DNA of 64,000 nt from contig NZ_KK214998.1 in NCBI RefSeq assembly GCF_000633935.1, forward strand, positions 1,254,010 to 1,318,009, in the 5' to 3' direction. Below the pieces are notes generated by a model, which worked only from the letters and a program-made list of their open reading frames with translations, searched no databases and was not told the origin of the DNA. Below are positions 1 to 64,000 of this stretch, piece by piece. The translations under genes were made by a program, and so were the position numbers. The number at the start of each line of letters is the position of its first letter. Positions within the stretch are counted from its first letter, which is position 1. This DNA comes from Ectothiorhodospira haloalkaliphila ATCC 51935. GTDB lineage: Bacteria; Pseudomonadota; Gammaproteobacteria; Ectothiorhodospirales; Ectothiorhodospiraceae.

Positions 1-100
1 GAACTCCGGAACTGCCCGGGCCAGTGCGAGGGCGATCAGCCCCAGGGAAACTGAAGGCTTTCTCGCTTCCGGGAGATCAAGCCCCCGCTTGTTGACGCGG
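1..100. other. window edge, no supported gene
   Basis: This stretch lies downstream of the sigma-54 activator gene. On the minus strand one frame reads as a hydrophobic, signal-peptide-like segment that runs off the window edge, but I see no start codon with a ribosome binding site. Nothing is annotated here with confidence. Confidence 0.3.
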
Positions 101-1480
101 CTACTGGCTCTCCACCTGCAGCCCGTGCAGCCTCAGGCGGGCGCGCAGCGTATTGCGTGACATGCCCAACTCCTCGGCCACCCGACTTCGGTTGCCCGCG
201 AAGGCCTCCAGCAGGGATTGCAATGCGAGCCCCTCCACTTCCTCCAGCATTTCCCTCACCCGCCCACCCGCAATGGCACGCTGAATCAGCGCTGCCAGGG
301 CCGTTTCGGAGCAGGTATCGTCGCCTCCTTGCGTATGGGTCCCAGGGAACAGTGGAAGATGGTCGATGCGACCTACCCGGGTACGTACCGCGGCCTGATA
401 GACGATGTTCTTTAGCTCCCTCACGTTCCCGGGCCAGTGATAGGCCACCGCCTCCGCCTGAGCCTGCTCGGAGATGTCGGTAATATGGAGACCCAACTTC
501 AGGTTGGCGTCCGACACAAAGGCGCGCAGCAGGGCCCGAACATCGTCGGTCCGTTCGCGCAGGGCCGGGATGTGGATGGGTAACTGAGAAAGCCGATAAT
601 AGAGATCTCGGCGGAATCGCCCAGCCTCCACGTCCTGCTCCAGATCGCGGTTGGTGGCGGCAATGACGCGTACATCGGCGGCCCGGGGCTCGGAGTCGCC
701 CAGACGATGGAACTGCCGGTCCTCCAGGAAGCGCAACAACTTGGCCTGAAAGGCCATGGGCATGTCGCCCACCTCATCCAGCAGCAGCGTGCCCCCGTGG
801 GCCGACTCGATCCGGCCCACACCATCCGCAATCGCGTTGGTATAGGCTCCACGGGCATAACCGAACATCTCCGCCTCCAGCAGCCCTTCGGGTATCGCGG
901 TGCAGTTGATGGCCACATAGGGCCGATGGGCCCGGACGGAATGACGATGTATGCAATGGGCGGAAACCTCCTTGCCCACCCCCGTTTCTCCCGTGAGAAG
1001 CACGTTGAGATCGTTGGAGGCGGCAACACCCAGTTGCTTGTAAACACTGAGGATCTGCGAAGACGTGCCGAGTATCGCCGGGCAATCCTCCCGCAGCACG
1101 TCCGCGTCGGTGCTGTCCAGGCAGCTCATGCGGGCTTCGCCGATGGCCTTCCTGAGTTGGTCGCGGCAAAGAGGTTCGGTCAGCACATCCAGGGCGCCCA
1201 GTCGGGCGGCGAGGATCACCTGTTCGGGCGCAAGCCCATCCCCCACCAGAATGGTCGGCTGGGCCCTGCTGGATTCCATGACGGCTTCAAGACGTGGCAA
1301 CCCCGGAGCCTCTGCCCCGCTCTCCCGAACGAGTGCCACTGAGGCGCGCTCCGCAGCAACCACGTCTTCCGGGCGCGCATGGTTGAACACAAGGCCCTGT
1401 TCACGCAACCAGCGCTCCAGTTTCCTGCACTCGTGGCCGTGCCAACCGATCAGCATGACATTGCCGGTCATGGTATCCAT
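101..1480 (-). CDS. sigma-54 dependent Fis-type transcriptional activator, beside the mtr operon
   Basis: Activator of the NtrC class, 459 aa. The start at 1480 is chosen because AGGAGG lies just upstream; longer in-frame starts lack one. Residues 1-120 resemble a response-regulator receiver, but no phospho-acceptor Asp is visible where the third strand ends (RES at 52-54), so phosphorylation is unlikely. The AAA+ domain spans about 135-365, with Walker A GETGVGK at 164-170 and Walker B LLLDE at 232-236. The sigma-54 contact loop reads GAYTNA (211-216) instead of GAFTGA. A Fis-type helix-turn-helix occupies about 422-456. A terminator separates it from mtrC, so it has its own promoter. Because a sigma-54 type promoter precedes mtrA, it is the best candidate activator of that operon (inference). 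Confidence 0.88.
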   Translation of the reverse strand: MDTMTGNVMLIGWHGHECRKLERWLREQGLVFNHARPEDVVAAERASVALVRESGAEAPGLPRLEAVMESSRAQPTILVGDGLAPEQVILAARLGALDVLTEPLCRDQLRKAIGEARMSCLDSTDADVLREDCPAILGTSSQILSVYKQLGVAASNDLNVLLTGETGVGKEVSAHCIHRHSVRAHRPYVAINCTAIPEGLLEAEMFGYARGAYTNAIADGVGRIESAHGGTLLLDEVGDMPMAFQAKLLRFLEDRQFHRLGDSEPRAADVRVIAATNRDLEQDVEAGRFRRDLYYRLSQLPIHIPALRERTDDVRALLRAFVSDANLKLGLHITDISEQAQAEAVAYHWPGNVRELKNIVYQAAVRTRVGRIDHLPLFPGTHTQGGDDTCSETALAALIQRAIAGGRVREMLEEVEGLALQSLLEAFAGNRSRVAEELGMSRNTLRARLRLHGLQVESQ

Positions 1481-1574
1481 CGCTCTCCTCCTGGCCCCGC
1501 CATGTCTGCTGACTACCGCATGGCTTATGTTTGTGCCTTTACGGTATAAGCATGAGGATCGCACCGATAAGACA

Positions 1575-1592
1575 CATTGATTATTATCAATG
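1575..1592 (-). promoter_or_regulatory. inverted repeat upstream of the activator gene
   Basis: CATTGAT-TATT-ATCAATG is a perfect dyad with 7-bp arms, about 95 bases before the activator start. ATTGAT elements also occur in the dyads upstream of mtrA and fccA, so autoregulation is possible. This is inference from sequence similarity only. Confidence 0.45.
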
Positions 1593-1662
1593 GAAATACC
1601 TGTATAGCCAGAGTGGCTTTAGGGGTCAAGCGCCGATTGCATCCAGGCTGGGCGTCTCGAGC

Positions 1663-1701
1663 AAAAAAGAGCCCCCTGGCGCATTACGGGCGAGGGGGCT
1701 C
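1663..1701 (-). terminator. Rho-independent terminator of the mtr operon
   Basis: On the minus strand GAGCCCCCT and AGGGGGCTC form a 9-bp stem with a 15-base loop, followed directly by TTTTTT. It lies about 40 bases after the mtrC stop, so the activator gene downstream is not simply the last gene of the operon. Confidence 0.85.
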
Positions 1702-1742
1702 AGGAGACCCCTCATGGGGCCTGGAGGATCGCTCAGCCGGCC

Positions 1743-4700
1743 TTAGCGGGGGCGCACGTCATGTACCCGGCTGATATCGGCCTCACCGCCCGGGCCATGA
1801 CAATTGGCGCAGCCCTCCTGCATGGGGTCCGGGTTGTCCAGGGTGGCCGTGACGGAGCCACCGCGCTGCAGGATATGGTCACGCAGCCAGGCTTCGTCGG
1901 TATGACAGGAGGTGCAGACCGAGGCGATGGGACTGAACCGTTCGTGCTGGTGGATATCCGTCACGTTGTTGTCGGCACCGAACTGATCGGTTCCAGCGTT
2001 GGTGAAGTTGGCGTTATCCCAGTCGAAGGTGCGGATGCTGGAGCCGATCACACCCGCCTGCAGGGGCAGCTGGTAGCTGTCCTCCACGTGGCAGGTGTTG
2101 CAGTTGCCCACACTGCCCGGGAAGTGAGCCTCGCCGTCCCAAGGACCTTGTGGGTCCCATGTACCTGCCGGTGTATCCCGGTCCAGCGGACCGCCGAAGA
2201 CATTATCGCGAAGCTGAATCCCGTCACCGCCCATCTGTGCACGGTGTACATGGTGGATCATGCGCTTGAAGTCCTTGGACTCCTCGAACTTACGGTCGTG
2301 GATCCCGAGATTGCCCAGGCGGCCAAAGGCGATGAAGGGCTGGGTACCTGCCGAGATATCCGTATTGCTCGGGTTATGACAGAGCACGCACAGCTCCGGG
2401 CTGTTGCGACGATTGCCGCCATGCTTGGCAAAGCGAATGTGGCAGGAGCGACAGGTTTCCTCCACATCCACCACCTTGCGCCGGGGCTCGGCCACGGCGT
2501 TGCCGATGGCGAACTCGGTGGTGCGGTGCAGGGCGTTGACCAGTGGGGTGCGACCGTCGTCCCAGACGCTTTCCACATCCCCCAGCGCATCCATGGGCAC
2601 CACCTGATTCTGTACCGCCACGGTGCCCACGCCGTGCTCGGGCAGGCTGGTACGGGCCTGGTCCGGCAGTTGATATGTCACCTGGTAATAGCCGCTGCTT
2701 GCCTCCGAAATGGTCAGTGCTGACCCATCGCCACCGTTGGTCCAGCAGGCTGCATTACAGCCCACATCCGTCGTCCTTCCGGGCCAGCTGGGGTCGGTGG
2801 AGTGTGTGTAATCCGCTGAAATGAGCCCGGAAGCATTCTGCTCACGCCAGCCCACCACAAAACTCAACTGGAAACGTGCGTTGTCATCATGGCGCAGGAA
2901 GGTGTTTCGACCATCGTCGCGCACCCGCAGGCGAAAGCTGACTGTGCCCTCTTTGCGATCCAACATGGCCCCTTCGGAGCCGAACTGAATGGTGAGTTGG
3001 TCCTCACGAATGGCGGCGCGGGTGAAGCTTAGATGGGCACGCTTCATGCGTACTCGGTTCATTCCATTTTGCTCAATTCCCCGCAAACCAATGTGCTCCG
3101 AGTCATCGATCACGTTCTGATTGTGACAACTTCCGCACATTGATCCAGAACTATAGAGAGTCTGGCCGGCAGCTGATCCAACATTATCCCAAGATTCACC
3201 CGTCTCTGGCTCTGGCGCTTCCACGTCATGGCGATGACCTGTCCGCCAGTCACCTCGAGGCCCCGCATTAGATGCTCCAAACACTGCAGCCAGCATTGCA
3301 GGAAGTCGATCATCTTCAGCACTGTTGGCCGTCGTGTTGCCGCCTGAATGCAAATTATCGTCACTCAGCCAGAAAACACTGTCATGGCAGGATGCACATA
3401 CCTCAACAGTACGAGAGCCGCCTTCGTGCCAGTTATCGCCGTCCGGAGTCACCACGGCCAGTTGCTGACGAGCAAGTCGATCCTCGCCACCAGCAACCAG
3501 GACGAGTTCATCATGCGTCTCTTGCCCCATGTGGCACTTCACGCAATTGTCGATCCCTCGCGATGCCGTTCTTGGTAGGGCCCGCCCTTCTCTGTCAACA
3601 CCCTGCGGAGGATGTCCCGTAACCGAATCAACGTCACCATCCTCATGCACGGCCTGGGGGAAACGCAGATTGCTGAAGTTGTTGTTGCGAATGAAGTAGG
3701 GGACGCCAGCACGCACGCTGGGCAGGGTCTCCCCCCGGTGGATCTTGTGCACCATCTGCTTGAAATCGACGCTGCGGCCGCTGACCGGATCGACACTGCC
3801 CGGATTGTGGCAGGTAACGCAGTACTGGGGCTCCACCCGATTGCCGCCATGCTTGGCCAGGGTGCCGTCGTGGCAGGTGTTGCAACTCTCCAGGGAGATG
3901 ATGTCGCGAGTAGCGTCCACGCCGTGCATGGGGGTCTCGCCGGTGGCCGGGATGAAGTCGAACCAGGCGTTGGTGGCGGGCAGGCCACCGCCCAGTTGCA
4001 TGCCGACGCGGTGAGTCCACTCCGGATTGTAATCCACCGTATAGGTGAGGGTTTCGCCGGAGCCCTCGATGCGCACGCCCCTCGGCAGGGTGGTGCCATC
4101 TGCCCAGGTGCAACGCACGTCCCTTCCCAGGTCATCGGAAAATTCGTGCCCATCGTGTGAACCGTCTTCCACACAGCGCCATAAATCTGCAAGATTGTCG
4201 CCCCTGATGGTGCGGCTCGCGGCATTCACATCCAGACTGAAGGTATAGCGATACTCGCCATTGCCCAGGTTCTCGAGTGTGCCGTTGTTGCTGTTCTCCA
4301 CGGCCCCCTGGATGGCATTGCCGAACATGGGAGCGCCGTCGGGGTTGTTGTCGGAAACGGCGTGCGCCCAGCCCGTGGGATTCACCTGCCTTTCCCGGGT
4401 GATGTAATTCACCCAGTCGTAACCCACACCATACCGACTACGCGGTGCCAGCTTGGCGAAGGTGAAGCTGGCATTTTCCAGATCCGTGATGGGTACACCC
4501 GTATCGTCCAGGAGTGTGAACTCCACCACCGGGTGTCCGTCCTCGCCAACGCTGGCGCTGGTAATGCTCAGACCGAGCCCCTCCGCCGGCGCGGTGGCCA
4601 CGGGCGTGGTGGTGGGTTCATCCACTGAACCATCGAAGCCGTCGTCGCTGGGCAGACAACCCGCCAGGATCAGGGCAAGGGTCGCCAGCAAAAGGGTGAC

Positions 4701-4766
4701 CAGGGCGCGTGGCGTACGCCGGTTCGCCGATCGTGATCGGATGAAATCATCGGTCATGGATGACAT
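1743..4766 (-). CDS. mtrC: OmcA/MtrC-family decaheme c-type cytochrome, outer-membrane lipoprotein
   Basis: Cell-surface terminal cytochrome of an extracellular electron transfer conduit, 1007 aa. The start at 4766 follows GGAGGTGGGG. A lipoprotein signal ends in the lipobox LAGC. I count ten CXXCH motifs: five between about residues 293 and 543 and five between about 771 and 985. A heme-free N-terminal region (about 35-290) and a heme-free middle region (about 545-770) flank them. This alternation of beta domain and pentaheme domain is the known MtrC/OmcA architecture. Shewanella MtrC and OmcA are roughly 670-740 aa, so this protein is unusually long, mainly in the heme-free parts. It is the last gene of mtrA-mtrB-mtrC. 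The direction of electron flow cannot be read from sequence. Confidence 0.93.
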   Translation of the reverse strand: MSSMTDDFIRSRSANRRTPRALVTLLLATLALILAGCLPSDDGFDGSVDEPTTTPVATAPAEGLGLSITSASVGEDGHPVVEFTLLDDTGVPITDLENASFTFAKLAPRSRYGVGYDWVNYITRERQVNPTGWAHAVSDNNPDGAPMFGNAIQGAVENSNNGTLENLGNGEYRYTFSLDVNAASRTIRGDNLADLWRCVEDGSHDGHEFSDDLGRDVRCTWADGTTLPRGVRIEGSGETLTYTVDYNPEWTHRVGMQLGGGLPATNAWFDFIPATGETPMHGVDATRDIISLESCNTCHDGTLAKHGGNRVEPQYCVTCHNPGSVDPVSGRSVDFKQMVHKIHRGETLPSVRAGVPYFIRNNNFSNLRFPQAVHEDGDVDSVTGHPPQGVDREGRALPRTASRGIDNCVKCHMGQETHDELVLVAGGEDRLARQQLAVVTPDGDNWHEGGSRTVEVCASCHDSVFWLSDDNLHSGGNTTANSAEDDRLPAMLAAVFGASNAGPRGDWRTGHRHDVEAPEPETGESWDNVGSAAGQTLYSSGSMCGSCHNQNVIDDSEHIGLRGIEQNGMNRVRMKRAHLSFTRAAIREDQLTIQFGSEGAMLDRKEGTVSFRLRVRDDGRNTFLRHDDNARFQLSFVVGWREQNASGLISADYTHSTDPSWPGRTTDVGCNAACWTNGGDGSALTISEASSGYYQVTYQLPDQARTSLPEHGVGTVAVQNQVVPMDALGDVESVWDDGRTPLVNALHRTTEFAIGNAVAEPRRKVVDVEETCRSCHIRFAKHGGNRRNSPELCVLCHNPSNTDISAGTQPFIAFGRLGNLGIHDRKFEESKDFKRMIHHVHRAQMGGDGIQLRDNVFGGPLDRDTPAGTWDPQGPWDGEAHFPGSVGNCNTCHVEDSYQLPLQAGVIGSSIRTFDWDNANFTNAGTDQFGADNNVTDIHQHERFSPIASVCTSCHTDEAWLRDHILQRGGSVTATLDNPDPMQEGCANCHGPGGEADISRVHDVRPR

Positions 4767-4862
4767 GCTCCCCACCTCCGGGTCTTGACGGTCTTGCGGC
4801 CAGGGTTGGCGTGCGTTGCCTGAGTGTTGTTGGTAAGACATGGTGTGTGGCCCTCACCCCAA

Positions 4863-4922
4863 CCCCTCTCCCGCCAGCGGGAGAGGGGCTATCAAGTGAC
4901 TCCGCTCCCAGTCAGCGGGAGA
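4863..4922. repeat. palindromic repeat inside the mtr operon (family A)
   Basis: CCCCTCTCCCGC and GCGGGAGAGGGG pair around a 2-base loop at 4863-4888, preceded by CCCTCACCCC. A second half-copy (GCGGGAGAGGG) follows at about 4915. The element sits between mtrB and mtrC in their shared transcript. Related copies lie near 44852, 45482 and 49564. Confidence 0.7.
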
Positions 4923-4937
4923 GGGTCTTTGTTGTTT

Positions 4938-7022
4938 TCAGAACCGGTAGCGCAGGGCGCCGGCGATCAGATGCGTGGTGTAATCGGGGCTATCCTGGTC
5001 CAGCAGGATCAGGTTGCCCACGCCGGTCACGCCCACGCCATCGACTCCCCAGTCCTTCTCGCGGTAGCGCTCCACCATGTAGCGCAGACGGAAATCCAGG
5101 TTCTCGTTCACCCTGTAATCCCCGTAGAGGCTGAACTGGGTGAGTCGGCTATCCAGGCTGGGATAAACACCCCCTCCGCCGCCCTCCACCAGGGTGCGCA
5201 GGCGTCCGGAGGTTTCCACATGCAGGACCTCGGCGCCCACAGTGAACCGGTCGGGCCTCAGGTCGTACTCGCCCCCCACCCCCAGGGTGACGGACTCGTC
5301 GTCACGGTCGGAACGCCAGTTTCGAGGGTCAGCAAACGCCAGAGCCTCGCGTCCCGCCTGGCGGGCCTCGGTGCGTTCATAGGCATAGAAGCCGTAGGTG
5401 GTGATCCGATCAGTGGGCACCCAGGACAGGTCCACGGCCCACACCTGGCGTTCGGCCTGCTGCAGGCCCAGTTCCGAGCGGGTGTAGTCATCGTCGATCC
5501 ACTGCACGCGCGGGGTCACCTGGATGCGGTCGGTGACGTGAAAGCTGGCATAGGCGCTGGCGGTACGCCGGTCCCGGTCGGCCAGATAATACTGACGCAA
5601 CTCCTCGGGGCCGGTCTCGCGCTCGTACTGGGAACCCCGCTGTTCGGCGTAGCCCAGTTCCACGTTGAGGCTGGTTCGGGGCAGTGCCCGGCTGCGCACG
5701 CCGATCCGGTAGGCGGTCTCGTCGGTATCCTTGCGGTCGGAGAAGGTGCGTTCACGCTCGTCCCGGACCACGCCCAGGTTCAGGTGAGTACGGTCCTGCA
5801 CCCGGTAGCTGGCATCCAGGTGGTAGCGGTTCTGGGTGTAGCTGACCGGGCGGGTGGCCACCACACGGTTATCCAGTTCGTATTCGTAGGCATTGGTGCG
5901 GTTGTCCCGGTCGTCGTAGCGATAACCGGCCCTCAGGTTGACGCGCGGATGGGGCCGACCACTGGCTCGAAGGTTTACCAGCGTGGTGTTGATGCGTCCG
6001 TTCAGTGATCCGGGCAGCCCCGCCACATCCTCGACGAAACGTTCATCCTGGGTCATGCGTCCCAGGGCCACGTCTGCCCCCACACGACCGGTATCGCTGA
6101 AGCTGTAGCCCAGCGAACCGGTCACCTGGTGGAACTGATTGTCCGGCTCCAGGCTGACGGTGCCCACCGCATCCCCCGCTCCCGACCAGTCCGGGCGCGT
6201 GGCATCGGGCACGTCCAGGCTGTGGCCGTCCCGTTGCGAGAAGACGGATAGCTGGTAACCCAGGCGGCCCTGGAGTTCGTCGCCGTCATAGGTGACATCC
6301 GCCTCGAACCGGGTGGTCTCGTAATCCACCGGCACCGGCACCAGGGAGGAACGCTCCTGGGTCCAGAAGTGATTGTTGTTCACGCCGCGGATGATGGTTC
6401 CGTCCTTGCGCTCGTGATGCACGGCCGTGCTGGCTCGCCAGCGGGTATCCAGGTTGACGCGTCCACCGGCGCCCAGGCCCTGGCGCGAGGTGCCCAGGGT
6501 GCGCTCGGTCAGGAAGGCGTCGGCCACTTCCCGCCCGCCGTCCTCGGGCAGGCGCAGATTGCCGGACCCACTGCCCCGATACGGGGTGCCCAGATTCCGG
6601 TAGAGGGTGTTGGGGATTTCCCGGTAGTAAAAGAAGCTGCTGTAACGCCCCTGGTCGCCGGCATCCAGACGCAGGCTGCGTGAATCCAGCCCCAGATTGC
6701 GGCCCTCCAGGCGCCAGTAGCGGGCACTTTCACTGTTCTGGGCATCCTGCCCCTGGAGCAGGAAGCCCATGTCCAGAAACCACCCTTCCTCGTTCACTCC
6801 GGTGAAGCGCCCCAGACGGAAGGAGTCGTTATCCAGATACCCCAGCCCCAGACGAACCTCCCGCCGCACCGTGTGCTCCACGCCGGGCCGATCGGCAATG
6901 GCCGCCGCGGCCTCCTGGGCGGCTTCGCGCACTTCGTCGTCAGGCTGGGCCCAGGCCGGAACAGGGATCAGACCCAGGGCACACAGGCCCATGATCAGAG
7001 CCGTCTTTCGTGATGCATGCAT
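4938..7022 (-). CDS. mtrB: MtrB/PioB-family outer-membrane beta-barrel
   Basis: Barrel protein that in known systems sheathes the periplasmic MtrA cytochrome across the outer membrane and holds MtrC outside. It has 694 aa from the ATG at 7022, which follows GAGGAG. A signal peptide ends at about AWA in the first 27 residues. The rest is rich in alternating aromatic and charged strands, and the chain ends in RYRF, the usual C-terminal aromatic of outer-membrane barrels. The mature part appears to lack Cys, so the N-terminal CXXC known from Shewanella MtrB is absent. It starts 43 bases after the mtrA stop. The family call rests on length, barrel features and its place between a decaheme lipoprotein gene and an MtrA-like gene. 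Confidence 0.9.
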   Translation of the reverse strand: MHASRKTALIMGLCALGLIPVPAWAQPDDEVREAAQEAAAAIADRPGVEHTVRREVRLGLGYLDNDSFRLGRFTGVNEEGWFLDMGFLLQGQDAQNSESARYWRLEGRNLGLDSRSLRLDAGDQGRYSSFFYYREIPNTLYRNLGTPYRGSGSGNLRLPEDGGREVADAFLTERTLGTSRQGLGAGGRVNLDTRWRASTAVHHERKDGTIIRGVNNNHFWTQERSSLVPVPVDYETTRFEADVTYDGDELQGRLGYQLSVFSQRDGHSLDVPDATRPDWSGAGDAVGTVSLEPDNQFHQVTGSLGYSFSDTGRVGADVALGRMTQDERFVEDVAGLPGSLNGRINTTLVNLRASGRPHPRVNLRAGYRYDDRDNRTNAYEYELDNRVVATRPVSYTQNRYHLDASYRVQDRTHLNLGVVRDERERTFSDRKDTDETAYRIGVRSRALPRTSLNVELGYAEQRGSQYERETGPEELRQYYLADRDRRTASAYASFHVTDRIQVTPRVQWIDDDYTRSELGLQQAERQVWAVDLSWVPTDRITTYGFYAYERTEARQAGREALAFADPRNWRSDRDDESVTLGVGGEYDLRPDRFTVGAEVLHVETSGRLRTLVEGGGGGVYPSLDSRLTQFSLYGDYRVNENLDFRLRYMVERYREKDWGVDGVGVTGVGNLILLDQDSPDYTTHLIAGALRYRF

Positions 7023-7065
7023 GAGGTGTTCTCCTCTCGTCCCCCGGTTGCCGTCACCCGCGCCA

Positions 7066-7944
7066 TCACTCCTTGAAGACATGGCCGCGGGGATGGTTGG
7101 TGCCGTGGATCTGGCTGTGGCAATTGAGGCAACTGCGCCCCTGTACACGGAAGTCCATGCGGGCCGCACTCAGACCCACGTCGGAATGAGTGCCCAGGTG
7201 GCATTGCTGGCACAGACCGGGCGATCGGGCCTGAAGCAGGGGGCGATGAATGGAGCCATGGGGGTCGTGGCAGGTCACGCAGGACTCCCGGACCGGGTTG
7301 TGCTCCCAGAGGAAAGGCCCGCGCTTCTCGGCGTGGCAGTTGAAACAGGTCTCGTTGATCGTGTGCCCCACCAGCTTGTTGGGGCCGGGCGTGCCATGGG
7401 GATTGTGGCAGTCGGTGCACTCCATGATCCCTTCCGGGACCGGGTGATGGGAGGGTTTGCCGAAGTCGGCCCGACGGTCCAGGTGACAGCTACCGCAGAC
7501 CTCCATCTGGGTGTCGGCCTTGAGCAGCCTGGGGCGCTCGTTGTGCATGGCGTGACAGTTCACGCAGGCCAGGCCGGAGAATTCGTGCGTGCTGCCCTTC
7601 CAGTGGCGACGCGCCCCCTCTTCATGACAGCTCAGGCAGGGCTGGTTAAGACGCTCGGGGCTCTCCTTTTCGATATTGAAGAGGGTTTCCATCCCCGGGC
7701 CGTGGCAGGCGTTGCACATGCCCTGGGAGAACGGCGTGCGCTCATCGGCCGTGAACGCGTGGGGCGAATTGAAGATGCGCTGAACGTGCTCCTCGATCTG
7801 CGCGGTGCGGTCCACCACCACCTCCGGGATCTTGTCCACTCCCCGGATCGGTCGTTCGGGATCCGCCTCGATCGCCCAGACCGTAGCCGGGCCCGCGGTC
7901 GCCAGCGCCACGGCCGCGACGATCAAAATCAGCCATTGCCTCAT
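7066..7944 (-). CDS. mtrA: MtrA/PioA/DmsE-family periplasmic multiheme cytochrome c
   Basis: Periplasmic electron wire of the conduit, 292 aa, with a signal peptide ending at about residue 24. I count nine CXXCH motifs, the first at Cys77 (CNACH) and the last CLNCH near the C terminus. Family members normally carry ten. The segment where the first motif is expected (about residues 45-60) has no Cys, although a following PHAF, similar to the distal-ligand region of relatives, is kept. It is the first gene of the operon, about 95 bases below the predicted transcription start of a sigma-54 type promoter. No inner-membrane quinol partner of the CymA type is in the window, so how electrons enter or leave the periplasm here is unknown. 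Confidence 0.9.
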   Translation of the reverse strand: MRQWLILIVAAVALATAGPATVWAIEADPERPIRGVDKIPEVVVDRTAQIEEHVQRIFNSPHAFTADERTPFSQGMCNACHGPGMETLFNIEKESPERLNQPCLSCHEEGARRHWKGSTHEFSGLACVNCHAMHNERPRLLKADTQMEVCGSCHLDRRADFGKPSHHPVPEGIMECTDCHNPHGTPGPNKLVGHTINETCFNCHAEKRGPFLWEHNPVRESCVTCHDPHGSIHRPLLQARSPGLCQQCHLGTHSDVGLSAARMDFRVQGRSCLNCHSQIHGTNHPRGHVFKE

Positions 7945-8049
7945 TACTTCCCCCTCTGATGTCTGGTCCTTTGTTGTTGGAGATCCCCCCCCGGCAGCGG
8001 GTCGCTCGGGGGCGATTCAGCGGACGGACCAGCCTTCGGTGAGAGGAGC

Positions 8050-8066
8050 AGCAGGAGTCGTGCCAA
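8050..8066 (-). promoter_or_regulatory. sigma-54 type -24/-12 promoter of the mtr operon
   Basis: The minus strand reads TTGGCACGACTCCTGCT. The GG and GC elements are exactly 10 bases apart and TGGCACG is a full consensus; only one base of the -12 TTGC box differs. Transcription would start near 8039, giving a leader of about 95 bases before mtrA. A sigma-54 activator is encoded at the far end of the cluster. Confidence 0.75.
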
Positions 8067-8137
8067 AACCATATAAATGGTAATGGATTGATTACGCTGT
8101 TTTTTTATGAGGTCATTCGAGACGAGCCCGGGTAACT

Positions 8138-8166
8138 ATTGATCAATCGCAAGCAGGGGCGATCAA
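8138..8166 (-). promoter_or_regulatory. candidate upstream activator site of the mtr operon
   Basis: The plus strand contains ATTGATCAAT (palindrome, 8138-8147) running into ATCGC, then GCGAT after 8 bases. TTGATC (8139-8144) and GATCAA (8161-8166) also form an inverted pair. It lies 70-115 bases upstream of the -24 element, the usual range for an enhancer site. ATTGATCAATCGCAAG at 8138-8153 matches 15 of 16 bases upstream of fccA. Confidence 0.55.
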
Positions 8167-8239
8167 AAGGTCACCAGGGGAGAGGGTCTGGGTGACTCAC
8201 CCTCACCAGCTTTTCGGCATCAGGGGTGACTCACCACCT

Positions 8240-8698
8240 TCATGCGTGAGGGTCAGCGGGCGGAACCCGCAACGACAAGGTGACCGGCCCATCATTGATG
8301 AGCGAGACGGCCATATGGGCTCCGAACTGGCCCGTGGCGACATGCGGCCAGGCGTGACGGGCCTGGCTCACCAGCTCATTGAACAGACGCTCGCCTTCCT
8401 CGGGCGGGGCGGCAGGGGTGAAACTGGGGCGCATGCCCTTGCGGGTGTCGGCGGCCAGGGTGAACTGGGGTACGAGCAGCAGGCCACCCTGGATATCGCG
8501 GACGGACAGGTTCATGCGACCCTCGGCATCCTCGAACACCCGGTAACCCAGCAGTCGCTCCAGCAGGCGTTCGACCTGGGCGGGGCCATCGCCCCGCTCC
8601 ACCCCCACCAGCACCAGCAGGCCGACGTCGATGGACCCGACTGTTTGACCGTCCACCTCCACGCTGGCGCGCGTCACCCTCTGCAGCAGGCCGATCAT
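8240..8698 (-). CDS. dtd: D-aminoacyl-tRNA deacylase
   Basis: Hydrolyses D-amino acids wrongly attached to tRNA; cytoplasmic, 152 aa, the usual family length. The start is the ATG at 8698, which overlaps the stop of pip as ATGA, implying translational coupling. The second signature NDGPVT is intact near the C terminus. The first, normally SQFTL, reads PQFTL here, so the Ser is replaced by Pro. Longer upstream frames belong to the pip gene. The call is secure; whether the Pro changes activity cannot be told. Confidence 0.93.
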
Positions 8699-9651
8699 GC
8701 CAGACGATCCGCCAGGGCGTTGGTGGCGGCCACCAGTTCGCGGGTGATCCCTGGCTCGCTGGCGGAGTGACCGGCATCGGGCACGATATGCAGATCCGCC
8801 ACCGGCCATGCCTTGTGCAGGGCCCAGGCCTGATCCACGGGACAGACCACATCGTAACGGCCATGCACGATGGTGCCCGGGATATCGGCGAGCAGATGGG
8901 CATCACGGAGCAACTGGTCCGGCTCCAGAAAGCACAGGTGCTTGAAGTAATGGCATTCAACCCGGGCCAGACTCAGGGCCACATAAGGGTCCTGGAAATG
9001 CGCCACCACGCGTGGATCGGTGGTCAGGGTGGCGGCCCGGCCCTCCCATTGAGACCATGTCTTGGCGGCCGCCATGCGCGCCACCTCGTCATCGCTGGTG
9101 AGCCTACGATAGTATGCCTCCACCATGTCATCACGCTCTGCCTCGGGAATGGGCTCCAGATAGTCTTCCCAGTAATCCGGGAACAGTCGCCCGGCGCCAT
9201 CCTGATAGAACCACTGGATGTCCTGGCGCCGGCACAGGAAGATCCCCCGCAGGATCATGCCCAGCACCCGCTGCGGGTGGCGCTGGGCATAGGCCAGGGC
9301 CAGGGTGGAGCCCCAGGAACCACCGAAGACGACCCAGCGATCGATGCCCAGGTGCTCGCGGATGCGCTCCATGTCGTCCACCAGATCCCAGGTGGTGTTG
9401 TTCTCCAGGCTCGCGTGAGGGGTGGAACGGCCGCAGCCTCGCTGATCAAACAGCACGATCCGGTACCGGGCGGGATCGAAGAAACGCCGGTGCCACACAT
9501 CACAACCAGCGCCCGGCCCGCCATGGAGGAAGATCACCGGCAACCCCGAGCGGTTGCCACACTCCTCCAGGTACAGACGATGAGTGTTGTCCACGCTCAG
9601 TTGCTGGGAACCATGGGGCTGGATGCTGGGGTAAAGAAGATCGCTGGGCAT
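8695..9651 (-). CDS. pip: proline iminopeptidase, alpha/beta hydrolase
   Basis: Removes N-terminal proline from peptides; predicted cytoplasmic, 318 aa, typical length. The oxyanion motif HGGPGAG and the nucleophile elbow GGSWGS are clear, and catalytic Asp and His lie in the expected C-terminal part (GHSA). The ATG at 9651 is preceded by GGTGAG. It forms a two-gene operon with dtd through a 4-base overlap. Confidence 0.94.
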
Positions 9652-9841
9652 GGGCGCTCACCGCTGAAGGGAAAATACTGACCCGTATTTTAAAAGTAAT
9701 GACACGATCCATGTGTTGGAGAGTTCAAGAAATGGTGGCATTGAGGCCCCGGCCAGGCGGCGCCCTGGGGCAGCGCCATGAGACCAGGCATCGACTGGCG
9801 TGAGGGAGCAAAAACAGGAGGTTTTCGGGGCGACGACGCCG

Positions 9842-9859
9842 TGTAGGAAAATCCCTACA
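9842..9859 (+). promoter_or_regulatory. GacA/UvrY/LetA-type activator box
   Basis: TGTAGGAAAATCCCTACA is a perfect dyad TGTAGG-N6-CCTACA. It fits the TGTAAG-N6-CTTACA pattern known upstream of rsmY, rsmZ and csrB. It lies about 80-95 bases before the inferred start of a small RNA with CsrB-like features. Confidence 0.65.
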
Positions 9860-9935
9860 GAAAAAACCCGCAAAACGGCAAAAAAGGGCTTTTCAGGCGT
9901 TACAGACCCGACACTTCGTGTGGGATCATATTCCC

Positions 9936-10096
9936 CATGGTGCAAGACGCGCCGGGCAAGGAACCCTGGATTGCCGGGATCAAGGATTGACACCAGCCAG
10001 GCGTGGAAAGAATCCACTTGGGAGGCAAGGACGCCGCTTCAATCACCTTATGCCAGGATGGCATGGCCCTCGTCAGGGATGGCGAGGGTTTTTTTT
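9936..10096 (+). ncRNA. candidate CsrB/RsmZ-type small RNA sequestering CsrA
   Basis: About 160 bases, with an approximate 5' end, holding repeated GGA motifs in small hairpins as CsrA-titrating RNAs do. Seen: GGG-CAAGGAA-CCC at 9954-9966; TCAA-GGA-TTGA at 9980-9990; GTGGA-AAGAA-TCCAC at 10003-10017; GGC-AAGGAC-GCC at 10024-10035; ATGCC-AGGAT-GGCAT at 10050-10064; and the terminator hairpin whose loop contains CAGGGATGG. A GacA-type box lies upstream. No long reading frame with a ribosome binding site covers it. A poorly defined -10 (CATATT at 9927) is the weakest part. CsrA and the GacS/GacA pair are not in the window. Confidence 0.65.
10067..10096 (+). terminator. terminator of the CsrB-like RNA
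   Basis: CCCTCG and CGAGGG form a 6-bp stem around a 10-base loop, followed by eight T. It ends 69 bases before ttcA, so it closes a transcript that is not ttcA. Confidence 0.85.
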
Positions 10097-10164
10097 GCCC
10101 GCAAGACGCAGCGGTCTTCCCCGGGCTTGCCCACCGCCCACCCAGTGGTTATCGTCGGTCAGCC

Positions 10165-10974
10165 ATGACCCAGCCCACACGCCCTTCCCGCTCTCTCATC
10201 CGCTGCACCGGCCGCGCCATCGGCGATTTTCGCATGATCCGCGAAGGGGATCGACTGCTCCTGGGGCTCTCGGGAGGCAAGGATTCACTCACCCTGCTGC
10301 ATCTGCTGCTGTACTTTCAGGCCCGGGCACCGGTGCGTTTTGAACTGGGCGCGGTCACCATCGACCCCCAGACCGGCCTGACCGACAAACGAGCGCTGAT
10401 TCCCTATCTGGATGACCTGAAGGTGCCCTACCACTACGTGAGCGAGCCCATCCTGGAGCGGGCCGAAAAGCATCTGGACAACCATTCTTACTGTGCCTTC
10501 TGCTCGCGCATGCGCCGTGGACTGATCTACCGCACCGCCCGGGAGCACGGATATACGGCGATCGCGCTGGGCCAGCACCTGGATGACCTGGCCGAGAGTT
10601 TTCTCATGAGCGCCTTCAACGGAGGGCGCCTGAAGACCATGAAAGCTCATTACCGGATTGAAAGCGGTGACCTGCGGGTGATCCGCCCACTGGTCTATGC
10701 GCGAGAGCGTCAGATCCAGGATTTTGCCCACGCCGCCGCACTGCCCATCCAGGACGAGAACTGTCCCACCCGCTACGGCACGCCCACCCAACGCCCGCGC
10801 ATGAAGGCCTTGCTGGCCCGGGAGGAGGCCGATAACCCCCATCTCTTCAAGAGCCTGGTGCGCACCTTGATGCCGCTGATGTCCGTGGGCCTGGATGACG
10901 TGCCCCAGGCGGATGAGGCCGACGCACCTGGCGCCGCCAACCCAACGGAGGCGGTTGTTTCATGGAAGCCCTGA
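10165..10974 (+). CDS. ttcA: TtcA-family tRNA 2-thiocytidine synthetase (PP-loop)
   Basis: ATP-dependent enzyme thiolating cytidine 32 of tRNA; cytoplasmic, 269 aa from the ATG at 10165. The PP-loop SGGKDS is near residue 40, followed by CAFC and a later Cys in ENCPTRY, which together fit the three-Cys iron-sulfur site of TtcA. The HLDD motif is present. It is shorter than E. coli TtcA (about 311 aa), mainly at the termini. An upstream in-frame extension runs through the small RNA terminator and was rejected. The next gene overlaps its end by 13 bases. Confidence 0.88.
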   Translation: MTQPTRPSRSLIRCTGRAIGDFRMIREGDRLLLGLSGGKDSLTLLHLLLYFQARAPVRFELGAVTIDPQTGLTDKRALIPYLDDLKVPYHYVSEPILERAEKHLDNHSYCAFCSRMRRGLIYRTAREHGYTAIALGQHLDDLAESFLMSAFNGGRLKTMKAHYRIESGDLRVIRPLVYARERQIQDFAHAAALPIQDENCPTRYGTPTQRPRMKALLAREEADNPHLFKSLVRTLMPLMSVGLDDVPQADEADAPGAANPTEAVVSWKP

Positions 10975-11837
10975 TCCGGCTGGCCTTCGCCCTGCTGGCC
11001 CGCCTGCCTCTGAGGGTCAATCACGCCCTGGGGGCGGGCCTGGGGTGGCTTGCCTGGGGATTGCGTACTGACCTTCGGCGCGTGTCGCTGATCAATCTGG
11101 GACTGTGTTTTCCCGAGCAGGACGCCGGCTGGCATCGGCGCGTGGCCCGGGCCAGCCTGATGGAAACGGGCAAGACCCTCACGGAAGCCCCCTGGCTGTG
11201 GCATGCAGGGCCGCAACGGATCGCGGCCCTGCGCCAGGCCGGCGAGGGCGAAGCGCACCTGACCGAGGCCCTGACACAGGGTCGGGGGGCCTTCTTCGTA
11301 TCGCCGCATCTGGGCAGTTGGGAATATTCCGGATTACAGGCCGTGAGCTTCGGCCCCATGACCAACCTCTACCGCCCGCCACGCATGCAGGCCCTGGATG
11401 CCCCCCTGCGGGAGGCGCGCCAGGCCACCGGTGCCCAACTGGTACCCACGGACCGCCGCGGCATCCGCCTGATCAAGGAAGCCCTGGCCCGGGGGGAAAT
11501 CGTCGGCATGCTGCCGGATCAGACCCCCAAGGGGGCTCAGGGGGTGTTTGCACCCTTCTTTGGCCAGCCAGCCATGACCATGACCCTGCTGCCCAAGCTG
11601 GCGGCCCACCGCCACACGCCGGTGGTCTTCGCCTTTGCCGAACGCCTGCCCCGGGGCCTGGGCTATCGATACCGGTGCATCCCGGCGCCAGAGGCCATTT
11701 ACGACCAGGACCCGCAGGTGGCCGCAACAGCAGTGAATCATGCGGCCGAGGCGCTCATACGGCAATGTCCCGAGCAGTACATGTGGAGTTACAAGCGGTT
11801 CAAGGTCAGGCCCGCCGACACGCCCGGGCGGTATTGA
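10962..11837 (+). CDS. LpxL/HtrB-family lysophospholipid (lipid A) acyltransferase
   Basis: Inner-membrane acyltransferase, 291 aa, likely adding a secondary acyl chain to lipid A or acylating a similar lipid. A hydrophobic N terminus (about 5-32) serves as anchor. The catalytic HX4E motif is HLGSWE at about residue 116, and DQTPKG with the APFFG segment matches the family. It overlaps ttcA by 13 bases on the same strand. A second member of the family is at 61893. Which acyl chain or substrate it uses cannot be told. Confidence 0.9.
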   Translation: MEALIRLAFALLARLPLRVNHALGAGLGWLAWGLRTDLRRVSLINLGLCFPEQDAGWHRRVARASLMETGKTLTEAPWLWHAGPQRIAALRQAGEGEAHLTEALTQGRGAFFVSPHLGSWEYSGLQAVSFGPMTNLYRPPRMQALDAPLREARQATGAQLVPTDRRGIRLIKEALARGEIVGMLPDQTPKGAQGVFAPFFGQPAMTMTLLPKLAAHRHTPVVFAFAERLPRGLGYRYRCIPAPEAIYDQDPQVAATAVNHAAEALIRQCPEQYMWSYKRFKVRPADTPGRY

Positions 11838-11846
11838 TGCGGGCAT

Positions 11847-12122
11847 TCATTCATCAATGAACGCCACGGCCACCTCACGATCACCCACTCGCACCACACG
11901 CCCATGAACCAGGGGCGGTGCCTCACCATCCCCCAGGGCACCCTCCACACGCACCTGGATCCGCTCCCCCATCACCGGGGCATCCTCACCTGCGACCAGC
12001 AGCAACACGCCATTGCCGCTCAGATCACGGGTTTGAACCCTGCGGGCGGGGCGACCCTCACGAAACAATTCCACCGCCACCTCCACTGGCAGACGGGGAT
12101 GCTGACGCCGATCCGATTCCAT
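11847..12122 (-). CDS. PilZ domain protein, probable c-di-GMP receptor
   Basis: Single PilZ domain of 91 aa. The N-terminal RXXXR-type motif is RRQHPR and the second motif is DLSGNG (D-x-S-x-x-G), both needed to bind c-di-GMP. The start at 12122 puts the RRQHPR motif at the very N terminus as in other stand-alone PilZ proteins; an upstream in-frame ATG would add 18 residues. It is convergent with the acyltransferase. Two GGDEF/EAL proteins in the window could supply the ligand. The target of the protein is unknown. Confidence 0.88.
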   Translation of the reverse strand: MESDRRQHPRLPVEVAVELFREGRPARRVQTRDLSGNGVLLLVAGEDAPVMGERIQVRVEGALGDGEAPPLVHGRVVRVGDREVAVAFIDE

Positions 12123-12213
12123 CTCTTCAAGACTCCCAAGGGCTGGCACGGTCCGGCAACTTGGCGGACAGGGCATTCATGACAATAGGTTCTTATAACC
12201 TCATTTATCCATA

Positions 12214-12274
12214 TTGGATCAATCGCCATACCTGGCTATATATTGATCCATCGCAAGTAATTCGCGATTGGACC
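12214..12274 (+). promoter_or_regulatory. operator-like dyads upstream of fccAB
   Basis: This AT-rich island holds TTGGATCAATCGCC (12214-12227), ATTGATCCATCGCAAG (12242-12257) and an inverted TTCGCGATTGGACC (12261-12274). ATCGC (12250-12254) and GCGAT (12264-12268) form a dyad. The middle element matches 15 of 16 bases at 8138-8153 upstream of mtrA. A weak sigma-70 type pair, TTGGAC (12268) and TATGCT (12292), follows with 18-base spacing. Confidence 0.55.
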
Positions 12275-12375
12275 CGGATTGCTTCTAAGGATATGCTGAT
12301 ATTGAATTTAGGTAGCCACCCAAGGGTCGGCCGCCTCAGACGAGAAGACCAAACACCTGGAGAAGCTTGCCCGTC

Positions 12376-12678
12376 ATGATACGCAAACACATTACATCCG
12401 CCACCCTGGCCCTGGCTGCCATCGGCGCCGTATCGGTAGTCCAGGCGGACGTCACCCGGGGCGAACTGATGGCCACCACCTGCTTTGCCTGCCATGGCAC
12501 CGACGGACACAGCGCCGGATCCATGCCCAGCATCTACGGGTATCCCCCCGAGATCATGATCAATCAGATGAAGGCCTTCCGTGATGGCCGGCGTCCGGCC
12601 ACGGTCATGGATCGTCATGCCACCGGCTACACCGATGAGGAAATCGAACTCATCGCCGAATACCTGAGCCGACAATAA
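12376..12678 (+). CDS. fccA: monoheme cytochrome c subunit of flavocytochrome c sulfide dehydrogenase
   Basis: Small periplasmic class I cytochrome c, 100 aa, with a cleavable signal peptide (about 1-25) and one heme motif, CFACH, at about residue 38. The Met near MPSIYG is a likely axial ligand. The ATG at 12376 is preferred over a TTG at 12367 because GGAGAAG is correctly spaced. It ends 20 bases before the flavoprotein gene. In Fcc it passes electrons from sulfide oxidation to the respiratory or photosynthetic chain. The monoheme form is known from some Fcc enzymes; others have a diheme subunit. Confidence 0.88.
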   Translation: MIRKHITSATLALAAIGAVSVVQADVTRGELMATTCFACHGTDGHSAGSMPSIYGYPPEIMINQMKAFRDGRRPATVMDRHATGYTDEEIELIAEYLSRQ

Positions 12679-12698
12679 CAAGCAGGGGGCTTCACATC

Positions 12699-13994
12699 AT
12701 GCAACAGCGATTTTCACGCAGAAACTTTCTCCGTGCACTGGGGGCCGGGGGAGCCGCCACTGCACTGGCCGCCTGCGGCACCATGCCGGGAGCGCGCCGT
12801 CGCGGCCCCAACGTGGTGGTTGTGGGGGGCGGCCCCGGAGGCGCCACCACGGCCAAATACCTGAAACGGTTCAACCCCGGCATTCAGGTCACCCTGGTGG
12901 AGCCCAAGGCCACTTACCATACCTGCTTTGGCTCGAACTGGGTGCTCGGCGGCCTGGCCGAAATGGACGACATCGCGCAGACCTACGGGGCGCTGAAGGA
13001 CCGGCACGATGTGAATATCGTGCAGGATACGGTCACTGCCATTGATCCCGATGCCAGGCAGGTACGCCTGGCCGGGGGAGACACCCTTTCCTACGACAAA
13101 CTGGTGGTCTCCCCGGGGATCGACTTCCGCTTCGACGCGGTGGAAGGCTACAGCGAGGCGGTCTCCCGGGACATCCCCCATGCCTGGAAAGCGGGTGAGC
13201 AAACCCGCATCCTCAGGGATCAGTTGCGCGCCATGGACGATGGCGGGGTCTTCGTGCTGGTGGCTCCGGGCAATCCCTTCCGCTGCCCCCCAGGGCCCTA
13301 TGAGCGGGCCAGCATGGTGGCCCACTACTTCAAGCAGCACAAACCCCGCTCCAAGGTCATCATCCTTGATAACAAGGAGAACTTCTCCAAGCAGGGTCTG
13401 TTCATGGCCGGCTGGGAACGCCTCTACGGGGACATGATCGAATGGGTGCCCAGTTCCCAGGGTGGCCAGGTGGAGCAGGTGGACCCCGAGACACGCACCG
13501 TGTATTCGGACGGGGGACTGACCCGCTTCCGCGCCGACGTACTCAACTTCGTGCCGTCACAGCAGGCGGGTGCCATCGCCCGGGAGGCCGGCCTGGCAGA
13601 CGACACGGGCTGGTGCCCGGTGGATCAGCTCACCTTCCGGTCAGACAAGCACGAGGACATCTTCGTGATCGGGGATGCCTGCATCGCCGGCGCCATGCCC
13701 AAGTCGGGACACTCGGCCAACACCCAGGGCAAGGCGGTGGCAGCGGCCATCGTGCGGGCCATGAACGACCAGGACATGCTGCCCCTGTCCACGGTGAACA
13801 CCTGCTACAGCCTGATCGGCCCCGATTACGGCATCACGGTGGCGGCGGTGTATCGCTTCGAGGATGGCGGTATCGCCGGAGTGCCTGGCTCAGGCGGCGT
13901 AAGTCCCTCTGAAGCCAGCGATGCCTTCCGGCGCCAGGAGGCCCGTTACGCCCAGGGGTGGTACGACAGCATCACGGCGGACACCTGGGGCTGA
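12699..13994 (+). CDS. fccB: flavocytochrome c sulfide dehydrogenase, FAD subunit (FccB/SoxF)
   Basis: Periplasmic sulfide-oxidising flavoprotein, 431 aa. It begins with a Tat signal, SRRNFLRAL at about 6-14. The dinucleotide fold GGGPGG is at about 43-48. Cys76 in YHTCFGSN matches the Cys that covalently binds FAD in Allochromatium FccB, and Cys196 (FRCPPGPYE) and Cys369 (NTCYSL) match its redox-active pair. It is co-oriented with fccA. Sulfide would be oxidised to sulfur or polysulfide with electrons passed to FccA. It supports a sulfur-oxidising lifestyle. Confidence 0.93.
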   Translation: MQQRFSRRNFLRALGAGGAATALAACGTMPGARRRGPNVVVVGGGPGGATTAKYLKRFNPGIQVTLVEPKATYHTCFGSNWVLGGLAEMDDIAQTYGALKDRHDVNIVQDTVTAIDPDARQVRLAGGDTLSYDKLVVSPGIDFRFDAVEGYSEAVSRDIPHAWKAGEQTRILRDQLRAMDDGGVFVLVAPGNPFRCPPGPYERASMVAHYFKQHKPRSKVIILDNKENFSKQGLFMAGWERLYGDMIEWVPSSQGGQVEQVDPETRTVYSDGGLTRFRADVLNFVPSQQAGAIAREAGLADDTGWCPVDQLTFRSDKHEDIFVIGDACIAGAMPKSGHSANTQGKAVAAAIVRAMNDQDMLPLSTVNTCYSLIGPDYGITVAAVYRFEDGGIAGVPGSGGVSPSEASDAFRRQEARYAQGWYDSITADTWG

Positions 13995-14095
13995 CAAAAC
14001 CCGGGGCAGACCTGTGGGTGTGTCCCGGGGCCCGCGATGGCGTTGGGGCTTGGGCGACCGGGGGGCACCCCCACGGCCCCTGGTTTCCTTGGCCC

Positions 14096-14302
14096 TCAGG
14101 CGTTGAGATCGGGGATCAACTGGCTTTCCAGTCGAGCGATGGAGTCCTTCAGGATGAGCTTGCGTTTCTTCAGCCGGGTCAGGCGGATCTGATCCACGAA
14201 CGGCCCTTCGGACAGGCGCTCAATGGCCTCGTCCAGGGCACGATGCTCCTCTTTGAGTTCACTCAGCCGCGTTCGCACCGAGTCCAGATTCGGGATAGTC
14301 AA
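14096..14302 (-). CDS. YdcH/DUF465 family small helical protein
   Basis: 68 aa, almost entirely charged and helical, with heptad-like spacing of Leu and Ile, as in the YdcH family. The start appears to be TTG at 14302, since GGAGGA lies 7 bases upstream and no ATG is nearer. Function of the family is unknown. It lies between the convergent fccB gene and the c-di-GMP enzyme gene upstream of it on its own strand. Confidence 0.85.
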   Translation of the reverse strand: MTIPNLDSVRTRLSELKEEHRALDEAIERLSEGPFVDQIRLTRLKKRKLILKDSIARLESQLIPDLNA

Positions 14303-14386
14303 GCAGAATCCTCCGCCAGGGGGTCGGCGACATCATCCCAGATCCCCGGCGTGGGCGCCATGCCCTGCACCCAGCCCCGCGCTCGA

Positions 14387-17302
14387 TCATGACAGCGGGT
14401 ACACGCGGTCGGATTGCACCAATTCCCGGGCAGGGCCTTCCGCCAGGGCCGGGGCAAACAGATAACCCTGCCCCACCTGGCATCCCAACTCACGCAGATG
14501 TGCAGCCTGACCGACTGTCTCGATACCTTCGGCCACAACGATCTTGTCAAGGGCGCCGGCGATGGAAATCACTGCCTGGATGATGGCGGCGTGGCCGGCA
14601 TCCACACTCAGACGACGCACGAATGAACGGTCAATCTTGACCACATCGAAGGGAAAGTCGCGCAACTGGCTCAGGGAGGAGTAACCGGTGCCAAAATCAT
14701 CAATGCAAAGGGACACGCCGATGGCCTTCAGGCCCTCCATGACCTCCAGGGCCTGGGCGGCATTCTCGATCAGGGCCGACTCGGTGAGTTCCACCTTGAT
14801 GCAGGCCCCGGGTATCTGATGGTGCTCCAGAGCTGCGGCCAGCACAGACACCAGTTCCGGATCCCGCAACTGCTTGCCCGACACGTTCACATTCACGGGC
14901 AGACAGGGGGCGCCGACGGCGCTGCGTTCCAGATGCCAGCGGGCCGCCTGGGCCACGCTCTCCCGGATGACCCAGCGCCCCAGGGGCAGGATCAGGCCAC
15001 TGTGCTCGGCCGCGGGGATGAACACATCCGGGGGAACGGCCTTGCCGTCGGCGCTCCGCCAGCGGGCAAGGGCCTCAAATCCGACCAGACGCCCCGTCTC
15101 CAGGGCAACCAGGGGCTGATAATTGAGCTGGAACTCATTGTGCTCCAGCGCCCTGCGCATGGCGTTTTCCAGGTTGAGCCGCTCCACTGCACGCGTGTGC
15201 ATGGCGGTATTGAAAAAGGCGCTACCGCCCCGGGCCCGGGACTTGGCCTGGTACATGGCCGTATCGGCGTTGCGCAGCAGCTCATCGGCACGCAGATCCT
15301 CATCCGTGCTCTTGGCGATCCCCATGCTGAAGGTGATGAACAGCTCCTCATCTCCCGCCCGGATGGGTTCGGCCATGGCGTCGCGGATGCGTTGCACCAC
15401 CTTGTGGATTTCGTCTTCGTCGGGCAAATCCTCCAGCAGCACCGTGAATTCATCGCCCCCCAGGCGCGCCACGGTGTCGCCAGGACGCAGCAACCGCCGC
15501 AACCGCTCAGCCGCCTGCACCAGCACCCGGTCCCCCATGGCATGCCCCAGGGAGTCGTTGATGGTCTTGAAGTCGTCCAGGTCCAGGAACAGCACCGCAA
15601 ACTCGAAATCGGCACGACGGGCCCGATAAATGGCCTGTGTAAGCCGGTCCAGGAACAGGGTCCGGTTGGGCAGGCCGGTGAGGCCATCATGCAAGGCATC
15701 GTGCCTGAGCCGCTCCTGGATACGCCGCTGCTCAGTGATGTCCGTCATGGAGCCGGCCATACGATGGGCCACCCCCTCGTCATCACGCACCGCCAGGCCA
15801 CGAAAGCGCATCCACAGGTAGCCATCATGCTCATGCAGCACACGCTGGTCACTCTCCAGCCAGTCACTGCGTCCCTCCAGGTGGGCCTTCACGTCCCGCC
15901 TCAGACTGGCCACGTCGTCGGGATGCACACGCACGAACCAGGCCTCCGGGGAGTCCCCCAGGTCCACATCCCGGCAACCCAGCATGGCCTTCCAGCGGGG
16001 CGAGAAATAGATGCGGTCGGTGTCCAGGTTCCAGTCCCACAGACCATCGTTGGCCCCGGCGGCCGCCAGCTCGTAGCGCTCACGCTCCACCGACAGTTCG
16101 TGCATCTTTTCGGTCAGGGATCGGTTCTTACGCTGCACGTCCCGTTCCAGGAACTCCAGGCGATCCGCCAGGCCGAGGGTGATGCGCTCCAGCAGGGTCA
16201 GTTCATCGGGCAGTCGCGGACGACGGGAAAGATCCAGCTGCTCCCGGGCTGCCGCGAAGCGATGCTCCGCCAGCAGGGGAAGCAACCCGGCCACACGCCG
16301 CAATCGTGCCAGGGGTTGCCGGGTCAGGGCCACCACAGCCAGCATGAAGACCATCAGCCCGGCCAGACCGATGAACAGGTTCTGCCAGCGGGCCGCCGCG
16401 ATCTGTCTTCGGGCCTCGGTGACGTCCGAGATCACGGCCGCCAGGACGCGATCCTCCGGGTGGGTTCCTGGCAGGTCGAAGGGCATCATTTCGAAAGAGC
16501 GATCCCCCAGCACCGCCTCTCGACGCCCCCGCCTCTCCATGGTGCTTTTTACCTGCACCAACGTCTTGTCCTCCAGCAGCGGCCGCAACACATCCTGCCG
16601 GGTGAGGGCCACCAACTGCCCCCCCTGGCTCTGGGGACGCAGGTCCAGCGTCCCATCCGGCAGTGCCTTGCCCTCGGGATCCTCGATCAGGGCAATATCC
16701 AGCTGCGAGATTCCCTGGAAGGCGAGCACCAGATCACCCAGGGTGCGGCCCAGCACGATGGCGCCCAGGGTCCCCTCCTCCCCCAGGATCGGCGCCACGG
16801 CCTTGGTCAGGCACAGCCCCTGGCAGTGGGTGAACACCAGCGGCCGTTCAGTGGCAAGCACCTGGTCGACGGCCCCCCGCATCTTGGGGCAGTCCTCGCA
16901 AGATGGCACCCCCACACTGGATTGCAGCATGACTTCCCCATCGGCATCCAGAAACGCCGCCAGTGCCAGATCCGCGTCCATCTGCAATGATGCCCAGAGC
17001 GGGCGAAAGGCCGCTTCCAGTTGGCTGACGTCCCCCGCCTGCAAGGCCTCGCGCACGCCGGACAAGGCGGGGACCAGATGGGCCAGACTCAGCAACTCCG
17101 CATGAGACTGCTGGGAAAGCCCCTCCAACTGTTCCAGGGCACGGGTCTGCTCCAGGGCGCGCTGCCCTTCGTACTGCTGTTGCAGATTGTAATGACTGAA
17201 CAGGGCAAAGGTGGCCAGCAGCAGGAGCAGCAACACGCCGAAGATGGCCAGAAACTTCCACTTCAGGCTGACAAATCCCTGGGAGATGGCTTCCTGGTAC
17301 AT
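14387..17302 (-). CDS. membrane sensor GGDEF/EAL c-di-GMP enzyme with PAS domain
   Basis: 971 aa. A first membrane helix (about 15-35) and a second (about 308-328) enclose a periplasmic sensor region. That region has four Cys in two clusters, C135/C138 and C160/C164. A PAS domain (about 415-530) precedes GGDEF (GGDEF motif near residue 615, intact) and EAL (EAL motif near 741, with DDFGTGYSS), so both cyclase and phosphodiesterase activity are possible. It starts 2 bases after the porin gene, which itself overlaps a periplasmic binding protein gene, making a three-gene operon. This arrangement suggests that the enzyme reports on something the other two handle. Confidence 0.93.
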   Translation of the reverse strand: MYQEAISQGFVSLKWKFLAIFGVLLLLLLATFALFSHYNLQQQYEGQRALEQTRALEQLEGLSQQSHAELLSLAHLVPALSGVREALQAGDVSQLEAAFRPLWASLQMDADLALAAFLDADGEVMLQSSVGVPSCEDCPKMRGAVDQVLATERPLVFTHCQGLCLTKAVAPILGEEGTLGAIVLGRTLGDLVLAFQGISQLDIALIEDPEGKALPDGTLDLRPQSQGGQLVALTRQDVLRPLLEDKTLVQVKSTMERRGRREAVLGDRSFEMMPFDLPGTHPEDRVLAAVISDVTEARRQIAAARWQNLFIGLAGLMVFMLAVVALTRQPLARLRRVAGLLPLLAEHRFAAAREQLDLSRRPRLPDELTLLERITLGLADRLEFLERDVQRKNRSLTEKMHELSVERERYELAAAGANDGLWDWNLDTDRIYFSPRWKAMLGCRDVDLGDSPEAWFVRVHPDDVASLRRDVKAHLEGRSDWLESDQRVLHEHDGYLWMRFRGLAVRDDEGVAHRMAGSMTDITEQRRIQERLRHDALHDGLTGLPNRTLFLDRLTQAIYRARRADFEFAVLFLDLDDFKTINDSLGHAMGDRVLVQAAERLRRLLRPGDTVARLGGDEFTVLLEDLPDEDEIHKVVQRIRDAMAEPIRAGDEELFITFSMGIAKSTDEDLRADELLRNADTAMYQAKSRARGGSAFFNTAMHTRAVERLNLENAMRRALEHNEFQLNYQPLVALETGRLVGFEALARWRSADGKAVPPDVFIPAAEHSGLILPLGRWVIRESVAQAARWHLERSAVGAPCLPVNVNVSGKQLRDPELVSVLAAALEHHQIPGACIKVELTESALIENAAQALEVMEGLKAIGVSLCIDDFGTGYSSLSQLRDFPFDVVKIDRSFVRRLSVDAGHAAIIQAVISIAGALDKIVVAEGIETVGQAAHLRELGCQVGQGYLFAPALAEGPARELVQSDRVYPLS

Positions 17303-17304
17303 GA

Positions 17305-18531
17305 TCAGAAGGTGAACGAGGCTTGCAGGGCAAACAGATCCCAGCGAGCCTGGCCGCCGCCCTGGTCAAATTCCGGGTTGTCCGCGAGCGGTGTGAGGGC
17401 GGTGCCATCAATGTGGTGCCACTCGGCCCGCAGCAACCATTGGGGTGTCGGCCGCCAGCCCGCGCCCACGGTCCATTGGTGCTGGTAGAAGCGATGCGGC
17501 TCACGATCGACCCCGGGTACCGGATCGAACTCCCGGGACTGGCGTGTGCCGCTGCGATCACTGGTGTCATTCCAGTGCTGTTCGTGGCGCACGAAGCCCT
17601 CCCATTGGTGATTGAAACGATAGGTGCCCTGCAGGTAGTAGCCTGCTTCTGTAAACGCACCGTCCGTAAGCGGCCCGTAGCCCTTGGGGTGCAGGCGCCG
17701 GACCACCCCCTCGGTGGTCAGACTCAGCCGCTCCCGGTTCCACTCGGCGCTGAGCACCAGGGCGTCCACTGACGTTTCGCCGGCCTCTAGCGGAGGGTTG
17801 GGCAGATCATCAGGGCGATACTCGGTGCGTACCCGGGAGTAGGTGGCCCCCAGTCGCAGGGCACCCCCATCCCGCTCATACAGCAGGCGGGCGTTCTGAC
17901 CGCTGGTCAGCCTGAGCTTCCCCGGGGCATCCTGGGTGCGCAGGAAGGCCGCCTGGGTCTCGTCCTGCATGGTGGTGGGGACAGCCAGGCCCAGGTCGAA
18001 CTGGAACAGGCCCCGGTCCGTGAACCACTGCCAATAGGTATGTAATCCGTCCACACCGGTATAGAAGTCCCGGAGACCCAGCCCCTCCACGTAGATGGTC
18101 TGGGGAAGGAGGATCCCCGGCCGCGTGGTGGCCACGTCCCGGGTCTCGTTGTAAAACCCGATGGGGATCTTGGCGCGACCGAGGCGCACACCGCCAACCA
18201 CCGAACCGTCCAGAAGCCGATAGTCCACAAAACCGTAGTCCAGGCGAGGATCGCCGTCATACAACTCACCCGCGCGGCGGCTCACCACCTGGGCCGCCAA
18301 CGCCAGGGAAGGGGTGACCATGTAGCGGGCATTGAGCCCCAGTTCCGTCAACTCGAAGCTGCCATCCCGGCTCGGCCCGTAATAGTCGTTGCCATTGGAA
18401 TACAGATACCCCTGACTGATAAACCCATGCAGTTCCAGTGGCCCACCGGCCTGCGCCTGCACCTGCCCCACCCAAAGGCTGCACAGCGCGGCCAGGAAGA
18501 TGCAGATTCCCTTGCCCGAGCGTTTCATCAC
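17305..18531 (-). CDS. porin-like outer-membrane beta-barrel protein
   Basis: 408 aa with a signal peptide ending at about AQA (residue 27), then a barrel-like pattern starting LELHGFISQGY and ending in the aromatic ASFTF. These features fit a general porin or porin-like channel; the substrate is not evident. Its start overlaps the stop of the binding protein gene, and it is followed after 2 bases by the c-di-GMP enzyme, so the three are co-transcribed. Confidence 0.82.
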   Translation of the reverse strand: MMKRSGKGICIFLAALCSLWVGQVQAQAGGPLELHGFISQGYLYSNGNDYYGPSRDGSFELTELGLNARYMVTPSLALAAQVVSRRAGELYDGDPRLDYGFVDYRLLDGSVVGGVRLGRAKIPIGFYNETRDVATTRPGILLPQTIYVEGLGLRDFYTGVDGLHTYWQWFTDRGLFQFDLGLAVPTTMQDETQAAFLRTQDAPGKLRLTSGQNARLLYERDGGALRLGATYSRVRTEYRPDDLPNPPLEAGETSVDALVLSAEWNRERLSLTTEGVVRRLHPKGYGPLTDGAFTEAGYYLQGTYRFNHQWEGFVRHEQHWNDTSDRSGTRQSREFDPVPGVDREPHRFYQHQWTVGAGWRPTPQWLLRAEWHHIDGTALTPLADNPEFDQGGGQARWDLFALQASFTF

Positions 18532-19073
18532 CTGGCCTCCATGCTGATCACCCGAATGCCCGGATGGTCTGCCGGGCCGGTCACGTAGCCCACCCCCCCG
18601 GGGGTCCGACTCACCTGGCGCAGCATCTCCTGACGGGACTCAACGGTGACCGGCCCGCGGCCCGTCCCCGAGAAGATCACGCGATTCCAGGCATTTTGCA
18701 ACTGGTAGGGAAAGACGCCCAGCACCTCCTTGCTGAAGGCCTCGTGGTCCGGGTGACGACTGTCCAGCACGAAAACGGTGAGGCGTTCTCCCTGAAGGGT
18801 CTGCAGGCGCATGCTGAAGATGGCACGAAGCATGGGCAGTGTGATGGCATTGTCCGGCAAGGATTCGTGGGCGATGACCACCGGAGGCGGCGCCGCATTG
18901 ACCGACGGTGCCACGAGAAGGAATGCCAGCAAAAGGCAAACAAGGCCCGCAGCCCTCAGTTCCCTGAAGAGGCGATCATCCCCTGCCTTCCTGTCCCTGA
19001 CTACCCCATGGGCGGGCCCTTTGTGCTCGCTGCCTGCGTGGTGTGATCTGCCTGGCTCATGCCCAGGGCTCAC
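18528..19073 (-). CDS. periplasmic phosphate/anion-binding-like protein
   Basis: 181 aa by the longest frame. A hydrophobic signal segment (about residues 42-62, ending VNA) is followed by about 120 residues resembling the half-size PstS-like binding proteins found next to porin and GGDEF/EAL genes. GVGYV near the C terminus fits that family. The start is uncertain: the only in-frame candidate before the signal is GTG at 19073, with no clear ribosome binding site and an oddly long charged leader. It overlaps the porin start. The ligand is unknown. Confidence 0.7.
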   Translation of the reverse strand: MSPGHEPGRSHHAGSEHKGPAHGVVRDRKAGDDRLFRELRAAGLVCLLLAFLLVAPSVNAAPPPVVIAHESLPDNAITLPMLRAIFSMRLQTLQGERLTVFVLDSRHPDHEAFSKEVLGVFPYQLQNAWNRVIFSGTGRGPVTVESRQEMLRQVSRTPGGVGYVTGPADHPGIRVISMEAR

Positions 19074-19207
19074 ACGCGATCGACGTGCTTGAACCTTATC
19101 CCAAGCCCCGGGTTGCGTCCACTGATGACGTACTCACCCTGACCGATGGCGGTCCGGCCTTTCACCTGAGTATGATGAAGGGCCATTGCAGTCAGACGAG
19201 CGCCCTG

Positions 19208-19723
19208 ATGGCCCAGAACCCACCTCATGCCGATCCCCATCATGACCATACCGCCTGCATCCGCAGCGCCATGGACAGTGCCGAGCGCCTGTGCCGGGAA
19301 CGGGGCGTGCGCCTGACCCCCTTGCGGAAGCGGGTGCTGAAACAGATCTGGCAAAGTCATGAGGCGGTGAAGGCCTATGAACTGATTCATCAGCTCAGTT
19401 CGCATGACCACACCGTGAAGCCGCCCACCGTGTACCGGGCGCTGGATTTCCTGCTGGCCCAGGGCCTGGTGCATCGTATCGAGAGTCTCAACGGTTACGT
19501 GGGCTGCATCCAGCCGGAACAGGCCCATGACACGCTGCTGCTGATCTGTCGGCAATGCGGCGTGGTGACGGAATTGGCGGATGCCGGGGTGACTCAGGCA
19601 TTGCGCGAGAAGGCCTCGTCCCAGGGTTTTGCACTGGACCAGCCCATTGTGGAGGGGCGGGGGCTCTGCCGGCAATGTGCCGAGCAGCGGGGGACCCAGG
19701 GCGATGGCGCGGGAGAAGGGTAG
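19208..19723 (+). CDS. zur: Zur-like Fur-family zinc regulator
   Basis: Metal-dependent repressor, 171 aa from the ATG at 19208, the same length as E. coli Zur. A winged helix covers about 20-95 (PPTVYRALDFL is the recognition helix). CRQCG (about 123) and CRQCAE near the C terminus form a structural zinc site. A His-rich N terminus (HADPHHDH) is unusual. The Zur call over Fur rests on the Cys pattern and overall similarity. No znu genes are beside it and no clear Zur box was seen. Upstream in-frame starts overlap the divergent binding protein gene and were not used. Confidence 0.8.
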   Translation: MAQNPPHADPHHDHTACIRSAMDSAERLCRERGVRLTPLRKRVLKQIWQSHEAVKAYELIHQLSSHDHTVKPPTVYRALDFLLAQGLVHRIESLNGYVGCIQPEQAHDTLLLICRQCGVVTELADAGVTQALREKASSQGFALDQPIVEGRGLCRQCAEQRGTQGDGAGEG

Positions 19724-19750
19724 CGGCACCCCGACCCGCTCACCCCACGC

Positions 19751-20491
19751 TCACCAGTAGTTCTCGGTGGTGATATGGCCCGGCTCACGGCGCCGGTTGC
19801 GCGTCATCCCTCTCGCCTTGAGCACGGCGCTGGTGTCGGCCACCATATCCGGGTTGCCGCAGATCATGACCTGGGACACATCCGGCGTCAGCGGCAGCCC
19901 CGTATGCCTCTCCAGCAGCCCGTTCTCGATGGCCGCTGGCACCCGCCCCGGCAGGGCGCCCCGAACCTCCTCGCGACTGACGAAGGGTACGAACTGGAAT
20001 TGGCTGCCCCGATCCCGGAAGCCCTGGATGGTCTCCTGGTAGGTGAGTTCCTCGGCGGTACGCACGGCATGCACCAGCACCACCTTGTCGAAGCGTTGCC
20101 AGGGCGCCTCTGTCTTGAGTATGGACAAATATGGACCAAGCGCCGTACCGGTGGCGAACATCCACAGCACGTCGGCGTCGGGGATCTCGTCCATCACAAA
20201 GAAGCCATTGGCCCTGGACATCAGTTCCACCGTGTCTCCAGGGCCCAGCTCCTGCAGGCGATTGGTCAAGGATCCTTCCGGCACCGTGATGAAGTAGAAG
20301 TCCAGCGGCCGCTCATCGGGCGCATTCACGTACGAATAGGGCCGGGCCACGCGCTCGCCGTCGATGGTGACCCCCAACCGGTTGAACTGCCCTGCCTTGA
20401 AATCGTCCACGGGGGCCTCCACCCGCAGCGAGTACAGTCGCTGAGTCCAGCGCTTGAGTTCAACCACCTCACCCGTCAACCAACCTGCCAT
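19751..20491 (-). CDS. fpr: ferredoxin/flavodoxin-NADP+ reductase
   Basis: FAD enzyme moving electrons between NADPH and ferredoxin or flavodoxin, 246 aa. RPYSYVN at about 51 binds FAD, the ATGTALGP stretch at about 113 binds NADP pyrophosphate, and the chain ends in ENYW, the aromatic C terminus that stacks on FAD in bacterial-type FPR. It is convergent with the Zur-like gene and divergent from tatD. Confidence 0.93.
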   Translation of the reverse strand: MAGWLTGEVVELKRWTQRLYSLRVEAPVDDFKAGQFNRLGVTIDGERVARPYSYVNAPDERPLDFYFITVPEGSLTNRLQELGPGDTVELMSRANGFFVMDEIPDADVLWMFATGTALGPYLSILKTEAPWQRFDKVVLVHAVRTAEELTYQETIQGFRDRGSQFQFVPFVSREEVRGALPGRVPAAIENGLLERHTGLPLTPDVSQVMICGNPDMVADTSAVLKARGMTRNRRREPGHITTENYW

Positions 20492-20594
20492 GACATTTCC
20501 CTTGGCCCTTGATGGGCCTCAATCGATCTATCTATAACGTGTCGCTCCCGGACGTTTTTTTCAACGCCCCGGGATTTGGGGTTATTCTTGAGCC

Positions 20595-21392
20595 ATGCTT
20601 CCTTTCAGTATAGACAGTCATTCCCATTTCGATGTGGAGGCCTTCGAGCCCGACCGGGAGGCCTGCTGGGAGCGCGCCCGCGCCGCCGGCGTCAGGGCCC
20701 AGGTGGTACCGGCCATTGGTCGTTACAACTGGGAGAGGGTCCGCGACGTGGCCCATCGCTACCCTGGCATCCACCCGGCCTATGGTCTGCACCCGGTCTA
20801 TCTGGACCGGCATCGGCCCGGGCACCTGGACGAACTGGCTGACTGGCTCGGCCGCGAACCGGCGGTGGCCGTGGGCGAATGTGGTCTGGATTGTTTTGTT
20901 GAGGGCCTGGACTTTGATGTCCAGTGGACATACTTCACCGCGCAACTGGACCTGGCAGTGCAGTTCGGATTGCCCGTGATCATCCACGCCCGCCGCGCCG
21001 TCGACAAGGTGACCCGGGCGGTGCGCGAAAGGCCAGAACTTACCGGGGTCGTGCACAGCTTTTCCGGCAGCCGCCAGCAGGCCGACAAGCTGCTGGAGCA
21101 GGGAATGCTGCTGGGTTTTGGCGGCCCCATCACCTATCCCCGTGCCCAGCGCCTGCGGCGCCTGGTGGGCGAGCTGCCACTGGAAGGCATCCTGGTGGAG
21201 ACGGACGCCCCGGATCAGCCCGGTGTCTCTCACCGGGGTGAACGCAACGAACCCGCATTCCTGCCCGAGATCATCCGCACCCTGGCTCAGTTGCGTGAAG
21301 ACAACCCGCTCAGGGTCTCCCAGGTCACCGCTGACAATGCCCGCCGCCTGTTCCAGTTGCCCGCCGACCTGCCCATTCAACCCGACGCTTGA
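20595..21392 (+). CDS. TatD-family metal-dependent hydrolase
   Basis: 265 aa TIM-barrel hydrolase, probably a DNase. The first metal motif DSHSHFD is at residues 7-13, the metal Glu is in GECGLD (about 95), later His lie in IIHAR and VVHSFSG, and a final Asp in ETDAPDQ. All expected metal ligands are present. tcdA starts 7 bases after its stop. Confidence 0.92.
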   Translation: MLPFSIDSHSHFDVEAFEPDREACWERARAAGVRAQVVPAIGRYNWERVRDVAHRYPGIHPAYGLHPVYLDRHRPGHLDELADWLGREPAVAVGECGLDCFVEGLDFDVQWTYFTAQLDLAVQFGLPVIIHARRAVDKVTRAVRERPELTGVVHSFSGSRQQADKLLEQGMLLGFGGPITYPRAQRLRRLVGELPLEGILVETDAPDQPGVSHRGERNEPAFLPEIIRTLAQLREDNPLRVSQVTADNARRLFQLPADLPIQPDA

Positions 21393-21399
21393 GCCACCC

Positions 21400-22146
21400 G
21401 TGACCGACACACCCGACATCCACGAACGCACCCGCATGCTCCTGGGAGACGCAGGCCTGGAACAGTTGCGCCGCTGCCATGTCTTCATCGCCGGCTTGGG
21501 CGGGGTGGGTGCCAGTGCTGCCGAGGCCATTGCCCGGGCTGGTGTCGGCCGCATCACCCTGCTCGACCACGACGTGGTGGGCCCCTCGAACCTCAATCGT
21601 CAACTGGTGGCATTGCACTCCACTCTGGGGCGCCCCAAGGCCCATGTGATGGCCGAACGCATCGCTGATATCCACCCGGCCGCGCGGGTGATCGTGCGGC
21701 AGGACTTCCTCAGTCCCGACAATGTCGCGGACCTGCTGCCGGCAGATTGCGACTTCGTGCTGGATGGCATCGACTCCATTGCCTGCAAGGCGGCCCTGGT
21801 CCATACCTGCCAGCAACGCGGTCTGTCGGTCATTTCCAGCATGGGTGCCGGAGGGCGGCTTGATCCCACCGCCGTTCGCGTGGGGCCGTTGGCGACAACC
21901 GAGAAGTGCCCCCTGGCGCGTGAGCTGCGCAAGCGGCTGCGTCGACTGGGGGGACATCTGGACTACCCGGTGGTGTATTCCACCGAGACGCCCATCAAGG
22001 GAAGCGAACATCGACCCATTGATGGGCAGGTATCCGGCCGCCCCCGGGCGGTGAACGGCACGATCTCCTATCTGCCCGCCTTGTTCGGGCTGACCCTGGC
22101 AGGTGAGGTGGTGAGAGGGCTCCTCGCCAGCCACCCCCTCCCCTGA
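21400..22146 (+). CDS. tcdA: tRNA threonylcarbamoyladenosine dehydratase
   Basis: ThiF/E1-like ATP-dependent enzyme that cyclises t6A to ct6A in tRNA, 248 aa. The ATP site GLGGVGASAAE begins at about residue 35, and the family segment NLNRQLVAL follows. GTG at 21400 is chosen because it includes the conserved lead-in helix (RTRMLLGDAGLEQL) and follows tatD closely; an ATG at 21436 would remove it. TcdA and other ThiF relatives are hard to separate from sequence alone, but the length and lack of a rhodanese domain favour TcdA. Confidence 0.85.
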   Translation: MTDTPDIHERTRMLLGDAGLEQLRRCHVFIAGLGGVGASAAEAIARAGVGRITLLDHDVVGPSNLNRQLVALHSTLGRPKAHVMAERIADIHPAARVIVRQDFLSPDNVADLLPADCDFVLDGIDSIACKAALVHTCQQRGLSVISSMGAGGRLDPTAVRVGPLATTEKCPLARELRKRLRRLGGHLDYPVVYSTETPIKGSEHRPIDGQVSGRPRAVNGTISYLPALFGLTLAGEVVRGLLASHPLP

Positions 22147-22210
22147 GACCCTCGGGCTGGTCTATAGTCTGGGTTTGAAGACGCAACAGGACCTCGTGTC
22201 AGGGAAACTC

Positions 22211-24451
22211 ATGAGCAAGACTCTTCTCCGGCCCTCTGCCGGCCCATCCCGGATGAAGGGCAAACCAGCGCCCGATGATCTGGAGCGCGTCATCGCCCAG
22301 GTCCATGCCATGGACCGAGCACCTGATGCCTGGCAGGGCAGTGATCAAGTGCCCACCATGATTCCCTATATGGCCAAGGCTGTGGACGAACTGAAGCGCA
22401 TTTATGTCAGTCCGCGCCTCAAACAGTGGATGAGCGGCCAGGACAAGGGCCGGTTTCTCAAGGATCATGACCGCTGGCTGGCTCATCTCCACCCGGATGA
22501 CCGGGAGGCGGTCCTCGACGCACTGGGGCAAACCCGCGAGACCCAGCGTGCCTACTGCCTGGAATACCGGCTCCAGGACCTGGATGGTCGACCCCACTGG
22601 GTTCGAGACATGGGGGCCTACATCCACGACGGGCGCCGCGAGCGGGCCGTCATCCAGGGCCTGATGATGGAGATCCCGGATCCATACGATGGCGCGCAAC
22701 CCGCCCAGGCCCATGAGACCAGCCCGCTGCCCGTGCCCTCCGGCCCCACGGAGGCACCGCAACTGGCCAGGCATCTGCACCAGCTTCTGGACCAGGCGCC
22801 CATGGCCCTGTTTGCGGTGGATGATCAGGGGCAGATCACCTACGTGAACCAGCAAGCACTCACGCAACTGGGTTATGCACGCCCCGACCTGCTGGGCCGC
22901 GCTGCCCATGGGCTGTTGCTGAAGGCCCGCGAGGACGGCACGCCGGTCGCCTGGCCAGACTCACCACTGCATCAAGCACTGTGCAGCGGCCAGGCCCTGG
23001 AACGGCTGGAAACCGTGCTTTGGCGCCGGGACCGCCGGGCCCTGCCGGTCCACATGGCGATCACGCCGCTTCGCGCGGGGACCGCCGCCAGCGGCGCGGT
23101 GATCACCTTTCAGGACGCCACGGAATACCGCTCCATGTCCACCCAGCTGGACTATCAGGCCAGCCACGATCCGCTCACCGGCCTGCTCAATCGCCGCGAA
23201 CTCATGTTCCGTCTGGAGCGCGCCCTGCACGATGCAAGGCGTCAGCATGTACAGCACGCCTTGCTTTATCTGGACCTGGACCAGTTCAAGCTGATCAACG
23301 ACACCAGCGGCCACCAGGCCGGAGATGAACTGCTTCGTCGCATTGCCACCCTGCTCACCGATCATGCCCGCCAGGGAGACGCGCTGGCGCGCCTGGGGGG
23401 AGATGAATTCGCGGCGATACTGCACGAGGTGACCCCCGAGCAGGCCATGCGTCTGGCCGAGGAAATGCGTGAACTGGTAGAGAACTACCGCTTCCACTGG
23501 GAGAACCGCCAGTTCTCGCTCACCGTGAGCGTGGGGCTGGTGCCTGTAACCCGCGAGAGCAGCAGCGGCATCACCCTGTTGTCCGCGGCCGACACCGCCT
23601 GCAACGCCGCCAAGGACACAGGCCGTAACCGGGTGCACGCCTTCAAGAAGGACGACACCGGCCTGATGCGAATGCAGGGGGACATGCACTGGGTGAGCCG
23701 CATCCACTCGGCGGTGGAGGAGAACGGTCTGCAGCTCTTCTGCCAGCCCATCCGACCGGTCGCTCCAGAGGGAAGGAAGGCGGGGACACACTTCGAGATC
23801 CTGGTGCGCATGCGGGATCACGATGACAAGCTGATCCCGCCATCGGCGTTCCTGCCGGCGGCGGAACGCTACAACCTGTCCACCCGCATTGACCGCTGGG
23901 TGGTGCGCCAGACGCTGGACTGGATGTGCGACCAACGTGATCGCATGGACCATCTGGATGCCTGTGCCATCAACCTGTCGGGGCATTCGGTGGGCAACAG
24001 TGAGTTTCTCAAATTCCTGCTGGAGGCCTTGCAGACATCCAATCTGCCACCGGAAAAGCTCTGCTTCGAGGTCACCGAGACCGTGGCGATATGCAATCTG
24101 GACAATGCCCGGCATCTGTTCTCTTCCCTGGGCTCGCTCGGCTGCCGTTTCTCCCTGGATGACTTCGGCAGTGGCATGTCCTCCTTCGGCTATCTACGCG
24201 ACCTGCCAGTGCATTACCTGAAGATCGATGGACTGTTCGTGCGCGACGTGGCTCAGGACGAGACCGACCGGGCGCTGGTGCAGTCCATCAACGACATCGC
24301 CCACGTGATGGGCAAACAGACCATCGCCGAGTTCGTGGAATCGGATGCCATCCTGCAGGTCCTGCGGGAGATGGGGGTGGATTACGTCCAGGGTCATCAC
24401 ATCGGTCACCCGGTACCACTGCACTCCATCACCCTGGGCGACAGACCTTGA
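22211..24451 (+). CDS. soluble PAS-GGDEF-EAL c-di-GMP protein
   Basis: 746 aa without membrane segments. An N-terminal PAS-like region (about 45-150) is followed by a second PAS (about 195-310), a GGDEF domain (motif GGDEF near residue 398, intact) and an EAL domain. The EAL signature reads EILVR near 530 rather than EALxR; this substitution is seen in other EAL proteins, so activity is not ruled out. DDFGSGMSS and KIDGLFV are present. The ATG at 22211 follows AGGGAA; an upstream TTG would add 12 residues. It appears monocistronic, 64 bases after tcdA. Confidence 0.92.
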   Translation: MSKTLLRPSAGPSRMKGKPAPDDLERVIAQVHAMDRAPDAWQGSDQVPTMIPYMAKAVDELKRIYVSPRLKQWMSGQDKGRFLKDHDRWLAHLHPDDREAVLDALGQTRETQRAYCLEYRLQDLDGRPHWVRDMGAYIHDGRRERAVIQGLMMEIPDPYDGAQPAQAHETSPLPVPSGPTEAPQLARHLHQLLDQAPMALFAVDDQGQITYVNQQALTQLGYARPDLLGRAAHGLLLKAREDGTPVAWPDSPLHQALCSGQALERLETVLWRRDRRALPVHMAITPLRAGTAASGAVITFQDATEYRSMSTQLDYQASHDPLTGLLNRRELMFRLERALHDARRQHVQHALLYLDLDQFKLINDTSGHQAGDELLRRIATLLTDHARQGDALARLGGDEFAAILHEVTPEQAMRLAEEMRELVENYRFHWENRQFSLTVSVGLVPVTRESSSGITLLSAADTACNAAKDTGRNRVHAFKKDDTGLMRMQGDMHWVSRIHSAVEENGLQLFCQPIRPVAPEGRKAGTHFEILVRMRDHDDKLIPPSAFLPAAERYNLSTRIDRWVVRQTLDWMCDQRDRMDHLDACAINLSGHSVGNSEFLKFLLEALQTSNLPPEKLCFEVTETVAICNLDNARHLFSSLGSLGCRFSLDDFGSGMSSFGYLRDLPVHYLKIDGLFVRDVAQDETDRALVQSINDIAHVMGKQTIAEFVESDAILQVLREMGVDYVQGHHIGHPVPLHSITLGDRP

Positions 24452-24463
24452 GGGTGGCCGATC

Positions 24464-25135
24464 CTATTCCCGACGCAGGATGCGGTCGACCAGGGAGTCT
24501 GCCAGCCGACTGGGGCGGAACGTCTTCCTGAGAACGGCCCGGTCATAGCGGGTATCCACCCAGGTGAGCAGATCCATGGGTTCTCGTTCGGCATCCCGCA
24601 GGTAGCTCTCGAAGAACCAATCCAGCAGACCGGTCTTGGCCCATCGGTAATGGAAATAGGGCCAGAGTCGCAATTGCCGGGTCTGGTCCAGAGGCATGCC
24701 CTCCATCCAGTGCAGGTAGAGGGTACTCATCACGCCCACCCGGTCGGCGCCGGACTTGCAGTGAAACCACACTGGATATTCGATGCGATTGAGCAGCTCG
24801 TGGGCCGCGTGTATCGACTCGGGCGATGGAAGGCTGCGGGAGTGCAGCTTGAGGTGCTCAAGGGACACCCCAAGGCGCTGGCAGGCGTCCGCCTCCAGGG
24901 CCATCATGGGGTTGTCCGGGTCCTCTTCCCGCAGGTTCACCATCGTGCGGATGCCATATCGGGGTATGCGCCGGTGCAGGTGTCGGGGTGAGGGCTGGCC
25001 GGAGCGAAACGCACGATGCGATATCCGGTGGAAGTTGGACAGCCCGAACTCCCTCACCCATCCGTCATCGGCCCAGAGGGCATGCACATGAGTGCGCGCC
25101 CTCTGGGTGCGCGTACTCAGATCAAAGTGGCTCAT
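24464..25135 (-). CDS. dual-specificity/tyrosine phosphatase family protein
   Basis: 223 aa with the phosphatase signature HCKSGADR (HCX5R) at about residue 124 and the upstream NLREED segment that carries the general-acid region in this family. The fold resembles small prokaryotic tyrosine or dual-specificity phosphatases; some relatives act on lipids or sugars. Its start overlaps the stop of plsC, which hints at a link to phospholipid metabolism, but the substrate is unknown. Confidence 0.8.
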   Translation of the reverse strand: MSHFDLSTRTQRARTHVHALWADDGWVREFGLSNFHRISHRAFRSGQPSPRHLHRRIPRYGIRTMVNLREEDPDNPMMALEADACQRLGVSLEHLKLHSRSLPSPESIHAAHELLNRIEYPVWFHCKSGADRVGVMSTLYLHWMEGMPLDQTRQLRLWPYFHYRWAKTGLLDWFFESYLRDAEREPMDLLTWVDTRYDRAVLRKTFRPSRLADSLVDRILRRE

Positions 25136-25917
25136 GGGGCGTCGTGATGACCTTCAGACCCGGGCTGGGTCTCTGTGTTGCTGTGTATCCCGCATAAGGC
25201 GTTGGTATGGGACTCGATCCATTCTTCTGCGTCGGCCATGATGTCCTCGGCCCGGCGGCCTTCCGTGGGGATGGGCGGCCCGATCTGCATGCGAATGGTG
25301 CCGGGATACTTGATGAAGCTGCCCTTGGGCCAATATAGCCCGGCGTTGTGGGCCACGGGGATCACCGGGCGACCGCTGCGGGCCGCCAGCACAGCGCCAC
25401 CCAGCTTGTAACGCCCCCGTTCTCCGGGCGCGGTGCGGGTGCCCTCCGGAAAGATCACCACCCAAAGTCCTCGCTGCAGCCGGTCCTGGCCCTGGCGGAC
25501 CAACTGGCTGATGGCCTTGCGCCCGGCCGAGCGGTCCACGGCGATGGGGTGCACCAGGGACATGCCCCAGCCAAACAGGGGGATGCGCATCAACTCCCGC
25601 TTGAGCACCCAGACCTGGGGCGGGATCACCCGTTGCAATCCCAGGGTCTCCCAGGTGGACTGGTGCTTGCATAGAAGCACCTTGGCTTCCCCGGCAAGGT
25701 GTTCGGTGCCGGTGACTTCGAAGCCCAGGCCGCAGGTGACCTTGAGCCACCAGACATTGAAGCGGGTCCATTGTGAGAGGACACGGAAGCGGCCATGCCA
25801 GTCCAGGAGGATGAGAAAGGGGAATGTGCAGGCGAACACGATGGTGGAACCGGAAAAGCCGGCCCAGAACAGGGTGGCGCGCAGGTATAGCAGCGGGGTG
25901 GGCTGTGGACGGGTCAC
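25132..25917 (-). CDS. plsC: 1-acyl-sn-glycerol-3-phosphate acyltransferase
   Basis: Makes phosphatidic acid in the inner membrane; 261 aa, with an N-terminal membrane segment (about 14-36). The catalytic motif is KHQSTWE (HX4E) at about 85 and the substrate motif FPEGTR is at about 158. The start is GTG at 25917. It overlaps the phosphatase gene by 4 bases. Confidence 0.92.
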   Translation of the reverse strand: MTRPQPTPLLYLRATLFWAGFSGSTIVFACTFPFLILLDWHGRFRVLSQWTRFNVWWLKVTCGLGFEVTGTEHLAGEAKVLLCKHQSTWETLGLQRVIPPQVWVLKRELMRIPLFGWGMSLVHPIAVDRSAGRKAISQLVRQGQDRLQRGLWVVIFPEGTRTAPGERGRYKLGGAVLAARSGRPVIPVAHNAGLYWPKGSFIKYPGTIRMQIGPPIPTEGRRAEDIMADAEEWIESHTNALCGIHSNTETQPGSEGHHDAP

Positions 25918-26019
25918 GGGGTCATTTCAGGGGTTTTGGGCAGGCTGCATGATAACCAGCGTGGCCGGTGCGGGCCAGTGTCGGGGCTGGGCCGGGCTGG
26001 GCTGGGCTTCGGAGGTGGC

Positions 26020-26137
26020 GTTCTCCCGAGGGGGTGGGTTCCTTGCGGCGGGACGCCGTGAATACCTCCCTGTAGGCTTGATCGCCGCATCCATGCGGCG
26101 AACACCCGCCTCCAGGAACCCACCCCCTCGGGAGAAC
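26020..26137. repeat. hairpin repeat with conserved core, copy A
   Basis: Perfect 23-bp inverted arms (26020-26042 and 26115-26137) enclose a core of about 70 bases. The core contains the palindrome GCCGCAT-GG-ATGCGGC and CAAGCCTACAGGGA in the opposite orientation. The core nearly matches the one at 45602-45669. The arms differ from that copy but remain fully self-complementary. It lies between gmhB and plsC. Confidence 0.85.
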
Positions 26138-26145
26138 TGGATACG

Positions 26146-26721
26146 TCAGTGGCTTCGCTCGGGAGGGCCTCCCTGGGATGGGGGACACTGACGGAGAAGG
26201 GCCTGTACCAGTTCTGCCAGATCCTCGTAGACGGGAATGCCCTGGGGGATACGGCCTTCGGCCAGGGCCCTGGCGCCGTTGCCGGTTTTGACCAGCAGGG
26301 GGCTGCAGCCGGCGACGGTGGCGGCCTCGATGTCGCGGGGGGAGTCGCCGACGGCGGGTACGCCGGCCAAGTCGATATTCAGATCGCGGGCCACCTGATG
26401 GAACAGGCCCGGCCGGGGCTTGCGGCAGTCGCAGCCATCGTCGGGGCCGTGGGGGCAGTGATAGATGCCCTGCAGGGAGCCGCCGGCGGCCTCCACTGCA
26501 TCGGTCATGCGCGCGTGGATGGCATCCAGGGTGGCGGCATCGAACAGGCCGCGGGCCAGGCCGCTCTGGTTGGTGACCACCACCACCCGCCAGCCGGCCC
26601 GGCTGAGCCGGGCGATGGCCTCCAGGCTGCCGGGCAGGGGGATCCACTCTTCCGGTGACTTGATGTAGTCGGGGGAGTCCCGGTTGATGACGCCATCCCG
26701 GTCCAGCAGGATGAGCTTCAT
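26146..26721 (-). CDS. gmhB: D-glycero-beta-D-manno-heptose 1,7-bisphosphate 7-phosphatase
   Basis: HAD-family step in making ADP-heptose for lipopolysaccharide; 191 aa. The nucleophile motif is DRDGVIN at about 8, and the zinc loop has Cys and His in CPHGPDDGCDC at about 107-117, typical of GmhB. Asp in GDSPRD completes the site. It overlaps glyS by 4 bases, forming glyQ-glyS-gmhB. Confidence 0.93.
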   Translation of the reverse strand: MKLILLDRDGVINRDSPDYIKSPEEWIPLPGSLEAIARLSRAGWRVVVVTNQSGLARGLFDAATLDAIHARMTDAVEAAGGSLQGIYHCPHGPDDGCDCRKPRPGLFHQVARDLNIDLAGVPAVGDSPRDIEAATVAGCSPLLVKTGNGARALAEGRIPQGIPVYEDLAELVQALLRQCPPSQGGPPERSH

Positions 26722-28790
26722 GGCACCCGGGACAGGTCCGCCACCCGCAGGAACAGGCCGGCCAGGCGGTTGAGCAGGGCCAGGCGGTTGTCCCGCAGGG
26801 CGGTGTCTTCGGCCATGACCATCACCTGATCGAAGAAGGCATCCACGGGCTCGCGCAGGCTGGCCAGTTCGGTGAGTCCCTGGGTGTATTCACCGGCATC
26901 GAAGTGGGCCGAGACGGGCGCCCACAGGGCCTCGAGCCGTTCGTGCAGGGCGCGCTCGGCGTCTTCCTGCAGCCTTTGCGGGTCCACCTGCTCGGGCAGG
27001 TCGCCTTCCACCTTGCGCAGGATGTTGTGGATGCGCTTGTGGGCTGCGGCCAGGGGTTCCGCCTCCGGCAGGCCCAGGAAGGTTTCCACGGCACGCACCC
27101 GCTGGTCGAAGTCCAGGGGCCGGGTGGGACGCACCGACAGCACGGCGTCGAACACTTCCGGGCGGATGCCACGGTCGTGATAGTAGGCGCGCAGGCGTTC
27201 CATGATGTAGTCCAGCACCTGGGGCACGGCCTCCATGGCCGGCACGGCCTGGCCATAGCCCCGGGCTGCGTGCTCCAGCAGATCCTTCAGGTCCAGGGGC
27301 AGTTCCGCTTCCACCAGGATGCGCAGCACCCCCAGGGCGGCGCGGCGCAGGCCGAAGGGGTCCTTGGCGCCGGTGGGCTTGAGGCCGATGGCGAAGATGC
27401 CCACCAGGGTATCCAGGCGGTCGGCCAGGGCCAGCACCCGGCCCACGGCCTCGCCGGGCAGGTCGTCGCCGGCGTGGCGGGGGAGATACTGGTCCTCCAG
27501 GGCCCGGGCCACGGAGGCGGCCTCGCCATCGTAGCGGGCATAGTGGCGCCCCATGGTGCCCTGCAGCTCGGTGAACTCGTACACCATGAGGGTCTGCAGG
27601 TCGCACTTGCACAGGCGTGCCGCACGCCGGGCTTCGTTCTCCGGCGCGTCGATCTCCCCGGCCAGGTACGCGGCCAGCTGCTCCACCCGCTGGGTCTTGT
27701 CGTACAGGCTGCCCAGCTTCTGCTGGAAGACCACGTGCCGCAGGGCGTCCAGGTGGCTTTCCAGGGGACGCTTGCGGTCCTGGTTCCAGAAGAACTCGGC
27801 GTCGGCGAAGCGGGGGCGGATCACCCGCTCGTTGCCTTCGCGCACCCGCTCGGGCGCCCGGGAGTCCACGTTGCTGATGGTGATGAAGTGGGGCATCAGG
27901 CGCCCCTGGTCGTCCACCACGGCAAAGTACTTCTGGTTGTCCTGCATGGTGAGGATCAGGGCCTCCTGGGGCACGTCCAGGAAGCGGGACTCGAAATGGC
28001 CCGCCACGGCCACTGGCCATTCCACCAGGGCGGCCACTTCATCCAAAAGAGCCTCGTCCAGCACGGCGCGACCGCCCAGTTCGGCGGCGGTCTGCTCCAC
28101 CTGCCCCCGGATGGCCTCCCGGCGCGCATCGAAATCCGCCAGCACATGGCCCTGTCGGGCCAGCAGGTCCGCGTAGGCGGAGGGTTCCGGCACAGGGAGC
28201 GGATCCGGGTGGTGGAAGCGGTGCCCCCGGGTCTCGCGCCCGGCGGGGATGCCCAGGATGGTGCCCGGAATCGGTTGGTCCCCCAGCAGCAGGATCACCC
28301 AGTGCACGGGGCGCACGAATTCCGCATCGCCATCACCCCAGCGCATGCGCTTGGGGATGGGCAGGGCGGCCAGGGCGGATTCCACGACCCCCGGCACCAG
28401 CTCGGCGGTTTCGCGACCAGGTTCCACATGGCGATGCACCAGCCAGGCGCCCTTGTCGGTCTCCATGCGCTCCAGGGCGGACACCTCCACGCCGCAGGAG
28501 GCGGCAAACCCCTGGGCCGCCCGGGTGGGCTGACCCTCGGCATCGAAGGCGGCACTCACCGCCGGCCCGCGGCGCTCCATGGCCTGATCCGCCTGGCGAA
28601 GCGGCACCTCCCGGATCCACACCGCCAGCCGGCGCGGCGCGGCATAGGCCTGACCCGCCCCGACCTTGAACCCCGCCTCCTCGAGGCCCCGGGTCACCTC
28701 CCGGGCAAAGGCATCGCGCAGTTCCCGCAGGGCCTTGGGCGGCAGTTCTTCAGTACCGATCTCGATCAACAGATCCTGTGCATCACTCAT
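26718..28790 (-). CDS. glyS: glycyl-tRNA synthetase beta subunit
   Basis: 690 aa, the normal length. The N terminus LLIEIGTEELPP is a hallmark of the subunit, and an anticodon-binding domain forms the C terminus. With GlyQ it makes the alpha2beta2 bacterial GlyRS. It follows glyQ after 3 bases and overlaps gmhB. Confidence 0.97.
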   Translation of the reverse strand: MSDAQDLLIEIGTEELPPKALRELRDAFAREVTRGLEEAGFKVGAGQAYAAPRRLAVWIREVPLRQADQAMERRGPAVSAAFDAEGQPTRAAQGFAASCGVEVSALERMETDKGAWLVHRHVEPGRETAELVPGVVESALAALPIPKRMRWGDGDAEFVRPVHWVILLLGDQPIPGTILGIPAGRETRGHRFHHPDPLPVPEPSAYADLLARQGHVLADFDARREAIRGQVEQTAAELGGRAVLDEALLDEVAALVEWPVAVAGHFESRFLDVPQEALILTMQDNQKYFAVVDDQGRLMPHFITISNVDSRAPERVREGNERVIRPRFADAEFFWNQDRKRPLESHLDALRHVVFQQKLGSLYDKTQRVEQLAAYLAGEIDAPENEARRAARLCKCDLQTLMVYEFTELQGTMGRHYARYDGEAASVARALEDQYLPRHAGDDLPGEAVGRVLALADRLDTLVGIFAIGLKPTGAKDPFGLRRAALGVLRILVEAELPLDLKDLLEHAARGYGQAVPAMEAVPQVLDYIMERLRAYYHDRGIRPEVFDAVLSVRPTRPLDFDQRVRAVETFLGLPEAEPLAAAHKRIHNILRKVEGDLPEQVDPQRLQEDAERALHERLEALWAPVSAHFDAGEYTQGLTELASLREPVDAFFDQVMVMAEDTALRDNRLALLNRLAGLFLRVADLSRVP

Positions 28791-28793
28791 GTC

Positions 28794-29738
28794 TTACCCC
28801 TGTCCGCCTTGCGCCTGACCATTGGCCTTCTTGCCCCCATTGCCCTGGAGCATCGGGAAACCCAGGGCCTCCCGGGCCTCGTGGTAGGCCTTGGCGACGC
28901 TGCGGGCCAGTTCGCGCACGCGCAGGATGTAGCGCTGACGCTCGGTCACGGAGATGGCGCGGCGGGCATCCAGCAGGTTGAAGGTATGGGAAGCCTTGAG
29001 CATCTGCTCGTAGGCCGGCAGGGGCAGCCCCTGCTCGATCAGGTGGCGACTCTGCTGTTCGCAGGTCTCGAACCAGGCGAACAGGCGCTCCACATCGGCG
29101 TGCTCGAAGTTGTAGGTGGATTGTTCCACCTCGTTCTGGTGATAGACATCGCCATAGGTCACCACGCCCTGCGGCCCCCTTGTCCACACCAGGTCATAGA
29201 CGCTCTCCACCCCCTGCAGGTACATGGCGATGCGCTCCAGGCCGTAGGTGATCTCGCCGCTCACGGGCCGGCAGTCCAGGCCGCCCACCTGCTGGAAGTA
29301 GGTGAACTGGGTCACCTCCATGCCATTGAGCCACACCTCCCAGCCCAGGCCCCAGGCCCCCAGGGTGGGCGACTCCCAGTTGTCCTCCACGAAGCGGATG
29401 TCATGCACCAGCGGGTCGATGCCAATGGTCTTGAGCGAGCCCAGATACAGTTCCTGGAAGTCCGGCGGAGAGGGCTTGAGCAGCACCTGGAACTGGTAAT
29501 AGTGCTGCAGGCGGTTGGGGTTCTCCCCATAGCGTCCGTCGGTGGGGCGCCGCGAGGGCTGCACATAGGCGGTGCGCCAGGGCTCCGGACCCACGGCGCG
29601 CAGGAAGGTGGCCCAGTGGAAGGTGCCGGCCCCCATCTCCATGTCGTAGGGCTGGAGCAGCACGCAGCCCTGCCGGGCCCAATAGTCCTGCAGGGCCAGG
29701 ATGAGCCCCTGGAAGGTTGAGACGTCTTGAGAGGACAT
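28794..29738 (-). CDS. glyQ: glycyl-tRNA synthetase alpha subunit
   Basis: 314 aa with the class II catalytic core; the start [14 protein letters not shown] is characteristic. The motif with MEMGAGTFH that follows and the YVQPSRRP segment are conserved. The N-terminal ATG at 29738 heads the glyQ-glyS-gmhB operon. Its upstream region holds REP-like repeats. Confidence 0.97.
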
Positions 29739-29840
29739 TCAGATCGACCCGAAGTGATTCGTGATTGGCATGCGGGCCGCCGGCCACGCAAGGCGTCGCA
29801 TTATAACGGCGTCGGCAGCAGCCAGACCAGCGCCGTCCCG

Positions 29841-29996
29841 TGGGAGCGGCCCTCGGCCGCGAGACGGTGCCCGCAAAGACTTCCCCGGCCACGGTTATCG
29901 CGCGTTCGCGGGCAGGCCCGCTCCCACGGAAGGGACATGGCCAACCTGACGGGAACCCCAGGAAGAACTCCCGTGGGAGCGGCCCTCGGCCGCGAA
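29841..29996. repeat. REP-like palindromes between glyQ and glnA (family B)
   Basis: Three units of a GTGGGAGCGG...CCGCGA type element: 29841-29863 and 29973-29996 direct, 29905-29927 inverted, each able to form a hairpin. They resemble pseudomonad-type REP sequences. Further copies are at 43601-43686 and 53918-53948. The remainder of 29739-30139 holds no supported gene; a run of twelve C lies at 30035-30046. Confidence 0.7.
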
Positions 29997-30139
29997 GATC
30001 GCAGCTACTCAGGCGTCCGGCCCCGCCGTAAGGACCCCCCCCCCCCTCGGCAGGCCCTGCCCCCGATGCGAAACCCAGGTGCTCGTGCCAGATACACCCT
30101 TGGCGACCGGGGGCCGCTGCCACAGGGGGCCACGGGTCT

Positions 30140-30162
30140 GGGGCAATGCAGGGTATTGCCCC
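30140..30162. promoter_or_regulatory. inverted repeat upstream of the glnA NtrC site
   Basis: GGGGCAAT and ATTGCCCC form perfect 8-bp arms around a 7-base spacer, 30 bases before the NtrC-like site. It has no T tract. It may bind a regulator; which one is unknown. Confidence 0.4.
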
Positions 30163-30191
30163 GCCCCAACATGAGGCATGCTACCCTGGCA

Positions 30192-30208
30192 TGCACTATC
30201 CTGGTGCA
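30192..30208 (+). promoter_or_regulatory. NtrC binding site upstream of glnA
   Basis: TGCACTATCCTGGTGCA fits the 17-base NtrC pattern TGCACC-N5-GGTGCA with one mismatch. It lies about 64 bases before a sigma-54 promoter, as expected for an enhancer. A weaker overlapping dyad built on GCATGC precedes it. Confidence 0.75.
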
Positions 30209-30271
30209 GGCCGGTGACCCCATTTCGGGCAGACCGCCCCGCTCAGGCCCATATTTCGACCACTCACACCA

Positions 30272-30287
30272 TGGCACGGTCCATGCA
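30272..30287 (+). promoter_or_regulatory. sigma-54 promoter of glnA
   Basis: TGGCACGGTCCATGCA has GG and GC exactly 10 bases apart and one mismatch to the TGGCACG-N4-TTGCA consensus. Transcription would start near 30298, 85 bases before the glnA ATG. Confidence 0.8.
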
Positions 30288-30382
30288 TTATCCCGACCGA
30301 ACGTTTTTCAACGCCCCTGCCGACTGATCAGTGGGCAACCCATTTCAAAGTGGCAATCATTCAAGTCCCTGGAGGAGCACGC

Positions 30383-31792
30383 ATGTCAGCAAGCGACGTA
30401 CTCAACATGATCAAGGAACACGACGTGAAATTCGTCGACTTCCGTTTCGTGGACAGCCGCGGCAAGGAGCAGCACGTCTCCGTCCCCGCCCACACCATCG
30501 ACGAGGACGTACTGGAAAGCGGCAAGATGTTCGACGGCTCCTCCATCTCCGGCTGGAAGGGCATCAACGAATCGGACATGATCCTCATGCCCGATACCGA
30601 AAGCGCTGTCATGGATCCCTTCTTCGACGAGCCCACCCTGAACCTGCGCTGCCAGGTGGTGGAACCGACCACCATGCAGGGCTATGACCGCTGCCCCCGC
30701 TCCCTGGCCCAGCGCGCCGAGGCCTATCTGGCCAGCACCGGCATCGCTGACGGCTGCATGTTCGGCCCGGAGAACGAATTCTTCGTCTTCGACGACATCA
30801 AGTGGGGCACCTCCATCCAGAACTGCTTCTTCCAGATCGACTCCGACGAGGCCAGCTGGAACTCGGAAAAGGTCTTTGAAGACGGCAACATCGGCCACCG
30901 CCCCACCGTGAAGGGCGGCTACTTCCCGGTGCCGCCGGTGGACAGCCTGCAGGATCTGCGCTCCGCCATGTGCATGGCCCTGGAAGAAATGGGCCTGACC
31001 ACCGAGGTGCACCACCACGAAGTGGCCACTGCCGGCCAGTGCGAGATCGGCGTGGGTGCTGCCTCCCTCACCCGCAAGGCCGACGAGGTACTGATCCTCA
31101 AGTATGTGGTGCAGAACGTGGCCCACAACTACGGCAAGACCGCCACCTTCATGCCCAAGCCCCTGGTGGGTGACAACGGCAGCGGCATGCACGTGCACAT
31201 GTCCCTGTCCAAGGACGGCCAGAACCTGTTCGCCGGCGACAAGTACGGCGGTCTGTCCGAAACGGCCCTGTACTATGTGGGCGGCATCATCAAGCATGCC
31301 CGTGCCCTGAACGCCTTCACCAACCCCTCCACCAACAGCTACAAGCGTCTGGTGCCCGGCTTCGAGGCCCCGGTCATGCTGGCCTACTCCGCCCGCAACC
31401 GTTCTGCTTCCATCCGGATTCCGTGGGTGTCCAGCCCCAAGGCCCGCCGCATCGAGGTGCGCTTCCCCGACTCCACCGCCAACCCCTACCTGGCCTTTGC
31501 TGCCATGCTGATGGCTGGCCTGGACGGCATCCAGAACAAGATCCACCCGGGCGAAGCCATGGACAAGAACCTGTACGACCTGCCCCCGGAAGAGGAAAAG
31601 CAGATCCCGCAGGTCTGCGCCTCCCTGGAACAGGCCCTGGACGCACTGGACAAGGACCGCGAGTTCCTGACCGCTGGCGGCGTTTTCACCGACGACATGC
31701 TCGACGCCTACATCGACCTGAAGATGGAAGAGGTCACCCGCATGCGCATGACCACCCACCCGGTGGAATTCGACATGTACTACAGCCTGTGA
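30383..31792 (+). CDS. glnA: type I glutamine synthetase
   Basis: Assimilates ammonium into glutamine; cytoplasmic dodecamer, 469 aa, exactly the E. coli length. Tyr398 in KNLYDLPPE corresponds to the adenylylation site of GSI-beta enzymes. NGSGMHVH and the C-terminal catalytic segments are intact. GGAGGAG precedes the ATG at 30383. An NtrC site and sigma-54 promoter lie upstream, and the gene ends at a strong terminator, with ntrB and ntrC further down, so it is regulated by nitrogen status. Confidence 0.98.
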
Positions 31793-31827
31793 TCACCTGA
31801 CCCCTGAGGTCATCGTGATTCAGTAAG

Positions 31828-31860
31828 GAGCCCCCGGCAACGCCGGGGGCTCTTTTCTTT
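31828..31860 (+). terminator. glnA terminator
   Basis: GAGCCCCCGGC and GCCGGGGGCTC form an 11-bp stem with a 3-base loop followed by TTTTCTTT. It separates glnA from the DUF4124-ntrBC part. Confidence 0.92.
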
Positions 31861-31901
31861 GGGCGCTTGTCCGTCCAGCACCCCTGCGGTATCGTCAAGT
31901 C

Positions 31902-32471
31902 ATGAACGCGCGCCTGACCACCCTGCTCCTGCTGCTCACCCTGGCCGCACCGGCCATGGCTGAGGTGTATCGCTGGACCGATGATCAGGGCAACACGGTC
32001 TTTGGCGATACCCCCCCCGATGGCGTGGACGCCACTCCCATGAACGTGCGCAGCCCCACCGTGACGCCGGGCTTGCCGAACGCCCGCGAGATCCTGGAGC
32101 GCCCCACCCCGCGCGAAGAGGCACAGGCGCGGGAACAGGCACGAAGCGCCGGCTACACCGGCATCAGCATCGCCAGCCCCGGCGATGATGACGTGGTGCG
32201 CACCAATCTGGGCGAGGTGAATGTGTCGGTCCAGGTGGATCCGGAACTTCAGTCCGACCAGGGCCACCGGGTGCGGATTGTCCTGGATGGTCAAACCGCC
32301 GCCGTGGGCGAGTCCACCCGATTCACCCTGGAGGAGGTCACACCGGGCACCCACACCCTGAGGGCCGAAATCCTGGACAGCAACGACCGGACGCTGAAGG
32401 CTTCCGAGGAGAGCACTTTCCACCTGCTACGCACCACGGTGCGACAGCAGACCCGACCCGGTGGAAACTGA
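31902..32471 (+). CDS. DUF4124 domain protein, secreted
   Basis: 189 aa with a clear signal peptide ending AMA at about residue 20, followed at once by the DUF4124 start EVYRWTDDQGN and a Pro-rich, charged middle. A beta-rich C-terminal half (about 100-185) looks like a separate Ig-like domain. The gene is often placed between glnA and ntrB in gammaproteobacteria, but its role is unknown. It is downstream of the glnA terminator. Confidence 0.85.
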   Translation: MNARLTTLLLLLTLAAPAMAEVYRWTDDQGNTVFGDTPPDGVDATPMNVRSPTVTPGLPNAREILERPTPREEAQAREQARSAGYTGISIASPGDDDVVRTNLGEVNVSVQVDPELQSDQGHRVRIVLDGQTAAVGESTRFTLEEVTPGTHTLRAEILDSNDRTLKASEESTFHLLRTTVRQQTRPGGN

Positions 32472-32584
32472 GCCCGATCCCCCTCTCCCGCGCCTGGCGC
32501 TGGAACCCTTGCCGCGTGGCTACCTGCCTGAAACCGCCCTCACCTTCCAAGCTTCGCCCCTGCACATGGCAGGCGGACCTGGCC

Positions 32585-32601
32585 TGCACCATAATAGTGC
32601 A
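32585..32601 (+). promoter_or_regulatory. NtrC binding site upstream of ntrB
   Basis: TGCACCATAATAGTGCA fits TGCACC-N5-GGTGCA with one mismatch, about 150 bases before the ntrB start. In enterics such a site represses or tunes glnL transcription. A weaker GCACC-ATCTT-CGTG element follows near 32628. Confidence 0.7.
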
Positions 32602-32750
32602 TAGGCGCGTGCGCCCGGAGCCATACGCACCATCTTCGTGATCTTTGCCCGCACCCGAAAATGGCGCCACGCCTCGCTCCGGGGTCAGGCCACGCCCGAT
32701 CACGGTGCATGCATCCATGCTGGTTCGGTTTTTGCAGAAGGAAAAGCCAT

Positions 32751-33818
32751 ATGCCCCAGGATCACACACTGCACCGACATCTGCTGGAGAACCTGACCAC
32801 TGCCATCCTGGTGGCGGATGAACGACTGCGGCTGCATTTCATGAACCCCGCGGCCGAAATGCTCATGGAGATCAGCCTCAACCGCGTGCGCGGCCTGCCC
32901 ATGGGCGACCTGTTCCGGGAGGACGAAACGCTGCTGGTCAGCCTGCAGCAGTCACTGAACACAGGGCACCCCTTCACCGAACGGGAACGCCTCCTGGCGC
33001 TGCACTTCGAGCGGGAGGTCACGGTGGACATCACCGTATCGCCCATCTCCGAGCCGGGCAGTCCGCGGCGCCTGCTGATCGAGCTGGTGCAGGTGGACCG
33101 CCAACTGCGGATCACACGGGAAGAACAACTTCTCAATCAGCAGTCTGCCTCGCGGGCCCTGCTTCGCGGCCTGGCCCACGAGATCAAGAATCCCCTGGGC
33201 GGCCTGCGGGGAGCCGCGCAGTTGCTTGAACGGGAACTACCCGACCCGGAGTTGCAGGAGTACACCCGCATCATCATTGGCGAAGCCGACCGGCTACAGA
33301 ACCTGGTGAACCGCATGCTCGGTCCCAACAACCTGCCCCAGCGCCAGCACCAGAACATCCACAAGGCACTGGAGCACGTGCGCAACCTGGTGAGCGTGGA
33401 GGCCCCCGAAGGTGTTCTGATATGCACGGACTATGACCCCAGCATTCCCGACGTCAACGCTGATCAGGACATGCTCATCCAGTCCATCCTCAACATTGTC
33501 CGCAATGCAGTGCAGGCTGTGGGCGAAGAGGGTGTCGTGCGACTACGCAGCCGCGTGCTGCGTCAGTACACCATCGGCCAGGTCCGCCACAAGCTGGTGG
33601 CCCTGATACAGGTGATCGACCATGGCCCCGGCATCAGTGAGGAGGTTCGCGAACGCATCTTCTTTCCCATGGTCTCGGGCCGGGACGGAGGCACGGGACT
33701 GGGCCTGTCCATCGCGCAATCCCTGATCAACCAGCACGGCGGGCTGATCGAGTGCACCTCCCGCCCCGGCCAGACCGTATTTTCCCTGCTGCTACCCGTG
33801 GAGTTGAAGGATGACTAA
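32751..33818 (+). CDS. glnL: nitrogen regulation sensor kinase NtrB
   Basis: Soluble histidine kinase and phosphatase of NtrC, 355 aa. An N-terminal PAS domain (about 10-110) precedes the phospho-acceptor motif AHEIKNPLGGLRGA (His at about 142) and an ATPase domain with the N box (NIVRNA) and GTGLGLSIAQ. The ATG at 32751 follows AAGGA. It overlaps ntrC by 8 bases. Confidence 0.96.
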   Translation: MPQDHTLHRHLLENLTTAILVADERLRLHFMNPAAEMLMEISLNRVRGLPMGDLFREDETLLVSLQQSLNTGHPFTERERLLALHFEREVTVDITVSPISEPGSPRRLLIELVQVDRQLRITREEQLLNQQSASRALLRGLAHEIKNPLGGLRGAAQLLERELPDPELQEYTRIIIGEADRLQNLVNRMLGPNNLPQRQHQNIHKALEHVRNLVSVEAPEGVLICTDYDPSIPDVNADQDMLIQSILNIVRNAVQAVGEEGVVRLRSRVLRQYTIGQVRHKLVALIQVIDHGPGISEEVRERIFFPMVSGRDGGTGLGLSIAQSLINQHGGLIECTSRPGQTVFSLLLPVELKDD

Positions 33819-35223
33819 TCGAGAGCATATCTGGGTCATTGATGACGATCGCTCGATTCGCTGGGTCCTGGAACGCACCTTGAGCCGCGCGGGCATCGAA
33901 GTCACATCCTTTGCCTCCGCCGCCGAGGCCCTGCAGGCCCTGGAACAGGACGTGCCCGACGCCCTGATGACCGACATCCGCATGCCGGGCATGGATGGAC
34001 TGGAGATGCTGGGAAGACTGCAGCGGGATCACCCCGAGCTGCCAGTCATCATCATGACCGCCCATTCCGACCTGGAGAGCGCCGTTTCTGCCTACCAGGG
34101 CGGTGCCTTCGAGTACCTGCCCAAGCCCTTCGATGTGGACGATGCGGTCTCCCTGGTGCGTCGAGCCTGCCAACTGCGCAGGGAACGTGGACGCGATGCC
34201 CCCGAGGACACGGAAAAAACACCGGAGATCATCGGCGAGGCCCCCGCCATGCAGGAGGTGTTCCGCGCCATCGGGCGCTTGTCCCGATCCAACATCACCG
34301 TACTCATCAACGGAGAATCCGGCACGGGCAAGGAGCTGGTGGCGCACGCCCTGCACCGCCACAGCCCCCGTGCACACATGCCCTTCATTGCCCTGAACAC
34401 CGCCGCCATCCCCAAGGATCTGCTGGAATCCGAGCTCTTTGGCCACGAAAAGGGGGCCTTTACCGGCGCTCAGAGCGCCCGGCGGGGGCGCTTCGAGCAG
34501 GCCGATGGTGGCACCCTGTTCCTGGACGAGATCGGTGACATGCCCGCCGAATTGCAAACACGGCTGCTGCGGGTGCTGGCGGATGGGGAATTCTATCGTG
34601 TGGGGGGGCATCTGCCGGTCAAGGTGGATGTACGTATCATCGCCGCCACCCACCAGAACCTGGATTCACGGGTCAAGGACGGCCTGTTCCGGGAAGATCT
34701 GTTTCACCGTCTGAACGTGATCCGCATCCACGTCCCCTCCTTGCGGGAACGCCGCCAGGACATCCCCCTGCTGCTCAATCACTTCCTGGGACTGGCAGCC
34801 TCGGAACTGAACGTGGAACGCAAGGTTCCCCTGGCTGAGGTGCAGGATTACCTGTCCACCCTGGACTGGCCCGGCAACGTGCGGCAACTGGAGAACATCT
34901 GTCGATGGCTGACCGTGATGGCCTCGGGGCGGGAACTCCACATGAACGACCTGCCGCCAGAGCTGCATGAACGCTCTGCCGACGCAGAGATCAGTGGCTG
35001 GGAAGACGGCCTGGCCCAATGGGCGGAACAGGAACTGGCGCGTGGAAACTCGGCGCTGCTGGAGCAGGCCACTCCGGCCTTCGAGCGCATCATGATCCGC
35101 GCCGCCATGAAAAAGACCGGCGGACGCCGTCAGGATGCCGCGCGGCTGCTGGGATGGGGGCGCAATACGCTGACGCGCAAGATCAACGAACTTCACATGG
35201 ACGAGGGACAGGACAATCCCTGA
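33811..35223 (+). CDS. glnG: nitrogen regulator NtrC
   Basis: Sigma-54 activator, 470 aa. The receiver has its phospho-acceptor Asp in TDIRMPG (about 54) and the Lys of PKPFD. The AAA+ domain shows GESGTGKE, an intact GAFTGA and GGTLFLDE. The Fis-type helix-turn-helix is at the C terminus. It binds the NtrC-like sites found upstream of glnA and glnL (established role of the family). Convergent with the Fur-family gene after 40 bases. Confidence 0.97.
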
Positions 35224-35263
35224 AAGCGGCCTACTCCGTACTGGCCTGAGAGGTCAGCGGGAT

Positions 35264-35668
35264 TCAGCCCTGCCTCACACGGACAATCACATCCACCCCC
35301 TCCACCTGCGTGCCCTCGGGCAGATCAGGCAGATTGCCGATGTCCACGTGTTCCAGGGCCAGGTCCTCCAGGTGACCGGTGTCCAGGTGATACATGTGAT
35401 GATGCGGGGTCAGGTTGGAGTCGTAAAACAGCTTGGCCGGGTCAACGACCACCTCGCGCACCAGACCTTTTTCCGCGAACAATCCCAGCGTGTTGTACAC
35501 CGTGGCCTTGGACACCCGGTAGCGGCGTTCACTGGCGAGGGCCAGTAGCTGCTCGGCGGAGACATGCTGCGGCCTCTCGAACAATAGTTCAGCGATGTCC
35601 AGGCGTTGCTGGGTCGGCGTGATGCCGTGATCCCTCAACCGTTTGACTACGGCCTCTCTATCGAGCAT
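35264..35668 (-). CDS. Fur-family regulator, PerR/Irr-like, without Cys
   Basis: 134 aa winged-helix metalloregulator. DNA-binding helices are at about 10-75 (SKATVYNTLGLF is the recognition helix), followed by a metal or heme-type region with HHHMYHLDTG at about 89. No Cys is present, so the structural zinc site of Fur and Zur is missing, as in Irr-type proteins, which also carry a triple His. An almost perfect dyad with a TAGA/TCTA core is just upstream. It could sense iron, heme or peroxide; sequence alone does not decide. Confidence 0.82.
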   Translation of the reverse strand: MLDREAVVKRLRDHGITPTQQRLDIAELLFERPQHVSAEQLLALASERRYRVSKATVYNTLGLFAEKGLVREVVVDPAKLFYDSNLTPHHHMYHLDTGHLEDLALEHVDIGNLPDLPEGTQVEGVDVIVRVRQG

Positions 35669-35713
35669 GGCGAATGCACTCCACTACAGGTCATACCCCA
35701 GTATAACCGTCAG

Positions 35714-35728
35714 CTAGACAAAGTCTAG
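35714..35728 (-). promoter_or_regulatory. dyad upstream of the Fur-family gene
   Basis: CTAGAC-AAA-GTCTAG is a perfect 6-3-6 inverted repeat, about 45 bases before the regulator start and overlapping the thiO stop codon. It resembles the TAGAA-N3-TTCTA shape of Irr and PerR-type boxes, so it is a plausible autoregulatory operator. Confidence 0.55.
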
Positions 35729-36840
35729 TTCGCGTTACTCCGCCGAACCGAAAAATCCGCCCGATCGATCCGGTAGGGGGATGGATCACAGATGGGGGCG
35801 TGCCCCATGATCAGGTCCGTGAGCAGGCGACAGGCACCGATACTCATCACCACCCCGTTCCGGTAATGGCCGGCGTTCACAAAAAGCCCCTCCACTTCCG
35901 GATGCGGACCAATGTAAGGGATGCCCTGGGGTGAGCCCGGGCGCAGTCCGGCCCAATGTTTCTCGATGGGCAGATCCGCCAGGGCCGGCACCAGACGGGC
36001 TGCGGCCTCCCGGAAGGTTTGAGCGGCCGCCTCGGTGATGGATTTGTCAAAACCCACCCTTTCCAGCGAACTGCCGGCCAGCACGTGGCCGTCGCGTCTC
36101 GGGATGATGTACTGGTCGTCGTTCAGCACCATGCGGCTGAGCAGCCCGGGAGGGCCACGGAACAGGATCATCTGACCACGCACCGGCTCGATGGGGGGTG
36201 CCCCCAGGGACAGCAGCAGCCCCCCGGTCCAGGCACCGCCCGCCACCACCACACGCTCGGCCAGGAGTTCACCCTGTTCGGTGATCACGCCGGTCACTCG
36301 GCCACTGCGCACCCGAAACCCGCTCACCGGCGTACGCGGACGGATATCCACGCCGCGCCTCACCAGACTATGCTGCAGGGCCCGCATGAGCCGGGGATTA
36401 CGCACCTGGGCCACCCGGGGCATCCATACCCCCTGATCAAAGCCTTCTGCGAGCGCCGGCTCACAGCCATGCACAGCCGGCTGATCCAGGGCCTCCAGTT
36501 GCACATCCGGCCAGCGGCGAGCCCAGGCTTGAGCCACATCCCACTGGCCGGGATCGAGCACCAGCAGGCCGTTTTGCGTCCACTGGGGGTCTTCTCCCGT
36601 TTCCTGAAGGAGTTCGTCGGCGAAAGAGGGAAAGGCCGCCTGCGTGAGACTGGCCAGATGGGTCACGGGATCGGGGAAACGCCAGGGATAAAGCGGAGAG
36701 AGGATGCCGCCACCGGCCCATGAGGCCTCCTGCCCCGGCTCCTGGCGATCCAGCAGGGTGACGTCCAGGCCCTGATCATGAAGCATGCGGGCGGAAAGCA
36801 TGCCGATCAGACCGCCGCCCACCACGATGCAGTCAGTCAT
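35725..36840 (-). CDS. thiO: glycine oxidase ThiO
   Basis: FAD oxidase converting glycine to iminoglycine for thiazole synthesis, 371 aa from the ATG at 36840. The FAD motif VVGGGLIG is at about 6-13. AGGAW and a C-terminal GHYRNG with LRPGSPQG fit the family. It is divergent from thiS and thiG, which use its product, with tRNA-Gly upstream on the same strand. No THI-box riboswitch was found. Confidence 0.92.
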   Translation of the reverse strand: MTDCIVVGGGLIGMLSARMLHDQGLDVTLLDRQEPGQEASWAGGGILSPLYPWRFPDPVTHLASLTQAAFPSFADELLQETGEDPQWTQNGLLVLDPGQWDVAQAWARRWPDVQLEALDQPAVHGCEPALAEGFDQGVWMPRVAQVRNPRLMRALQHSLVRRGVDIRPRTPVSGFRVRSGRVTGVITEQGELLAERVVVAGGAWTGGLLLSLGAPPIEPVRGQMILFRGPPGLLSRMVLNDDQYIIPRRDGHVLAGSSLERVGFDKSITEAAAQTFREAAARLVPALADLPIEKHWAGLRPGSPQGIPYIGPHPEVEGLFVNAGHYRNGVVMSIGACRLLTDLIMGHAPICDPSPYRIDRADFSVRRSNAN

Positions 36841-36890
36841 GAAATCACCCGCTGAGGAAAATGGGCCAACGCCGGAAAACGGAGGGGAAC

Positions 36891-36964
36891 TGGAGCGGGT
36901 GATGGGAATCGAACCCACGTCATCAGCTTGGGAAGCTGAGGTTCTACCATTGAACTACACCCGC
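36891..36964 (-). tRNA. tRNA-Gly (anticodon CCC)
   Basis: The minus strand folds as a full cloverleaf of 74 bases with an encoded CCA. The acceptor arms are GCGGGTG and CACCCGC. The anticodon loop is TTCCCAA on a 5-bp TCAGC/GCTGA stem, giving anticodon CCC. The T loop is TTCGATT. It lies between thiO and thiS, in the thiO orientation. Confidence 0.96.
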
Positions 36965-37076
36965 GCGACACCCATAGTGTATGCGGTTACATCGCGGTTC
37001 TCAACGGGGAGATGCGGCACCCCGGGAACCGCTGGATCGGTTAACATAGCCGCCTTTTCCAATCCCGAACACTCCC

Positions 37077-37280
37077 ATGATGGAACTCATAGTGAATGGC
37101 GAATCGCGCCAGGTGTCCGAGCAGCTGACTGCCGCCGGCCTGGTGGAGGATCTGGGCCTGACCGGACGCCGCCTGGCGGTGGAGGTCAACGGTGAACTGC
37201 TGCCGCGCAGCCGGTTCGACCAGCACCACTTCAACCCCGGCGACCGCGTGGAAATCGTCCAGGCCATCGGCGGCGGCTGA
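37077..37280 (+). CDS. thiS: sulfur carrier protein ThiS
   Basis: Ubiquitin-like sulfur carrier, 67 aa, ending in the required Gly-Gly (here GGG) that is adenylated and thiocarboxylated. Start MMELIVNGE is typical. It is followed by thiG after 36 bases and is divergent from thiO. Confidence 0.94.
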   Translation: MMELIVNGESRQVSEQLTAAGLVEDLGLTGRRLAVEVNGELLPRSRFDQHHFNPGDRVEIVQAIGGG

Positions 37281-37316
37281 CCCCCTCACTGACCAGAGAT
37301 TGCACACGGTACCCCC

Positions 37317-38129
37317 ATGTCGAGCAAAGCCACTGAAAACAACACGCCCCGGGAAGACGCACTGATCATCGGCGGCACCACCTACCGTTCGCGCCTGCTG
37401 GTGGGCACGGGAAAATACAAGGATCTGGATGAGACCCGCGACGCCATTGATGCCAGCGGTGCCGAGATCGTCACCGTGGCCATCCGTCGCACCAATATCG
37501 GGCAGAACCCGGGCGAGCCCAACCTGCTGGACGTGATCTCACCGGAGCGCTACACCATCCTGCCCAACACCGCCGGCTGCTACACCGCCGACGATGCCGT
37601 GCGCACCTGCCGCCTGGCCCGGGAACTGCTGGATGGCCACGACCTGGTCAAGCTGGAGGTGCTGGGTGATGAACGGACCCTGTATCCGGATGTGGTGCAG
37701 ACCTTGAGCGCCGCCGAAACCCTGGTGGCCGACGGCTTCAAGGTGATGGTGTACACCAGCGACGACCCCATCCTGGCCAAGCGCCTGGAAGAGATCGGCT
37801 GCGTGGCGGTGATGCCCCTGGCCGCCCCCATCGGTTCGGGCCTGGGCATCCAGAACCGCTACAACGTGCTGGAAATCGTGGAAAACGCCCAGGTACCCAT
37901 CCTGGTGGATGCCGGCGTGGGAACGGCCTCCGATGCCGCCATTGCCATGGAGCTGGGGTGTGATGGCGTGCTCATGAACACGGCCATTGCCGCGGCCAGA
38001 AACCCGGTGCTGATGGCCTCGGCCATGAAGAAGGCCATCGAGGCAGGGCGCGAGTCGTTCCTGGCCGGCCGGATGCCCAAAAAACGTTATGCTTCGGCTT
38101 CTTCACCGCTGGAGGGGACGTTTTTCTGA
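37317..38129 (+). CDS. thiG: thiazole synthase ThiG
   Basis: Assembles the thiazole phosphate of thiamine from ThiS thiocarboxylate, deoxyxylulose phosphate and iminoglycine; 270 aa barrel protein. The catalytic Lys lies in LVKLEVLGD and the phosphate motif in [11 protein letters not shown]. An N-terminal extension of about 15 residues precedes the conserved core. The gene order thiS-thiG-trmB is common in proteobacteria. Confidence 0.97.
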
Positions 38130-38155
38130 AGCCCTGAGGTATCGAGCACATCATC

Positions 38156-38863
38156 ATGACCGCCACCCAAACGCCCCCACACCATCGCCCCATTCGCAGC
38201 TTCGTGCGTCGGGAGGGACGCCTCACCGTGGGGCAGCAGCGGGCGCTGGATCTGCTGTGGCCCCGCTGGGGCCTGGAATTCGCGCCCGAGCCCCTGAAAC
38301 TGGAGGCCCTGTTCGGGCGCCGGGCGCCGGTAACCCTGGAAATCGGCTTCGGCAATGGCGAATCCCTGGCGCAGATGGCCGCCGAGCACCCGGAGCGGGA
38401 TTTCATCGGTGTGGAGGTGCACCGCCCGGGCGTGGGACATCTGCTGCAGCAGGTGGAAGACCTGGGTCTGACCAATGTGCGTGTGGCCTGCCATGACGCC
38501 GTGGAGATGCTCAACCGGCAGATCCCGACCCAAAGCCTGGACCGTATCCAGATCTATTTCCCCGACCCCTGGCCCAAGAAACGCCATCACAAGCGGCGCC
38601 TGGTGCAGCCGGCCTTTGTGGCGCTACTGGCCAGCCGGCTGCGCGAGGGTGGCATCCTGCACCTGGCCACCGACTGGGAAGATTATGCCCGGCACATGCT
38701 TGAAGTCATGCAGCAGGCCGGGGATTTCGCCAATCAGGCCGCCGATGGCGGTTTCAGCCCGCGCCCCTCCTACCGCCCCCTGACCAAGTTTGAACAACGG
38801 GGTCAGCGACTGGGACATGACGTCTGGGATCTGGTCTATGAACGCACACGCCCAAAGCGATAA
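38156..38863 (+). CDS. trmB: tRNA (guanine-N7-)-methyltransferase
   Basis: 235 aa SAM-dependent enzyme making m7G46. EIGFGNGES binds SAM, and the family hallmark FPDPWPKKRHHKRR is near residue 138. Its last 26 bases overlap the start of the sodium channel gene. Confidence 0.96.
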   Translation: MTATQTPPHHRPIRSFVRREGRLTVGQQRALDLLWPRWGLEFAPEPLKLEALFGRRAPVTLEIGFGNGESLAQMAAEHPERDFIGVEVHRPGVGHLLQQVEDLGLTNVRVACHDAVEMLNRQIPTQSLDRIQIYFPDPWPKKRHHKRRLVQPAFVALLASRLREGGILHLATDWEDYARHMLEVMQQAGDFANQAADGGFSPRPSYRPLTKFEQRGQRLGHDVWDLVYERTRPKR

Positions 38864-39695
38864 CCCCGCCCCTCCCGACAGTTTCCGCGCCCGGGCCGGA
38901 CGCTGGATCGAAAGCCCGCGCATCCAGAACCTGATCGTGGCGATCATCGTCCTGAACGCCATCACCCTGGGGCTGGACACCTTCGAGGTGGTTCAGGTGC
39001 ACGCCGGGAGTGTGCTGCAGTGGATCGAGCGCACGGTACTGACGATCTTCGTCTTCGAAATTGCGGTCAAGCTGTATGCCTTTGGCTTCCGCTTCTTCCG
39101 CAGTGGCTGGAATGTCTTCGACTTCCTGATCGTGGCGGTTTCGCTGCTGCCGGGCACGGGGGCCTTCAGCGTGCTGCGGACCCTGCGTATCCTGCGGGTA
39201 CTGCGCCTGCTCACCAAGATCAAGCGCCTGCGCCATGTGGTGGATTCCCTGCTGCGGGCCATCCCGGGCATCGGCTGGATCGCCGTACTGCTGATGCTGG
39301 TGTTCTATGTGTTCGCCGTGATGGGGACCCGGCTGTTCGCCGACAGTTTCCCCGAGTATTTCGGTCATCTGGGACGCAGCATGTATTCCCTGTTCCAGGT
39401 GATGACCCTGGAGAGCTGGTCCCAGGAGATCTCACGCCCGGTGATGGCGGTATACCCCTACGCCTGGATCTACTTCCTGGCCTTCATCATGCTCACTGCC
39501 TTCACGGTGCTCAATCTGTTCATCGGCATCATCGTGAACAGCATGCAGGAGCAGCACTATGAAGAAGAGGAAAACCGCCGCCAGGAGCAGGATGCCGCAG
39601 CCCGGGAAGAGCGCGACGAGTTGATGGCCAAACTGCAGGAGATCAACGACCGATTGGCGCGCCTGGAGTCCAGCGGCCGCACGCCGCCTACCTGA
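38838..39695 (+). CDS. bacterial voltage-gated sodium channel (NaChBac/NavAe family)
   Basis: Single-domain channel subunit working as a homotetramer in the inner membrane, 285 aa. Six membrane helices are visible. S4 has Arg at every third position (R114, R117, R120, R123). The selectivity filter TLESWS (190-195) is the known bacterial sodium-selective sequence. An acidic, Glu-rich linker (about 241-262) and a C-terminal coiled coil (about 262-277) match the neck and tetramerisation helix of BacNav channels. The start is the ATG at 38838, inside the end of trmB. It may serve sodium entry, motility or pH homeostasis. Confidence 0.94.
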   Translation: MNAHAQSDNPAPPDSFRARAGRWIESPRIQNLIVAIIVLNAITLGLDTFEVVQVHAGSVLQWIERTVLTIFVFEIAVKLYAFGFRFFRSGWNVFDFLIVAVSLLPGTGAFSVLRTLRILRVLRLLTKIKRLRHVVDSLLRAIPGIGWIAVLLMLVFYVFAVMGTRLFADSFPEYFGHLGRSMYSLFQVMTLESWSQEISRPVMAVYPYAWIYFLAFIMLTAFTVLNLFIGIIVNSMQEQHYEEEENRRQEQDAAAREERDELMAKLQEINDRLARLESSGRTPPT

Positions 39696-40542
39696 CGATC
39701 AGCACCGGGCAGGGGGCATTGCCCACCACCCGCTTGGAGACACTGCCCATGAACAGGCGTTTCAGGGCAGTGTGCCCGTGACTGCCCATCACCACCAGGT
39801 CGGTGCTGCGGCTGCGGGCCACGTCCGCGATCACTGCTTCCGGGCGCCCCTGTTCCACCATGCCATCCAGTTCGATGCCCGCCGGGGCCAGTTCCTGCTT
39901 GAGCATGTACAACACCCGCTGCACAGCCTCTTTGGCCCGTGCACGTCGCTCATCGCTCTCATCCCCCAGGGTTGCGGAGAGCACCGTCAGGGGCAACCCG
40001 GTGGACAGGGCCAGGCGCGCAGCCGTGGCGCAGGCTGCGTCCGCATGGCGAGAGCCATCGGTGGCCACCAGGATGCGTCGTCGCAGGGGTTCTGATCCCG
40101 GCGGCGCCACCAGCACACTGCAAGGGGCATGACCGATGATCCGGTTGGTGGAATCCCCCACCACCAATCGCGCCAGATCACTGCGATGGCGGCGCCCCAC
40201 GACCACACAATCCACGTTTTCGTCTTCCGCCAGGCGGACCACTGCGATGCAGGGATCCGCCCCATGACGCAGCATCACGCGGCACTCGATACCCTGCCTT
40301 TCTGCCTCCTGCTGAAGCGTTTCCAGGGACTGTTCCACCTCACGAGTCTCTGCATCGACGCGCTGCGGAGCCATGGATTCGTATTCCGGATTGGTCAGCA
40401 CCACCCGGAGGACCAACAGTTCGGCGCCACAATGCTGCGCCAGACTCATGGCCAGGGCACGCGCACCGTCACTGTGTTCCGTGCCATCAAAGGCCAGCAG
40501 GATCTTGCGGAACCGGCCGACGGGGGACAACTGGGATTCCAT
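39688..40542 (-). CDS. tandem universal stress protein
   Basis: 284 aa made of two UspA domains (about 8-145 and 148-284). The second ends with an intact ATP-binding motif GSHGHTALKRLFMGSVS, and the first carries GRRHRSDLARLVVGDSTNRI in the equivalent place. The start at 40542 follows GGTGGAG. It is convergent with the sodium channel and overlaps its end by 8 bases. Confidence 0.92.
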   Translation of the reverse strand: MESQLSPVGRFRKILLAFDGTEHSDGARALAMSLAQHCGAELLVLRVVLTNPEYESMAPQRVDAETREVEQSLETLQQEAERQGIECRVMLRHGADPCIAVVRLAEDENVDCVVVGRRHRSDLARLVVGDSTNRIIGHAPCSVLVAPPGSEPLRRRILVATDGSRHADAACATAARLALSTGLPLTVLSATLGDESDERRARAKEAVQRVLYMLKQELAPAGIELDGMVEQGRPEAVIADVARSRSTDLVVMGSHGHTALKRLFMGSVSKRVVGNAPCPVLIVR

Positions 40543-40673
40543 GAGACACTCCACCTAGGGCGATGTTGTGAGCATAGCGGAATTGAGGCGGGACGAACCA
40601 GACGCCCACTCTTTCAAGCCAGGCATAAAGACATTACACTGCTTATGCCCGCACAAGATATTCATATAATAAA

Positions 40674-42512
40674 ATGCAAGAGATTGCCTTCACCCCCCAG
40701 ATGATGGTGGTGCTGGGCCTGCTCGGCCTCACCATCGTGCTCTTCGTCACCGAGGTGGTGCGCATCGATGTGGCCGCTGTGTCCATCATGGTACTGCTGG
40801 GACTGCTCAGCCTGGTGCCGGGTCTGGAGTCCATCAGTGATCCGCACCGGCTCTTCGATGGCTTCGCCAGTAATGCGGTCATCTCCATCATCGCCGTCAT
40901 GATCATCGGCGCCGGGCTGGACAAGACCGGCATCATGTCCCGGGTGGCCGGCCTCATCATGCGCTCGGGCGGCACCACGGAGAAACGCGTGGTTCCCATG
41001 ATCTCGGGCACCGTGGGGGTGATCTCCAGCTTCATGCAGAACGTGGGGGCTGCGGCCCTGTTCCTGCCCGTGGTCTCGCGCATCAGTGCCCGCACCGGAC
41101 TGAAAATGTCCCGCCTGCTGATGCCCATGGGGTTCTGCGCCATCCTGGGCGGGACGATCACCATGGTGGGGTCCAGCCCGCTCATTCTGCTCAACGACCT
41201 GCTACCGGAGGGCATGGAGCCCTTTGGTCTGTTCGACGTCACCCCCATCGGCCTGGCCCTGGTGGCCACGGGCATCCTGTATTTCGTGCTGCTGGGCCGC
41301 TTCGTATTGCCGGTCACCAAGGGCGAGCAGCCCACCGCCGAGAGCACCGAGGAATACTTCCAGCGTGTTTACGGGCTGGATTTCGTCATCCGCGAGGTGC
41401 GCCTGGAGGACCACAACGGCCTGGCCGGACGCACCGTGGGCGAACTGGAGGCCGAGTACCCGGTCATCGTCATCGGCGCCTTCATGAACGGGGAACTGCG
41501 GGTAGGGCCATGGAGCGGCCTGGTGCTGGAGCCCAACGCCCACCTGGCCCTGCTGGGTCGCCACGAGGCCCTGGAATCCTTTGCCGCCCGTAGCGCCAAT
41601 CCCCTCAAGGACCGACTGGACGTCTTTGGTGATGCCCTGGCGCCCAACCAATCGGGCATTGCCGAGGTGGTGCTGCCGCCCGGCTCGGAGCTCATCGGCA
41701 AGAAGGTCACCGACATTGCCATGCGCAAGACCTATGGTCTCTCGGTGCTGGGTATCCACAGGGGCGAGGAGACCATCCGCAGCGGCGTACGTGAAGTCCC
41801 CCTGCTGGCGGGCGACACCCTTGTCTGCCACTGTCGCTGGGATTCCCTGGCAGATATCGAGAAGAACCGTGATTTCGTGGTGATCACCAGCGAGTATCCC
41901 CGCGAGGAGTTGCGCCCGCAGAAGGTACCCTTTGCCCTCACCTTCTTCCTCATCGCTCTGGCGCTGATACTGTTCACCGATCTGCGTCTGTCGGTAGCCC
42001 TGCTGGTGGGTGCCGTGGGCATGATCCTGAGCGGTGTGCTGAGCATGGACGAAGCCTACAAGGCCGTGAGCTGGAAGACGGTGTTCCTGCTGGCCAGCCT
42101 CATCCCCCTGGGCGCTGCCGTGGAGCAGACCGGCACCGCCGCCTGGATCGCCCATCAGACCCTGACCTACCTGGGGCAGGTGTCCCCCTGGGTGCTGCAG
42201 GGCACCCTGGCCATCCTGGCCACCTTCTTCACGCTGGTGATGTCCAATGTGGGCGCCACTGTACTGCTGGTGCCCCTGGCCGTGAGCATTGCGGTGGCGG
42301 CCCAGGGCATGGGCATGGACGCGGATCCCAGGGTGTTCGCACTGACGGTGGCCATCGCCACCTCCAACTCCTTCCTCATCCCCACGCACCAGGTCAATGC
42401 CCTGATCATGGGCCCCGGCGGCTACCGCGTGAAGGACTTCATGAAGGCCGGCGGCATCATGACGGTGCTGTTCCTGATCGTATCGCTGGTCATGCTCAAT
42501 CTGGTTTTTTAG
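40674..42512 (+). CDS. SLC13/DASS-type anion permease with two RCK-C (TrkA_C) domains
   Basis: 612 aa inner-membrane transporter. About six N-terminal and six C-terminal helices flank a soluble middle (about 220-405) holding two TrkA_C-like domains, an architecture common in bacterial permeases annotated as sulfate or citrate-type transporters. MVGSSPLILLND and SNSFLIPTHQVNALI match the SLC13 family repeats. The ATG has no clear ribosome binding site; TATAAT lies only 4 bases upstream, so translation may be leaderless. Sulfate or another dianion is plausible in a sulfur oxidiser, not proven. Confidence 0.86.
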   Translation: MQEIAFTPQMMVVLGLLGLTIVLFVTEVVRIDVAAVSIMVLLGLLSLVPGLESISDPHRLFDGFASNAVISIIAVMIIGAGLDKTGIMSRVAGLIMRSGGTTEKRVVPMISGTVGVISSFMQNVGAAALFLPVVSRISARTGLKMSRLLMPMGFCAILGGTITMVGSSPLILLNDLLPEGMEPFGLFDVTPIGLALVATGILYFVLLGRFVLPVTKGEQPTAESTEEYFQRVYGLDFVIREVRLEDHNGLAGRTVGELEAEYPVIVIGAFMNGELRVGPWSGLVLEPNAHLALLGRHEALESFAARSANPLKDRLDVFGDALAPNQSGIAEVVLPPGSELIGKKVTDIAMRKTYGLSVLGIHRGEETIRSGVREVPLLAGDTLVCHCRWDSLADIEKNRDFVVITSEYPREELRPQKVPFALTFFLIALALILFTDLRLSVALLVGAVGMILSGVLSMDEAYKAVSWKTVFLLASLIPLGAAVEQTGTAAWIAHQTLTYLGQVSPWVLQGTLAILATFFTLVMSNVGATVLLVPLAVSIAVAAQGMGMDADPRVFALTVAIATSNSFLIPTHQVNALIMGPGGYRVKDFMKAGGIMTVLFLIVSLVMLNLVF

Positions 42513-42558
42513 TCCATTTACCTACACACTATAGAGCTGACCGGCATAAAGATTCCGA

Positions 42559-42580
42559 TCCCCCGGCCAGGACCGGGGGA
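42559..42580 (+). promoter_or_regulatory. hairpin in the leader of the phosphoribulokinase gene
   Basis: TCCCCCGG and CCGGGGGA form an 8-bp stem with a 6-base loop, 53 bases before the prk ATG, without a following T tract. It may end the upstream permease transcript or influence prk expression. Confidence 0.4.
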
Positions 42581-42632
42581 CATATAACCAAACCTTAGCC
42601 ATCAACCATCAAGCCATGAAGGAGTCAAACCC

Positions 42633-43523
42633 ATGTCCAGGAAACACCCGATTGTGGCCGTCACCGGTTCATCCGGCGCAGGCACCTCCACTGTCAAGAA
42701 CGCCTTCGAGCACATCTTCCGCCGCGAACACATCAACCCGGTGATCATCGAAGGCGACAGCTTCCACCGCTACAATCGGGTGGAGATGAAGCAGGCCATG
42801 AAGGAGGCCGCCGCCCAGGGCAACAACCACTTCAGCCACTTCGGCCCGGAAGCCAATCTGTTCGACAAACTCGAGGAGATGTTCAAGACCTACGGCGAAA
42901 CCGGCGGTGGCAAGAAGCGCTACTACATCCATAATGAGGAAGAAGCGGACAACCACAACGGCCGCCTGGGCACCAGCCTCAAGGCCGGGGAGTTCACCCC
43001 CTGGGAAGACATTCCTGACGGCACCGACCTCATGTTCTACGAAGGGCTGCACGGTCTGGTGACCGATGGTGACGTGAGCGCCGCCCAGCACGTGGACCTG
43101 GGCATCGGCGTGGTTCCCATCGTCAACCTGGAATGGATCCAGAAGATCTTCCGCGACAACGCCGAGCGCGGCTACACCGCCGAGGCCATTGTCGACACCA
43201 TGCTGCGCCGCATGCCCGACTACGTGCACTACATCACGCCCCAGTTCTCCAAAACGGACATCAACTTCCAGCGCGTGCCCATGGTGGACACCTCCAACCC
43301 CTTCATCGCCCGCGACATCCCCACGCCGGACGAGAGCATGGTGGTGATCCGCTTCCGCGATCCCAAGAAGTTCGGTGTGGATTTTCCCTACCTGCTGAAC
43401 ATGCTGCATGACTCCTTCATGTCGCGCCGCAACACCATTGTTGTCCCTGGCGGCAAGATGGGCCTGGCCATGGAGGTGATCCTCGCCCCCATCATCGCCG
43501 GCATGCTGGAGAAGCGGCGCTGA
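42633..43523 (+). CDS. prkB: phosphoribulokinase, class I (proteobacterial)
   Basis: Makes ribulose 1,5-bisphosphate for RuBisCO; 296 aa. The P-loop GSSGAGTS begins at residue 12, FEHIFRRE follows, and EGDSFHRYNR carries the catalytic Asp. EGLHG matches the Walker B area. The length is typical of bacterial class I enzymes, which are allosterically controlled by NADH and AMP. RuBisCO and other Calvin cycle genes are not in the window. A few organisms keep prkB without autotrophy, but fccAB here favours autotrophic growth. Confidence 0.95.
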   Translation: MSRKHPIVAVTGSSGAGTSTVKNAFEHIFRREHINPVIIEGDSFHRYNRVEMKQAMKEAAAQGNNHFSHFGPEANLFDKLEEMFKTYGETGGGKKRYYIHNEEEADNHNGRLGTSLKAGEFTPWEDIPDGTDLMFYEGLHGLVTDGDVSAAQHVDLGIGVVPIVNLEWIQKIFRDNAERGYTAEAIVDTMLRRMPDYVHYITPQFSKTDINFQRVPMVDTSNPFIARDIPTPDESMVVIRFRDPKKFGVDFPYLLNMLHDSFMSRRNTIVVPGGKMGLAMEVILAPIIAGMLEKRR

Positions 43524-43600
43524 GGTTTCGGGGGCCATCCGTCCGTCCCCCTGGGAACCCATGGCTGTACTTCCCCTTTCCTTGAGGGATGTCGGGGTTC

Positions 43601-43686
43601 GTGGGAGCGGGCCTGCCCGCGAATGGGATTGGCGGCGAGGTTGACCTTCTTGCCCTCAGCCCTTCGCGGCCAAGGGCCGCTCCCAC
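43601..43686. repeat. REP-like palindrome pair (family B)
   Basis: GTGGGAGCGGGCCTGCCCGCGAA at 43601-43623 and an inverted relative at 43662-43686 face each other, each forming a hairpin. They fill much of the 280-base gap between prkB and the aldo/keto reductase gene. Confidence 0.7.
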
Positions 43687-43803
43687 GGGGGCTCCTGCGG
43701 GGGTTGTTCCCGGGAGTTCCCGTGGGGTTGTCCGGGGGGCTGGATTTATTCGGGCGGGGGCCGGGTTGTATCCTTCCGGGTTCACGCATCGCGGGAGAAG
43801 ATC

Positions 43804-44838
43804 ATGCAGACCAAGCCACTGGGACGTTCCGGCATCCAGGTGAGCACCCTGTGCCTGGGCACCATGACCTGGGGCGAACAGAACACCGAGGCCGAGGCCC
43901 ACAGCCAGCTGGACATGGCCGTGGAGCGGGGCATCAACTTCATCGACGCGGCCGAGATGTACCCCGTTCCCCCCAAGGCCGAGACCCAGGGCCTCACCGA
44001 GCAGTACCTGGGCACCTGGCTGGCCCGTCGTGGCCGGCGGGACGACCTGGTGATCGCTTCCAAGGCATCAGGCCCCAGCGAGAACTTCAGCCACATCCGC
44101 GGCGGACCGCAACTGGACCGCCCGCACCTGGAACAGGCCCTGCACGACAGCCTGCAACGGCTGCAGACGGACTACCTGGACCTGTATCAGATCCATTGGC
44201 CCTCACGCCCCACCAACTACTTTGGCCAACTGGGCTATCGGCACCAGGACGACGCCGGCGCCACCCCCATTGCCGAAACCCTGGAAGTGCTGGCCGATTT
44301 CGTGCGCGCCGGCAAGGTGCGCACCATCGGCATCTCCAACGAGACCCCCTGGGGTCTGATGGAATACCTGCGCCTGGCAGAGCAGGCCGACCTGCCCCGT
44401 GTGGTTTCCATCCAGAACCCCTACAACCTGCTCAACCGCAGCTTCGAGGTGGGTCTGGCGGAAATGGCCATACGCGAAAACGTGGGCCTGCTGGCCTACT
44501 CACCCATGGCCTTCGGAGCCCTGAGCGGCAAATACCTGGACGACGCCCCACCGGACGGACGCATCACCCTGTATTCGCGTTTCGTGCGCTACTCCGGCGA
44601 GACTGGCGTGGCCGCCACCCGCGAATATGCCGACATCGCCCGACGCCACGGCCTGAGCCCGGCCCAGATGTCCCTGGCCTTCGTGAACGCCCAGCCCTTC
44701 CTCACCAGCAACATCATTGGTGCCACCAAGCTGTCTCAATTGGAGGAGAATCTCGATAGCCTGGAGGTCTCATTGAGTGAGGCGGTGCTGGAAGAAATCG
44801 AAGCCGTGCACGAAAGATATCCTGTTCCGTGCCCCTGA
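43804..44838 (+). CDS. aldo/keto reductase, Tas-like
   Basis: NADP(H)-dependent oxidoreductase, 344 aa barrel. The first family motif LGTMTWGEQNT, the catalytic Asp/Tyr pair in DAAEMYPVP, Lys in ASKASG and a QIHWP segment are visible. The extra loop with the proline-rich YPVPPK matches the E. coli Tas subgroup. Substrate unknown. Confidence 0.92.
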   Translation: MQTKPLGRSGIQVSTLCLGTMTWGEQNTEAEAHSQLDMAVERGINFIDAAEMYPVPPKAETQGLTEQYLGTWLARRGRRDDLVIASKASGPSENFSHIRGGPQLDRPHLEQALHDSLQRLQTDYLDLYQIHWPSRPTNYFGQLGYRHQDDAGATPIAETLEVLADFVRAGKVRTIGISNETPWGLMEYLRLAEQADLPRVVSIQNPYNLLNRSFEVGLAEMAIRENVGLLAYSPMAFGALSGKYLDDAPPDGRITLYSRFVRYSGETGVAATREYADIARRHGLSPAQMSLAFVNAQPFLTSNIIGATKLSQLEENLDSLEVSLSEAVLEEIEAVHERYPVPCP

Positions 44839-44851
44839 TTGAGCACGCCCA

Positions 44852-44888
44852 CCCTCACCCCAAACCCTCTCCCGCCAGCGGGAGAGGA
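44852..44888. repeat. palindromic repeat (family A)
   Basis: CCCTCACCCC followed by CCCTCTCCCGC-CA-GCGGGAGAGG hairpin, same family as at 4863. It lies between the reductase stop and the thioredoxin-fold gene start, and its end contributes to that gene's leader. Confidence 0.65.
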
Positions 44889-44902
44889 GCAAGGAGAACC
44901 CC

Positions 44903-45460
44903 ATGGCCAGAACCGAATCCCGAATGATCGACCTGGGCACCCGCGCCCCCGACTTCAGCCTGCCCGACCCGTCCACCGGCAAGACCGTTTCCCTGGATGA
45001 CTTTCCCCAAGCCAAGGGCTATGTGATCGCCTTCATCTGCAACCACTGCCCCTTCGTGCAACTCATCCGCCACGAATTCGCCCGCTTCGGCCGTGAATAC
45101 ACCGACAAGGGGCTGGCCGTCATCGCCATCAACGCCAACGACGCAGACAATTTCCCGGAAGACAGCCCGGAAAAGATGCAGGACGACGCCCGCCGCTTTG
45201 GCTACACCTTCCCGTATCTGTTCGACGAGACCCAGGAGGTGGCCAAGGCCTATGACGCCGCCTGCACGCCGGACTTCTACCTCTTCGACGCCGACCGCAA
45301 GCTGGTTTACCGAGGCCAGTTCGACGACTGCCGCCCCGGCAGCGACGTCCCCGTCACCGGCAAGGACCTGCGCGCCGCCGCCGACGCCCTGCTCGAAGGC
45401 CAGCCCATCCCCCAGGACCAGAAACCCAGCCTCGGCTGCAACATCAAGTGGAAGGAGTAA
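44903..45460 (+). CDS. thioredoxin-fold redoxin (AhpC/TSA-like)
   Basis: 185 aa cytoplasmic protein of the redoxin/AhpC-TSA-like group with the motif CNHCPF at about residue 47, keeping a CXXC pair. APDFSLPD starts the fold and CTPDFYLFD follows at about 121. Often found as a stand-alone thiol peroxidase-like protein. AAGGAG precedes the ATG. Substrate unknown. Confidence 0.88.
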   Translation: MARTESRMIDLGTRAPDFSLPDPSTGKTVSLDDFPQAKGYVIAFICNHCPFVQLIRHEFARFGREYTDKGLAVIAINANDADNFPEDSPEKMQDDARRFGYTFPYLFDETQEVAKAYDAACTPDFYLFDADRKLVYRGQFDDCRPGSDVPVTGKDLRAAADALLEGQPIPQDQKPSLGCNIKWKE

Positions 45461-45481
45461 GGGCAGATCCGCGCCACCCCG

Positions 45482-45523
45482 CCCTCACCCCAACCCCTCT
45501 CCCGCCAGCGGGAGAGGGGCTTT
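45482..45523. repeat. palindromic repeat (family A)
   Basis: CCCTCACCCC then a CCCCTCTCCCGC-CA-GCGGGAGAGGGG hairpin followed by CTTT, 22 bases after the redoxin stop. It may double as a transcription terminator. Confidence 0.65.
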
Positions 45524-45577
45524 GGCCGCAGCGATGAATTCATGGCGCCCTGCAACCAAAAGCCGCTGGAGTCACAA

Positions 45578-45693
45578 GATGTCCTCGGGGGCGGGTGCCT
45601 GGGAGCGGGTGTTCGCCGCATGGATGCGGCGGTCAAGCCTACAGGGACGTATTCACGGCGTCCCGCGGACAGGCACCCGCCCCCGAGGACATC
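45578..45693. repeat. hairpin repeat with conserved core, copy B
   Basis: Perfect 24-bp inverted arms (45578-45601 and 45670-45693) flank a core of about 68 bases almost identical to copy A at 26043-26114 in the other orientation. Arm bases that differ from copy A are compensated on the opposite arm. It fills the gap between the convergent redoxin and deacetylase genes, where no gene is supported. Confidence 0.85.
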
Positions 45694-45764
45694 GCTACCC
45701 TGATGCCAAACCCAGGCACAGGCACCCCACGGCACACCATAAAGCAAAGCAAACAAAACCAGAC

Positions 45765-46694
45765 TCAGTGCCCGATCAACGCATCCAGATGCACACAGGC
45801 CGACCGCCCCAGGGCTGACAGGGCATACCCCCCCTCCAGGCAGGACACCAGCCGCCCCTTCCCATGCCGCTTGGCCACCGCCTTCAACTCACGGGTCACC
45901 CAGGCGTAGTCATCTTCCACCAGGCGAAAGTCCGCCATATCCTCTTCCCGATGACCATCAAAACCCGCCGAAATCATGATCAACTGCGGCCGGAAGGCCT
46001 CCAGCGCCGGCAACCAGTGACCCTGCACCGCATCCCGGAACTCCTTGCCCGTCACCCCCCGTGTCAAAGGCACATTCACCAGATGCGGCGAATCCACCGC
46101 CTCACCGGTATGGGGGTAAAAAGGATGCTGGAAGGTGGAACAGAACAACACCCGCGGCTCGTCACGGAAAATATCCTCCGTGCCGTTGCCATGGTGGACA
46201 TCGAAATCCACCACCGCCACCCGCTCCAGCCCATACTGTGCCAGAGCATGGGCCGCCCCCACCGCCACATTGTTGAAGATACAGAACCCCATGGCCCGCG
46301 CCCGCTCCGCGTGATGCCCCGGCGGACGCACACTGCAAAAGGCACTGCTGACCTCGCCGGACATCACCAGGTCCACCCCCAGGACCGCTGCACCGGCCGC
46401 CCTCCGGGCCGCCTGCAGGGTGTGCTCCGTCATCACCGTATCGCCTTCGTCCAGGCACACCATGTCGTCCGGTCCGGGCGCGGACGATTCCACATAGTCC
46501 ACGTAATCCGCTGTATGCACCCGCAGCAACTGCTCGCGCGTCACCAGTGGTGCATCATAATGGCTCAGCAGCATGCTGATCCCCGAGGCCAGCATTCGAT
46601 CGTCAACGGCCGAAAGACGTTCGGGCACCTCTGGATGGTGGATGGCCACACGGTGCAGACTGCAATCATGATGCGTGATGAAGGCGATGGTCAT
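45765..46694 (-). CDS. histone deacetylase-family protein (AcuC-like)
   Basis: Zinc-dependent deacetylase of proteins or polyamines, 309 aa. The catalytic His pair is in RPPGHHAER (about 135), the zinc Asp and His in DFDVHHGNGTED (about 168), and SAGFDGH and GGYAL complete the site. The ATG at 46694 follows AAGGAG. It is divergent from an acetyltransferase of the Pat type, which suggests that the two add and remove the same acetyl group (inference). Confidence 0.93.
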   Translation of the reverse strand: MTIAFITHHDCSLHRVAIHHPEVPERLSAVDDRMLASGISMLLSHYDAPLVTREQLLRVHTADYVDYVESSAPGPDDMVCLDEGDTVMTEHTLQAARRAAGAAVLGVDLVMSGEVSSAFCSVRPPGHHAERARAMGFCIFNNVAVGAAHALAQYGLERVAVVDFDVHHGNGTEDIFRDEPRVLFCSTFQHPFYPHTGEAVDSPHLVNVPLTRGVTGKEFRDAVQGHWLPALEAFRPQLIMISAGFDGHREEDMADFRLVEDDYAWVTRELKAVAKRHGKGRLVSCLEGGYALSALGRSACVHLDALIGH

Positions 46695-46867
46695 GGGCGC
46701 AACTCCTTGGACTTTCACCCATGGTAACGCGAAGCGCGAAAAGACGAGATAGGCTCAAGCGATTTCGTTTGTTCGGGCCATGGGTCCCCAAGCGGTTTCG
46801 CCGCACCGCAGCATCACCCATACTATACTCAGAGAGAATCTCTAAGGGGGCGATCAGCAGCACAATC

Positions 46868-49549
46868 ATGGGACCACATTTCCTCAACCGAATTTTCGCA
46901 CCACGCAGCATCGCCGTGATCGGTGCCACCGAAAGAACCAATGCCCTGGGAAGCCTGGTGTTTGCCAACCTGGTGGATGCCGGCTTCAAGGGCGAGCTGT
47001 ATGCGGTGAATCCCAAGCATGACAAGGTGCACGGACGCCGCTGCTATCCCGATGTGGAGGCCATCGGACGGCCCGTGGAGTTGGCCGTGGTGGCCACGCC
47101 GGCACGCACCGTGCCCAACGTCCTGCGCCACTGTGGCGAACATGGCGTGCGCGGCGCAGTAGTGCTCTCCGCCGGTTTCAGTGAATCCGGTCGGGCCGGC
47201 AAGCGCCTGGAAGAGGAGATCATGGAGATCTCCCGGGAATACGACCTGCGCCTGATCGGCCCCAACTGTCTGGGCGTGATGAGGCCGGGGCGTGGGCTCA
47301 ACGCCACCTTCAGCAAGAACAAGGCCCTGCCGGGGAATCTGGCATTGGTGTCGCAATCCGGCGCCATCTGCACAGCCATCCTGGACTGGGCCGAGAGCCA
47401 GGAGATCGGCTTTTCTGCCGTGGCCTCCATGGGCGATGCCTCTGATGTGGATTTCGGCGACGTGCTGGATTATCTGGCCCTGGACCGGGAAACCCGCAGC
47501 ATCCTGCTCTACGTGGAAGGCATTCACAACGCCCGGCGTTTCATGAGCGGCCTGCGTGCGGCGGCGCGCATGAAACCGGTGATCGTCATCAAATCGGGTC
47601 GCCATGCAGAAGGCTCCCGGGCAGCCATGTCCCATACCGGCTCCCTGGTGGGCGCCGACGATGTGTTCGACGCCGCCCTGGAGCGTGCCGGCGGTGTGCG
47701 GGCCATGACCATCCAGCAGCTATTCTCCGCGGCCCGTATCCTCTCCAGCGGTTACCGGGTGGAGGGCAACCGCCTGGCCATCATCACCAATGCCGGCGGC
47801 CCCGGCGTCATGGCCACCGACCGGGCCGTGGAACTGGACGTCAACATGGCCCGCTTCAGTACCGAGACCATGGACAAGCTCAACAAGGCCTTGCCGGAGC
47901 AATGGTCCCACGGCAATCCCGTGGACATCCTGGGGGATGCCGATGCGGAGCGTTTCGAAAACGCCATGACCGCCTGCCTGGAAGACAGCGGCGTGGATGC
48001 CTCCATCGTCATGCTCACCCCCCAGGCCATGACCGACCCACTGGCCGTGGCCGAGGTGACCTCCCGGATCGCCAAAAAGGTGAAGAAACCCGTGCTCGGA
48101 TGCTGGATGGGGGATATCCAGGTACGCGAGGGGCGGGATCATCTCACCCGTGAACGCCTGCCCCATTTCACCACCCCCGAAGCCTCGGTGGAGGGGTTCG
48201 CCTACCTGGCGGCACACAAGCGCAACCAGCGCCTCCTGTTGCAGGTACCCAGCCCCCTCAGCGATCGTGGCCGCACCGATGTGCACGGCGCCCGGCTGAT
48301 CATCGAAGGCGCCCTCTCCGAGGGCCGCAAGCTGCTCAGCACCCTGGAGTCCAAGGCGGTGCTTTCGGCCTTCCGCATCCCGGTCACCCAGACCATGCGG
48401 GCCAACACCGCCGGCGAGGCCCTGGTGGCTGCAGGCACCGTGGGTTACCCGGTAGCCATGAAGATCGATTCTCCCGACATCACACACAAGTCCGACGTGC
48501 AGGGCGTGCGCCTGAACATCGCCAGCGCCGAATCCGTGCGCAGCGCCTTCCAGACCATGGTGGAGGACGCCCAGCGCCTGAAGCCCGGGGCGCGCATCAA
48601 TGGGGTGACCCTGGAGCGCATGCACCAGAGCACCTACGGGCGCGAACTCATGGTGGGTGTGCTGCGCGATCCGGTGTTCGGTCCGGTGATCAGCTTCGGT
48701 TCCGGGGGCACCTCGGTGGAGGTCATCAAGGACCGGGCCGTGGCCCTGCCGCCGCTCAACGAGGTGATCATCGAGGGCATGATCGCCCGCACCAAGGTGG
48801 CCAAGCTGCTCAAGGAATTCCGCAACATGCCGGCGGTGGACGAGCAGGCCCTGGAGCAGGTGCTGCTGAGGGTGTCGGAGATGGTCTGTGAACTGCCGGA
48901 GATCCAGGAAATGGACATCAACCCGCTGATCGCCGACGATCGCGGTCTGGCGGCAGTGGATGCCCGCATCACCGTGAACTTCCCGCCGGTGATGCCGGAT
49001 CGCTATGCCCACATGGCCATCCACCCCTACCCGGCCCACCTGGTCAACCAGTGGCAGTTACCCGATGGCACCAATCTGACCATTCGGCCGATCCGGCCGG
49101 AGGACGCAAAGATCGAACAGGAGTTCGTGCGCAACCTCTCGGCGGAGTCCCGTTACAACCGCTTCATGCAGGCCGTTCACGAACTCACCCCGCAGATGCT
49201 GGTGCGTTTCACCCAGATTGATTACGACCGGGAGATGGCCCTGATCGCCGTGCAGGAACGCCCCGACGGCTCCGAGTTGCAGGTGGCCGTGGCCCGTTAC
49301 ACGGCCAACCCGGACCAGCAGAGTTGCGAGTTCGCCTTGGCGGTGGCCGACGAATGGCAGGGCCGGGGCGTGGGCTCACATCTGATGAACGAGCTCATGG
49401 ACGTGGCCCGTACCCGCGGCCTGCGCACCATGGAAGGCGATGTCCTCGCCCAGAACACCAACATGATGGCCCTGATGCACCGCCTGGGCTTCAGCTCCCG
49501 CAACAGCCGGGAGGACGAGGGCATCAAGCTGGTGACCAAGCGGTTGTAG
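46868..49549 (+). CDS. Pat-type protein acetyltransferase (ADP-forming acyl-CoA synthetase domains plus GNAT)
   Basis: 893 aa. A CoA-binding and ligase part (about 1-460), an ATP-grasp part (about 480-690) and a C-terminal GNAT acetyltransferase domain (about 720-885) with the acetyl-CoA loop EWQGRGVGSHL. Family members acetylate and switch off acetyl-CoA synthetase and other enzymes. The ligase-like part keeps the SHTG sequence around the phospho-His of active ADP-forming enzymes, which is reported lost in Salmonella Pat. Upstream in-frame residues look non-coding, so the ATG at 46868 is preferred. Divergent from an AcuC-like deacetylase. Confidence 0.92.
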   Translation: MGPHFLNRIFAPRSIAVIGATERTNALGSLVFANLVDAGFKGELYAVNPKHDKVHGRRCYPDVEAIGRPVELAVVATPARTVPNVLRHCGEHGVRGAVVLSAGFSESGRAGKRLEEEIMEISREYDLRLIGPNCLGVMRPGRGLNATFSKNKALPGNLALVSQSGAICTAILDWAESQEIGFSAVASMGDASDVDFGDVLDYLALDRETRSILLYVEGIHNARRFMSGLRAAARMKPVIVIKSGRHAEGSRAAMSHTGSLVGADDVFDAALERAGGVRAMTIQQLFSAARILSSGYRVEGNRLAIITNAGGPGVMATDRAVELDVNMARFSTETMDKLNKALPEQWSHGNPVDILGDADAERFENAMTACLEDSGVDASIVMLTPQAMTDPLAVAEVTSRIAKKVKKPVLGCWMGDIQVREGRDHLTRERLPHFTTPEASVEGFAYLAAHKRNQRLLLQVPSPLSDRGRTDVHGARLIIEGALSEGRKLLSTLESKAVLSAFRIPVTQTMRANTAGEALVAAGTVGYPVAMKIDSPDITHKSDVQGVRLNIASAESVRSAFQTMVEDAQRLKPGARINGVTLERMHQSTYGRELMVGVLRDPVFGPVISFGSGGTSVEVIKDRAVALPPLNEVIIEGMIARTKVAKLLKEFRNMPAVDEQALEQVLLRVSEMVCELPEIQEMDINPLIADDRGLAAVDARITVNFPPVMPDRYAHMAIHPYPAHLVNQWQLPDGTNLTIRPIRPEDAKIEQEFVRNLSAESRYNRFMQAVHELTPQMLVRFTQIDYDREMALIAVQERPDGSELQVAVARYTANPDQQSCEFALAVADEWQGRGVGSHLMNELMDVARTRGLRTMEGDVLAQNTNMMALMHRLGFSSRNSREDEGIKLVTKRL

Positions 49550-49563
49550 GGGGCGGTGCCCGC

Positions 49564-49676
49564 CGCTCCCCTCATCCCCGACATTCTCCCCCGAGGGGAG
49601 AAGGGAGATCCCTCCTGGAGGGGAAGGGAGTTATGGCTCCTCTCCCCCCCGGGGAGAGGGGTTGGGGTGAGGGGGC
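49564..49676. repeat. inverted palindromic repeats (family A)
   Basis: CCCCTCATCCCC with TTCTCCCCCGAGGGGAGAA, then CTCCTCTCCCCCCGGGGAGAGG running into GGTTGGGGTGAGGG, which is the reverse of the copies near 4863 and 45482. It lies between the convergent Pat-type and RND genes and runs into the RND stop region. Confidence 0.65.
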
Positions 49677-52600
49677 GAGATCCCGAACAGCACCGCATAA
49701 AACAGCGGTACCGCCAGCAGCGTCAGCAGTGACGCCAGCGCCAGCCCGAACATGATGGCAATGGCCATGGGCGCCCAGAAGGGCCCGGACAACGCCAGCG
49801 GCAACATCCCCAGCACCGTGGTAGCCGCCGCCAGCAGCACCGGTCGCACGCGGCTCACCGCCGCCTCCACCAGGGCGGCGTAGGCATCGTCGGATCGCTC
49901 CATCTCCAGATCCAGCTGCTCCACCATGACGATGGCGTTCTTGATGATCATCCCCGACAGGCTCATCACCCCCAGCAGGGCCATGAAGCCAAAGGGTTGC
50001 TTGAACAGCAGCAGGCCCGCACTCACCCCCACCACACCCAGGGGAACGGTCAGCAGGATGATCAGCGATCGCCGGTAACTGTTGAACTGGGCCATCAGCA
50101 CCAGGGCCATCAACCCCAGCACCACCGGTACCGGTTGCAATACACCCCGCTGGGCTTCCAGGGATTTCACCGGCTCACCGTCCCACTCGATACGGTAGCC
50201 TGATGGCAGATCCAGATCTCCGGCCCGCTGCCGAAGATCACGAAGCACCTCATGAGCAATGGCCCCCGGCACGAGATCCATCTGCAGGGTCACGCTGCGT
50301 TCTCGATCCATGCGCCAGATGGAGGCGTCATCCCACACCACCGACACATCGGCCACCTGCAAGAGTGGCACCGGTCGGTGACCTTGCTCAGGCCAGATCA
50401 CCATGGTCTCCACCTGGGTGGGGTCGGTACGATCCTCCAGGGGGAAGCGCCACTTGATGGGAATGCGCTTGTCATCCTCGATATAAACCCCGATGGGCTG
50501 ACCGGCAAAGGCGGTGGCCAGCGCCTCGGAGATGGCGGCACTGGAGACATTGGCCCGACGTGCCCGCTCCTGATCCACATCCACCTGGATCTGCGGCGTC
50601 CGGTCGCGCCAGTCCAGGCGCACATGATCCAGACGAGGATCACCCGCCAGCAACGCCCGCCCCTGTTCCGCCACAGCCCGCAGGGTGTCCCGTTCCGGGC
50701 CAATGATGCGCATCTCGATGGGATAGCGCACCGGATCCCCCAACTGCATGGGCCGCACCCGGGGCTCGGCGTCGGGGAAGCGCTGATCCATGAACCCTCG
50801 GGTGGCGGCCATCATGGCATCCAGGTCATCCACGGCCTTGAGGTTCACCAGGATCTGTCCGAAGGCCGCATTGGGGTGCTCGGGCAGCATGGGCAGATAG
50901 AAACGCGGCGCCCCCTCGCCGATGAAGGCAGTGGCGGATTCCACCTCGTCCCGTCCCTGCAGCCAACCCTCGATAACCGCCATGTCTTCGGATGTCTGAC
51001 TGATGCGACTGCCCTCCGGCAGCCAGTAATCCACCATGAACTGGGCCCGCTGGGCAGGCGGGAAGAAGATCTGCGGCACCAGCATGAAGCCGATCAGGGA
51101 GAGCACCAGCAGTCCGACGATGCCCGCCAGGCTGACACGACGCCAGTGCAGCACACCGCCCAGCAGGCAGCGAAAACCCCCATACAGGCGCCCTCCATAG
51201 GGGTCATCGCCCTCGCTGCCCTTGGCCGGTGACTTGAGCCAGCGGTGACACATGACCGGCGTGACGGTGATGGCCAGCACCCAGCTGAGCAGCAGGGAGA
51301 AGCCCACCACCCAGAACAGGGAGCGGGTGAACTCCCCGGTGGCGGTATCGGTGAGGGCGATGGGCGAGAAGGCCAGCACGGCGATCAGCGTGGCGGAGAA
51401 CAACGGCCAGGCGGTCTCGCTCACCGCCTCCTGAGCTGCCTGCAGGCGATCCATGCCCCGCTGCATCTTCACGAAGGTCAGCTCTGCCACCACGATGGCG
51501 TTGTCCACCATCATGCCCAGCACGATCACCAGCGCCCCCAACGAGACCCGGTGCAGGTCGATGCCCGTGCCCCACATGACAATGAAGGTGGCCAGAATGG
51601 TGAACGGCACGCCGGCACCGACGATCAGGCCCGTGCGCAGCCCCAGGGCGATGAGCAACACGGCGATGACGATCACCACCGCCGTGACCAGGTTGATCAT
51701 GAACTCGCCCACCGCCGCCTCCACCTCGCGGGGCTGGTTGGCGATGATGCCGAAGGACATCCCCACGGGCAGGGTGGGTTCGATCCGCGCCAGGCTCTCG
51801 CTGATGCGCTCCCCAAGATCCACCACGTTCACACCCTGGGTGGGTACGATGCCGATGGCCAGGGCGTCCTGCCCCTCATGGCGAAGCAGGGCCTGGGGCG
51901 GATCCGAGAAGCCTCGGCGCACCTCGGCAAAATCGCGCAGATACACCAGGTTGCCGGTAGCCGGACTGCGGATGGAGAGGCTGCGGATTTCCTCCAGGGA
52001 CTCGAACACGCCACTGGCGAAGATGCGTACATCCCGAGGGCCCATCTCCACAAAACCGGCTGGCTCCACCACGTTCTGTCGGTTCAGGGCCTGCACCACC
52101 TGATGGGGAGTGAGGCCCATTTCGGCAATCTTCTCCCGGGAGGTCTCCACGAAGACCCGCTCCCCCTGCTGCCCGAACAGCTCCACCTTGGCCACGCCGG
52201 GCACCCTTAGCAGTTCCCGGCGCACGTTGTCGGTCACCCGGTCGAGCACATCATAGCCGTAGCCCTCACCGCTGAGGGCAATGAGCAAGGCGAAGACATC
52301 GCCGTAATCGTCGTCCACGAAGGGTCCTCGCACCCCATCGGGCAGTTCGCGGGCAGCCTCATTCACCTTGTGGCGCAGCTCGTCCCAGATCTGTCGCAAT
52401 GATTCCGGGTCGTGACTCTCCTGGATGTCCACGAAGATCACCGACACCCCGTCCCGGCTATGGGACTGCACCTGGTCCAGTTCGCCCAACTGCTGGATCT
52501 TGAGTTCAATGCGCTCGGTCACCTCCTGCTCCACACGCACCGCCCGAGCCCCCGGATATTCGGTGTAGACCACTGCGGTGCGCACGGTGAACTCCGGATC

Positions 52601-52708
52601 CTCGAGTTGCCCCAGCTGGGTGTAGCTGAAAACGCCCACAAACACGATCAGGGCCACCAAAAAGCCCATCAGGCGGCCCCGCTGGATGGCCCAGACAGCG
52701 GCATTCAT
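49631..52708 (-). CDS. RND efflux pump, inner-membrane permease
   Basis: 1025 aa AcrB-like proton-driven exporter. Twelve membrane helices with two large periplasmic loops are apparent. VLGMMVDNAIVV in TM4 carries the proton-relay Asp. The N terminus FLVALIVFVGVFSYTQLGQLEDPEF is of the hydrophobe/amphiphile (HAE) type seen in many environmental bacteria; a heavy-metal pump is less likely. It overlaps the adaptor gene by 4 bases. No outer-membrane channel gene is adjacent. The C-terminal codons run into the repeat. Confidence 0.93.
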   Translation of the reverse strand: MNAAVWAIQRGRLMGFLVALIVFVGVFSYTQLGQLEDPEFTVRTAVVYTEYPGARAVRVEQEVTERIELKIQQLGELDQVQSHSRDGVSVIFVDIQESHDPESLRQIWDELRHKVNEAARELPDGVRGPFVDDDYGDVFALLIALSGEGYGYDVLDRVTDNVRRELLRVPGVAKVELFGQQGERVFVETSREKIAEMGLTPHQVVQALNRQNVVEPAGFVEMGPRDVRIFASGVFESLEEIRSLSIRSPATGNLVYLRDFAEVRRGFSDPPQALLRHEGQDALAIGIVPTQGVNVVDLGERISESLARIEPTLPVGMSFGIIANQPREVEAAVGEFMINLVTAVVIVIAVLLIALGLRTGLIVGAGVPFTILATFIVMWGTGIDLHRVSLGALVIVLGMMVDNAIVVAELTFVKMQRGMDRLQAAQEAVSETAWPLFSATLIAVLAFSPIALTDTATGEFTRSLFWVVGFSLLLSWVLAITVTPVMCHRWLKSPAKGSEGDDPYGGRLYGGFRCLLGGVLHWRRVSLAGIVGLLVLSLIGFMLVPQIFFPPAQRAQFMVDYWLPEGSRISQTSEDMAVIEGWLQGRDEVESATAFIGEGAPRFYLPMLPEHPNAAFGQILVNLKAVDDLDAMMAATRGFMDQRFPDAEPRVRPMQLGDPVRYPIEMRIIGPERDTLRAVAEQGRALLAGDPRLDHVRLDWRDRTPQIQVDVDQERARRANVSSAAISEALATAFAGQPIGVYIEDDKRIPIKWRFPLEDRTDPTQVETMVIWPEQGHRPVPLLQVADVSVVWDDASIWRMDRERSVTLQMDLVPGAIAHEVLRDLRQRAGDLDLPSGYRIEWDGEPVKSLEAQRGVLQPVPVVLGLMALVLMAQFNSYRRSLIILLTVPLGVVGVSAGLLLFKQPFGFMALLGVMSLSGMIIKNAIVMVEQLDLEMERSDDAYAALVEAAVSRVRPVLLAAATTVLGMLPLALSGPFWAPMAIAIMFGLALASLLTLLAVPLFYAVLFGISPPHPNPSPRGGEEP

Positions 52709-53841
52709 CGGCGTGCACCCCGCATCTCATCCTCGGTGAGCACCCGTACCGTCTGACCCTCGCTCAGGTGCTGCACCCCGGCAGTGACCACCTGCTGGCC
52801 AGCGTGCAAGTCACCGAGGACGCGGACTCCATCCCGCTCCAGCGGGCCCAGGCTCACCGGGCGGCGCGTCACCGTCCCCCCTGCCTCGTCCAGTACCCAG
52901 ACGTGGGGCTGACCTTCGTGGTCGAACACCGCGGTCATGGGCACATGAAAATAGCCCTGTTCGTCGGCCTCGGGCAATCCCGCCCGGAAGTCCAGACGAG
53001 CGGTCATGCCAGGCAGGATGCGCTGGTCCGGGTTATCCACCACGATGCGCACCGGATAGGTCTGGGTATCCTCATCCACGTCCACGCCCACGGCCCGCAC
53101 CCGGCCTGCATAACGGCGGCCCAGGGCGGCGAAATGCACATCCACGGCAGTGAGCCGGTCCCGGTGCACCACCAGGGTCTCGGGCATGCCCACCCGCAGT
53201 TCGATCTCCTCCAGGTCGTCCAGGACGAAGACCACCCGTTCCGGGCTGGCCTGTTCATGGGGTTCGATGTTGCGGCGAGCCACATGGGCGTCGAAAGGAG
53301 CCCGCAACACCGTGTCCTCCAGGGCAGCCCGGGCGGTGGCTAGCCCCTCGCGGGCCGCATCCCGCTGGCCCTGGGCCTGACGGAAGGCGGAACGCAGGCC
53401 GTCGTAATCGGCGCGACTGATGGTGCCGTCCCGCACCAGATCCTGGCCGCGTCGGTAATTGACCTCGGCCTCCTCCAGTTGGCCTTCGGCAGCCTCCAGT
53501 TGACCCTCCAGTTCACGCACCTTGAGGCGGTAATCCCGATCATCCAGCCGAGCCAGCACATCGCCCTCCATCACCCGGTCGCCCAGGTCCGCGTGCACCA
53601 GGACCACCTGACCGGACACCCGGAAGGCCAGGGCCGTGCGCTCGGCGGCCTCGGCCCGGGCACTGAAGGTGCGGGAGGTCATGTCCTCGGGGGGCTCAAG
53701 GGTGAGGGCCAGCACCGGACGCTCCGGGGGATCCTCACGCATCTCCGGGGGCTGGTCGCAGGCGCCGAGCAGCATGGTGGCGGCGAGCACTAGCAACAGG
53801 AGCCCGATGGCATCCCTGGTAGGCGTGGTGTGGTTGGGCAT
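52705..53841 (-). CDS. RND efflux periplasmic adaptor (MFP), lipoprotein
   Basis: 378 aa membrane fusion protein. A lipobox LLGAC at about residue 28 anchors it to the inner membrane. A lipoyl and hairpin region (about 75-200, with coiled-coil rich in Glu, Ala and Leu) precedes beta-barrel and membrane-proximal domains. It overlaps the permease start, so the two form one pump. The ATG at 53841 follows AAAGGA. Confidence 0.93.
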   Translation of the reverse strand: MPNHTTPTRDAIGLLLLVLAATMLLGACDQPPEMREDPPERPVLALTLEPPEDMTSRTFSARAEAAERTALAFRVSGQVVLVHADLGDRVMEGDVLARLDDRDYRLKVRELEGQLEAAEGQLEEAEVNYRRGQDLVRDGTISRADYDGLRSAFRQAQGQRDAAREGLATARAALEDTVLRAPFDAHVARRNIEPHEQASPERVVFVLDDLEEIELRVGMPETLVVHRDRLTAVDVHFAALGRRYAGRVRAVGVDVDEDTQTYPVRIVVDNPDQRILPGMTARLDFRAGLPEADEQGYFHVPMTAVFDHEGQPHVWVLDEAGGTVTRRPVSLGPLERDGVRVLGDLHAGQQVVTAGVQHLSEGQTVRVLTEDEMRGARR

Positions 53842-53917
53842 GGGTCGTTTCCTTTCTTGCTGCGCCACAGTGTAACGAGGCATGGTGTTGCCGGGCCATC
53901 CTCATCGTTATGCCAGC

Positions 53918-53948
53918 TTCGTGGCCGAGGGCCGCTCCCGAAGGGAGC
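53918..53948. repeat. REP-like palindrome (family B)
   Basis: TTCGTGGCCGAGGGCCGCTCCCG is a degenerate family B unit and is followed by a GCTCCC-GAA-GGGAGC hairpin. It lies in the gap between the divergent adaptor and lipoprotein genes. Confidence 0.55.
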
Positions 53949-54039
53949 GTGTGGCCTTGCGGTAACGGGGGGCACATTTTTTCGGGGTGGCTGATAATTC
54001 TCACTGACGCATTCATCAGAAAGCGCTAATGTGAGCACC

Positions 54040-54435
54040 ATGAAGATGAATCGTTCAATACTGTTTGTGTGCCTGATTCCGGCACTGTTGGCCGTGACCC
54101 TGCTGGGCTCCGGTTGCCGCCACGATCAGGGCGCATCCATGCCCGACCGCACCCTGATCGTCCATGTTCAGAACCGCACTTCCGAGACCATCCCCAAGGT
54201 GGAGATCGGCTATGCCAATGTGGACACCCAGCAGACCACCACGCTCCTGCAACTGGAAGCGGGAAAGACCCGCACCATCGTGCTGAACCACGAACCCGGT
54301 CTGGGCTACAACGTGGAGGCCCATCTGGCCAATGGCAATGTGCTGGAGATCTGCGGTGGTCGGCACCGGGAGAGTCGGGTGATGCGCGAAGTGATCACTC
54401 AGGAGTCGATCCTGTCGGGGATCGGCAAGCCTTGA
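54040..54435 (+). CDS. small putative lipoprotein of unknown function
   Basis: 131 aa. A hydrophobic signal ends with LLGSGC, an imperfect lipobox, followed by a beta-rich domain of about 100 residues (LIVHVQNRTSETIPKVEIGY). I do not recognise the family. The ATG at 54040 is used; a GTG three codons earlier is possible, and no strong ribosome binding site is seen. It is convergent with the YhdH-type reductase gene. Confidence 0.6.
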   Translation: MKMNRSILFVCLIPALLAVTLLGSGCRHDQGASMPDRTLIVHVQNRTSETIPKVEIGYANVDTQQTTTLLQLEAGKTRTIVLNHEPGLGYNVEAHLANGNVLEICGGRHRESRVMREVITQESILSGIGKP

Positions 54436-54489
54436 TGGTGCCTGTTTGAGGGCTTCGGCCGGGAAATGGGGTGAGGGTGGTCTTTGGAA

Positions 54490-55491
54490 TTATCGCTGAA
54501 GATCCACCAGGATCCGCCCGTGTACATCCCCTGCGAGCATCCGCTTGCTGGCCGATTCCAGACCCTCCAGCCCGATCTCCTCGGTGACGATGTCATCCAG
54601 GTGGGGGATGGCCCAGTCGGTGGCCAGATGTGCCCAGACCGCCGCGCGTCGCTCCGTGGGATAGTTGCTGGAACTCACCCCAAGCAGGGATACACCCCGC
54701 AGAATGAACGGCATCACTGTGGTGCGCAGCTCCGCTCCGCCCGCCAGCCCGATGGTGACGATATTGCCCCACTCATCCACCGTGCGGGTGAGCCAGCCCA
54801 GGATCTCGCCGCCAACGGTATCCACCGCCCCCGCCCAGCGGGCCGTCTCCAATGGGCGCCAGCCCTGGGAGAGACCACGGCGGTCCATCACCTTCACCGC
54901 GCCCAGGGACTTGAGCCAGTCATGCTGGCGGGTCTTGCCGGACAGGGCCACCACCTCGTAGCCCTGGGCGGCCAGCAGGCTCACGGCAAGGGAACCCACT
55001 CCGCCACTGGCCCCCGTGACCAGGATGGGCCCCATGCCCGGGTCCTGATCGTTGGCGCGCAGGCGCTGCAGGGCCAGGGCCGCCGTGAAGCCGGCGGTGC
55101 CCAGGATCATGGATTGCCGAAGGTCCAGACCCTTGGGCACGGGCACCACCCAGTCGGCGGGCACGCGGATGCGACCGGCAAAACCGCCATGGTGGATCTC
55201 GCCCAGCCCGCAACCGGTGACCAGCACGGGATCGCCGGCCTTTAAGCCGCTGTCCTCGGCGGCGGAGAGCACTTCACCGGCCGCATCGATGCCGCCGACA
55301 AGGGGCGAGCGCCGCAGCACCCGACCGCTGCCGGTGATGCCCAGGGCGTCCTTGTAGTTGAGCGAGGAGTAACGGACCGCCACCTCCACCTCCCCGTCCA
55401 TCAACTCCGACGGTTCCATGTCCGTGAGGCTGACACGATGGGACCCAAGGACCTCGTCACGGATCAGCAGGGCTGGGAAAGTGGAGGTCAT
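54490..55491 (-). CDS. YhdH/AcuI-type zinc-independent MDR oxidoreductase
   Basis: 333 aa quinone reductase-like enzyme of the medium-chain dehydrogenase superfamily; the subgroup includes acrylyl-CoA reductase AcuI. The NADP site is VTGASGGVGSLAV at about 158. YSSLNYKDAL and no catalytic zinc Cys cluster fit the subgroup. It lies directly after fadL on the same strand, beside an acyl-CoA ligase, so a role in acyl-CoA metabolism is plausible. Confidence 0.9.
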   Translation of the reverse strand: MTSTFPALLIRDEVLGSHRVSLTDMEPSELMDGEVEVAVRYSSLNYKDALGITGSGRVLRRSPLVGGIDAAGEVLSAAEDSGLKAGDPVLVTGCGLGEIHHGGFAGRIRVPADWVVPVPKGLDLRQSMILGTAGFTAALALQRLRANDQDPGMGPILVTGASGGVGSLAVSLLAAQGYEVVALSGKTRQHDWLKSLGAVKVMDRRGLSQGWRPLETARWAGAVDTVGGEILGWLTRTVDEWGNIVTIGLAGGAELRTTVMPFILRGVSLLGVSSSNYPTERRAAVWAHLATDWAIPHLDDIVTEEIGLEGLESASKRMLAGDVHGRILVDLQR

Positions 55492-55496
55492 GACGA

Positions 55497-56864
55497 TCAG
55501 AACCGATAGCGCACGGCGGCGGCGAGGATGTGGACGTGGCCTTCGGTGGTGCCGGTGAGGTCGACGGTGGCGAACGTGACGCCAGCCTCGTTCTTGAACT
55601 CCCGCTCCAGTTCCAGTGATTCCTTGGAGATGTCGATGTAGGTATAGGCCACGTCAAATCCCCAGTTGGGTCCCTGCTCATAGCTGGCCCCGAACGAGTA
55701 CCAGGTGCGGTCACCATCCGGGGTGCGGGTGGTGCGATAGCCGTCCTGAGTCGGCGTCCGATCGTACTGGAGGCCACCGCGCAGGGTCCAGCGGTCGTCC
55801 AGTTGATACTCGGCTCCCACCGACAGGGCCCAGCTATCCTTGTAGTTCTGCTCGACAACGTTGTCTTCCCGACCGTCGTTGAAGCGAACACGGATTTCGT
55901 CGAAATTGGACCATTGGAACCACTTGTACTGGGCCATCAGGGTCCAGCGATCATTCAATTGGTGACGCGCGCCCAATGCCACCATATCCGGCAGGTGCAG
56001 ATCGGCCTTGCCGTCCAGGGTTTCTTGCTCGCCTGTGATGGGTCGAGCGATCTTGGCCTTGCCATCCAGAGTGTGTTTCACGCCTTGGCGATAGTGCAGG
56101 CCCAAGCGGGTTGCTTCGGTCACCTGCCACATGGCGCCCAGGTTAAAACCCACATCCCAGCTATCCGCATCGAGTTGCTGCTCTCCATCGGTTTCCAGGC
56201 TTGGCCCGAATGCGGGAGATGGAATCGCGTTCTTGAGCGTGGCGTCTGCATACTGAATATCGATCCCGCCTCCAATGGAGAATCGCTCATTCACCCGGTA
56301 GGCCAAGCTGGGCTGGATGTTGATCACCTTGAGATCTGTCTCGGTTGAATCATAGCGTGCCCAGAAATCGTCGTCATAATGATTGGCCAGACCGAATGGT
56401 GCGGTGATTCCCAGACCAAACCAGGTTTGCTCATTGAGGGGACGAGCGTAGAAGAAGTTTGGGACGGGCGTGGGATCGTAGGGGTTGCCTCCCGAACCGC
56501 CGCTCACAGGCTGATCGACGTAGCCGGGTAATATCTGCTCACCTGTATCGGGATTAAAGGCACCAACACCTGAAGCCGTCGATCCACTCTCCCTGGCATC
56601 CGCCTTCGGCATCAAAAGATGCACAGCGGCCTGAAACTCAGGCCCCGGAAGGAACACCATCCCCGCCGGGTTGAAGAAGATGGTGCTGGAATCCTGAGCC
56701 ACCGCCGCCTCGCCGGCGAAGGCGCGGCCCAGGCCGCTGACGCTCTGCTCCTGAATGTAAAAGCCCGCTGCCTTCACCGGTGAGTGCCACAGGGTGGCTC
56801 CGGACAGGGCCAGCGCGCCAGCCACGGCGCAGGACAGGGCGTTGCGAGACTGAATGAAAGACAT
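55497..56864 (-). CDS. FadL/OmpP1/TodX-family outer-membrane hydrophobic transporter
   Basis: 455 aa with a signal peptide ending at about AA (residue 32), then AGFYIQEQSVSGLGRAFAGEAA, the conserved N-terminal hatch start of FadL proteins, and a barrel ending RYRF. Takes up long-chain fatty acids or aromatic hydrocarbons. It is downstream of an acyl-CoA ligase gene on the same strand, which could activate the imported acid. Confidence 0.93.
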   Translation of the reverse strand: MSFIQSRNALSCAVAGALALSGATLWHSPVKAAGFYIQEQSVSGLGRAFAGEAAVAQDSSTIFFNPAGMVFLPGPEFQAAVHLLMPKADARESGSTASGVGAFNPDTGEQILPGYVDQPVSGGSGGNPYDPTPVPNFFYARPLNEQTWFGLGITAPFGLANHYDDDFWARYDSTETDLKVINIQPSLAYRVNERFSIGGGIDIQYADATLKNAIPSPAFGPSLETDGEQQLDADSWDVGFNLGAMWQVTEATRLGLHYRQGVKHTLDGKAKIARPITGEQETLDGKADLHLPDMVALGARHQLNDRWTLMAQYKWFQWSNFDEIRVRFNDGREDNVVEQNYKDSWALSVGAEYQLDDRWTLRGGLQYDRTPTQDGYRTTRTPDGDRTWYSFGASYEQGPNWGFDVAYTYIDISKESLELEREFKNEAGVTFATVDLTGTTEGHVHILAAAVRYRF

Positions 56865-56914
56865 GTATCCCCCTTGGGTGATTCTTTTATGATTTTTATG
56901 GGTTCGGCAACGGA

Positions 56915-58735
56915 TCAGCGCTTGCTGTGGGCCTCGTACATGGCCTCGATCTGCTTGCTGTAGCGCTCCAGGATCAGCGCACGCTTGAGCTTCATGGTGG
57001 GTGTGAGCAGGCCGTTGTCCACATCCCAGGGCTCCAGGGTGGGCGTGAGGCGGCGTACCTGGGCGTAGCCATGGAACTCGGTCAACTGCTTGCCGGCCCG
57101 CTCCAGCAGGGCCTTTTCCACCTTGCGGCTGTACAGATCCTCGCTGCTATCCGGATCCACCTCCAGCTCCTCGGCCAGCTTTTTCCACTCATCCGGGCCG
57201 AGCACCACCAGGGCGGCGAGATAGGGCTTGCCCTCACCCAGCACCATGGCCTGCTCAAAGATGGGATCCAGGGTGATGGCCATCTCCATGTCCGCCGGGG
57301 GCACCTTCTCGCCGTTGCCCAGCACCAGGATCTCCTTGATGCGACCGATGATGAAGATATGGCCCTGCTCGTCGATGCGCGCCTTGTCGCCACTGTGCAG
57401 CCAGCCGTCCTTGTCGATGGTGTCGGCGGTAGCCTCCTCGTTGTTCCAGTAGCCCTGCATCACCGAGGGGCCACGCACCAGCAATTCCTCATCCTTGCCG
57501 ATGCTCACCTCCACGCCGGGCAGTGCACAGCCCACACTGGCGGGAACATTATCGTCGGGCCGGTTGACGGCCACCACCGGGCTGGCCTCGGTCATGCCAA
57601 AGCCATGGAACACGGGCAATCCCAGGCCGATGAAGAATCGGGCGATGGGGGGCGGCAGCGGCGCACCGCCGCAGACGGCATAACGCAGACGCCCGCCCAG
57701 ACGCTCCGTCACCTTGCCAGCCACGATTTTTTTCAGCAGCGGCCACAGCAGCAGCTTGGGATGCCAGCCGACTCGGCCCTGCTCGTGCTCGAAGCGGTGC
57801 CAACCCACGGAAACGGTGGTGTGAAACAGGAAGCGGGCGAAACCGGACTTCTCCTCCAGGCCCGAGGTGATGCGCCCGTAGATGCGCTCGTAGATGCGCG
57901 GTACGGAAATGAGCACGGTGGGGCGCAGGTTCATCAGATCCTCCGCCAGGCCCTGCACCGAGCGGGCAAAGGCCACCTGGGCACCCACCATCATGGGCAT
58001 GTAGCAGCCGCCGGTGCGCTCCAGGGTGTGGGAAAGGGGCAGGAAGGAGAGGAACAGGTCCTCGCCACCCATGGGGGCGCACTGCTGAGCGGCATAGGCG
58101 TTCTGCAGGATGTTCTGGTGGGTGAGCATCACCCCCTTGGATCGGCCCGTCGTGCCCGAGGTATACACCACGGTGGCCAGGGAGTTGGGATCCACATCAC
58201 GGGTGATCAGTTCATGATCGCCCTCGGGGGCCCATTCATCCAGGGACTTGAGGCGCGTGTCCTCGGGGAATTCTCCCGGGTCCACCGCTTGCACGGTGAC
58301 GATGCGATTGACCGTGTCCAGCCGCTCGCGAACCTCCTGGAGGCGCTTCCATTGCTGTCGACCGCCCAGGAGCAGTAGCTTGGCCCCGGCATCCTTGAGG
58401 ATATAGGCGATGTTGTCGGGCCGGTCATCGGTGTATAGCGGCACCGTGATCAGGCCAAGGCCAAGGCAGGCCTGGTCGAAGATGACCCATTCCTGGCAAT
58501 TGCGCAGCATGACGGCGACGCGGTCGCCCGGAGAAAGGTCTTCCTTTTGCAGTGCCGCCTGCCAGCGGGCCACCTGCTCGCTCACCTCCTGCCAGGTGCG
58601 CGACACCCATTCGGAAGTGGCCTGATCATACTGTTTGTAAGCCACCGCATCGGGGCTTCGCTTGACTCGCTCCCTGAACAGTCCGGCCAGGGTCCTCGCC
58701 TCCCCTGGCGTGACCACGTGATTGGGCTCGCCCAT
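56915..58735 (-). CDS. long-chain acyl-CoA synthetase (AMP-forming)
   Basis: 606 aa. The AMP-binding P-loop YTSGTTGRSKGV at about 190, FGMTEASP at about 360 and SGDKA near 445 are all present. Length and HLDFAC-type FadD15-like features fit long-chain enzymes. The ATG at 58735 is preceded by GAGGAG. It heads a likely unit with fadL and the YhdH-type gene. Confidence 0.92.
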   Translation of the reverse strand: MGEPNHVVTPGEARTLAGLFRERVKRSPDAVAYKQYDQATSEWVSRTWQEVSEQVARWQAALQKEDLSPGDRVAVMLRNCQEWVIFDQACLGLGLITVPLYTDDRPDNIAYILKDAGAKLLLLGGRQQWKRLQEVRERLDTVNRIVTVQAVDPGEFPEDTRLKSLDEWAPEGDHELITRDVDPNSLATVVYTSGTTGRSKGVMLTHQNILQNAYAAQQCAPMGGEDLFLSFLPLSHTLERTGGCYMPMMVGAQVAFARSVQGLAEDLMNLRPTVLISVPRIYERIYGRITSGLEEKSGFARFLFHTTVSVGWHRFEHEQGRVGWHPKLLLWPLLKKIVAGKVTERLGGRLRYAVCGGAPLPPPIARFFIGLGLPVFHGFGMTEASPVVAVNRPDDNVPASVGCALPGVEVSIGKDEELLVRGPSVMQGYWNNEEATADTIDKDGWLHSGDKARIDEQGHIFIIGRIKEILVLGNGEKVPPADMEMAITLDPIFEQAMVLGEGKPYLAALVVLGPDEWKKLAEELEVDPDSSEDLYSRKVEKALLERAGKQLTEFHGYAQVRRLTPTLEPWDVDNGLLTPTMKLKRALILERYSKQIEAMYEAHSKR

Positions 58736-58901
58736 GTTGACTCCTCTGCTGACGGGGTACTTGGCCCCGGGTTCTTGCCCTGGAGGGGATCCCGCTCTGC
58801 GCCGCCTCGTCGCGAGACTGAGCATGATTTCCCCGGGTTTCGCCTGAATATATCGCGACTGCCCAGTATAATCACTGGATGGGCCATTTTGGTGTGCTGT
58901 G

Positions 58902-59423
58902 TCAGTTCAACGCGTCGGCGGCCCACAGGCGGGCCCGCAGACCCCAGCCGGTGGCAAAGCCACGCTGGCGAAAGCGCACCTCGCCATCGGCGTTCACCAC
59001 GAAGGTGGCCGGCACCGCCCCCACGCCGAATCGGGCGGACAGGGCACCGGTCTCGTCCACCAGCACCGGATGGGTATAGTCGTTCTCCTGCATGTATTCC
59101 CGCAGCGTCTGGGCATTCCCGGACTGCATGGCCACGGTGAGCACGGGCCAGTCCTGACTGATGGATTCGATGGCCGGCTGTTCCACCCGGCAGATGCCGC
59201 ACCAGGTGGCCCAGAAATGCACCAGCACCGGCTGGCCCTGATAGTCCGACAGGCTCACCGGTGAGCCGTCCAGCAGCACGCCCTGCAGCGGCGGCGCCTC
59301 ACCGGAGACCATGTCCCGCTGCAGCCAGGCCTTGATGGCCAGAAACACCAGCAGGATGATGATCAGTTCCAGTCCGCGGCGCAGCCAGCGCCGTCGTCCG
59401 GTATGCTTGGGAGTGTCACTCAT
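58902..59423 (-). CDS. membrane-anchored TlpA-like thiol-disulfide oxidoreductase
   Basis: 173 aa. An N-terminal membrane helix (about 18-35) anchors a periplasmic thioredoxin domain with active site WCGIC at about 75 and the cis-Pro in VGAVPATF at about 137. Such proteins reduce apocytochrome Cys or other periplasmic disulfides. Useful in a cell with many c-type cytochromes, though nothing here ties it to the mtr genes. Confidence 0.9.
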   Translation of the reverse strand: MSDTPKHTGRRRWLRRGLELIIILLVFLAIKAWLQRDMVSGEAPPLQGVLLDGSPVSLSDYQGQPVLVHFWATWCGICRVEQPAIESISQDWPVLTVAMQSGNAQTLREYMQENDYTHPVLVDETGALSARFGVGAVPATFVVNADGEVRFRQRGFATGWGLRARLWAADALN

Positions 59424-59560
59424 GGCTGGGAGATGGGCGCCTGCCGCGCAAATGAAGGGTTGATCGAACGCCATGGGAAGAACATGACGGGTTGATACCG
59501 GTCAAAACCATTATCAACAGGCCCAAGGCCTGCCCGCAAGCCAACGGGGACTCAAGATTC

Positions 59561-60640
59561 ATGACCACATCCACCGTACAACCGCTGCGCCACTTCAAGG
59601 TTCCGGAAACCGCCTGGGTGGAACGGCAGATGCCTCACTACACCGGCGCCGAGCGCGAACGGGTGATCGAGCGCATCAAGACCCTGCTCAAGAAGCAGGA
59701 GGCCACCCTCGTGGCCCACTATTACGTGCACGAGGACCTGCAGATGATCGCCGAGCAGACCGGCGGTTGCGTGTCCGACTCCCTGGACATGGCCCGTTTC
59801 GGCAAGGAACACCCGGCCTCCACCCTGGTGGTGGCGGGCGTGCGCTTCATGGGGGAAACAGCCAAGATCCTCAGCCCTGAAAAAAGGGTGATCATGCCCA
59901 CCCTGGAGGCGGAGTGCTCCCTGGACCTGGGCTGCCCGGCAGATGAATTCATCGCCTTTTGCGATCAGCATCCGGATCGCACGGTGGTGGTTTATGCCAA
60001 CACCTCTGCCGAGGTGAAGGCGCGCGCCGATTATGTGGCCACCTCCAGCATTGCGGTGAAGCTGGTGGAGCACCTGAAGAACGAGGGCAAGAAGATCCTC
60101 TGGGCTCCCGACCGCCACCTGGGGGCCTATATCCAGAAGACCACCGGTGCCGATATGGTGCTGTGGGATACCGCCTGCGTAGTGCACGATGAGTTCCGCA
60201 CCCGGGCCCTGGTGGACCTGAAACAGGAGCACCCGGATGCCGCCGTGCTGGTGCACCCGGAGTCCCCCGCCGGGGTGATCGAACTGGCCGATGCGGTGGG
60301 CTCCACCTCACAATTGATCAAGGCGGCCCGGGAACTGCCCCATGAGACCTTGATCGTGGCCACCGATAGCGGCATCTTCTACAAGATGCGACAGGCGGCA
60401 CCACACAAGACCTTCCTGGAGGCGCCCACTGGCGGGCATAGCGCCACCTGTCGCAGCTGCGCCCATTGCCCGTGGATGGCCATGAACGGCCTGGGCAATC
60501 TGCTGGAGGTGCTGGAAAAGGGTGGCAACGAGATCCACGTGGACGAAACCGTGCGCCAGGGGGCGCTGCGCTCGACCCAGCGCATGCTGGACTTCGCCAG
60601 CAGCCAGCACACGCTGGTGCTGGGACGTGGGGACGCCTGA
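59561..60640 (+). CDS. nadA: quinolinate synthase A
   Basis: 4Fe-4S enzyme of NAD synthesis, 359 aa from the ATG at 59561. The three cluster Cys are in [19 protein letters not shown] and the C-terminal [20 protein letters not shown] is the N-terminal hallmark. An upstream in-frame ATG at 59492 would add 23 residues and lacks support. Confidence 0.96.
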
Positions 60641-60679
60641 TCCCATGGCGCTGGCGGATCGCTGCCTGGCCACGCGCTC

Positions 60680-61873
60680 ATGAGCAGCAAGGCAGGAGCG
60701 CAGCCCGTCATCCCCATGGCGGTGTTTCGCAAGATGGTGGCTCAGTTGCCGGCGGAGGAGCTGTCCCGCCTGCCGCCAGAGAAGCTGCCGGAGAACATCC
60801 CCCTGGATCTGGTGGACGAGGCACCTTACTACTCCCGTCGCACGGTGGAGGGGCTGATCCTGTCCGCCAACGCCTATCATCTGGAGCGGCGGCTGCACAT
60901 CCAGGAACAATACGGTCCAGAGGTGATGAGCGCCCTGGACAAGTCCCAGGTGGTGGGCAACACCGCCAATGTGAAGATCTTCTGGCAAAAGCTGGAGGAT
61001 CTGCGACGGATGTACGAGCAATGGCGCAAGGATCCAGGCCCACAGAATCTGGACCGTCTTGGCAATCAGATCCGCACTCTCAATGCACTGCTGCTGGACG
61101 TGCGCGCCGAGAACGCAGACACCACCCGTTCTGCGCAGTTGCTGCGGGAGCAGGTCTGTGGTCCAGAGCTTGAAGCCATGTTCCAGCAGGCCATCGAGCG
61201 CTTGCACGAGCACAGCGAGCGCATCGAGAACCTGCTGGCCCGGTATTTCCGCATCCGCATCACGGTGGCCCAGCACGAGATGCAGGTGCGGCTCAAGCAG
61301 ATCAACACCCTGGACCGGCAGGCGGAGAACCTGCGCGAGCAGATGGAGGATCTGCGCACCCAGCTTGAGGACTCCCAGACCCTGTGGCGCCGCGCGGTCA
61401 AGCGACTGCACGCCGACCAGCAGGCCGAGCATCTGCAGTCGCGCATCATGGCACTGGCAGGTGAACTACGCTCCCGCGAGGTGAGCATTTCGGAGACCCA
61501 GCTCACCCAGTGGCTGGATGCGCTGGTGGACGCGGCCCTGCACCCCCTGACCCGACCCTCGGTCTCCAGCCATATGGGCGACGGGCGCATGGCCCTTTAC
61601 AGCCTGCTCAGCCGCTATTGTCAGCAGCAGGAGAACTCTGCCCGACAGATCGCCCGCAACCCCTTCCTGCAGGTGGACCCGGCCCAGGCCATCCGTTTCG
61701 TGCTGCTCTCCGAGCAGTTCATCCTGGATTATTTTCGCAAGAAGCGGAACGAGACCACGGCCTGGATCAGCGACGTGGCCCAGGTAAAGAGCGAGGATCT
61801 AGACGGTCTGGAACGGGAAATACTCAGCGAGTTGAAACGCTCAAGCCGGTTCAAGCGCAAGCCCGGCGGGTGA
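60680..61873 (+). CDS. coiled-coil protein of unknown function
   Basis: 397 aa with no signal peptide and no membrane segment. A Pro-rich start is followed by long helical, Glu/Gln/Arg/Leu-rich segments; the strongest coiled-coil potential is at about 195-265. The C-terminal part (about 290-397) is again helical and ends basic (SRFKRKPGG). I recognise no catalytic motif and do not assign a family. It starts 39 bases after nadA on the same strand and is convergent with an acyltransferase gene. Confidence 0.7.
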   Translation: MSSKAGAQPVIPMAVFRKMVAQLPAEELSRLPPEKLPENIPLDLVDEAPYYSRRTVEGLILSANAYHLERRLHIQEQYGPEVMSALDKSQVVGNTANVKIFWQKLEDLRRMYEQWRKDPGPQNLDRLGNQIRTLNALLLDVRAENADTTRSAQLLREQVCGPELEAMFQQAIERLHEHSERIENLLARYFRIRITVAQHEMQVRLKQINTLDRQAENLREQMEDLRTQLEDSQTLWRRAVKRLHADQQAEHLQSRIMALAGELRSREVSISETQLTQWLDALVDAALHPLTRPSVSSHMGDGRMALYSLLSRYCQQQENSARQIARNPFLQVDPAQAIRFVLLSEQFILDYFRKKRNETTAWISDVAQVKSEDLDGLEREILSELKRSSRFKRKPGG

Positions 61874-61892
61874 GGACCTGAAGCGGCCGGTT

Positions 61893-62840
61893 TCAATACA
61901 CCTTGGGCTCACCTCGCGGGCGGGTCTTGAAGAACCGCAGCGTCCACAGATACTGGGCCGGATCGCGACGAATCAGGGCCTCCAGGGCGGCATTCATGCG
62001 GGCTGCATCCTGCACGTCGTCGCCGGTGGGAAAATCCGTCAGGGGTTTGGCCATCACCATCTCGTAACGGTCCGCATCGATCCGATAAAAGCCCATGCTG
62101 GGCACCACCGGCGCGCCGGTGAGGCGCACCAGGCGGCCCAGCGCGGGGATGGTGGCCTTGGGTTCGCCAAAAAACGGGGCAAACACGGTGTGTGCGGGCC
62201 CCAGGTCCTCGTCCGCCAGATAGTAGAACACCTTCCCCTGCCGGGTGTGACGAATGGCCGGACGCAGGCCCTGATCCCGGGCAAAGACGGCAGCACCATA
62301 CTGGGAACGGCTGCGGGTGTTGATCCACTCGATGATGGGGTTCTTCATGGGCTTGGCAAAGGAGACACCGCCGCATTCCAGGCTCAGCCTCAGGCCACCA
62401 AAATCCAGGGCCGGGGCATGGGCGGCGCAGACGATGGCCGGCTGACCCTGGCGCTGCATCTCCAGCACACCGGCTTCATCCACCAGATGGATGCGCGCCC
62501 GATGGCGCCGATGGCTGCCAAACCAGAGCAAGGGATAATCCACGAAACACTGCCCGAGAATGCGGAAATGCTGGCGCAACACCTTCTCGCGTTGTTCTTC
62601 CGACCATTCGGGAAAGCACAGCCGCAGGTTCACACGACCCACATGCCGACGACGCCCGCCAGTCACCCAGGCCAGCCAGCCCACTGCCCGCCCCGCGACC
62701 CGGCCCACGGGCCGTGGCAGCCACATGATCACCCAAAGCAGGGCAATACCCAGCCAGGTGCCCCAGTAGCGCGGGTGCAGCATGGCCCATTCGAAGCAGG
62801 TGCGGTAGCCCTCCGGGGCCTGCACCGCGGTATCAGTCAT
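61893..62840 (-). CDS. LpxL/LpxP-family lipid A acyltransferase
   Basis: 315 aa inner-membrane enzyme. The N-terminal membrane segment (about 30-50) and the catalytic HAPALD (HX4D) near 143 are present, as are NLRLCFPEW and VFAPFFGEPKAT, typical of lauroyl acyltransferases. It overlaps the TPR gene by 8 bases. With the paralog at 10962 it may supply two different secondary acyl chains. Confidence 0.92.
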   Translation of the reverse strand: MTDTAVQAPEGYRTCFEWAMLHPRYWGTWLGIALLWVIMWLPRPVGRVAGRAVGWLAWVTGGRRRHVGRVNLRLCFPEWSEEQREKVLRQHFRILGQCFVDYPLLWFGSHRRHRARIHLVDEAGVLEMQRQGQPAIVCAAHAPALDFGGLRLSLECGGVSFAKPMKNPIIEWINTRSRSQYGAAVFARDQGLRPAIRHTRQGKVFYYLADEDLGPAHTVFAPFFGEPKATIPALGRLVRLTGAPVVPSMGFYRIDADRYEMVMAKPLTDFPTGDDVQDAARMNAALEALIRRDPAQYLWTLRFFKTRPRGEPKVY

Positions 62841-63174
62841 GGCTCCCCTCTTCCGACGCGATCCGTTTTTCCACTCGTTTGCGGAAAATCCGCATCTCCT
62901 TGGCCGCCTGAATATCCCCTCGTGACTCGGCCACGGTGATCCCTTCATTGTAGGCATCCAGGGCCTCGAACAGCGCCCCACTCTCGTCCAGGGCCCGCCC
63001 CAACAATTTCCAGGCGGCAGAGTAGGCCGGATCATGGCCCACAGCGGCCCGCAGATGGATGGACGCCTCTCCGGGGCGACCGTCGGCCAGATAGGCATTG
63101 CCCAGGGAAAAGCGCAGCAATTGATTATCCTGACCGTCGGCCAGCATGGCCTCGAAGCGTTCGATATTGGTCAT
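62833..63174 (-). CDS. small TPR-repeat protein
   Basis: 113 aa. Two or three tetratricopeptide repeats are visible (SLGNAYLADGRPGEAS, then LGRALDESGALFEALDAY at about 58-75), followed by a charged helix. No signal peptide. Co-oriented with the acyltransferase and trkA genes. Partner unknown. Confidence 0.82.
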   Translation of the reverse strand: MTNIERFEAMLADGQDNQLLRFSLGNAYLADGRPGEASIHLRAAVGHDPAYSAAWKLLGRALDESGALFEALDAYNEGITVAESRGDIQAAKEMRIFRKRVEKRIASEEGSHD

Positions 63175-63246
63175 GTTTGGCCCGTTCGTTTTACAGAATG
63201 TGCAACAAGTATAACGTCAACCGAAGCGGGCAAAACCCGAAGAGGC

Positions 63247-64000
63247 CTACAGGAATGTCACGCTGACCTGAAACAGGCGCTCCACCTCGTTGACGCGCTG
63301 CTTGTCGGTGAGGAACAGAATCACGTGGTCCTCCGATTGCACCACGGTGTCGCGGTGGGCAATGATCACCTCATCGCCGCGCACCAGGGCGCCGATGGTG
63401 CAGCCCTTGGGCAGCTTGATCTCCTCCACCCGGCGGCCGACCACCTTGGAGGTCTTGCGGTCCCCATGGGCCACCGCTTCGATGGCCTCGGCGGCGCCGC
63501 GACGCAGGCTGTGCACGGCCACCACATCGCCGCGGCGCACGTGGGTGAGCAGGGCGCCGATGGTCACCTGCTGGGGGGAGATGGCGATGTCGATCACGCC
63601 GCTCTGTACCAGTTCAACATAACTGGGGCGGTTGATCAGTGACATGACCGTACGCGCGCCCAGGCGTTTGGCCAGCATGGCGGAGAGGATGTTGGCCTCG
63701 TCATCATCGGTGACTGCCACGTAGACGTCCGTGCCCTCGATGTTCTCCTCCATGAGCAGTTCCTTGTCGGCGGCATCCCCCATCAGCACCACCACGTGAT
63801 CCAGGGTTTCGGCCAGCTCCTTGGCCCGCGCCGGGTTGCGTTCGATGAGCTTGACGGAGAAATGGGGTCCCAGGTTCTGGGCCAGGCGCTTGCCGATGTT
63901 GCCACCCCCGGCAATCATCAAACGCCGATAGGGCTTGTCCAGGCGCCGCAGCTCACTGGTGACGGCCCGGATATTACGCCGTGCGGCGATGAAGAAGACC
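63247..64000 (-). CDS. trkA: TrkA potassium uptake regulatory protein, C-terminal part (cut by window edge)
   Basis: The reading frame runs off the window at 64000, so only about 250 C-terminal residues are present. The second Rossmann domain ([16 protein letters not shown]) binds nucleotide, followed by a TrkA_C domain ending near the stop. The visible N-terminal stretch [13 protein letters not shown] continues the first half. Cytoplasmic NAD(H)-binding regulator of the TrkH potassium channel. Confidence 0.95.

Follow-up and report, generated by a model that had tools for sequence, protein, structure and literature searches.

The region described here lies in a 64,000-nucleotide stretch of the genome of Ectothiorhodospira haloalkaliphila ATCC 51935, which we call the window. 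It occupies the gap between a prolyl aminopeptidase gene and a ttcA-like gene that point away from each other. The features relevant to the argument are as follows.

8240-8698, minus strand: dtd, D-aminoacyl-tRNA deacylase, a syntenic neighbour (open frame; tblastn against genes next to the RNA at other loci)
8695-9651, minus strand: pip, prolyl aminopeptidase, a syntenic neighbour divergent from the RNA (TIGR01249, 433.7 bits, cut-off 259.75)
9842-9859, plus strand: predicted GacA/UvrY-type box, TGTAGG-AAAATC-CCTACA (exact match and congener boxes)
9924-9929, plus strand: predicted -10-like hexamer GATCAT, 64 bases past the box (alternative CATATT at 9927-9932, 67 bases past it)
9937-10096, plus strand: predicted sRNA of about 160 nt (inferred start, end set by the terminator; 9 GGA, 5 AnGGA; homologues in relatives)
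9939-9953, plus strand: 5' hairpin GGTGC-AAGAC-GCGCC (alignment read by eye; kept in congeners, as GGTAC/GTACC in G004)
10038-10047, plus strand: conserved element TTCAATCACC (congener and family alignments)
10050-10064, plus strand: hairpin ATGCC-AGGAT-GGCAT with AGGA in the loop, a candidate CsrA site
10067-10096, plus strand: intrinsic terminator CCCTCGTC-AGGGAT-GGCGAGGG-T8 with AGGGA in the loop, a candidate CsrA site
10165-10974, plus strand: ttcA-like gene of the tRNA 2-thiocytidine synthetase family, downstream of and outside the RNA (NF007972, 210.6 bits, below the cut-off of 272)

The frame at 8240-8698 is one that we take to be dtd from its sequence. An earlier note on this DNA had placed a candidate CsrB/RsmZ-type small RNA upstream of ttcA, and the start of the ttcA-like frame at 10165 agrees with that position. 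The same note reported a perfect TGTAGG-N6-CCTACA dyad, which is indeed exact at 9842-9859 (TGTAGGAAAATCCCTACA) and is the sole perfect match to this pattern in the window. With up to two mismatches allowed, the window holds three matches against a shuffle mean of 1.1, and three were reached in 12 of 100 shuffles; because shuffles yield similar numbers, the near-matches carry no meaning. Across the whole 3.45-Mb genome, the perfect pattern occurs at five places and a reversed control pattern at none, whereas the counts with one mismatch are 13 and 6. The identical 18-mer sits beside the same locus in records of E. mobilis, E. magna, and E. marina. Half-sites of the form TGTAAG and/or CTTACA are found at the locus in congeners G003, G005, and G002, and the UvrY consensus given in PMC4682653 is TGTAAGN6CTTACA.

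Four more perfect boxes and one near copy are present on contig C4 of the same genome, 194-304 bp ahead of open reading frames rather than RNA genes (L062:3756 and 4777; L063:12583 and 3095 (one mismatch); L064:3505). The frames behind them encode an outer-membrane beta-barrel protein (PF13505), a lipoprotein-like protein, and a membrane-protein-like product, and two further frames have look-alike N-termini with no Pfam or NCBIfam match. Perhaps GacA also controls protein genes directly in this genome. In genus g4, loci L027, L028, L029, L033, and L034 have another imperfect palindrome (e.g., TTGTGGAAGATTCCTACAA) closely past the first box, which may be a second GacA site.

A simple sigma-70 scan of the stretch found no promoter at the locus. 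Among 28 box-bearing loci, 24 have a hexamer matching TATAAT at four or more of six positions that lies 43-44 or 64-67 bases past the box, a count made without a shuffled control and with equally good hexamers elsewhere in some of the loci. The two spacings lie roughly two turns of the helix apart, which fits an activator that has to face RNA polymerase. The gene for a CsrA-sequestering sRNA should have a GacA/UvrY box upstream of its promoter, and the predicted elements at this locus stand in that arrangement.

Past the dyad, the earlier note described a terminator-ended region of about 160 bases, and this region can be recognized at about 9937-10096, closed by a hairpin terminator (stem at 10067-10088) and eight T residues (10089-10096). 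The 159-nt stretch at 9938-10096 contains nine GGA motifs, five of which have an A one or two bases ahead. Its GGA and AnGGA counts are reached by 0.39% and 0.27%, respectively, of 12,770 same-length stretches from both strands of the window. Dinucleotide shuffles of a 163-nt version reach the counts in 2.5% (GGA) and 3.3% (AnGGA) of 1000 cases, and in a second run with a slightly different stretch the AnGGA count is reached by 5.3% of 300 shuffles. The antisense strand of the predicted sRNA has a single GGA. For the window sequence alone, the GGA excess is modest.

The minimum-energy fold leaves three of the nine GGA motifs unpaired. The mean unpaired probability exceeds 0.5 for four of the nine, and it is 1.0 for two, which are located in the 3' hairpins at 10056 and 10077. 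The claim that at least five GGA motifs reside in hairpin loops was therefore too generous: nine motifs are present, but just these two are firmly in loops. The ATGCC-AGGAT-GGCAT hairpin singled out in the same claim is found at 10050-10064. Fold stability relative to shuffles is mild (z -1.62), and the central part of the RNA gave ambiguous predicted folds, which were set aside. Several GGA motifs, with AGGA or ANGGA in hairpin loops, are the mark of a CsrA sponge, and the region carries them.

Comparison with relatives adds to these observations. A blastn search of 58 relatives gave matches in 12 genomes; within the genus, the match covered most of the RNA in eight of 10 genomes, counting that of the window, and the box alone in G004. 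RNAalifold, when applied to all 17 family sequences, returned the terminator alone (six pairs). For this reason, we built a covariance model (R1) from the 3' part of the RNA in nine congeners, with a structure hand-drawn from the window sequence. In the nine-congener alignment, whose structure counts are biased by the hand-drawn structure in its own favor, 94.6% of cells are paired (39-67% in slid controls), six pairs are altered on both sides (11 of 500 shuffles are as high), and the paired percentage and covariation score are reached by none of 500 shuffles. The number of pair types in this alignment is no better than in shuffles (210 of 500).

Most loops remain AGGA, AGGGA, or AAGGA across relatives while the stems vary. 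The exceptions are CGGGA in G003, TGGA in G004, and the terminator loops of G013, G015b, and G017b, which have no GGA. The earlier note would have been undone by relatives that do not keep the GGA hairpins; instead, they retain the box and the terminator together with most GGA loops, and the stems change in a compensatory manner. A shortened RNA of about 90-100 nt is seen at L021 (G004) and L080 (G013), where ATCACC and the 3' hairpins are kept along with five and two GGA motifs, respectively.

Of 47 Ectothiorhodospiraceae genomes, 16 contain the RNA according to covariance models, and nine of these 16 supplied training sequences. The R1 training set comprises nine of the 10 Ectothiorhodospira genomes, and its nine matches there arise by construction. 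Outside this set, R1 found the RNA in seven family genomes from three other genera (1/1 for g2, 5/5 for g4, and 1/1 for g5). A second copy is present in four of the five g4 genomes (L033, L034, L035, and L085), although L035 is cut by a contig end and L085 has no recognizable box. Weak R1 matches in genus g3 (G014, G024, G025, and G063; E 0.001-0.008) were rejected, with no box within 3 kb and no TCAATCACC. Two of these (L081 and L082) fall inside long open frames, and the others (L083 and L084) are hairpins just past long open frames.

A second model (R2), made from 20 loci, was run on 370 sampled gammaproteobacterial genomes. Matches at E 1e-4 or better were obtained in at least 18 of these, a lower bound given the strict filters and the few candidates scored per genome. 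Two are Ectothiorhodospira and 14 others look real, whereas the remaining two (L146 and L152) were rejected as bare terminators that have no box, motif, or neighbors. The 14 distant copies that we checked span 11 GTDB families. Adjoining pip and/or dtd genes are found for 13 of the 14, a GacA-type box (by one relaxed pattern) for 11, and a correctly placed ATCACC for 10.

An exact scan of GTDB genomes with the 18-mer yielded 52 stretches, including four more loci of the same design beside dtd or pip (L110, also in R2; L114; L116; and L120). The latter three were missed by R1 at useful E-values and are therefore independent of that model, yet they were chosen by GGA counts. In many of the remaining stretches, the 18-mer probably occurs by chance. 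Model searches covered 45 of the 52, leaving out L088, L094, L121, L123, L128, L133, and L136 from other phyla; the GGA scan covered all 52, and six were inspected closely. L095 and L098, which are GGA-rich past an exact box, were not counted: a T-run terminator was found for neither, and L095 by eye enters an open frame.

AnGGA motifs average 6.7 per locus across 37 loci, compared to 2.3 for shuffles and 0.27 for the antisense strand, where six box-less loci were given an assumed start. At all 37 loci the count is above the shuffle mean, and at 36 of them it is above the antisense count, bearing in mind that R1 and R2 both contain GGA hairpins and that their matches are thus selected for them. 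More than 5% of shuffles reach the AnGGA count at four loci (G000, G004, G013, and G396).

The other components of a Gac/Csr circuit also appear to be encoded in the window genome. The csrA gene lies behind an aspartokinase frame, and its product matches CsrA with 90.9 bits, over the cut-off. A response regulator at C3:70637-71272 has UvrY/SirA/GacA as its best family (204.8 bits, below the cut-off of 280; the next family scores 135.9). This gacA gene is followed by a uracil-DNA-glycosylase-like frame and then, two genes on, by uvrC (names assigned by eye). BarA is the best match for a hybrid kinase at C1:78598-81246 with sCache, HAMP, HisKA, HATPase, REC, and Hpt domains (434 bits, below the cut-off of 890). 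At C4:1495252-1497183 is another kinase, an alternative GacS candidate whose 470.8-bit match is confined to the kinase part. A CsrA sponge presupposes CsrA and GacS/GacA in the same genome, and all are predicted here, with GacA and BarA matches below the NCBIfam cut-offs. A more divergent csrA-like gene (63 bits; G000:C1:197670-197819, L061) is also present, and G007 likewise has a second one.

By match strength, a GacA orthologue was assigned in 17 of the 47 family genomes, namely all those of g1, g2, g4, and g5. Seven of the 17 were checked (G002, G005, G006, G010, G012, G013, and G015), and their proteins are 51-70% identical to GacA of the window genome. The uvrC gene adjoins gacA in five of the seven; the contig ends in G010, and G013 has no uvrC in the stretch. 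Of the 17 genomes assigned a gacA orthologue, 16 carry the RNA, and it is found in none of the 30 genomes of g3, where no orthologue was recognized. Although 12 of the 30 g3 genomes match the GacA family model at E 1e-30, the three strongest of the checked matches (G023, G027, and G061) have 33-36% identity and no uvrC in the stretches examined; the check covered these three, and G058 and G062 score similarly. The csrA gene is present in 25 of the 30 g3 genomes, and no credible RNA copy was found among the 30. Because g3 is one clade, the absence of the RNA there may reflect a single event.

Some genomes depart from this pattern. G006 (2.0 Mb, same genus) has a uvrC-linked gacA gene (52% identical; L166) and csrA, yet no RNA copy and no perfect TGTAGG box were detected in it. 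In G010 the RNA is present and csrA gave no match, in an assembly that is 81% complete. The gacA matches of G005 (L162:5279-5903) fall in two frames, as if the gene were broken or misassembled, and the sRNA locus of that genome is intact in design.

The similarity to known regulators does not extend to membership in a known sequence family. The window locus matched no Rfam family over its gathering score, RsmX and RsmY families included, and the same was true of the loci scanned elsewhere. At E values up to 10, the 551 bases searched gave Termite-flg, Spot 42, TB11Cs4H2, NsiR1, and U6atac (E 1.1-9.9), all sub-gathering; four of the five fall on the 3' hairpin/terminator end and resemble chance matches. 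The CsrB model (RF00018) matched none of the 47 family genomes at E 0.01 and nothing in the window, and it did match the E. coli control. The PrrB_RsmZ model (RF00166) had no match over its cut-off among the 47 genomes and none in G000, the window genome, although none of 14 control genomes exceeded the cut-off either and two matched below it. Sub-threshold RF00166 matches were seen in three of the 47 (G003, 33.2 bits, both strands; G005; and G020), on contigs other than that of the locus in G003 and G005. The covariance-model check that the earlier note had recommended, with CsrB and RsmZ families, is thus negative at the locus, which falls outside those sequence families of Rfam. An ordinary tRNA gene at 36894-36964 on the minus strand is the sole gathering-level Rfam match in the window.

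Just ahead of the 3' hairpins lies the conserved element. The TCAATCACC sequence there is invariant in nine of nine congener sequences, and ATCACC or ATCACA is found in 16 of 17 family sequences. The AUCACCU portion of this element presumably resembles the 3' end of 16S rRNA. Our first guess, by analogy, is that the CAATCACC element might be an RNase E site, because an unstructured RNase E site immediately precedes the terminator of E. coli CsrB (PMC7652899), and a pairing seed comes second. The predicted accessibility of the element (median 0.51, compared to 0.40 elsewhere in the RNA, with the element more accessible in 20 of 28 sequences) is barely above average and favors neither. It is also conceivable that a GacA-driven sRNA works here mainly by base pairing to mRNAs through CAATCACC, with CsrA binding secondary or absent. 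Such a role would account for the invariance among congeners and for ATCACC in 10 of the 14 distant copies, as well as in L114 and L116, which the models did not find. However, it leaves the GGA excess in all 37 loci and the GGA loops unexplained, the element is only slightly more accessible than its surroundings, and its frequency among model matches is inflated because the models reward it. We therefore regard this alternative as quite improbable.

Nor do we favor reading the region as a ttcA leader that acts in cis, either an attenuator or a regulated 5' UTR, whose dyad controls ttcA itself. The ttcA-like gene follows directly and has the same orientation, and several further loci are likewise followed by ttcA (e.g., L138, L139, L110, and L080). 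A leader should lie directly upstream of ttcA wherever it is present, but in g4 the examined flanks of the four second copies contain neither ttcA nor pip nor dtd, and of the 14 distant copies just L138 and L139 have ttcA in the examined flank (up to 1.5 kb), while the other 12 have none. A strong terminator also stands 68 bp ahead of the ttcA start. Because copies of the RNA exist without ttcA, a leader function is very unlikely. Finally, a dyad and a terminator could by coincidence frame a purine-rich gap. Terminator-like sites are indeed frequent by chance (the stretch has one, and 1.0 is expected from shuffles), and the GGA statistics of the single sequence are modest, but conservation, covariation, and synteny contradict this explanation so strongly that we consider its probability close to negligible.

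The locus is therefore best read as a gene for a GacA-activated, CsrA-sequestering sRNA of the CsrB/RsmZ type, which we hold to be very probable from the genomic evidence. That evidence, which upholds the classification proposed in the earlier note, consists of the box, the terminator, the GGA excess, the kept loops with co-varying stems, the presence of csrA, uvrC-linked gacA, and candidate BarA-like kinases, and the co-occurrence of the RNA with gacA. Its functional kind is known, while its sequence family is syntenic and apparently undescribed. A further proposal, which we consider rather doubtful as a whole, is that the dtd/pip locus is an ancient home, passed on vertically, of the gammaproteobacterial CsrA sponge, which is absent from Rfam through fast drift, and that CAATCACC has a second function, either regulated RNase E entry or as an mRNA-pairing seed, to give a two-function RNA.

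If the sRNA operates as its relatives in E. coli and Pseudomonas do (PMC7652899, PMC4682653), then a BarA/GacS-type kinase would sense a signal and cause GacA to be phosphorylated. GacA-P would bind the dyad at 9842-9859 and activate a promoter about 64-77 bp downstream, leading to an RNA of about 160 nt (about 9937-10096) that stops at the T8 terminator. The GGA motifs of this RNA, most assuredly those in the two 3' hairpin loops, would bind CsrA dimers and keep them off target mRNAs, and the kinase signal would thereby relieve CsrA regulation. Transcription, the start site, binding by GacA and CsrA, the number of bound dimers, and the direction of the effect are all projected from those two systems.

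These predictions would add one component to the Gac/Csr circuit of purple sulfur bacteria. Among the open-licence PMC papers searched, none was seen to describe this locus or to link CsrB with Ectothiorhodospira. The CSRNA_FIND survey by Kulkarni and others may have predicted some of these RNAs already. The covariance model, together with the dtd/pip syntenic anchor, could guide searches for the CsrA antagonist in those lineages of Gammaproteobacteria for which Rfam detects none. Likewise, genus g3, which retains csrA in most genomes and has neither a recognized gacA orthologue nor the RNA, offers a natural case of CsrA working without a sponge.

Among known systems, CsrB and CsrC of E. coli share with this locus an upstream UvrY/GacA-type 18-bp inverted repeat, repeated GGA motifs (some in hairpin loops), and an intrinsic terminator. 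The RsmX, RsmY, and RsmZ RNAs of Pseudomonas are 100-160 nt long, which is similar to the size of the predicted RNA, and their gene neighbors differ from those described here. GGA hairpin loops are common to these Pseudomonas RNAs and to that of Ectothiorhodospira, and both have a palindromic upstream sequence, which in Pseudomonas serves GacA control (PMC2375449). E. coli CsrB is richer in GGA, with 22 motifs (PMC7652899) versus nine here, and its RNase E site occupies the position where the Ectothiorhodospira RNA has CAATCACC (PMC7652899). The box is centered at -183/-182 for csrB (PMC4682653), versus about -87 from the inferred start in our case. According to a proposal by Zere and others, transcription of CsrA-antagonist sRNAs by BarA-UvrY orthologues extends across the gamma-Proteobacteria (PMC4682653), and the Ectothiorhodospira locus is a concrete case of that proposal.
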